Assembly: GCF_037975245.1 (NCBI RefSeq)
Contig: NC_092569.1
Span: 13,722,501 to 13,786,500 of the forward strand
Length of the DNA stretch: 64,000 nucleotides
Origin: Apostichopus japonicus
Taxonomy: Eukaryota > Echinodermata > Holothuroidea > Aspidochirotida > Stichopodidae
Reading direction: 5' to 3'
Positions 1 to 64,000 of this stretch are shown piece after piece (position 1 is the stretch's first letter; each line of letters starts with the position of its first letter). Below the pieces are notes generated by a model, which was not told where the DNA came from, did no database searches, and saw only the letters and a program-made list of their open reading frames with translations. The position numbers were made by a program, and so were the translations under genes.

Positions 1-720
1 TCACATAAGTTTATCTGGATTTTGTTTAAAGGTGGTATAGAGAATTCCAAATTCCCATGATGTTTTTCCCTCTTTAACTTTGAACAATTTTTATGTTTAT
101 ACACAAATATTGTTTGCATTCTGACGTATAAGTTTTTAAACTTTTCCCAAAATAATTAATATTATATACAAATGTAATATAGTAAGCTACTTTATAGTTT
201 CAATCAAATATTTAAATTAATGCCTCATTATTGTGTTTTGCTTAAATTTGTAAATCATCAGTCAGCATGTATTATCTGAAGGTAAAGTTAAATACTATTT
301 TGGTAACCAATGCGATAGTTAATCTACTGTAAATCAAACACGCCTAGATGTATAGAAAGATTAAACAAGAAAAGTATCAATTTGAAACTCATACAAAACA
401 CATTTTCAAAACGATTCTTACCGAAAATATTTTACTAAATTTCTATCATCGGGTTGCGCGTCATAAACTACTTTTCTTAATTATATTTTTAAGTTAATTA
501 TAACAAGGGTATTGAGGATGGCAGTGTGGTGTACTCTAATAAACAAAATTTAAGCAAAAAATGTCAAATAATAAGGGAACAAAGTACAAGTTTGCAGGTT
601 TATCCAAAGAACGCTTATTTCTGGTCGACCCAAATAAATCTTAAAAAGCTCTTTATAAAAACCTCCATTTAGAAAGATATAGTGCTGTAACACTCTACTT
701 GACAATACGATCAAATAAGT
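1..720. other. AT-rich non-coding stretch upstream of first array
   Basis: I see no convincing exon here. The only structure is a segment at about 197-350 that recurs at about 2668-2822. The 5' end of the fibrinogen-like gene, including its signal peptide, was not found and probably lies left of the window. Confidence 0.5.
197..350 (+). repeat. Direct repeat copy 1 (partner 2668-2822)
   Basis: About 150 bp beginning GTTTCAATCAAATATTTAAA is repeated at about 2668-2822 with scattered substitutions. Each copy precedes one of the two tandem arrays, which suggests that an intron segment was duplicated along with an ancestral repeat unit. Confidence 0.8.
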
Positions 721-829
721 TACACACCAAATGAAAACAACCTTTGATCATATATTTTCTTCAACATATTCTCCTGGCAAAGGAATTCCAAGAACTACTC
801 AGGATATACTGACCTCTTCTACTGCACAG

Positions 830-884
830 AAATCAGAGGATAAACCATCCACAGAAGCTGTTGGTAGCACTAATAATTCATCAA
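830..884 (+). CDS. Candidate Ser/Thr-rich exon of the fibrinogen-like gene
   Basis: A pyrimidine-rich acceptor ending in GCACAG precedes an open stretch encoding KSEDKPSTEAVGSTNNSS, and a GTGGGT donor follows. The length is 55 nt, phase 0 in and phase 1 out, which matches the phase-1 entry of the downstream stalk exons. The composition (Ser, Thr, Asn, Pro) fits a glycosylated stalk. Its 3' half is the unit that recurs in the adjacent tandem array. No start codon with a signal peptide was found, so this would be an internal exon. Splice usage is inferred. Confidence 0.35.
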
Positions 885-1938
885 GTGGGTACACGTACTT
901 TTGCATATTAGGAGGTTATCTGTTGTAATCATGCATACATTTATCATCATAGAAGCTGTTGGTAGCAATAATAATCCAACAAGTGGGTATACGTACTTTA
1001 GCATATTAGGAGGTTATCTGTTGTAACCATGCATGCATACATATACCATCCACAGAAGCTGTTGGTAGCACTAATAATTCATCAAGTGGGTACACGTACT
1101 TTTGCATATTAGGAGGTTATCTGTTGTAATCATGCATACATTTATCATCACAGAAGCTGTTGGTAGCACTAATAATCCAACAAGTGGGTATACGTACTTT
1201 TGCATATTAGGAGGTTTTCTGTTGTAACCATGCATGCATACATATACCATCCACAGAAGCTGTTGGTAGCACTTATAATTCATCAAGTGGGTACACGTAC
1301 TTTTACAAATTAGGAGGTTATCTGTTGTAATCATGCATACATTTATCATCATAGAAGCTGTTGGTAGCAATAATAATCCAACAAGTGGGTATACCTACTT
1401 TAGCATATTTGGAGGTTCCCTGTTGTAACCATGCATGCATACATATACCATCCACAGAAGCTGTTGGTAGCACTAATAATTCATCAAGTGGGTACACGTA
1501 CTTTTGCATATTAGGAGGTTATCTGTTGTAATCATGCATACATTTATCATCACAGAAGCTGTTGGTAGCACTAATAATCCAACAAGTGGGTATACGTACT
1601 TTTGCATATTAGGAGGTTTTCTGTTGTAACCATGCATGCATACATATACCATCCACAGAAGCTGTTGGTAGCACTTATAATTCATCAAGTGGGTACACGT
1701 ACTTTTACAAATTAGGAGGTTATCTGTTGTAATCATGCATACATTTATCATCACAGAAGCTGTTGGTAGCACTAATAATCCAACAAGTGGGTATACGTAC
1801 TTTTGCATATTAGGAGGTTTTCTGTTGTAACCATGCATGCATACATTTACCATCCACAGAAGCTGTTGGTAGCACTAATACACTACCAAGTGGGTATACG
1901 TACTTTTGCATATTAGGAGGTTATCTGTTATAACCTTT
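845..1938 (+). repeat. Tandem array, alternating 98/103-bp units (201-bp dimer)
   Basis: The landmark AGAAGCTGTTGGTAGC occurs at 853, 951, 1054, 1152, 1255, 1353, 1456, 1554, 1657, 1755 and 1858. Spacings alternate 98 and 103 bp, so the dimer is exactly 201 bp. Variants such as ACTTATAATTC and ACAAATTAGG recur every second dimer, giving a 402-bp higher-order unit. Each half-unit carries a possible acceptor (…CACAG or …CATAG) and a GTGGGTA donor-like site enclosing 30 nt that would be phase 1-1. Open frames on the minus strand through the array are repeat shadows. Confidence 0.9.
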
Positions 1939-1944
1939 CACATG

Positions 1945-2667
1945 CATGTATACAAACTTCGATGCCCAAGAGTGGCATTACTTTAAGAATTTGTCTCGTT
2001 TCGACAACATGTTTATACAAACCTAACATAATTTTTAAAATTTAAAGCAATATCTTTTATTTTGTTAATATGTAATTTACATTCGAATGTTGGTTAATTA
2101 GATGTTTTCTGGATTGCACACAACCACAACTTGGTGTAAATAATGTGTATAGAACAATAACAACTGGATTTCTCATTTGGCGTAGGAACGGGAGAATCTA
2201 CTGAAACTACGTTGATCCCTCCTACCATATTTACAGATTTTCTGTCGATACCAGTTGTAAATATGAGTACCCAGACACCAGTCGGTAGGTGTAAACATGT
2301 ATTATAATTGTCAAATATCACCTCCATGGTTTTCCTACATAGGCCTATATGTTAGCTCTTTATAACAGGATGTCGTTGAATGCTCTGATTTATATATGTG
2401 TTAGAATGTAGTATTTTCCGCTTCTGTGATTATTTGGAGAAGGGGTGTGGGTTGAATTATATTTCATGACAGGAATATACCATAAACAAGCAAAATTGGT
2501 TTCATGTTTTTTTTTACGTATATGTTTGTTTAACATTTAACTCATTTTATACCAATAACTCGTTTTAACAAATGAGATTATATGACCATTAACATAAATG
2601 TCAGTCAAAACTATTTCTTATTAATTGACTCTGACGAAATCGACATTGATTAACCGACAACTGTAAA
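1945..2667. other. Non-coding spacer between the two arrays
   Basis: I see no exon, RNA gene or clear mobile element here. It is most likely intronic, because candidate stalk exons lie on both sides. Confidence 0.5.
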
Positions 2668-2822
2668 GTTTCAATCAAATATTTAAAGTAATGCCTCATT
2701 ATTGTGTTTTGCTTAAATTTGTTAATCATCAATCATCATGTATTATCTGAAGGTAAAATGAAATACTATTTTGGTAACCAATACATTAGTTGATCAACTG
2801 TAAATGAAACACGCCTATATAT
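2668..2822 (+). repeat. Direct repeat copy 2 (partner 197-350)
   Basis: Second copy of the 150-bp segment described at 197-350, placed just before the 180-bp exon array. Confidence 0.8.
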
Positions 2823-2849
2823 AAAGACTCATGTGATAAAAGAAGAAAT

Positions 2850-5010
2850 CACATTAATTATGCATTATTAAGTTTTTCATAAACATCCTTCCTATCCTTG
2901 TTTAGGTAAGACAGTGCAAGAATCAAAGAAACCAACTACTGCAGTCACTAATGAACCACAAGGCACGACTCTAGGTAAGTCCCGTAGCATATCAAGCGCA
3001 CTACTGATACCATGTGTTAATAGAAGAAATCACATTAATTATGCATTATTAAGTTTTTCATAAACATCCTTCCTATCCTTGTTTAGGTAAGACAGTGCAA
3101 GAATCAAAGAAACCAACTACTGCAGTTACTACTGAGCCACAAGGCACGACTCTAGGTAAGTCCCGGGGTATATCAAGCGCACTACTGATACCATGTGTTA
3201 ATAGAAGAAATCACATTAATTATGCATTATTAAGTTTTTCATAAACATCCTTCCTATACTTTTTAGGTAAGACAATGCAAGAATCAGAGGAACCAATTAC
3301 TGCAGTCACTACTGAACCACAAGGCATGACTCTAGGTAAGTCCCGTAGCATATCAAGCGCACTACTGATACCATGTGTTAATAGAAGAAATCACATTAAT
3401 TATACATTATTAAGTTTTTCATAAACATCCTTCCTATCCTTGTTTAGGTAAGACAGTGCAAGAATCAAAGAAACCAACTACTGCAGTTACTACTGAGCCA
3501 CAATGCACGACTCTAGGTAAGTCCCGGGGTATATCAAGCGCACTACTGATACCATGTGTTAATAGAAGAAATCACATTAATTATGCATTATTAAGTTTTT
3601 CATAAACATCCTTCCTATACTTTTTAGGTAAGACAATGCAAGAATCAGAGGAACCAATTACTGCAGTCACTACTGAACCACAAGGCATGACTCTAGGTAA
3701 GTCCCGTAGCATATCAAGCGCACTACTGATACCATGTGTTAATAGAAGAAATCACATTAATTATACATTATTAAGTTTTTCATAAACATCCTTCCTATCC
3801 TTGTTTAGGTAAGACAGTGCAAGAATCAAAGAAACCAACTACTGCAGTTACTACTGAGCCACAAGGCACGACTCTAGGTAAGTCCCGGGGTATATCAAGC
3901 GCACTACTGATACCATGTGTTAATAGAAGAAATCACATTAATTATGCATTATTAAGTTTTTCATAAACATCCTTCCTATACTTTTTAGGTAAGACAATGC
4001 AAGAATCAAAGGAACCAATTACTGCAGTCACTACTGAACCACAAGGCATGACTCTAGGTAAGTCCCGTAGCATATCAAGCGCACTACTGATACCATGTGT
4101 TAATAGAAGAAATCACATTAATTATACATTATTAAGTTTTTCATAAACATCCTTCCTATCCTTGTTTAGGTAAGACAGTGCAAGAATCAAAGAAACCAAC
4201 TACTGCAGTTACTACTGAGCCACAAGGCACGACTCTTGGTAAGTCCCGGGGTATATCAAGCGCACAACTTACATTATGTGTTAATAGATGCATTATTCAA
4301 TTGTTCATAAACATCCTTCCTATCCTTGTTTAGGTAAGACAATGCAAGAATCAAAGGAACCAACTACTGCAGTCACTACTGAACCACAAGGCACGACTCT
4401 AGGTAAGTCCCGTAGCATATCAAGCGCACAACTCACATTATGTGTTAATAAAAGTAATCACATTAATGATGCATTATTAAGTTTTTCATAAACATCCTTC
4501 CTATCCCTTTTTAGGTAAGACAGTGCAAGAATCTGAGGATCCAACTACTGCAGTCACTACTGAGCCACAAGGCACGACTCTAGGTAAGTCCCGTAGCATA
4601 TCAAGCGCAAAACTCACATTATGTGTTAATAGAAGAAATCACATTAATGATGCATTATTCAATTGTTCATAAACATCCTTCCTATCCTTGTTTAGGTAAG
4701 ATAGTGCAAGAATCAAAGGAACCAACTACTGCAGTCACTACTGAACCACAAGGCACGACTCTAGGTAAGTCCCGTAGCATATCAAGCGCACTACTGATAT
4801 CATGTGTTAATAGAAGAAATCACATTAATTATGCATTATAAAATTGTTTATAAACATCCTTCCTATCCTTGTTTAGGTAAGACAGTGCAAGAATCAAAGG
4901 AACCAACTACTGCAGTCACTACTGAGCCACAAGGCATGACTCTTGGTAAGTCCCGTAGCATATCAAGCGCACTACAGATATCATGTGATAATAGAAGAAA
5001 TCACATTAAG
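2850..5010 (+). repeat. Tandem array of about 180-bp units, each with one 69-nt exon
   Basis: Twelve units, each with a conserved acceptor (CTATCCTTGTTTAG or CTATACTTTTTAG), a 69-nt exon and a GTAAGTCCCG donor. Exons: 2906-2974, 3087-3155, 3267-3335, 3448-3516, 3628-3696, 3809-3877, 3989-4057, 4170-4238, 4334-4402, 4515-4583, 4696-4764, 4877-4945. Copies 2, 4, 6 and 8 are one variant and copies 3, 5 and 7 another. Each series is spaced exactly 361 bp, so the middle of the array grew by two-unit duplications. Unit 9 is shortened to a 164-bp spacing. Confidence 0.95.
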
Positions 5011-7991
5011 TTGCAATCAGCTTTCCGCCGTTAAGTTCATATAAGGATGTTTCAACATGGAAAAATGAAACAAAACATAATAATCATGATATTTCAAAGC
5101 TAAACTGCTCTTATCTCCATGCAGTTTCTTCGATATATACGTGTCCTCCGAACATGATCTATGGAAACTGCACTTGTGAAGCAACATGTGAAGATCCCAA
5201 AGGAGAGTCTGCTTGTCACAGTACCTGTTTGGGTAGCATGGGTTGTATCTGCAAAGCTGGATTAATGCTGAATGGAAGTGACTGTATCAGTGCGAGTAGA
5301 TGCAGCTGTTTCGTTGCAGAGGCCAACTTGGTTATATCGGTGAGTTTTTGTGACGTCTATTTAAATGTCAGATGACATTTCTAATGGATATTTAATCAGA
5401 GAATTAAATTTATCTGACAAAATTGTCTTTCTTCCAACTTAAAATTTTACATTTGATCTGTTTTAGAAAAGAAAACCATACGTTAACGATAACTGCACCC
5501 AGAAGTGTTCCTGTAGCAATAACCGACTGATCTGTGAAGATGACTACAGCTGTAGTACTAATGCTGTGTGTGATGTCCAGAATGAAGTACGACAGTGTTA
5601 TTGTAATAATGGATATGTAGGGTACGGTGAAGATTGTCGATCCCTTAGAGACTGCCAGGATGTTTATGACGCTGGACGTACAAAAGATGGCGTTTATACA
5701 ATCATGCCTACTGGATGGCCTGGTTTACCATTCAACGTATCTTGTAGAATGGGAAACGGTGGAGGATGGACCGTAAGTCTTGATTGAAACATAATGAATA
5801 TTTCAAGTATGTTTCTGTGAGTTTTGTTGACTAAGTCTATTGTTGACAGTAATGCAAGTCCAAGTTTCTGTTTTCGGTTTGGTTGCACTTTTATAATTCC
5901 TTACCAGGTATTGAGTGTATCAAAAATACTTTAGTGGAAGAAAAGTGTGACAACACGAAAAATTCCCACCCCCTAAAGAAAACAAAAACAAAGAAACGTC
6001 CTACATTTATCTTACTGAAATAGTATTCTATTAATATATTCGTGCGGTGTTTCTTAATTTAAGTTGCATGTTACCATGCTTCACGACTCTCGTCATTATA
6101 TTTCTTTCATTGTATTTATTCGCAATATTTTCAGGTGTTTCAACGTCGTACCGATGGCTCTACTAGTTTTTATCAGAACTGGGCTGCGTACAAGGACGGG
6201 TTTGGTGACAGCAGGAACTTATGGCTAGGAAATGAAAAGCTTCATTACTTGACGAACCAGAGAAACTACAAGCTTCGCTTTGACATCACTACTCTTACTG
6301 GATCTGATACATATGCTGAGTATACAGAATTTCAAGTCGAGTCTGAAAGCAATAAGTACAGAATGAATAAACTGGGCAATCACAGTGGAAATACAGGTTT
6401 GTTACATATTTGATGTTTGCGCCTTGCCTTGGATAATAGGTCAAGTTTGTGTTCACAATAAACTTTATGAGAAAATGTTGGTCACGGTTTGAACACATCT
6501 TGATGTTAAATAATTACTCCAAAATGTGCTATAAGTACACTGGATCAGAAACCCTTACAAAGAGGGTTTGTTGTAACACCCAACCCCCTTTACAAGTCAC
6601 GCCGCCGTTTCTACGGTTGTATAGACGAGATTAGTAAAAAGTCGATGATCCATTTCTGGGTATGTATGATAAAATTCACGCATTAATTAGAACAGAAAAC
6701 AAATAGACACAAAACAAAAACGAATAAATAATACCACGCATATTGAACCATCTTAATAAGTTACAATTGACGTGAAGAACCATCCTTACATTCGCCAGTT
6801 TTGGTGTTGTAACATTGGAAGAGCAAAGAAGGTTTTGTCCCGAACGGGATTTGAGCAAATGATCTGATTAATTGCAAACAATTCTCGTTCCATCTGGACC
6901 CGTTACTTTAAAGAACAGATATGTGTTAGATAGTTACCGTATCACCATATCAATTGGATACCGGTGGTACTATTTACAAAATATTGAAGTAGTCTGACTA
7001 ACCGATGAAAAAGAAAATATATTGCATGAGCAAGCATCAGTCTAAGAACAGGAAATATTATGGAAGAGACCATATATTTTCACAGAACCATTAATAGACA
7101 ATAAATATTGAGAGTTTCCAGTGAACAAATACTACTAACAGAATAATGTTTTTACAAGATCTGCGAAACAATTATACCAAGAAGAGTCACACACCATCTT
7201 TGAAGACAAAGACGACCCGAGACATAGATAAAATTGTAATGTGAAAATAATAACTAAAAACTAGTTAATGGAACGCCCAGTTGTTAGCTCTCCTTTAAAG
7301 CCAAGTTCAATATTTACTAATTTAATCATAATATTTAATATCATCAGACAATCATTTCTTGTAGACAAGCTTAATTTGTATGTTACTATTCACCAGTGAA
7401 TTTAAATCCAGATCACATCCATTAGTAAGGAGCCTTATTGAAATAAAGAACTATCAAGAATAAATCAGCACATGAAATATATAATGATTACTCAATTATC
7501 ACATTAAAAATGAATTCTGGATATCTCTAAATTAAATCACCCTTACCCCACCCACAACCCTTCTTTTTCCAGTTTACTTGAAAACTTATTTTATGTCCCA
7601 ACAAAAGTGTGCAATATAACCGGATACTAACGCTATTGTTTAATGACTAAGTATCAACCACTGAAAGTTCTTGCTGTTTTCCTTCACAGGTAATTTTCTC
7701 TATTATAACAGAGGAAAACAATTCAGCACGCATGACCGAGACAATGACGCATGTGGTAACTTCGACTGTGCAGAGAAGCACAGAAGTGGCTGGTGGCACT
7801 CGGATACTGGGTGCTCTACTTGTGGTAGTAATAGCGAATGCTCTTCTTTCCAATACAGCAGCAGCTGTCAGTCATATTGTACTCCTGAAAACCTCAACGG
7901 TGTCTACGATGGAGACAACGGGGAAATGATCTACTCTCATTCTAACTGCAACCCCCAATATGTTGAGATGAATATTCGACCATCCTCTTGA
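2906..7991 (+). CDS. Mucin-stalk / TIL / EGF-like / fibrinogen-domain secreted protein (5'-partial)
   Basis: Sixteen exons join in consistent phase: twelve 69-nt stalk exons (positions under the array entry), 5125-5339, 5467-5772, 6135-6396 and 7690-7991, ending in TGA. They give about 636 residues without the missing N-terminus. Domain order: a Thr/Pro/Glu-rich stalk of twelve 23-residue repeats (PTTAVTTEPQGTTL type), a Cys-rich TIL domain, an EGF-like segment, then a complete FReD. FReD proteins (ficolins, FREPs, tachylectins) are secreted lectins that often bind acetylated sugars; a recognition role is inferred from the family. Phases run 1-1 through the stalk, then 1-0, 0-0, 0-1, 1-end. 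The signal peptide and first exons were not found. The minus-strand gene at 58.8-61.3 kb has the same exon plan. Confidence 0.85.
5125..5772 (+). CDS. TIL and EGF-like exons of the left fibrinogen-like gene
   Basis: Exon 5125-5339 (215 nt, phase 1-0) encodes a trypsin-inhibitor-like cysteine-rich domain starting CPPNMIYGNCTCEATC and ending at RCSCFVAEANLVIS. Exon 5467-5772 (306 nt, phase 0-0) continues with CTQKCSC, then an EGF-like pattern CSTNAVCDV…CYCNNGYVGYGEDC. The same exon enters the FReD at DCQDVYDAGRTKDGVYTI and ends at NGGGWT. Donors are GTGAGT and GTAAGT. This TIL plus EGF-like arrangement resembles von Willebrand-type assemblies (zonadhesin, tectorin) and is probably extracellular. 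A protease-inhibitor function is not implied. Confidence 0.85.
6135..7991 (+). CDS. Fibrinogen C-terminal domain exons of the left gene
   Basis: Exon 6135-6396 begins VFQRRTDGSTSFYQNW and includes the FReD hallmarks YKDGFGD, LWLGNEKLHYLT and YKLRFD. Exon 7690-7991 carries NFLYYNRGKQFSTHDRDND, the usual calcium-binding acidic stretch, then the HRSGWWH variant of the WWY block, a Cys-rich insert, NLNGVY and the terminal EMNIRP before TGA. The intron between these exons is about 1.3 kb with nothing recognisable in it. The C-terminal third has more cysteines than a standard FReD, so its disulfide pattern may differ. Confidence 0.9.
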
Positions 7992-8328
7992 GTTGATGAC
8001 GGATAGTCTGTCATGTGGTTTCACTCGAATCCATTGTAGAAAACGTGAGTTGTAAAACGAACAGATATTATTCGTTATGAGAAAGACAAATCAACTGGAC
8101 GAAACAAGCACATGGAAGTATCTGACACAAAAAAAACCCATTAAATTATGGCATCATCTTCAAGGATTGAAACCTCTCAAGAAAACTTTAATGAGGAAAT
8201 TAAATGTTCAAATGTGAGTCGCAGATTGTAATTACAATATATATACATTAATCTTCAGACACACCTTGAATATTCATTTTTTTGGAATTATTACCTAAGT
8301 TGATTATGTTTCAATTTCAGTGAATGTG

Positions 8329-8334
8329 AATAAA
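8329..8334 (+). promoter_or_regulatory. Polyadenylation signal AATAAA of the left fibrinogen-like gene
   Basis: A canonical hexamer lies about 340 bp after the TGA at 7989-7991, on the same strand, with no later exon recognised. Confidence 0.6.
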
Positions 8335-8339
8335 TATAA

Positions 8340-9240
8340 TGGAACAGTTTCATATATGTGTATTTATTAGGTTCATTGTGCATATAACTCTAAAATACGT
8401 GGAGTAACGAGCGATGGGCAGGGGCAGGAACCCCGCCTCTCCCACTTAAATGTCCCCGGCTTTCCCAACATGAAATTGTTGGGCAAAAATAAATATTGAA
8501 CGAAAATAACGAACGCATTTTTAGCCTCTGTTAAACTAGTTCGCGGATGACGTTCATTCTTAATTGACGAGAGTTCTCAAATTAGTTCCAGACAATTACA
8601 CCTAATGTTAAATATCACCCTATCATTTTTCTTGCTAGTATCGCTACGAGGCCTCCATCCCTCTTGCACACACGCTACCCAAACGAGATAATCTGCTACC
8701 ATACTTGTTAAATAATGTACATGTTTATAATTGTATACCATCGTTAGTTATATCATTACAATTACATTGCCCTTGATAAGCTATCAAGTCCAATGTTCCT
8801 TTAATAAGCAATTCGTTGTGTGTTTGTTGGAATACATCCGTTGATTTATTTAATGTAGACTTAAAAGCACACACACAACCGTTCCACTCTGCTTTGAAAA
8901 CATTCTTGAAGAATGAAAATGGCACCAATTGGACGCTACGGACGGCGTCTTGCGTTCATTAAGTCGGTACCTATACCCAATTATTGGGAACTCCATCTTT
9001 TTAACGGCTCCCATCGTCAAGACGAAAGACTAGAGAATTTCTGCTACCAATGGGCTGATCTGTAACGTTATGATATTATGAAACAAACTGGTAGATAATT
9101 AAAATCTTTCGGTTTGTTGCCTGATCTAACTTTGACGTCGAACATTAAATTATTGAATGATTAACGTTTTCTTTAACATGAGTATTCTGAAGATTTGACA
9201 GACAAGTTATGCATTCAATCTCGCCGGTCTAACTTCAACT
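8340..9240. other. Intergenic, nothing recognised
   Basis: Only short chance ORFs on both strands; no splice-flanked coding block, RNA gene or terminal-repeat element was seen. Confidence 0.5.
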
Positions 9241-9244
9241 TGTT

Positions 9245-9565
9245 TGGTTACCACTGATATCAGCAATTAATTGGTGATAACATATGGCTATCAATTAATT
9301 GCTGATATCAATAAATATTTGCTGATATCACCAATTATTTGGGGATGTCAGCAATTATTTGCTGATTTCAGCAAATGAATTGGTGATATCAGCAAATCAT
9401 GTAATGATATCACCAATTATTTGCCGATATCAGCAATTAATTGTTAATATCAGCAATTATTTGCTGATATCAACAATGCCAACATATCAAAAAAAATGTT
9501 GATATCAGCAAATCAATTGATGATATTGGTAATTGATTTAATGATATCAGCAAATGAACCGTACA
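9245..9565. repeat. Degenerate tandem repeat built on palindrome GCTGATATCAGC
   Basis: About fifteen copies of a roughly 22-25-bp unit alternate GATATCAGCAA or TTGCTGATATC with AATTAATTG or CAATTATTTG. Because GATATC, GCTGATATCAGC and AATT are self-complementary, the tract can fold many ways. Copies have diverged by point changes and there is no unique spacer structure. Confidence 0.8.
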
Positions 9566-9569
9566 TATC

Positions 9570-12030
9570 ACTAATGCATGCTTTTGCTGGTCAATCGATT
9601 GTGGATGAAATTTTAACAATTTTCAAAAATTCTGGCAACATATTACCGTGATAACATCGTGTCAAAGATGACGTTTTGAAACACTACAGGCTAGAGTTAA
9701 TGGTAATTCATATAACCTTTGTATATATGGGCGGCCATTTGGGCAACAAATACAACGATGAAGCAAGCGACAAACTGACAAGAAAGACAGATGAAAAGGA
9801 ACAATAATAAGAATGTAGTGCACTACAGATAGACTGAAAGGATATACATCTTAACAAGAAGAGAACAAATAAACAGACCAAAATGAAGAAAATTAATATG
9901 ATCATACAGCGAGACTGAATTTGTTTGTATTTAAACAATACTACAAGAGAAGAAAAAATGTAAAGTTGGAAAAACAAATATATAAGAATCTTAACAAAGC
10001 ATCCATTTGCTATCACAATCTCCACACAGTGACAGACCGAATATAAAGCTCGACAACACTACGAAAAAGATGCACCAAAAAGAAACAAAAAAGACTAAAC
10101 AACCAAATTAAACTACACCAAACCGTCGATAATCGACATGACTACACGAACTAAATTGGACAGAATCAAAATGAACAGCCGGTGTGAAAGTACAGAGTGT
10201 CCCCTGTACAAAGTGTCCGCGGAGACAGCTGTCCCCACCTCACAGCAAATATAGTCCCGCCGGACGAAATGTCCTGGTACAGAATGTCCGCAAATACTTC
10301 ATAGCATATTTTGTCCCGCATAAAATTGAGACATTTCGACATTTAAAGGCAATTAAGTTCAATATATCAATAATTATAGTCGATGCATATATAGTTAGAT
10401 ATTACAGGAAATAAATGAGACGTTGTCATTGCTGCAAAACAAAAAATAGAACGGGTAAAAAAGAAGAAAAGGTAACAAGTCTTCCATCTGTAAAAGATGT
10501 TAATCATGTTTTTGTTGTGATTGCTGCTATTTAATCCTCCGTATATTTTGCATGTTGTATTCGGCTACTAAATTGCGTTCATAGTCATCTTTACAGAAGG
10601 AGAGATAGTATAAACCTAACTCCCCCCCCCCGCCCCAACGGAGGGCGGGTACGGGATAGGGCAGGCAACAGCTACAACAACAATGATAATTGCAGAGGTA
10701 AAAGATTACGAACTTAAAGGAGTTCAAATTTTCATTGTAGCCGTATTTCCCCAACACACAGTGGGTAAGATTTGGTAATTATGGTAACTGTACTTCGTAG
10801 GTCTACGAGAGTTGCCTAGCCAATATGTGTAATTTCAACGCTGTATACAAAACTCAGGCCCATACACATAATTTTGAGTGCAAGGATGGGGGGGGGGGAG
10901 GAGTTGGGATGGTAAGTTATCGATTTGTGTCATGGGGAGGGGTCTTCTTAAGTCCGTGACCTATCTGTGATGAGTTCCAAAATATTTTTGTTTGCTAATA
11001 ACAACCCTGAGGTAGCTGGAAGATAGGCTACTTCTCTGACCTTGAAAATATCATCACTGCCCCAACCCTCTCCGTACGGGCCTGACACCTATTCATTGAC
11101 TTTCATTACCACTTCATTGTTTACTTTTTTACACTTCCTTATTTTTGTCACTCAATCGTCGAGTCAAGGTTTTCTCCCTCTCAACAAGGTGGAGGGCCAT
11201 TCCGACACCCCTGCCCCCTAAACCCGTTGTGATGGCCATGCGTGAAGCATATTTTCATTTTTATAGACAAATGGCATGGCATGGCAGGGGGTAAGAGCCG
11301 GGGGGCACTGTCTGTACATGCTATTTTTAAAATGGCAGCCCATATCTTTTTGTAGCACGGTTAAAAATAAACAATCTCAATAAATAGTATTGATAGCATA
11401 CTAACACATCATATATATTTAAGTGATATGGCCGGTGTGTATCGGTTTATAGCATAACGAGTGGTAGTTGTGGAATGAGAAAGTTTCCCTCTGATGTTGT
11501 GTGCCCACCCCCCCCCCCCCCCACTTCCTATCCCCTGCATAGGATAATTCATGAGGAAATTTAACTGGAATGATGACTCTCCCTTTGTAGCTCTGATGCA
11601 ACTTAAGATAATTGATGCTTTCTATAGAGCATCCTTCAAGCAGGAAGGTATTACTTAATTAGAATGAGATACTACTGTCACTCTTCTTCAAACAATATGT
11701 ACTTGAAATTCTCATAATCCACATGAAGAACATCCTCTTTGGAGTTTGGTAAAGACCTCAATAAAACCATGCAGAAGGTTCCCTATAGGATTTCCCCCTT
11801 GAACTGCTTTCCACAAACAGTAGGATTACCTATATAATGCATTAATGTGCAACTTGATACCGTCAACATCTTAATCTTGATTGTAAATTACAAATAAAAT
11901 GGCTGATTCTCATGTTTCTAACGGGTTTTTCGTTAAGACTTACACAGAACTCCATAACAGCAAAAGTTACAACAGGAAGCAGAATATGGTCGGTTACATG
12001 TTTTTCTATGAGAACTTATCTTGAACACTT
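9570..12030. other. Intergenic, low-complexity patches
   Basis: No gene seen. About 10185-10320 repeats the short phrase GTGTCC, GTCCCG or TGTCCGC with CCTGTACA and GGTACAGAATG, a small degenerate repeat. G or C homopolymers occur near 10622, 10889 and 11508. Confidence 0.45.
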
Positions 12031-12190
12031 CAAGTTTCCTTAATATTCGGTTCGTATCCCGTAACGTTAACGATTCCAGAACGTTTACTATCAAACCTAT
12101 CAAACCTAACCCCTAAAACACTGATCCATCCTCAAGTTTCCTTAATATTCGGTTCATATTCCGTAACGTTAACAATTCCCGAACGTTTCC
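12031..12190 (+). repeat. Direct repeat, 102-bp spacing
   Basis: CAAGTTTCCTTAATATTCGG followed by a CCGTAACGTTAAC block occurs at 12031 and again at 12133 with few differences. Confidence 0.75.
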
Positions 12191-12214
12191 TTACTAAAGT
12201 ATCATATTTAATCG

Positions 12215-12350
12215 AGGTTGGGCGAAATGACCAGGCTGGTTCGGCGAAATGACCAGGCTGGTTGGGCGAAATGACCAGGCTGGTTGGGTGAAATGGTAAG
12301 GTTGGGCGAAATGGCAGTTGGGCGAAATGGTTGTTGGGCGAAGTGACCTG
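12215..12350. repeat. Minisatellite, 12-24-bp units (GGTTGGGCGAAATGACCAGG)
   Basis: About seven tandem copies of TTGGGCGAAATG, the first three in a longer form that includes ACCAGGCTGG. Confidence 0.85.
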
Positions 12351-12597
12351 CTTCCGATGCTCACACGGGAGTGATATACACATACGAGCTGGACATCTCT
12401 GATCTTTTCTGGTTCTCACTTAATTCTTGGGAAAAATTTAAGTAACTTGCTCTACATTATTCACATAAAATTTTGAACCAATTGTTTGGCAGGAATCAGA
12501 AAGCCTACTGGCTCTCTGGTTATACTATGTCACTAAATAGACTCTGTCAACATGATAACTCATTCCTGATTCGTTTCTTTGTGTGTTGCCGCATTAG

Positions 12598-13226
12598 TAA
12601 GGGCGGCGAAGCACTTTTAATCTGGGGGGGGGGGGGGGTCACCGACATCAAAGGGCACTTTGCAGAAATTCGAGTACCCTTTATAACTCTTATTGTATTA
12701 TCTTATTTGCGTATACACATCACTCCATCAACGCCGCCCCCCCCCCCCTCCCCGCAAGGAAAATATGCATACTAGCACTGCAATATCCAATGTGCAAATT
12801 GGGAAACAAGGAACAAGTTTTCTTTTGGGACAAAATGAGGTGAAATTATGCTAGTTGCTAATGTAGGAATCTTTCGAATTAGAGTTTATTTCTTGTTAAT
12901 ATCTTAACAAATTTTTTCCATTCGAAATAGCTTCGAGTTTGACCCACAGAAATTCATTAAAAGTCAGGGGCGTATCCAGGATTTGCAAAGTTGTATGCAC
13001 GACTATCTGAGCGGAGCGCCACCATCGGTTGGCGCGGAGCGTAGACATTTTTTGGTTTTACAAACCCCTCAGATGCCCGGAAACGGCCTTCCCGAGTGTT
13101 TATTCTGGTTCCCTGGCCTCTTGCTAACTTGAGACACCTCAATTTTTATGTAGGAAAAGGGCACATTTTTAACCTGAGGAAAAGTGGGGCACGTGGCCCC
13201 TGTGCCCCCCGGTTCGGCCGTCCTTG
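12598..13226 (-). mobile_element. Non-autonomous hAT-like element (CAAGGGCGGC termini), 629 bp
   Basis: The element is flanked by a perfect 8-bp target-site duplication, CGCATTAG, at 12590-12597 and 13227-13234. Ends are TAAGGGCGGCGAA and …CGTCCTTG, matching the better-preserved inverted ends CAAGGGCGGCGGAA of the nested copy at 36237-36742. Much of the interior aligns with that copy in opposite orientation. An 8-bp duplication and short inverted ends are the hAT signature. It has no transposase. Relative to the nested copy it carries extra sequence near 12905-13020. Confidence 0.8.
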
Positions 13227-13951
13227 CGCATTAGTCAATAGATAATCCTCTTCATGTTGGTGTGCACAAGTTCATTAATATTACATGTATGGCTTACCTC
13301 ATAATGAATATGTTTAGGCATGGTTTTTACTGGGATGTGAGATTGCCCAACAAATTTGGAGGTGTGATATATTCCAAGATTTAAGGCAATCTTTGTAGTG
13401 CAGTTAGTACTCCAATCATCTTGTAGAAATCAGTTTTGAAATCTGTGACCTTGGCAGCTATATTCAGGACTCCATCATGTTTTTATCAAGAATAAAATGA
13501 GGACTCGAAGTTGTTACTTTGTAGTGGAGGTGCACTCGGTCGAGCAAAGTGGGTGTGGCAACTAAACTTTAAACAACTGTAACTCAAAAGGGTATAGTCT
13601 GAGAACGCTAAAATTGTGCACACCTTCCTAACTCACTAATATCAACAAATGACACAATGCTTCAATAAGGCTATGAACAAATGCTTTCCATTTACTTATT
13701 GCTAAATAACGTCGACAATTTCGATAGATGCCATGTGGCAATTGGGCTCTATAATCCTCAAAGAGGGTTGCAATGTGTCCATCCTAAAGTGATATTATTT
13801 CACACTTCGATTTAGGTCTTTCGGATTTAGAATAATACCAAAAAAGCCATCTAGTTTGGGACAGAAAAAGATTGGTGAAACAACAAACTCCCTTTTGCAA
13901 TGGGTAACTTCTCGGATTACCACTTTCGCTTGAAATAAAAGCATACCAATC

Positions 13952-14322
13952 CGAGGGCGTAGGAACCGGGGGGGCTGGGGGCGCCAGCCCCCCCAGTGAA
14001 AAATGTGGAGGGGCGGAAGTATCATTCCGCCCCCCCCCCCCCCGCTTCGCAAGTCAGAAAACCCCTTTTTCATTTCCAAATGAGAAAAAAAATCTCATTT
14101 GGAGCACCAAATTGCATCTAAGGCCAGGTGAAAATACAAAATTAAGTTTACAAAATGGAGTGAGTGTTGAAGTGTGCTATATTGCACCAAATTGCATCTG
14201 AGGCCACCTGGAAATGCAAAAAATTCCAAAGGGGAGGGGGAACCCCCTCCCCTTAGACCCCTCCCCCAGGCCGGCCATCAGTCTTCAGCCCCCCCACTCC
14301 AAAGTACCTTCCTACGCCACTG
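13952..14322 (-). mobile_element. Non-autonomous hAT-like element (CAGTGGCGTAGG termini), 371 bp
   Basis: Perfect 8-bp target-site duplication TACCAATC at 13944-13951 and 14323-14330. The ends CGAGGGCGTAGGAACC and CCTTCCTACGCCACTG are imperfect inverted repeats. The interior is a short form of the element at 35981-36813, in inverted orientation, without the nested insertion. Long G/C runs occur inside. No coding capacity. Confidence 0.85.
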
Positions 14323-14330
14323 TACCAATC

Positions 14331-15680
14331 AAAACCTTCTACAGCCAATGTTCCCTCCAAACTTGCACTCATTTTCCCAACCGAGTACACAGACACAATA
14401 ATGTACAGTTGAACAACAAGATTGTTGGTTTCTGAAAGTTTTCTATGTGCAGAATACAAAGTGTATAAACAAATATTAAGTAAATTAAAATAGTCTGAAG
14501 GCTGAAATAACTTTAAATTCTTTTCAAAAATTTAGCCCAAAGAAAGAAGGAAAGAAAAAAAGGAAATTAAACGGCCCATAATCTTGCTCTGATCGTTTAT
14601 GCAGACCGCTTTGAGCATGAAAACCGTAACGATCATCTCAATCCAGTTGAAGTGAGATTACGATTACATCCAGCCCCCTGACATTGACCGATATTTCTCT
14701 CTGGCCCTGATGGAAAAATTAATTAAGAGCCTCTGCCCTAAAATGTATTAACCATATCATTACTACTGTGACGTAATCATAAGGGAATGGGACATTTCTG
14801 TGATGTCAAGATCTCCACTCAGATTTCCACACTGGTATATATAATTATGTGAAAAGCCACTAGTGGCAACGATTTACACTTACAAAATAGTAGTGAAAAA
14901 GAGCGAACAAAAACAGAAAACAACAGTACTGGTGTCTATTTACACAAAAGGTTGCCAACTCTGCAAACGCTAGCATCATACATGCCACCGATTGGACGGA
15001 TAAACTTCAAATCAAAGTGTTGATGACCTTAAATTTTTATCACACCCTTCCTCACATCTGCTATCCCTCCCGATATTCCAGACACTTCCTAACATTCCTT
15101 TGCCTCTCCTAACACCCCCTCCCCCCCCCCCACCAACCCTTCTGATCCCTCACTACACAAAGAAGAGAAAACAAATAACAGGTTCATATCTCGAAATCTG
15201 CTACTGTAAAAAGTCAAGTTTGATCTTGTCTCCTCCCCATCTTGTTCTTGGGTAACAATTCAAACCTTCTAAATATTTTGGTCTGGTATGCATAGGCTAA
15301 CAGATAAAATATTGAAATGGGTGGGTGGAAGGGAGGTGGGTGGGGAGGTGGGGTATTTGAAGAGGATGTTAACTGTTCCTTCTGTCATACATTTAACTGA
15401 TAGATGAGCTCACATGTTCTTATTATATTATCAAACTAGTTTATGTCAGAGTAGGGACAAACCCTAGCCATAACATCCCTCCCCCACCCCCCACCCCCAA
15501 AACCCAGACACTTAAAACAGTTGCTAAATAAGCACATTATGTGAAACGTACCTTCTCCTCTACACATTCATGTTACTTTGTGATCATGATTTCCTCATGA
15601 ACCATTAATGTATGCACTTAACCTGTGTTCCAGAATCTTCTAATTCTAGTAAATTAGTAAATATGAATGTATCAGGGCTA
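14331..15680. other. Intergenic / DDX43 downstream region
   Basis: No exon or RNA gene recognised. C-rich and G-rich homopolymer tracts lie near 15118, 15330 and 15480. Part may be 3' untranslated sequence of the minus-strand helicase gene; I could not place a polyadenylation site with confidence. Confidence 0.4.
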
Positions 15681-15960
15681 GCACCATCTAGAACATCATC
15701 AATGACACCAAAACCTTATTCAGGAATGACTTAATACCATCTACATCATCAAATACCTTATTAAGGAATGACTTAATACCATCAATATCATCAAAACCTT
15801 GATCTGGTAATGACTTAATACCATCAATATCATCAAAACCCTTGTTCTGGTAATGACTTAATACCATCAATATCATCAAAACCCTTGTTCTGGAATGACT
15901 GAATACCAACTACATCATCAAAAACCATATTCAGGAATGACTCCATACCATCTCTGGCTC
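15681..15960 (-). repeat. 42-bp tandem repeat just downstream of the helicase stop
   Basis: The word AATGAC recurs at 15725, 15767, 15809, 15852, 15894 and 15936, a 42-bp period with one 43-bp step, plus a partial copy near 15681. On the minus strand one frame reads as a 14-residue repeat, GFDDIDGIKSLPDQ, for several units. The single-base step breaks the frame, and the helicase stop codon lies upstream at 16101-16103, so coding use is doubtful. It could be in the 3' untranslated region. Confidence 0.8.
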
Positions 15961-16100
15961 CCACATACATTCCACACAGTCTAGACATGAGTGTGTCAGG
16001 GCTACAGTAGTCTTTGACCAATATCCCAGCCAACATGCAGTATCTTGCTAAGTACTGCCTCTTGAGGCGATGCTTCTCCGGAGTGACCGCCTAGATGCTT

Positions 16101-34668
<18,568 letters not shown>

Positions 34669-35198
34669 AGTTAATAAAATAGTAAATTCAGGGTCACTGA
34701 CTTTAGAATCCTTGTATTTTATTTGTAATGGAGCATTGACTATTGAGTATGGGCCTTTGTCCCATGTGACAATGGTAAGATCTTTGATTTACATATCAAC
34801 TTCAAGTACCTTCCGTTATTCTAAGACTAGTTTGTGGTTATGACAGTATTGGCGATAATGTATGCGATACAATTCACCATGTACTGTACGGTATTAAGTC
34901 TGAAGACAGTACAGTGTGCTGCAACCGCAAAATACTTGGCTAGGCTTACTATACTGTAGCCTACAGTGTAGGCCCCTAGGTCCATGCACTGACAAGGCGA
35001 GTATTTAGTAAATACAGTAATGTGGTATTCGTAACCTATCGCAGGGGAAATGGGAATTTCCCAGTTTGTGAGCGCTTCGGCTTGTGTACACAAAGATATT
35101 GCACGATTTACGTTAGGTGTTACCTCCGTGACTACGTCCTAACTGAGGATTTTCGTTCGTTCTCCTTTCAAGGTACGTGTTGTTGAGCCTGTTGCAGT
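34669..35198. promoter_or_regulatory. Possible bidirectional promoter region
   Basis: About 530 bp separate the helicase start codon (minus) from the start of the tentative small gene (plus). I see no unmistakable TATA box or initiator; the assignment rests on the head-to-head arrangement alone. Confidence 0.3.
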
Positions 35199-37617
35199 AT
35201 GGCTCTGACAATGAAAAGACAGCCAGTTGGACTTGGTAATATTTCAAAATACAGTAGGACTACAGTAGGTCCTGACGTTTAATTTAACCGGTCACGTCTG
35301 TGTACTGTACAAACCATGCATGATGCGTATGTACATGTGAGCGAGTTGAAGACAGCATCAAACAATAGTAGCCACTTGCAGCTACATTCAAGTCACTGTT
35401 TACCACTGCGTGAATAGTGGTTTCTGGTAACATAGATTCATTCATAAATGTAAGTAGGCCTATTATCAAATTAAAGGCATACTTGATCTTCATGCTAACG
35501 AACTCTAGATACACATATATATATATTCTTGACTTAATTATTCATCCTTACCTATAGGCCTTTCTCAATTTAATGAAGCCCGTTGCATGGCTTTAGTTCA
35601 GAAACATGTTACTCAATTTACGAAATACCTTTAATTTATTTATCAAATCAATGATGAGCTAAAAAATACCAATGAAGCCCGGTCTTTTCATCTTCAAAGT
35701 TCAGCATACAGTAATCATCGAACAGCCACGTTTGTTATCAGCCATATTTCCTTATTTTGTATCATCGGTGCCACAACCGACAGGTCTCTAATATTGATGA
35801 AAGCATTTTTCTTTGCAATACCAACTTATAGCAGTTTTGCAGTTAGCAGTTTTGAAACCTACTCTTTTTTGCAGATAAGAATCGGGGATGAAGTCTTAAT
35901 CAGTTATACTTTCAAACTAATTACCGACTGAAAACGACTCTTGTGGAATCACAAATATAACTTGAGCCTAGTGATAAGTGCAGTGGCGTAGGAAGGTACT
36001 TTTGAGTGGGGGGGGGGGGGCTGAAGACCGATGGCCGGCCTGGGGGAGGGGTCTAAGGTGGCCTCAGATGCAATTTGGTGTAATATAGAACACATCAACA
36101 ACCACTCCATTTTGTAAAGAATTTTGCATTTTCACCTGGCCTTAGATGCAATTTGGTGCTCCAAATGAGATTTTTTTCTCAATTGGAAATGAAAGAGGGG
36201 GTTTCTGACTTGCGAAGCGGGGGGGGGGGGGCGGAACAAGGGCGGCGGAAAACCGGGGGGCACAGGGGGCACGTGCCCCCCACTTTTCCTCAGGTTAAAA
36301 ATGTGCCCTTCTTCTACAGAAAAATTGAGGTGCCTCAAGTTAGCAAGAGGCCAGGGAACCAGAATGAACACTCGAGAAGGGCCGTTTCCAGCCATCTGAG
36401 GGGTTTGTAAAACCAAAAAAACCAAAAGATATTGACAAGAAATAAACTCTAATTCGGAAGATTCCTACTTTAGCAACCAGCATGATTTCACCTCATTTTG
36501 TCTCAAAAGAAAACTTGTTCCTTGTTTCCCAATTTGCACATTGGATATTGTAGTGCTAGTATACATATTTTCCTTGAGGGGGGGGGGGGGCGTCGATGGA
36601 GTGATGTGAATATGCAAATAAGATAATAAAATAAGAGTTATAAAGGGTGCTAAAAATAAGGCTGCATAAGTCCAATCGAATTTCTGCAAAGTGCCCTTTG
36701 ATGTCGGTGCCCCCCAGATTAAAAGTGCTTCCGCCGCCCTTGAGGCAGAATACTTCCGCCCCCCCCCCATATTTTTCACTGGGGGGCTGGCGCCCCCGGT
36801 TCCTACGCCCTTGGATAAGTGGAAGATGGTTACAGAGGAGTTGGAACCTATCAAAGGTGGGTTGGGTGGGCGTGGGCCCGGGTAGGGAGGACTGAAACCA
36901 GGATTTCGGGCTTTTTTATAAAGTGATTTATAATTTTGTAGAAGTCACAGTGGGACTTTCATCGCAAAGTGTCAACGTTTATACTTTCACTGTAACATTT
37001 TATGAAACCTTCGTTCTACTTTTCAGTATATCCAAAACGTCCACTATTTTATTGCAAAATTTTCTGAAGATTGAAATTTAAATCCCACATCAACTTTCAG
37101 CCATTTGATCCACATTTTTGCTTTCATATGAAACTTCCAAGGCTTATATATGAAATATTGATTACCTGCTACTTTTTTGTCCTTCTTTTGTTTGTTGCTA
37201 ATTACAGATGATCCAGCACTGCTTCTTGGATTGCATCCAATGTGCAGAAACTTTACAAAACAGAAGGCGTCAAAAGTACTGGTTCTTTCCATCATATTTA
37301 TTTTATTTTCTTTCTTATAGGTTTTTTACAAGGTGGACAACTTCTGACATTATCGTTTCGAGTTTTTTTTACCCATACCATCACACATTGTGCAGTGCTT
37401 TGCATTATATAAACTGTATAATTAGTAATTATACTTCCAGTTCTCTTATACTTCTTGTAAAAAAAGTGCCGGATTTAGGCATAAGCTACACCAGCTACAG
37501 TTTAGAGCCTCACATTCCGCAGGGGCATAAAAAATTCAATTTCAGAAGTTATGTGAATTTTTGCAAATTTTATGTGTACTAAATCTATGTGAATCTATCT
37601 ATCCATCAATCCATCTA

Positions 37618-37670
<53 letters not shown>

Positions 37671-38431
37671 ATGTAGATCTATTTCAATCCTAGAAATCCT
37701 AATATATACCAGTATGACATACTGTGATTTTAGATTTTTGTTTTGAAAATTCATAGAATGAGGCCGATATCCTTGCCACACCTGAAACTCGCCGCCAAGA
37801 CAACAGATTTTAATAAGAGGCCCCCAAGCTCGATATATACCTAGCTTAGGCCTCACAAAGTCCAAATCCGGCACTACTTGTAAACTTCTACTCTGATGAT
37901 ACTTTAACGAAAACAAAAAAAATGATAAACAGTTCTTATGTAGCGCAACTTACAATAAAGTCTCGCCGTGCTGTATTTAGTCTTGGTCATTGGTAACTTG
38001 TCACACCTACACACCAAAGTGTGTGCAATTCAATCAATCTCTCCTGGGGCACCACAACCACGTGTCCCCCGGGGGACTTCCCATAGGGTGCAGCCACAAA
38101 CCGGCACACGCAACTATATTTACAAGTTACCTCGCAAGTCCCCATTTATACACCTCGGTGAAGAGAGGCAATGTAGATAAAGTGCCTTGCCCAAGGACAC
38201 AACGCAATGATCTGGCCAGGGCTTGAACCTGTTATCCTTAGATCACCAGTCCACTGCCTTAACCACTTGACCACAACGCCGCCCCCCCCCCCCCATATAA
38301 TTATCGTTCATTGGTTTGGTACTCCTTTTTTGTTTTCACAGTCATATGTAATGTCCTTACTGAAACGTGGTCTATTTAACGTAGGTGAGAAATTAAAACT
38401 TGCAAGGCACTGCATCACTTTCATGCTATGA
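35199..38431 (+). CDS. Tentative small three-exon gene, unknown product (about 64 aa)
   Basis: A possible first exon 35199-35235 encodes MALTMKRQPVGL and ends at a GTAATA donor in phase 1. A strong acceptor (TTGCTAATTACAG) opens an exon at 37208 reading DDPALLLGLHPMC then RNFTKQKASK, with a weak GTACTG donor in phase 0. Another strong acceptor (TTTGTTTTCACAG) opens an exon at 38342 reading SYVMSLLKRGLFNVGEKLK, ending in TGA at 38429-38431. All phases agree, but the exons are short, one donor is weak and I recognise no family. If exon 2 reads through instead, it would add a hydrophobic tail (VLVLSIIFILFSFL) before a stop. Confidence 0.3.
35981..36813 (+). mobile_element. Non-autonomous hAT-like element (CAGTGGCGTAGG termini) with nested insertion
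   Basis: Perfect 8-bp target-site duplication GATAAGTG at 35973-35980 and 36814-36821. Ends CAGTGGCGTAGGAAGG and …TTCCTACGCCCTTG. Its outer parts match the 371-bp element at 13952-14322 in the other orientation; the difference is a second element inserted at 36237-36742. Confidence 0.88.
36237..36742 (+). mobile_element. Nested hAT-like element (CAAGGGCGGCGGAA termini), 506 bp
   Basis: The ends CAAGGGCGGCGGAA and TTCCGCCGCCCTTG are perfect inverted repeats. Flanks GGGCGGAA and AGGCAGAA are a decayed 8-bp duplication. The interior matches the element at 12598-13226. The empty site is visible in the related outer element at 13952-14322. Confidence 0.88.
37624..37672. repeat. (AT)n microsatellite
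   Basis: Dinucleotide TA run with one short interruption. Confidence 0.9.
38040..38285 (-). mobile_element. Second tRNA-derived SINE family
   Basis: On the minus strand the head reads GTTGTGGTCAAGTGGTTAAG (A-box) then CAGGTTCAAGCCCTGG (B-box). The body includes CCTTGGGCAAGGCACTTTAT, a core widespread in animal tRNA SINEs. It sits just upstream of the tentative terminal exon at 38342. Confidence 0.75.
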
Positions 38432-39312
38432 TTACATCAAAATCCCAAAGAGACTGCCATCACTTGGTTCTTTCTCATACACTACAGAGGATGATTAAGA
38501 TTTTCGACACAATGGTTACTCAGGGTTCCCAACCTTCCCTAAAAAAAAAAAAAATTTTATACCGTTTCGATTACTTTTCATGACAAGACCAATTCAACCT
38601 TTCCCACAGAAGTTACGTTGTTTGTTTAAGGCAGATTTTCAGGACAGGTAAAAAGACCAAATATTATCAAAAAGAGAGAGAAAAAAACGAAAGAAAATCA
38701 TTTCATTTACCATGATTTTAGTCACTGGTAATCAACCTTAACACTTGATGATATTCAAAACTTCCCTCTTTGAGTTTTAATAACAAATGTCTACTGTGAT
38801 AAAAGGGCAAATAGGTTCTAACAATATAAAAATATAAAAATTATTCTATTAGTTAAAGGAAAAAACGAAGATTTAAGTACCTATTCTGCCACTAGTTTTA
38901 TGAAATATACAAATCATCATATTTTCAAGTGGGAATTGTTATGTTGTGAACAAACAATTTCTTGAAATCTTCCTAATGCATCTGCAGGGCACGCTAGCTT
39001 ATACACAGATCAGACACAATTTTCATATAATTATAAAAAAGAATGAATTAAATTCAAAGAAAGACCTAATATAATATTGAAAAAAAGTTACAAAATTGTG
39101 ACTAAATTTGTATGGAAGCTTCTAAGGTCCATTCCATTTATATCTTATCCATGATTAAACACAGATGAAGAAATAATATTGTATTCCATTGTCCGGTGTT
39201 AGGCTTCCTTTCAACCCACTTCTTTCCGAAACAAAGTTTTTTTTTTTTAATCCTGCTCTCCAGATAACAATGGTTTAATCATGTCTATTGCACAAAGCGA
39301 GAGTTACTCCTT

Positions 39313-39755
39313 TAAACCTCTCTTCATCAAGCAAGAGTTACTCCTTTAAAGGGTGTGAAGACTTGCACACAAAGAAACGTCTAATGCCGGTAATCTGACC
39401 TAGTTTCGAATGAGGTGTAACAGAAGTGTTAGACACCACCATCGATCCCATAAAATACACACACACAGCTTGCTACTATTTAATTTAGACACTAGTGTAG
39501 AGTCAGTACATACAGCTGCGGTCAATACCCACAGCACAGTGTACAAACAATACAGCGATGGACATCTCAGGTCCAGCTTAAGATAACAAGGTATCACGTT
39601 TCATTACTGTCTGCGTTTTGCAGCAACACAAACAAAACGTCACTTGCAAGCAACGGAAAGTTAACTTTTTCTGATGGCCTCACGTGGTTTGGGGCGAGTC
39701 TTCAATGCCTTTAAACCTCTCTTCATCAAGGGAGAGTTACCCCTTTAAACCTCTC
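39313..39755 (-). mobile_element. TTAA-flanked MITE-like repeat, copy 2, inside a short direct repeat
   Basis: About 39355-39718 is the inverted counterpart of 21973-22315. It is flanked on both sides by copies of TTTAAACCTCTCTTCATCAA followed by GAGAGTTAC, so it inserted into a small tandem repeat. Ends: TTTAAAGGGTGTGAAGACTT and …TCTTCAATGCCTTTAA. Confidence 0.6.
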
Positions 39756-39830
39756 TTCATCATAACTAGTCAGTGGCTACAGTATACAATTATATCTATA
39801 TATACAAATACGCTGTCTTGTTAAATTCAG

Positions 39831-42800
39831 TTACACATCTAAGGAAAAACTCTGCAGTTGTCTTGGCTTGAAGTTCCTCACTGAAAGTTGAAATGGTGAC
39901 TTTGCTGTAAGAAAAAAAGAGAGAAGCAATTAAAAAGTTTTGATTATTTGAAAATTGAAACACATAGGCCAAAGAAATACACTTGCAAAGAATTTTGAGG
40001 ATTAAAATAAATTGTTGTATATAAAGCTATTTATCAAATTTCTAAAGCTAAAAGGGGCACTTTTGAATTGTTCACAAATTTGTCAAAACCTTTCAAAACT
40101 CTTCAGTGAGTTTGGTTTATCAATACAACTTGATAATTATTCTCAAGATTGGGTAGTGTCCTCTATGAAATGAAACAAAAGGGCAGTAAAATAAACAGAC
40201 AATATGGTCTTTGTGCTGTTGTAAATAACCTTTAATTTAAGAAACAATTGCAAGTCAGAAAATAATCGACATAGTTTGATGAGACTCAGCCTCTTTATTC
40301 TAGGAACTCTCTCATCTCTCTTTATGCTGGGATGTTTTTTTTCCACCTAAGGTTAATAATCAGGGATGAGCCTGGGATAAAAAAAAATCATGGAACTTTG
40401 CAAAAATTGCGGTATAGGCTCCAGTTTGTGAATGCTACAGTCAGTTAGGATAATAGTTTTTTTTTCCTGAGGTAGAAAAGAATTCACGGATATTCCGCGA
40501 TCTCGCGGAAAAAGCTCTTGCCTGTATAATAGTTTAGATACCAAGTATGAACACCAAACATGATGTAATTTTTGAGTTATCATGTGTCCAAGGTCTTCCA
40601 ACTTTGACCTCTCCTGACTTGAATTTATCTTTGACCTCCAGCAATTTTGATCTTATAACCACCAAGGGCGATGAACATACCAAGTACGAACAGCTAAGAT
40701 GAACTGTTTTGAGTTAGTGTTTACAAGATTGGGCATCACATACATACAGACGCCCATGGACGCACACACACAGCAGAAACAGTGTGAACTTACTTGGAGG
40801 AGTAGTCAATTTAGATGTAAGGGAGACAATAGGTTCCATCAGCCCCTTCCTGTTGGCTACCGTCACTTCAAATAAAGGAACTAAAAGAAGTAGATCAGAC
40901 TTATAAGTTGAGTTCAACTTACATATTTTGGACAATAATCATAATAATAATAATAATAAAATAAGAATTTGTAAAGCGCTTTTATCCAGTTAAGAAAACT
41001 GCTCAGAAGCGCTGCAGGAGCAAAGTACCCAAAATGGACACAACAGTTATTAAACTAATGGATATGCATTCATGAATAAGAACGTCTTGAGTTCTTTTCT
41101 GGAAAGTTAACACAGGCTGGATTGTTTTCACATGTAAGGGGAGACTGTTCCAGAGCTGTGGAGCTGATCTAGCAAAGCAACAATGAAATAAATTCCAAAG
41201 TGGATACAATTATAATGAAAGGATGGCTTTAGTGTTGCAAGAAACAATTAAGTGAAAATAACATGAAATGGAAAAATTTGTGTAGTGTGGATCCTTCTTG
41301 CCCTTGCAAATTTATCGGAAACAAAATGTGGACAGCACTCTTCAATCGAAAAGAAAAAAAAACTTCCGCAGAACCTTCTTTGAGCAACATTCATTTTTTA
41401 CTCTTTGTTCATATTTTACTCATAAATTTTCAAAGAGCAAAAGAAACTATTGCTTAGAGTAATGGTATTCATATAGTAAAAGACTTTCTCTTTCACAACC
41501 TTTCTGCTTGGAACTTCCCAGTTGATTGCTGTTTCTGCTTTTGTTTTTTATTTGTTTTAAGTACAAACCTCACAAAATTTAACCATGCATGGCTGTGCTT
41601 TGTAAACATATCCTTAAATGCTAGTTAAAAAATCAATGAGTTTTAATAACCCTAAAACTTTTTGAATAACAAGTCTGCACTAATAGATTTGACTTTTGAA
41701 CTTGTTCTCACAGACTTACTTTTCTCCTTTTTGGCCCATTTACTGGCCTTATCAAAATCTACCTCTCTCTCTTGATTCAGATCGGCCTTGTTACCGATAA
41801 TAATGAGGGAAATCTGGGAAAAGAAAACATGCATTTCAATCAAATGAGTACTGCATGTTCTGAAAGGTGTAGCAAAGATGAAGATGGGAATTGAATCAAC
41901 GTTTGTTTTTGTATTTTTCTCTGTAAAGTATATCTAATGCCTCAAGCTTAACCTTAAGGACACACAAAAAAAAAGAGGAAAAAACCAAGACAGATTTATT
42001 TTTCTCACAAATAGGACATTACAATGAATCTGACTTAATGTATAGTGATGGTGTATATGTTTACAACGGTTTCTTGATTTGACCTCTGATGACACCAAAT
42101 GACCTTTGCCCTCCGCCAAAAACAAAAGCCTTTTTGTACTGAATGTGGTACTTCTACACACGAAATATGAATTTGGTCTGACATGCCCTTCTTGAGATAT
42201 CGTGTTTACAAGCTGGGCGTGCCAAATGCACTCACACACGCACACACACACATGTTTGTATTACATTCAGACCGAGGACCCCATTGTATTTTCGATTGTT
42301 CAAATCCACGTACCCTAACCTTAACAATACCCCATACAATAGAACTCTTCCGAGGACGTGGTGATTCTTTAGAAACCACAACCAAGGACCTGAAATTCTT
42401 TTGTTCAAGTCCTCGGTCAGAATACAAAACAAACACACACATACATACCTACACACATACGCCATCATGAATGCAAAGGTTACGATTATCATTAAAACCA
42501 AAATATACACCAACGTTGATTAAAAGCGAAACGCTGTCCATTATGAAAAGCTATGTCAAATCAAAACTATAACGTGCGACATCTTACAGATACCAAGTAG
42601 AGCCAAGTCTAAGAAACCATCAATTTTATTTAATCAGTAATTTACCTCTCGTTTCTCTCGCTCTTTTATCCTGTCGACTTCTCTTTTGACCTTCTCTACA
42701 AATCTGAACGTATCCACACTAGTGATGGTGTAGACAAGAATCATTCCCTGTCGAAAAATGCAAAAAAAAAAGGTGTCCATAACTGATCCAAACTCACCCA

Positions 42801-45800
42801 TTAAACTGATAAGATGTTTGTCAGCATCTTTGGGAGATCTTGTAAGTATACAATTGTATAAAGTAACATTCCTATGGAACGATTATACCTGTATGATTGT
42901 GTTCAGGCATCACTTGATGGCCTTTAGTGACATCACCTGCATTTTGCATCTTAGGAGGTTGAGGCAGAGAGGGATGAGGGGATGGAAGGGGGGGGGTTTA
43001 GATTATACACGGCAAAAGGACAATATTGAAGAAATGTCACCCAGGATAGAGCCTGGAATTGGAAACTAAACATTTTGATTGACAACTCAATCCTACTCCC
43101 CTAATTACACTTGACCTTTGATCACCACAGTTTTATGCCAAGTATACAGTCCTCTTGCAAGGGAATACTAAAATCATACTACACATGATCTTGGTCGAAG
43201 TTTGAAGAGCAATCTTCACTGTAATGTAGTCACGGGTAAGCCATCCACAACAGTTTGTTAACATGCAAATCTGTATGGGCAGTAGCAAGAGGGTTTTTCT
43301 GTGATCTTCATCAGGCTCCGGTTTACGTCAAATTCTCCACTAAAATAAAGTTTTTATACAGTATATAGAAACTGGCTCAAAGGTTGGAAAGAGACAACAA
43401 AAAAAAAACAATACTCACATCGGCAATATTGTAAAAGTGCCTGGGGAGTTCTGGATTACTCTGAGAATCCTGGGAGGGGCAAAGAGAAAGTGAAATTGAA
43501 TTTCATCAGACATAATTTTTGTTTGGGTTGTATAGGTCAAGGATGTTAACTGTTGTCTATACAGATCGGAATTGAACCATGTAAGTTCTGGAGTGGAGGT
43601 GACTGAGTTTTTTAACACAATACATACCTGCTTTATAGTCTAGTGATGCCACAGAAAGCACAGATTTATCTCTAATTATTTTTTAATTCTGGGGCATCTA
43701 AGAATAAATCTTGTAATTATCAGGCATCAAAGTTTTGCTTTTCCTTCATATAAAAGACTGACAACTTAATGAAGTTTTCAGAGAGCAACTGCAGAGCTCC
43801 ATATCATTGTTCGACCAGATCTGGAATTTAGCAAATCTTGTTACTGATATCAATTATGGTAGCATTGCCATACCATTATCAAATACTATCATTTACTTTA
43901 GTAAGGTTTACTTTCCTCTTGAAATAGTAATGTTTACTTTCCTCTTGAAAATATGAACAAACAGAAAAGCAAATAAGAAAAGATTTCATTGCCTCAAGGG
44001 GCTATTACACCACACAGTATACCAAGAGGCAGAACCCAGTCCATGAATTACATTTAAATTTGATAGTTCACAATTTTATATTCAAAGGGTAGAAGCAGAG
44101 AGGGGGGGGGGGGGGGTTGATTGTTGGCCAGAATCATCTACTTTGTACTAAAGAGAGGAAGAAGTCTGTTTCAGCAGAGGTTGTCATTATGTGGAGTGCA
44201 GACTGTGCAGTGCAATTTTTTTCCAGCGCATCGAGATGTTTTTAATGTTTTTGGGCGTTATATGAACTGTATATTATTATTTTTAAATTACTTACCAAAC
44301 CTTCGGTATCATAAAATCTTATTCCCTCCTTTTGGGGGGGGGGGGGTTGTAGGATTGTTGGCCAAAATTCTCTCCTTGGGGGGGGGGGTAGGATTGTTGG
44401 CCAGAAGCACCTATGCAGGGGTTCTGTGGAGTACAGTGCAAATTACTTACCAAACCTTTGGTATCATAAAATCTTATTCTCTCCTTTGTTCCTCTGTTAG
44501 TTTCCACTGTTGCTTCATATACATCTTCTATTGTGGGGAATGTCTCGCCCTAGGAAGGTTACAAAATAAGACAGTGAGTGATCAGTTTACCTTACAGAGC
44601 ATTTCATATAAAAAAATGAAATAAAAAGTGAACAAAAAGTATTGATTTATAAAATGTGTCACGGTTAATTTCAGGTTAAAAACAAAAAATAAACATAATT
44701 GTTTGTTGAATGTCTGTTATTCCAATGCTATGATCTTACAGAATCAATTACTAACTGCTGATTATTATTATTATTATTAATTAAGTAGATGAATCAGGTA
44801 GCTGGGAAACCCTATACTACATTGCAACCTGGTTAACAGAAGGATTTAGGCAGAAAGTTGTTTATTTCCCACTTGAAATGTTGTATAATATTGAGTGCTG
44901 GTTTCTATAGCTATTGTAATCTTGAGTAAGATTGCAAACCATTCTTTTGGGTTTTAATGTTATTGTTATAGCCACGCGATGTTGGCATACCATTGTAATG
45001 TTAATTTGCACATGTTGTTGTAGTTGTATGCATCTCAGTTATGTTGGTAATTGTGTTAGTGTAATTGTGTGTTCTTTGTTAAGTGTCTTAGATATATATG
45101 GTAAGGAGCCGAGGCTCAAGTAGTCTAGATTGGGTCTCAGCCGACGCACGTTGTCGGATAGTTAATAGATAAGAAAGAGTTCCACGCCGTCTCAGTTTCG
45201 TGTTTAGTTGTGTACATATATTTTACCTGTCTCGTACTACTACGACAGGATCCACGTCGTAGCCGAATTATCTGGTGATATGGCTAACGTTACACTATTC
45301 CAGTTTCTAAGACATTTACCTATAAACTATGCTTAATCTGTTGAATGCTCCTTTAAAGCTAAATTGAGCATGACATCAGCTACATAGTGCAATAATAGTT
45401 CTAATAAATCAATCAGCAAACGGTTCTCTTAACGTCATATATATAAACAACAGAAAACCCTTGGATGGTATTCAAACCAAGTGTCCTTGACAAATTTGTA
45501 TCACATTGTAAACATTCCAACAAGTCACATTTTTGTCCTAAGTAATACATCTTAGGAACTGACCTGATCGCCTGTGTCTTAGGCTAAGCAGTCCAGCAAC
45601 TTTAACTATTGAGCCTCAGTTAGATTTAACAGATATATTTAAAATGGTTATAGAAATACAAACTGGTATCAGTATTTTTCAATGACCTTCAATATACTGT
45701 ACATCTATAGTTTCGTGACTTGAGTCAGCCCTAAAGAAGAGGCACCTTCGCAGGGGTCACACTAACCTTTCCAATGTTGTGGTTGCCATACAAGATTTGT

Positions 45801-45868
45801 TCCACCATGGCAGTTTTGCCAACAGCTACTGCGCCACAAACGATCAGCCTGCATGCAGGCTTACCCAT
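39831..45868 (-). CDS. NKIRAS: kappaB-Ras small GTPase (NKIRAS), complete, 199 aa
   Basis: Seven coding exons agree in phase: 45767-45868, 44451-44549, 43419-43460, 42646-42747, 41720-41813, 40794-40880 and 39831-39904 (600 nt with TAA). The start [12 protein letters not shown] and the block [14 protein letters not shown] match NKIRAS1/2. G1 is GAVAVGKT (12-19), G3 is DTKG (63-66) and G4 is NKAD (123-126). At the Ras Gly12 and Gln61 positions the residues are Ala and Leu, as expected for the atypical kappaB-Ras family, which is largely GTP-bound. No C-terminal CAAX box (ends SFSLDV), so no prenylation. Human kappaB-Ras binds the PEST region of IkappaB-beta and slows its degradation, restraining NF-kappaB; that role here is inferred. 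Exon 1 uses a GTTAGT donor. Human proteins are about 192 aa. Confidence 0.95.
40938..41185 (-). mobile_element. 3' fragment of a non-LTR retrotransposon (LINE)
   Basis: The minus strand encodes [20 protein letters not shown] and [14 protein letters not shown], resembling the C-terminal end of CR1/L2/Jockey-type reverse transcriptase ORFs. An untranslated tail follows with GCGCTTTACAAATTCTTATT and a (TTA)n microsatellite, a common LINE 3' end. It is 5'-truncated, in an NKIRAS intron, same strand as the host gene. Confidence 0.7.
42255..42430. mobile_element. Short inverted-repeat element (GACCGAGGAC ends)
   Basis: TTTGTATTACATTCAGACCG with AGGAC at the left is answered by the inverse GTCCTCGGTCAGAATACAAA at the right, about 170 bp apart, bordered by (CA)n tracts. 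It looks like a MITE or foldback element; no clear target duplication was found. Confidence 0.5.
44097..44450. repeat. Duplication copying the 3' end of NKIRAS exon 2
   Basis: AATTACTTACCAAACCTT and the following 30 or so exon bases occur at about 44287-44330 and at the true exon border 44441-44490. Surrounding blocks with GATTGTTGGCCA and G homopolymers are also repeated two or three times. The extra copy keeps the GTAAGT donor and reads RFYDTEGL instead of RFYDTKGL, but has no acceptor. Confidence 0.8.
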
Positions 45869-45899
45869 GGTTGAATTCCTTCACTCGCTTAACCAGTGA

Positions 45900-47911
45900 C
45901 TGGCTCTAAATATGAGAGAACAATACAAGGTACTATAAATGGAGACTTCTTGTATAACTTCAAACAAATCAAATCCATATATACCACATACGCAATACTC
46001 TACAGGTATCTGGGTAGTGCTCGAGACGTGTCACTTCTAATGTGCTGGTAAAACATGTATGCATACATACTAGCATGGTATGGTGAGCTATGGGGAAACT
46101 TAAGACATCAAACGGGAAATATATGTTCAATGTCATAGAAATTCAATCAAACATACTATTATACAACTTCTGCAATGTATTACATGATATTCTATATATT
46201 CCAAGTTTTGTAAAAGGCACACTGAAGGAGTTGCAAGTTGGACCAAATGTGTCAAGAGATGCCATCAAAACCTACCGACCATAAGGGGGTCATGTGATGT
46301 TCCACTGTAGCACCTAACTCTTTTAGTATTCCTTGAATGTGTATTCAATGAATAGCTAGAATGTCCCAATCGTGTAGCTGCTACAGTCCTGTTGAAACTT
46401 AGCAACCACAGAACTTTTGTTGTGATGCCTGCATCATTGCTTAATGCAATTTTAAATTCCAATGTTGCTACTTTCTTCCAAATAATCAAACTGCAGATCT
46501 ATGAAATAAATGTAGCATAGCAGGACTATATGAAATGTACAAAGGCATAATCAACAGAGGACAGGATTTGCTGTTCCTTGGCAACACAAGTCTCCTTACT
46601 GTAATGTATATGACTGCAAAATGTGTGTGATGTGTTACGGGAGACCACCAAAGGCAATCTATTTAGAATTTGACTGTAAGATGTACCAATAGTATTAGTA
46701 GCTGGAGTCCATGCACATCAAATCTTTTCTGACACAGAAAGGTAAATCTGAACATCATTATCATCAAAGCAATTATTCTTAAATTTACTGTCAATGCCAA
46801 CTGGAGTGGCGGTCTTTTATCTATGTAACTCTTATCACTTCGAATTGACAAAGGGTTAAATAATATGTATTGTTAGTAGCACGTCACATGGCCCTCCGTG
46901 CTTGGTACGTTTTCTTACTGTGTACTTCTAGATTTTTGTATATTTCAATGCTACTGTACAGGAGGTGGATGGATAATGCAAAGGACTATCTAGACTAACT
47001 TAACATTACTACTTCTCGACCACAGTAGCAAGAAACATTAAATCCTTTATCAGAAAAATCTCAGCAAAATATACATCATAGTTGTTCATACTAGTTAAGG
47101 CTACATGCATCATTACAATTCTGAGGAGTAAAACGATAATACAGCTCAAGTAAAATTTGGTTATCTACCGTGAGGATATAACATAACGTTCGGCTATTTG
47201 CCACTACCGATAGACAACGTTATCATAATCTACTGTATGCGCTTGGCCAATTTTACAGGTCGCCTTGTTTACTTATTACCAGTACCAATTCCGCTACAAC
47301 AGTTCATTTACAATTACAGTGAGTAGGCCTAGGCTGCAGTACATTATTAACTGTAAGTGTAATAGGCATATCCTATCGAAGTTTGTTTCTTAGTTTAGTA
47401 ACAAAACACTAACACGGATGCACTGTTTCGTCTGTCTTCCTTTATCTTCTCTTGTGAGTTGTAAAATGTTAGGTCAAACGTTATCGTCACCGTTCCGGTG
47501 ACTTGTTAACTAGATATGTAGATTTCGTAATTTACACTTGCCTAACTCAACCAGTAACATTTAGTAACAAACCTTGATTAGTCACAACCCTAAGATTAAC
47601 AGCTGACGTGACCAGTGAGCAAGTGAGCCTAGCGCTAGTAGATCTCAACGACTAATAAGTCATTATCTACATGAATACATAAACACAACATGTAGGTACA
47701 GTTACAAATCTCTTCCCAAAGCCTCGATCATGAGAAGGAAAAGATGTCGTCGTTGAAGGCGCGTTGTCATAACACCTCCAACCATCCATGTGTGAGGAAT
47801 CCAATGGGCCAATTAGATCATATCCGTATATGTAGAAGAGGGAAATGGGGTGCCAGGGAGCGGGGTTGCTTGCACTCCAGGGATGGCCCCATTTGCGAGT
47901 GTCCATATAGT
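45900..47911. other. NKIRAS upstream region
   Basis: No further coding exon recognised. On the minus strand a TTTAG before AGCCAGTCACTGG (about 45908) could be the acceptor of an exon that begins in the 5' untranslated region. The promoter was not located. Confidence 0.35.
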
Positions 47912-48158
47912 TGTATGTATGCATGTATTTTAGATCCTCCTGCAAGCAGGAACACTCGAAGAAGCCTCATTGGCTTATCAAAGCCGCAAGCTGACCGAAG
48001 TCAGTCTCTTAGAGTCATATTTATCGTCCATGATCGTGAATTGTCAATTGTCAATAACTCTGCAACTGGACGACATGCATTATCTTAGACTTAGAGTGAC
48101 TCGAACTGGGGACCTTATGATTGAAAGGCACCGAAGTTAACCACTGAGCTATTACTAC
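47912..48158 (-). mobile_element. tRNA-derived SINE, copy 3 (with head)
   Basis: Same family as 19173-19404: minus-strand head with TAATAGCTCAGTGGTTAAC and B-box GTTCGAGTC, body with GAGACTGACTTCGGTCAGC and the CCTGCTTGCAGG hairpin, tail TACATGCATACATACAA. A plus-strand ORF here is a shadow of the SINE. Confidence 0.85.
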
Positions 48159-48159
48159 G

Positions 48160-48990
48160 TTGTACAAACAAAGGTTGTACACTGCAAACCAAAGGGATAA
48201 CATTACAGAAAATTATGCGGTCACTCCCTCCAAATCATTAATGCACATATCTCAAGTTTATTCGTATATAAAACTAGAATTGAACTTGTCAAATAGTCAA
48301 TCTTTGATGAATTTGATGGGAGTTGCAGCTATTTTCATGATTTATGATGTCTATTAGAGTGATTAGGACACTGTTGCTCAAAGGTGACTGTAGACCTTAA
48401 ATTCTATAAATGACTAAACAAACTTGTCTTATTCGTGAATTTCTAGCTTCTTAAAGCCTTTGTGTTGATATTTATGATTCTTGAAGCAGTATTTATTATA
48501 TACGACTTGAATTTCAGATTGGTTGATAAAATTTCACGGTCACTTTCTTTCAAATATTTTCTTATACACATTTCCTCAGACTCATTCATTGAATTGTGTC
48601 CAATTAATATGGTTATGCTGAAAATAGATGCGAGTAAAGCTATGCTGACCCGAGAGATTGCATCACCTCATCTTCCAAGGATCTGTCCATACAATTATAC
48701 GATTCAGAGAGAGATTTTTTTCCTCAGAAACAGTCTATAGCTTGTTGGTATACCGCACCACAATAAGAGAAGTACACGTCCACCTGAACGATTAACCATT
48801 GTCGTACATTGACCTACTGTGACCTACTGTATTGAATGTGTTTTGGCTTTTTCATCACCGTGCTCTTCTTTTTTATGCAGTGGATGTTGAAGAGGACGAA
48901 ATATCTACTGATTATCTAAGATTCTGGAGGATTGACAAATGGCATGCTCATGACACTATTTTTACAGAGACTTAAAATCATTATATATTC
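48160..48990. other. Intergenic, nothing recognised
   Basis: Short chance ORFs only. Confidence 0.45.
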
Positions 48991-49069
48991 TGATGTCAAT
49001 CCGGTCATCATTGTCTCTGTCACGGGTACTGGAAGATTCCCAGAGTTCCAAAAACATGGAATCATAAGC
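48991..49069 (-). pseudogene. Relic of a fibrinogen-domain terminal exon
   Basis: The minus strand aligns closely with the start of the FReD terminal exon at 59078-58780: TATGATTCCATG, TTGGAACTCTGGGAA, AGTACCCGTGACAGAGACAA. One extra base after ATG breaks the frame, and similarity stops after about 80 bp, before the WWY block. No companion exons nearby. It is a decayed, frameshifted fragment. Confidence 0.8.
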
Positions 49070-51548
49070 ATCATGGAAGCATGATTTCGAAACAATACAA
49101 AAAAGATAACAGCGCAAAGCTAAATTTGGAAACGTTTATTAACACTTATTCCTATTAATGTGCTTGATAAATTGATACATACAAAGTGACGGAGGGAGAA
49201 TTCGAAATGGTAAACATGTTTTCGGAGAAGAATATAGAACTAGGGAGAGGACCTGTAGGTTTAAATTTTCAATGTTTCGGGAACGGTTGTCCTACGAAAA
49301 CACGCAAGGAATTTCCGTTGGCAGAAATTGTTAATCTTACAGTGAGATAAACGCATTCCTTAGGAAATCTATCACTGTAATAGAATTAACACTCTAAAAA
49401 GAAACGTCTTTTGAAAACGCGTTGTTGCGTTATTTTCTAAACATTCCGTTAAACAGCATCGTCCCCCGTGGTTGTGCGCATTGGCTAATGGTGTTAATCC
49501 AGTTCTATAAACACTGCCATGTGTTTCCAAAGTTGTGATCGCGTAACGATATTGAGCTCGACGTATGCCTCAAATGTTTTTATCAACACCAGCGTCTTTG
49601 TGGTATATTAATATTAGCAGCACGGCCCAACAGTATTAGCACCCAAGTGTTAATAGCAAATGATGTCACGAATTAAGCCACGCCTTCTTCAGACGCGTTG
49701 ATATGACTCGCGACACGCGAACGTCGTACGCCTGCATTGCCTACCTAATTGTCATCATCACCTCCTGATTTGCCGTTCTGTACCAGTCAGATTGAAACGA
49801 AAAGAAGAGGTATTTTGCAGTCTGCTTAAATTTTGCATTGCCTAGATTAATAGGGTGAAATATTGGACATGAACATTAAACATAGGCCTAGACCTAGCGA
49901 CCGTCAGGCCAGAAGTGTAAAACTAAAAGGCGGCAAATAGCCTAACGTTAACTGACGCTACACATTGACACAAAACGGAATGCAGATAGCCTAACGTGCT
50001 GTCTGCTAACTTGCGTCAACAATGCTAAGTTGGACGCAGTCAGTACGGTGGGCTATTTAGCCCTTAGCTGCTAAGTTGGACACAGTCAGTAGGCTATTTA
50101 GGCCTAGGCTAGGTCTATGGTTTATTACGGGCCTAGGTTTGGGATCATATCTGCCTATTCAGTGAACATCCACAAACTGACAAAGGAAGCATATGAAACC
50201 ATGAATATGATCAGAAGAAATAGGGCTAGCCTAGGCTACCTGGCTCATATTTAGAATCTGTGACTGAACTAGCCCTACTTCATACCCAGAATGTAATTAT
50301 AATGATGGTGTGTCGTTCTCAAAAAGCACTCCTGTACTGACTTAGTGCACAGTGCGATGTACTTCCTGTCACAGATTCTAAATTATTTCCCTACGCTATG
50401 GGTCAATGTTCTTCAATTAACTAGAGGATTAAAGGTAGTGTGCGAAATTCATTTCTTGGGGCCGTTTGGGCTGGATTGTCTTAGCGGTACCGCTTTCTTT
50501 GGACTGTCTTATGACGGTGCCGCACCTGCTGGCCAGGAGAAGGACCGTCATATTTAAGGATACCTAGGAGCAAACCCACAAACAAGCGCCATCGCTAGGC
50601 CTTAACTCTTTGTGATAACTTGTAATTTTGATGTGTTTGTTTGTTTCCCCAAAATTAATAGCCTGATCAACAATAAACATGGGCATTACATCACTATAAT
50701 GTCATGAGTGTTACGTCATATACCACAGCGCACTGACGCAGCGCACAGCATGCAGTCGTGAACTTAACTTAAGTGATCATGATTTCTGAAAAGTTCCCAG
50801 ATAAGGCAGAATAATTAAAAAGGTAGAAAAAATTGTAAGAACTTAACAATACTACCTTAACCCTATTGATTAAATAAATATTAACTGTAGAAATTGTATT
50901 TCTAGCCTAGCCTAGAACTATCTAGACCTGAGTATAAGCCAAAATGGAACCGGTAAAACTAGTTAAAACTAGAACTCCCACAGTAACGTTAGCCTAACAA
51001 CAGTCAAAATGCATTAGGCCTAAGTAATCTGCTAAACAGGTTGGACTTGGTCGTAATTAAAACCGATTTTCCCTAGGCACTAACTAGACAGTTACTGATA
51101 TTTAAGTTGTATTTTGTGAAACTTGTCATTTCCTAACCTGCTAAAACAGCTCGTAATGTAATAAATACTTGTAATTATCTAACACAGACCGGCAATACCA
51201 CCGGCAAAGTGTGCTGAAGCTAGCATGTCAATGTGACACTATGTTGCTAACGGTACTTATAAGTAAATTAAGCCGCAGTTTGTGTTAGGGGCCATTTCCT
51301 TGCAACCAAGCCCCTGACTCGGATGGAACTTAGTGGAGCACCTATAGTATATGTGTGTGGTTACTGGGTAGTGTGTCATCTCATCTCATTACTCTCCATA
51401 TCTTTTCTCAAGACAATATGCACCTCTTCAAAATAACATTTATTAGGTGCATTCTTTCAGCATCAGTCATCACATACAACTAGAAGTCATGCTCATTTGT
51501 GATAAGATAATGTTGATGATTTGAAATGATTTTTTTCTCTCGTTTCAG
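49070..51548. other. Intergenic / possible 5' region of the next + strand gene
   Basis: No coding exon recognised. A GTATTT donor-like site at about 49811 after AAAAGAAGAG might end a 5' untranslated exon. Short TTAACAC / ACGCGTT motifs near 49390-49500 recur around 53640-53810. Confidence 0.3.
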
Positions 51549-53149
51549 ACGGTGCATTCATCGCTGAACCTGTTGCAGTCCCTTGAGAAGAAGGTTGCGG
51601 TCATAAAGGGTAAAGGAACAAAGTCCAAAACTGTATTTACAATATTGGAGGTATGACTTGTTCCTTTTTGTTAGTCATTCATTTCAAAGGTTATATCGGT
51701 AGAATTGTCACACTCAACCATAGTGGCAACCCGCAAAAACCCAAGCAAAATTTAGGTGTGGTGATCAATTATGATGGGTTCCAATGGAAATATGCAAACT
51801 GAGAAGCAGTGTGTTACCTCAGGACACTGTGTCATTGAAGTTAATCTTCATACCTATACCCATACTAGGGGTTGGGTTGTCTGTCCCTGCATTGTATAAT
51901 CCGCTAACAGTATACTATACGAATAATGAACCCCCAAGCTGACGTTTAGTCGATGCAGCGTGAAAATGGAGAAACCTACTATTACATAATGTTTTTGTGA
52001 TAGTCGAGGGGGAAAGCAAAATACCTGTTCAATGCAAAGTCAATGCAAAATTAACATTTTTGAAACTCTGTCACACAAGAATGGCGAATCTGATTTGAAT
52101 AAAACTTCACAGAATTTTGAGGAATATAGAGATGCAAGCATGAAGTGACTCTGGAGAAGATATTTACCTTGCACTTTTCACTAAATGGAGGAATGAAAAA
52201 TCAGCAATTACTGGGAAACTCAAAGGGGCCTACATTTGGTTCCCCTCGGGACGTCATTGAACCCGTATGATTAATTTAGGAAACACAGAAATGAAATGAG
52301 TTCAAAACTCAAATTTTGAGATGCAGGGTTTGGTAATATGCTCTTGCCATCTATGTGGTTACAAAGCAATCCGCTGCACCTCCAAAAATGTAAGTTTGCA
52401 CTTGAATAGACCATCAAAAAAATGTATTCATTTGCCTGTTATAGTCAATCAGCTCCATGGGTTCAGAAAAGTCAGGCCGGAGGTATGACCAGCCTTAAGG
52501 GACTACTGAATGGAAAACCTTGGATTGCAGATTTTGTTTATACCACGAAGAACAAAACAACCCTAACGTAATAAATTATTATGATAAAGTAACGCAGCAT
52601 TCTTGTGTGCAGAAAGTCACAATTATGTGTTTCTATAACAAATGAGCTGTTTTGATATTTGAGGTCAAAGGTTATTATTCGGTCCCTTATAGTTTCCTTG
52701 GACTGGATATCAGAGTAGGTATATATGAACGGCAACATTATTATTTATGAAATGACTTTCAAGAATATATAGTTACTGTTGATAATATTCATCCTATTTA
52801 ATTGCAGGTCGACAACATTGACATTCCGGAGGATGTCCTTTGCCCGGAAGCTTGGCGTGAAGGATAAAGCCCCTCTTGAGCTCCGCATCCTAACCATCGA
52901 CAATGACATCAAAACGATTTATGCTGTTGGTGAAGGTGTATTCATTGACTGTGGAACAAACAATTCCCTTGAAGCAATTATTGCTCTGCTGGGTGGATAT
53001 TACATTTTTGACTTGAACTATCCGGCCATATAAGGACAGCTGCTGGGCTTCCTCCAACAGCATATTCTCGAAGAGCCATATACATACTTCAAGGGAAGCA
53101 ATTACCAGCAGTTTTCTAACAAGCTTAAATTTTCCATAAAAGAGCTTTA
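51549..53149 (+). pseudogene. 3' end of an unidentified gene with an in-frame stop, probably decayed
   Basis: Exon 51549-51651, after a CGTTTCAG acceptor and before GTATGA, encodes TVHSSLNLLQSLEKKVAVIK then a Lys-rich stretch. The next exon starts at 52808 after TTGCAG. Its long frame reads RRMSFARKLGVKDKAPLELR and LLGGYYIFDLNYPAI, stops at TAA 53031-53033, and continues in the same frame for 38 codons (GQLLGFLQQHILEEPYTYF…) to TAA about 53149. The upstream exon's phase 0 does not enter that frame. GGYYIFDLNYP resembles C-terminal ends of large uncharacterised proteins in fish and invertebrates (from memory). The stop plus phase mismatch suggest a pseudogene; a short functional form is possible. 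Confidence 0.4.
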
Positions 53150-53223
53150 AGTTTTTCTTGGCATGATTCTTTTGGAGTTGACAGGTGTTGTTGCTTTTTG
53201 GATTCAATGAAGTAGTAGTTGTT

Positions 53224-53229
53224 AATAAA
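53224..53229 (+). promoter_or_regulatory. Polyadenylation signal AATAAA
   Basis: A canonical hexamer about 75 bp after the last stop of the frame above, on the same strand. Confidence 0.5.
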
Positions 53230-55136
53230 ATGTGCATATTCAATAATCTGTTTCCTTTTGTATCAGTACTTTGCAAATTTCCTGATATATATTGCACTGT
53301 TCAAGAGTTCGTAATGTGAAGAAGATGTACCACTCTTAATAAGAACAGTTTGTTTCAGCCCTCATGTGAGCACAAGTAATACATTTCCAGATTGAGAAAT
53401 TAACCCAGTCATCTTTGTGTTTATAAAAACTGGGAATTTACCTTAATTCAAGCAAGGGCTGCTTAGCCCTGGTGTGCTTCACATCTTCTACCCAGCTGGT
53501 TCCCAGACTGTCTCGGGGACATCTAAGGTCATTTTGGAACGAATGGTTAAAACCAAAATGAACACCATGCTTGCTAAAGCATTAATCCCTGTTTCAACAC
53601 CTACTGTTGCTCTTAAAACACAATTTTTGTTATAGACGTGTATACGCGTTAATTAAGTGTTACATGGCTGAAGACGCGTTGAGGCGTTAATTTTACATGA
53701 ACACATAAACGTGTTAAAACCTTATCCGATTAACACTAAAACGCGTTCATTAAGTGTTACAAAAATGTGTTAATTTAGGCGTTAAAACATTAACACCATT
53801 TGTTACAGTGAATTATCTAAACATAACATAATTAATGTGATTTTAAATTATACACTGACTCAAAAAAAAAACCAACGGACGTTAGGAGATAATTCCTACT
53901 CTGATTCTTGCCATCTTTGTTATTCCATCTAATTCAATGATTTATTATAAGTATATGTCTCCTAGTTTATCTTCAAAGCATCCATACACATTTCGAAGCA
54001 CACATAATCGTCTCCCTGCAGGGTTGCGTATATGTCTCTGGACATATGCATCTCTGGTTCCATGGAAGCCGATGTAGAGCAACCGTTTGTGTTGGAACAA
54101 GTTCTCTAGTGTCATGATCTGCAGTGTAGCATGATTTCTATTAACTAAACACCATTCAAATAATTCTGAAGAACAATGTCAAATGAAAGAGAACAAACAA
54201 ACAGTAGTGATTAAACATAGATTATGCGTGACATTTGTTCTGCGCACGTAATGTAATTGCTAACTGCTTGCTAATCAAATCAACACAGGTCTTCCATTTG
54301 TGGAAGTAGAGTACAACACAGACACTGTTGATCAAATGCGGACAGCGGCATTGAGCGAACAAAAATAAATAAAGGGAAATGAGAAGAAAGCAGAAAGCTA
54401 CGATTTGTCGAAAATAAGTATTTTAGAGATGGAAGTAAGACCGTTTCAAAAAGTCTTTTGCATGACGAGCCTTGCTTCTGACATATATCTTGGAAACGTT
54501 CTTCAAGAGTTCTGGTCCTCTTAATGAAACCAATTTAAGATTACATTGTGGAAACTGAAAACCGACAAAATATGTCAGGGAGAACTGAAAACCAAAGAAT
54601 TTGCAGATTGGCATTCTTCGTTCCAAGACATACCACAGAATATATAGCTGTCCAACGCATTACCGACGTGATACGATTATCCTGCAGTATGCATGAACTA
54701 CAGACGATGTTGATATTTAGTTTGTATAATGTTCAATAAGCAATTTTGTCATTAACTAGAGAAAATTGACTGCCTAGGAAGCTAAATCTTTTCTTGTGAA
54801 TTGTCCCAATTTTGATTAAAATACGATGAATCATGTCGTTCGTCGTTACAGAACCCATATATGGTATACTTGTCCTAACATTTATGCCTTTCCATTTTTA
54901 AGCGGATACTTGATATTTACTAATCGTTCCTGTTAAAGTTGGTAGTGCTATAGACTGTTGTTTATGTTGCTTAAGCTGAAATCACATTTTTATTTAAATA
55001 AATATATCATATAAGATTCTGATTAACAAGTGACAACAAAGAATCAACTATATATCCAAAACATGTCCTGCCAGGAATGGTGTTTTAACTAAATTTAAAA
55101 GAAACTTTCAGGTCAACGGAAATAAATTAATTTACC
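53230..55136. other. Intergenic, possible CACTG-ended repeat at 53640-53815
   Basis: The minus strand at about 53815 begins CACTGTAACAAATGGTGTTA and continues with many TTAACAC and ACGCGTT words down to about 53640. This resembles non-autonomous CACTA-type repeats, but I could not find the second end. The rest shows nothing. Confidence 0.35.
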
Positions 55137-55232
55137 GTCCATCTCCATGCACCCACCAATACCTGATGCCTTATCACAGTATTCTTCAAACTGCTCTGGG
55201 AAACCAGTTGGCTTGAGCCTGTATACAACTTG
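55137..55232 (-). pseudogene. Relic of a fibrinogen-domain N-terminal exon
   Basis: The minus strand reads VYRLKPTGFPEQFEEYCD, clearly related to VYRIKPAGFPKSFEVYCD of exon 63045-63175. Where the intact exon ends GGWT before its donor, a 10-nt insertion turns the end into GGCMEMD and shifts phase. A GTAAAT donor-like site follows. No matching middle or terminal FReD exons were found downstream. Confidence 0.75.
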
Positions 55233-55239
55233 TTTTCTC

Positions 55240-56340
55240 TTTTGTGTATACGGAAGATATCGTTCACGTATTCGGTTGATTAAAACAGAAAGTAAGGCAA
55301 CGCTAATTCAACCAAACAGAAAATAAGGAGACACTTCCGCGGGCTGAAATGTGATCCTGATGATTATTTGTGAAATACTTGAATCCTGCAAATTAATTAT
55401 TATTTAAGACGTTTTTACTGGAAACCCATATGTCATGGGTAACCTTCCTTTTGTGTTCATCGAGTATAAGGCAACATCTTTCATGAGAACTGGTATTGAA
55501 TTTCTCGTTGCAAGCAGATGTCATGAGAGGTTGTTAAATTGTAAACAAATTTGGGATCAATGTTCATCTATATATTCATATAAACGTACGTATATACTGA
55601 CAACTTCACAGAATTCATTACCATCATTGATATTTTAAAACGTATCTCTATAAGGAATCGCAATACTTTGCAATGATGATTAAAGAGAAAATGGTCCTTT
55701 CTCTATCAAGGAAAGCAAATTAGTTTGTAACACTTGTGGTAAAAAAAAACTTCCAAAGAGTGGGAATTTATCCGTTTAGAGTTTCTCTGTCACGGTGGTA
55801 TAAAAATGAATTTACAAGTTACAACTTACTGCAGGGCATAGAACTGTCCCATTCATAGCACAAGTCCGTATTAATGACCCCCAAAAAATACATAAATGAG
55901 TGTAATGATCGATAACATTGCTTTAGGGTAATTTAAATTAATGATCAGGAAACTATGCCCACGTTGAATTACAACAAAATTATAATAGTTATAATTAATA
56001 TCATTTTAAACGTGGGTGGTGAATTTACAAAGAATAATGATCCACCTATAACAACAGCGATATAAAACAAACATACATGGTACCAGAATAACTGCTTCTT
56101 CCTGTCCTTTATAGTTTCGAACTGCAGAAACAACATCATTTATTGTGTTAGAAAACATGATCGGAAGACTCTTCTATAGGTTGTTATCATTTGAAGAGAT
56201 CTTTGCAGTCGTGGGAAGAAAATGTATTTTATGATTTCATAAGTATCCATTGTAACTCTTTCAAACGGATCTGATTCTGAAAACTACCATTTCAATCTTT
56301 AAGGATGTTAGGGTACTGGGGTTGAGAATGGATTTAGTAG
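55240..56340. other. Intergenic, nothing recognised
   Basis: Short chance ORFs only; AT-rich. Confidence 0.45.
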
Positions 56341-56353
56341 TTCGGGTCTGTTG

Positions 56354-56783
56354 CAGTGGCGGAGCTACGGGCTTTGGTCAGGGGGCGAGAATGGTCTGTA
56401 GGGGCGCTTTCGACACTCTCTAAGCGGAGCGCCACCACAGGTTGGCGCGGAGCGTACACACATTTTTTGAGCAAGGATACTCCCTAGATCGTCGGGCTTT
56501 GCTAATTTTGCAGATAAGCGAAGAATAAATAGGTGTCATCGCCATATGTGACAACTCAGAAGTTTATATAGGTGTTCCGCCGTTAGAGCATTTTGTCAGA
56601 AAATGAAACCAACAAAATGTGACAAATGTCAATAGGTAGATGAGAGCGCAATAGAATAGGTCAATAATCACGAATATGTAAAAAGGGGTAAAAGCTGAAA
56701 AGGGCGCCAGCAGTCCATTTGAGTCCATCAGGAGGGGGGGGGGGGGAGCATCCGCCCCTGACTGTATGGACACTCCGCCACTG
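56354..56783. mobile_element. Non-autonomous hAT-like element (CAGTGGCGGAG termini), 430 bp
   Basis: Inverted ends CAGTGGCGGAG and CTCCGCCACTG. Target duplication GTCTGTTG (56346-56353) and GTCTGGTG (56784-56791), 7 of 8 identical. Part of the interior (GCGGAGCGCCACC, GGTTGGCGCGGAGCGTA) is shared with the element at 12598-13226. No coding capacity. Confidence 0.85.
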
Positions 56784-56799
56784 GTCTGGTGCTGAATCT

Positions 56800-57842
56800 C
56801 TATCTTGAGTGACTTTAGTTAAAACAAAAGGACCATATAGAAAATTGAAGGCGAACTCTTTCAGCTTCGACAGAATAGTTTTTATTTTATTATAGCTAAC
56901 GCAAATCCAGCGGCAAGTTTATTTTGGTTATTGTATATCCGTTACTGATATTGAGAGAAAGTTTGCATATATCAACCCATATAATCACTTTTAGTTCCGA
57001 CCGATAAGCATCAGTGAGTAACTTCCGATCAATTCAGGAAAGAACATACTTCCTGCATTATTTTGAATTTATTCTGATTAGAATTCACAATGGCCAACGG
57101 TTATTGTCAGTTAAATCTTTGCTTTCAATTGAATAGCAAGCGTTTCAAAACGTGAATAAGATTTAGTACTCACTGCTCATGCAAAGCAAATGATATTATG
57201 GTTTCCTGCAGCTATATGTAAAAACTTCCACCTCTTAACACATATAGGGAAAGCTTCTTCATCCAACATTTATCATCACAAACAACACTACTAAAATGAA
57301 TATATGATGACCTGCTCAGGTTTTCCCTCGAATTTTATGTTGTGACATTTTCTCGAGTTAAACGAGCACAGTACAGCTTTAAGGGAGTCAGTGGGTTAAA
57401 GAAAATATAAAAGGCACAAAATGGCAGAAATTCTTTTACATTTTCCCCCATAAATTAACGTGAAAAGGGAACCTTATTCTGAAATTTACTTTTGTTAAAT
57501 CTACGTTATTGGCATTTAAAAGAATTGTCTGGTATCCCTTAGAAGTTACCTTAAAAAACGATAAACAATATTCAAAACATGTTTACAAAGTATGAGAACG
57601 CTAATATTGCGTTTGACAGAGAAACGAATTTTTAATCGTTTATGATGGATACTTCAAATATAGTCTACTTTGAACAGTATCGAACGTAATGTCATCTGGG
57701 CAAATGTATATTGCGACATAACCCACGCTGCATACAGTTCCCACAGGTAATCACACAAAAAACCGCGTCTGCATAAAGATTAATTTCTCTCTTAATTTTC
57801 GGTGAAATGTCTTATAAATTAGATATGTTTTTTTTTTAATCG
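56800..57842. other. Intergenic, nothing recognised
   Basis: AT-rich with no supported feature. Confidence 0.45.
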
Positions 57843-58040
57843 TTAAGCCGTCATATAAGGCATCGGTCGATAGTGCATCGGTGATTTCCTGTGTACCACA
57901 ACGTAAGTTTGAACAGCAGACTCTCCGTAGTTTGCATTGCGCTGTCCAGCTCCAACGTGAGGAATGGGCTCATGTAGACTATTGTAAAGTTTACAATCGG
58001 ACAGTTCTACGAAACATAAGCTTTCCGGTATTACATTCTG
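57843..58040 (-). CDS. Unassigned coding-like block ending in a stop
   Basis: A minus-strand frame preceded by ATGTCAG reads SEQNVIPESLCFVELSDCKL, then HVGAGQRNANYGESAVQTYV and MHYRPMPYMTA before a stop at 57843-57845. The composition looks protein-like (Tyr, Cys, few low-complexity runs) and a CGATGTCAG acceptor-like site lies at its start. I recognise no family. It could be a terminal exon of an unknown gene, or chance. Confidence 0.25.
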   Translation of the reverse strand, partial: QNVIPESLCFVELSDCKLYNSLHEPIPHVGAGQRNANYGESAVQTYVVVHRKSPMHYRPMPYMTA

Positions 58041-58779
58041 CTCTGACATCGATTCCGCCAAGCTTCATCTTTCGTTGTTACAAATACTTTTCAAGCTTCC
58101 TTTTACTGTAAAGTTGATCCGTGAATTTTACTTCAGAGATTTCGAAGAACGTTTTATGAACTGTGGTTTGAGTGGGAGTGTTTATTAAGTACAATGCTAT
58201 GTACGTACCAACTGGGTAAGGTAGGATGTACATACGTACGTTCGCGATGGGTACGTTATATAGGCAGCCACCTGTGCGTGTACAAGTGAGAGTGTATTTG
58301 TTGCGGACATGGGAGTGCTAACATTAAGTCGCTCGTTTTGTATATTTCCCCGCATTACGTCATTCACCGAATTGATACTTTCGAGCAAACGGTGCTTTTG
58401 GTGAGAAACTGCTGAATTTGAGAACCAGATTTCTTCAAGAAGAAAAACTCGAAATGGGGACAATTTTCACATATAGTTAGAAAGAGGAACAATCAGAACA
58501 ATGGGGACAATGTATCAAAATCTTCCACCAGACAATTCCTAGAAAATGTCGGAAGCTACATAGTTCATGGAGACTTTGTATTATGCCAAATAGAGAAAAA
58601 AGAATGAAAAAAAAGTAAAATGAAAAAGAGAACAATGAATCTACGTACTTTTCATGGAGCTTTTTTTAAAGAGAGAAGCGATAAGCGTCCTCACATAGCT
58701 GTTCTAATACTAATTTTCCACCTCATCTACCAGGCATTCATTGGATAATAATTTGTCAATAACACTGTACATGTGGTTA

Positions 58780-61343
<2,564 letters not shown>

Positions 61344-62469
61344 CTAGATTAAAACAAAACAAGCAGAGATCAAGGGTCGTTTTGAATATTGTGTGATGGG
61401 AAGTGGGGGGGGGGGTGTAGGGGAGGAGGGTTAAGTATGATCGAGCTCCAGCATGTTAGCAAAGTAAATAAACAATAAAGCAGACTAGTAAATGGACGAG
61501 GATAGAGGGTCAGTGGATTTAAAGAAGTCAAATCAATTTCAGAATGGAAGTGTTTAAAACATAAGACAAAGTAAAGATAGTGTCATCCAGAGGAGGGGGG
61601 AGGGGGGAGCTAACAATACTGGGAGGTTGCCACAACCATTGCAATGCCACCCTGCCAGAACTGCTTAGCCGTAAAAGAAAGAAAAATATAATATATGTCA
61701 TGACTTGTCATTTCCAAGCTTTCATAGATGTATCAGCATTTCTCCATACACATTTTTTTTTAATATAGAATATCAGTCGGACTACAAAAGGCTGTGAAAT
61801 GAAAAGTACACAAAAAATGTATTTGGCTGCACGCTATATGAGACAAAACGTTGCAGCTGAACATCGACTGGAAAGTACAAGTAACAAGGTTAAAAAACAG
61901 TTCTATTTGGAGAGACCACTCAATGACGTCACAATGGGAACACGTATTATTCTTCCGTGTTTGTTCTCTGTATATTAATAACACAATTCCCATGCACAAA
62001 TTGCAGAGGTTACGTCCCTAGTTTATAGAACAATATTTAATGTACGGATAATGACGACGTATAAACTAACATCTAGTTGGAACAGTTGAGGGGGTGGTGT
62101 ATCAATAAAAGCGGCGATAGATTCGCTTTACTCTAAGAAACAAGGTCATAAAAAAACAAACAATCTTCAACACTGAGGGACATTCAATGAAACAGTTATA
62201 TTGGGGATCTATAGTCCTTATTTCGTAAATTTACAAAATGCCCTCAGCATTAGGCCATCATCATGATCTGTACAATCGATCAAAGCCATTTTATAGAAAA
62301 AAGAACGTGTTAATATTACGGTATTAGCTAAAGAAATAGCCACTTCATGCATATATAACGTTGAAAACGAAAGTTGGCAACTTAGCCTTTAATTACTGGA
62401 ATTGCTTGAATAATATCGATTTGTTTTTAAAACGTTTGCGTCAGTAACATTCTGAGAGCTGTAACTCAC
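61344..62469. other. Intron or spacer where a terminal FReD exon is expected but absent
   Basis: I looked on the minus strand for the calcium-site block (RDND), WWY and NLNG words and found none. G-run at about 61408. Nothing else recognised. Confidence 0.5.
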
Positions 62470-64000
62470 TTGCAGTATTACGTTCTGTACCAAGATCCCC
62501 CATCAAAACATAGCTGTTCTTTTCATCGCCGATACGGAAATGATCAAACGTCACGTGATACGATTGTCCTTTAGCATCCGTGATATCTATTCGTAGTTGA
62601 TACTTTTTTTGCTGTGTTAGATAAGCAATCTTCTCATTTCCCAGCCAAAATTCAGTTCCCAGAAACCCGAATCCTTGCTTGTAGTGCTCCCAATTTCGAT
62701 TGAAGTCGATTGAACCACTTGTCCGTCGTTGTATTACCTATAGTACGTATTGCAGAGATATGTCTGTGGGTCATTCCTCTCCTATACTTTCTTATCAAAC
62801 ACCGGTTGAAATTTTTCTTGTAAAACATTACAGAACAATTATATAAGTGATTCATGCATGGACCCCAAAAACAAGATATTTTATGATCAGACTTATTGTC
62901 TTCAATAGATAAAATACCTTGGGTCTATAGCTTACTCCACATATTGAAGTTAGTTCAATCAAAGATGCTTTATAAGGAAGAAATAATTCCGTTTTATATT
63001 AATATAATATACTTAGTGCAACTAAGATATGACATAAAACGTACCGTCCACCCTCCGGTACCTGGGTCACCATCACAGTATACTTCGAACGACTTCGGGA
63101 AACCAGCTGGTTTGATTCTGTACACACCAGATGTATTGTGGGTATTTGAGCATACACGTGGAATTTCATGACAATCTCTCGGAAACACGGCCGTTTGAAA
63201 CCCAAAATAAGAGATCGCTATATACGGGAATATACAGAATCTGTTTCAGACAGTGCATGGTGTCAAAAAAAAAATTGTTTTTTTGTGCTTTGTGAATATA
63301 CCTGTGTATTCATTAATATGTACATAAACTTTTCGCACAGAGATGTTTGTATGATTCAAATCAGTTTAGCCTGATTGTTAGTAATTAAATATGTAGACTT
63401 ATTTGTATCTAAGTAACATTTGGTTTTTTGGCTTTGATTTCATATGCAGGACCATCTATGAAGGACTACATTTAAAAATCCGCCCTTCAATACCACCGCC
63501 ATAAACGTTTACCTGCCACAGTGTGGACAGTGGCGAAAATGAACGGCAGCCTTACTAAAGGGCGGATTTTCAAATTATCTATGGATGACTATCTTCAAGG
63601 ACTATCTATGATCCATGATGAAACGCTTTGCATTTCGTCTTGAAAGAAAAGCTAGGAAATGCTGAGTTCTAGCAAAATGTAAGCCGACCTTGTAGTTTTA
63701 TGCATCGATATGAAATGTATTTGTTGTAAGTTCTATATGTTCAAATAAACAAATATATATGGTAAACTTGACAAAATTCGTTACCCATTAATGATATTTT
63801 TAAAATGCAAATTCCATTTTCGGCAACGATGACTTAAGACAAGCAAACTCTCCACCCAATCATGGAATGTAATAAGGAACGTGAAAAGAACTTCTACATT
63901 TTTGTTTAAGTTTGTACTTTCTCCGCTAAGGTCGTGTTAAAGTGAATTGTAAAACAGTTAACTTACTCGTCGATGGATCTGTGACGTCAGCAAAAGTCTG
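62470..64000 (-). CDS. Thr-rich exon and FReD lacking its last exon (5'-partial; may join the TIL gene)
   Basis: Exon 63967-64000 (runs off the window) reads QTFADVTDPST and ends in phase 1 at GTAAGT. Exon 63045-63175 (start inferred, phase 1-0) reads DCHEIPRVCSNTHNTSGVYR and FPKSFEVYCD … TGGWT. Exon 62470-62737 (phase 0-1) reads VIQRRTSGSIDFNRNWEHYK, FWLGNEKIAYLT and FRIGDEKNSYVLMGDLGT. The third FReD exon, with the calcium site and the ligand-pocket end, is not found before the TIL exon. This exon's phase 1 matches the TIL exon at 61343, so one transcript with a truncated FReD, then TIL, EGF and a full FReD is possible. Alternatively this is a separate truncated gene. Confidence 0.7.

What the first reader, a model, noticed from the sequence alone, without database searches (positions are those of the whole stretch)
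2906..4945. Twelve tandem frame-neutral cassette exons encode a variable mucin-like stalk
Seen: twelve 69-nt exons with intact acceptors and donors, all phase 1-1, upstream of a phase-1 TIL exon in the same frame. No copy has a stop codon in frame. Any subset can therefore be spliced, and array expansion or contraction changes stalk length by 23 residues without a frameshift. Known: fibrinogen-domain lectins are immune recognition molecules in many invertebrates. Inference: this is a built-in length-diversification system for a secreted lectin, by alternative splicing or by copy-number polymorphism.
Basis: partly seen in the sequence, partly recalled or inferred. Interest (0 to 1): 0.88.

Follow-up and report, generated by a model that had tools for sequence, protein, structure and literature searches.

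The report
Tandem stalk-exon array in lectin-like gene
A sea-cucumber-like genome carries a fibrinogen-domain gene whose stalk is coded by twelve near-identical, frame-neutral mini-exons, and sister genes carry one to thirteen copies, so gene evolution appears to add or remove stalk length in 23-residue steps.

Summary
Window 2906-4945 holds twelve 69-nt exons, AG/GT bounded, phase 1-1, open in the frame of the TIL exon at 5125; the exons from TIL to the stop at 7991 are intact. New here: the same exon lies upstream of all 19 close TIL copies found in this genome (window included), in 1 (nine loci), 2, 3, 4, 5, 12 or 13 copies. Between loci the exon is 1.7 to 3 times less variable than its flanking introns, and the splice sites less still. 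Copies cluster by locus, and window copies 2-7 form three 361-bp dimers 99.4% identical, so expansions are partly locus-private and recent. I read it as germline amplification of an ancestral single stalk exon that sets stalk length per gene, most copies probably included. The closest precedent found is the Schistosoma SmPoMuc mucin family. New variant of a known kind.

The parts
2906..2974 (+). stalk exon copy 1 (69 nt, phase 1-1)
3087..3155 (+). stalk exon copy 2
3267..3335 (+). stalk exon copy 3 (second type of the dimer)
3448..3516 (+). stalk exon copy 4
3628..3696 (+). stalk exon copy 5
3809..3877 (+). stalk exon copy 6
3989..4057 (+). stalk exon copy 7
4170..4238 (+). stalk exon copy 8
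4334..4402 (+). stalk exon copy 9
4515..4583 (+). stalk exon copy 10
4696..4764 (+). stalk exon copy 11
4877..4945 (+). stalk exon copy 12
3011..4093 (+). three 361-bp dimer units (copies 2-7), any two differing at 2 of 361 bases
5125..5339 (+). TIL (trypsin inhibitor-like) exon, phase 1 to 0
   Evidence: PF01826, 31.1 bits, cut-off 24.5
5467..5772 (+). exon with TILa-like match (26.5 bits, just under cut-off 27), weak EGF_3 match and the first part of the fibrinogen domain
6135..6396 (+). fibrinogen-C domain, second exon
7690..7991 (+). fibrinogen-C domain, last exon; stop codon TGA ends at 7991
783..884 (+). predicted upstream stalk exon, 102 nt, phase 1-1 (boundaries read by eye from the sequence)
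953..1889 (+). ten further 30-nt candidate microexons (KAVGSTNNSS-like), each AG...GTGGGT, phase 1-1; the eleventh copy (855-884) is the tail of exon 783-884
2186..2284 (+). predicted stalk exon, 99 nt, phase 1-1

Best explanation
The array is a recent, largely locus-specific germline amplification of one ancestral symmetric (phase 1-1) stalk exon in a fibrinogen-domain gene family. The ancestral gene is: signal-peptide exon, one 69-nt stalk exon, TIL exon, TILa/EGF-like exon, fibrinogen-C exons. Unequal exchange between 180-bp units, later between 361-bp dimers, added whole exon-plus-intron units. Because each unit is flanked by consensus-like and nearly identical splice sites in phase 1, a new copy can be spliced in at once and lengthens a threonine-rich, probably disordered spacer between the N-terminus and the TIL/fibrinogen head by 23 residues; a lost or skipped copy does not break the frame. 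Stalk length is thus set mainly by gene copy number, with exon skipping as possible added variation. Shown: anatomy, copy-number range among paralogs, lower variability of exon and splice sites than of introns, recency. Inferred: the ancestral state, inclusion of most copies in mRNA, spacer function and disorder, variation between individuals.
For: Nineteen TIL exons at 90% identity or more, window included (which scored 40 of 72 candidates); each has at least one copy of the stalk exon upstream: n=1 at nine loci, 2 at four, 3 at one, 4 at two, 5 at one, 12 (window), 13 (C16); 58 copies. Of the 58, 55 have frame, acceptor and donor intact; one lost its acceptor and has a stop (L046) and two lost the donor GT (L034 copy 3, L037 copy 2). 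Between-locus diversity: exon 0.103, introns 0.180 and 0.304, splice sites lowest. Exon-length variants in these loci and in L031 (51, 57, 57, 48 nt; four indel events) are multiples of three, while in the TIL-less lineage (L047 type, 11 copies) L050 has +1, L056 +4, L057 +2, L063 both the +4 and the +2 with an altered acceptor, and L049 no donor. The tree of 75 units has 42 changes of locus, against 56.5 on average (lowest 52) in 200 shuffles and 26 at the least. Dimers are 99.4% identical. A signal-peptide exon lies upstream in 15 of 19 loci.
Against: No transcript was available. No signal-peptide exon is visible for the window gene, nor for L033, L035 and L036; the nearest + strand match before the window array is 117 kb away (C9:13608560), and 5,000 bases just before the window read N. 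pN/pS of the stalk exon is 1.51 between 15 loci and 1.07 within loci, against 0.56 for TIL and 0.42 for fibrinogen exon 2; within the window array alone it is 0.69. So there is no sign that its amino acids are selected to stay the same, and codon position 3 is not the most variable; the conservation may act on splicing or reflect gene conversion. One stop among 72 distinct exon changes is not clearly below the 4% expected. Several paralogs look damaged (L039 TIL deletion of 13, L040 TIL stop, L036 stop in the next exon). The tree also mixes copies of different loci (42 changes, not 26), so not every copy arose at its own locus.
Confidence: 0.6

Rival explanations
1. Programmed or stochastic alternative splicing is the main source of length variation. 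Each stalk exon begins with a donor motif, so once joined to the preceding copy the junction TAG|GTAAGA is itself a 5' splice site. Use of that recursive site instead of the exon's own donor removes the exon, so the spliceosome can hop along the array and give isoforms with 0 to 12 copies.
For: 53 of 56 TIL-linked copies scored (L046 and L064 left out) start with GT and 42 of 56 with GTAAG; in the window the rebuilt site matches 6-7 of 9 consensus positions, the true donors 7-8 of 9 (for copy 1 the preceding exon end was assumed). Annotated exons of this kind have a similar share in all deuterostomes examined, from sea urchin to human, and incomplete repression contributes to alternative splicing of several human ones (PMC6224609, passages). 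Phase 1-1 allows any subset.
Against: No RNA. The motif is not kept in all arrays: CTAAGA in two of five L033 copies, GTAGGA in seven of thirteen C16 copies; the first six exon bases are no more conserved than the exon as a whole (0.102 against 0.103). The true donor matches the consensus better in most copies, and the same paper reports that exon-junction complexes repress such sites.
Confidence: 0.22
2. The array is a neutral exon-containing minisatellite in a 5'-truncated, unexpressed paralog; the open frame only reflects its recent origin.
For: No visible signal-peptide exon; of the 18 other regions compared, the upstream part is shared only with L031/L033 and, inverted, L035/L036, though its 102-nt exon has further matches on C9; stalk pN/pS near or above 1 over the family; other paralogs are decaying.
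Against: The 361 codons from TIL to stop are intact, the TIL, TILa/EGF and fibrinogen exons of the family have pN/pS 0.42-0.72, and the missing 5' end could fall in the stretch that reads N: in L035/L036 a signal-peptide exon lies about 5.5 kb before the first 102-nt-type stalk exon on the same strand.
Confidence: 0.18

Closest known systems
SmPoMuc polymorphic mucins of Schistosoma mansoni (PMC2576457, passages read)
   Same: Gene family; signal peptide followed by a tandem array of a short exon inside a conserved exon-plus-intron repeat (intronic part over 94% identical); copy number differs among paralogs (1 to about 20 in DNA); mucin-like repeats before a constant part.
   Different: 27-bp exon in units of about 1 kb against 69 nt in 181 bp; transcript length variation is demonstrated there (1-100 repeats) and not here; the constant part was not compared with ours, and common descent was not tested.
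LPA (apolipoprotein(a)) kringle IV type 2 repeat (PMC6314250, start of abstract in search listing)
   Same: Germline copy number of a repeated coding unit makes over 40 protein isoforms; that the unit is frame-neutral is recalled.
   Different: Unit is 5.6 kb and encodes a kringle, a folded domain (recalled); polymorphism between people is established.
Recursive-splicing exons (PMC6224609, passages)
   Same: Exon begins with a partial 5' splice site that is rebuilt at the exon junction.
   Different: I saw no tandem array of them in the passages; here 12 in a row; use is untested.
Fibrinogen-related proteins of Apostichopus japonicus (PMC5638244, passages and section 16)
   Same: Expanded, clustered fibrinogen-domain genes; the genome here matches that species in size (671.58 Mb; PMC10344927 reports 671.60 Mb and 23 chromosomes, passages).
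   Different: The passages seen do not mention stalk-exon arrays; that paper relates the family to regeneration, not to stalk length.
Multi-exon mucin domains, e.g. chicken Muc13 (PMC1552070, title and start of abstract in search listing)
   Same: Mucin domain coded by multiple exons.
   Different: Not read further; not known to me to be a copy-number-variable array.

Membership tests
Fibrinogen-related proteins (fibrinogen-C domain) | fibrinogen-C domain | tested here: met
   Pfam PF00147 157.7 bits, cut-off 22, profile 3-182 of 221; ficolin-1 best solved relative, 135.3 bits
Fibrinogen-related proteins (fibrinogen-C domain) | complete C-terminal subdomain with ligand pocket (as in ficolins; recalled) | tested here: inconclusive
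   last 39 profile positions not matched; Cys-rich divergent end
Mollusc-type FREP | immunoglobulin-like domain(s) with the fibrinogen domain (start of abstract of PMC7588048 in listing) | tested here: not met
   TIL, TILa-like and weak EGF matches instead; no Ig match up to E 0.1 in the 361 residues from TIL to stop; the unseen 5' end is untested
Mucin-like (PTS) domain | tandem Pro/Thr/Ser-rich repeats | tested here: met
   P+S+T 40.2%, S+T 31.5% over 276 aa; no formal mucin predictor was run
Mucin-like (PTS) domain | dense O-glycosylation | not testable with these tools
   needs protein
SmPoMuc-like exon-array gene | tandem frame-neutral exon within a conserved exon-intron repeat, copy number differing among paralogs | tested here: met
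SmPoMuc-like exon-array gene | variable repeat number in transcripts | not testable with these tools
   no RNA held
SmPoMuc-like exon-array gene | array preceded by a signal-peptide exon | tested here: inconclusive
   15 of 19 TIL-linked loci yes; window gene not visible, 5,000 bases before the window read N
Recursive-splicing exon | exon start rebuilds a 5' splice site at the junction | tested here: met
   12 of 12 window copies begin GTAAGA; for copies 2-12 the preceding copy ends TAG (10) or TTG (1)
Recursive-splicing exon | the rebuilt site is used | not testable with these tools
   needs lariats or part-spliced RNA

The most novel reading that the evidence does not exclude
A tandem array of recursive-splicing exons acts as a molecular length dial: at each of twelve near-identical junctions the spliceosome chooses between keeping 23 residues (own donor) and erasing them (rebuilt donor), so one recognition-protein gene yields a graded distribution of stalk lengths tunable by exon-junction-complex activity, while unequal exchange resets the maximum. 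No array of this kind turned up in the searches made (most papers seen as listings only).
Probability: 0.1. Interest if true: 0.82.

Novelty: new variant of a known kind. Interest (0 to 1): 0.52.

Why it matters
One genome gives a ready series of sister genes that differ in the number of copies of the same stalk exon (1 to 13). That makes it possible to measure, with one long-read RNA data set, how exon copy number, splice-site identity and exon-start donor motifs determine inclusion, and whether stalk length changes what a fibrinogen-domain protein does. It also links an echinoderm family noted for expansion to the exon-array diversification known from schistosome mucins.

Tried and rejected
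Signal-peptide search in the window gene: ATG-led hydrophobic frames in 1-2905 gave 10 short candidates, none resembling the family's signal-peptide exon; BLAST and the genome search with that exon found nothing on the + strand nearer than C9:13608560, 117 kb before the array. A long list of hydrophobic ATG frames in upstream regions was mostly low-complexity noise and gave one conserved candidate, MERKKFFQLFHLALILIDMTDAG, ending at AA|GTAAGT in phase 1.

Purifying selection on amino acids by pN/pS: not supported (1.51 between loci), so I do not claim it. Counting in-frame stops as evidence: weak (1 of 72 distinct changes, 4% expected).

First Pfam request failed because one range was out of frame; repeated on the translated protein. 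Weak Pfam matches of the array itself (thymidylate kinase, EII-GUT, below cut-off) are taken as chance.

Rows left out of counts: L051, L060, L061 and L062 carry the stalk exon but no full TIL match in the stretch held (L060 and L061 match 29 bases of TIL; L051 is 65 nt, L062 has no donor), and are not in the 58. L031 (9 copies, no TIL behind them in the stretch held) is counted only in the exon-length tally of 67, where L046 and the two donor-less copies were given 69 nt by alignment. The tree (75 rows) leaves out L049, L050, L051, L056, L057, L062, L063, L064 and the 48-nt L031 copy. The diversity table leaves out L064; the between-locus pN/pS of the stalk exon uses 69-nt copies of 15 loci, without L046, L058, L059 and L064.

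Full report
Setting. The window is part of a 671.58-Mb genome of 35 contigs, contig C9, 13,722,501-13,786,500. [quoted passage not shown] this is inference from size. A six-frame search for the fibrinogen-C domain found 169 matches in this genome, a lower bound, most of the listed ones on C9. Expansion of fibrinogen-related genes in this species is known (PMC5638244, passages and one section).

The observation. Twelve exons of 69 nt lie at the stated coordinates. All have TTTAG before and GTAAGTCC after, all are phase 1-1, all read GKTVQESKEPTTAVTTEPQGTTL with small changes. Downstream follow TIL (5125-5339), a 306-nt exon, and two fibrinogen exons ending in a stop at 7991. Pfam: TIL 31.1 bits, TILa 26.5 (cut-off 27), Fibrinogen_C 157.7 bits over profile positions 3-182 of 221. 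The best solved relatives are ficolin-1, then angiopoietin-1.

Paralogs. A 180-bp unit searched against the genome gave 109 matches, on C9, C16, C1, C22 and C17. I fetched 20 regions and 16 short ones. Nineteen TIL exons of 90% identity or more were found, window included (it scored 40 of 72 candidates), and every one has the stalk exon upstream. Copy numbers: nine loci with 1, four with 2, one with 3, two with 4, one with 5, the window with 12, C16 with 13; together 58. Fifteen of the 19 have a signal-peptide exon 5' of the array, phase 1 at its end in the 11 copies printed. The simplest history is a single stalk exon in the ancestor. The tree puts the first copy of five multi-copy loci (L030, L034, L035, L037, L038) with the single-copy genes, apart from most later copies (support 99/99), so one early duplication probably preceded the locus-private expansions.

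Are the exons real? Between 18 loci (57 copies), diversity is 0.304 upstream and 0.180 downstream in the introns, 0.103 in the exon, 0.056 at the acceptor AG and 0.018 at the donor GT. Only phase 1 is open in 57 of 58 copies; phase 2 is open in 0 of 58 and phase 0 in 4 of 58. Length variants in TIL-linked loci and the neighbouring L031 are 57, 51 (three copies of one amplified variant), 57 and 48 nt: four indel events, all multiples of three. A lineage in which the stalk exon stands 107 bp before fibrinogen exon 2 without TIL (L047 type, 11 copies; this context was seen in L047, L048, L050 and L056) has shifts of +1 (L050), +4 (L056) and +2 (L057); L063 carries both the +4 and the +2 with an altered acceptor, and L049 lost its donor. 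Four of four events in frame against none of three is a one-sided chance of 1 in 35 by counting; the comparison was made after seeing the data. Against a protein-level reading, pN/pS is 1.51 between and 1.07 within loci, while TIL has 0.56, the next exon 0.69 and the fibrinogen exons 0.42 and 0.72; in the window array alone it is 0.69; and codon position 1 varies more than position 3. So frame and splice sites are kept, not the exact amino acids. That fits a spacer, but gene conversion or constraint on splicing signals could also explain it.

Recency. The array repeats with period 181 and also 361. Copies 3, 5 and 7 are 99-100% alike and copies 2, 4 and 6 are 99% alike; any two of three 361-bp dimers differ at 2 bases. 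The C16 array has its own alternation of 69- and 51-nt exons. The tree of 75 units from 27 loci shows 42 changes of locus, fewer than any of 200 shuffles (mean 56.5, lowest 52), though more than the minimum of 26. Array length is therefore likely to differ between individuals; one assembly cannot show it.

Splicing. Two array copies elsewhere have lost their donor GT (L034 copy 3, L037 copy 2), which would be tolerated for the same reason. With nearly identical, consensus-like sites, default inclusion of most copies is the plain expectation. One feature could change that: each window copy begins with GTAAGA, and for copies 2-12 the preceding copy ends TAG (10) or TTG (1), which rebuilds a donor at the junction (6-7 of 9 consensus matches against 7-8 for the real donor). 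Recursive-splicing exons are defined this way, have a similar share from sea urchin to human, and are normally kept by the exon-junction complex (PMC6224609, passages). The motif is not preserved in all arrays, so I rank it as a lead.

The 5' part. Upstream, the window gene has a 102-nt exon (783-884), ten further 30-nt units with AG and GTGGGT borders in phase 1-1 (953-1889), and a 99-nt exon (2186-2284). The tracts before the 30-nt units are poor in pyrimidines, and in L035/L036 many such units have lost a border, so these microexons are less certain. The 102-nt exon type is itself repeated at C9:23,760,124-23,764,620, mostly about 508 bp apart. No signal-peptide exon is visible for the window gene, and exactly 5,000 bases before the window read N.

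Comparison. The nearest known system found is SmPoMuc of Schistosoma mansoni: signal peptide, a tandemly repeated 27-bp exon in repeats of about 1 kb, up to about 20 copies in DNA and 1-100 in transcripts (PMC2576457, passages). It is alike in anatomy; its transcript variation is shown and ours is not. Searches for a description of such arrays in sea cucumber or other fibrinogen-related genes (listings, with passages of PMC5638244, and PMC13228809) showed none. Verdict: real and instructive, interpretation half proven, a new variant of a known kind.

Noticed in passing
window 855-1933: A second array: 11 copies of a 30-nt AG...GTGGGT unit alternating in a 201-bp dimer, derived from the tail of the 102-nt exon at 783-884 plus the start of its intron; candidate microexons.
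   Followed up: partly
window 189-356 and 2660-2827: A 168-nt segment duplicated (90%) before each of the two arrays; also in L031, L033 and, inverted, L035/L036.
   Followed up: partly
L031 3663-4427 and 7866-8471: About 60 kb upstream, two stalk-exon arrays (5 and 4 copies) without a TIL exon behind them in the stretch held; a third array of 5 with TIL follows in L033, so one gene may hold three arrays.
   Followed up: partly
L047, L048, L050, L056: Paralogs in which the stalk exon is followed after 107 bp by fibrinogen exon 2, lacking TIL and the first part of the domain at that place; probably dead.
   Followed up: partly
C9:23760124-23764620: The upstream 102-nt stalk exon type is tandemly arrayed with about 508-bp spacing in another gene cluster.
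   Followed up: no
window 58789-62737, minus strand: Diverged fibrinogen-domain exons (35-47% protein identity) of one or two further genes.
   Followed up: no
window 59852-60216: Trinucleotide TGA repeat, about 122 copies, near the minus-strand fibrinogen-domain exons.
   Followed up: no
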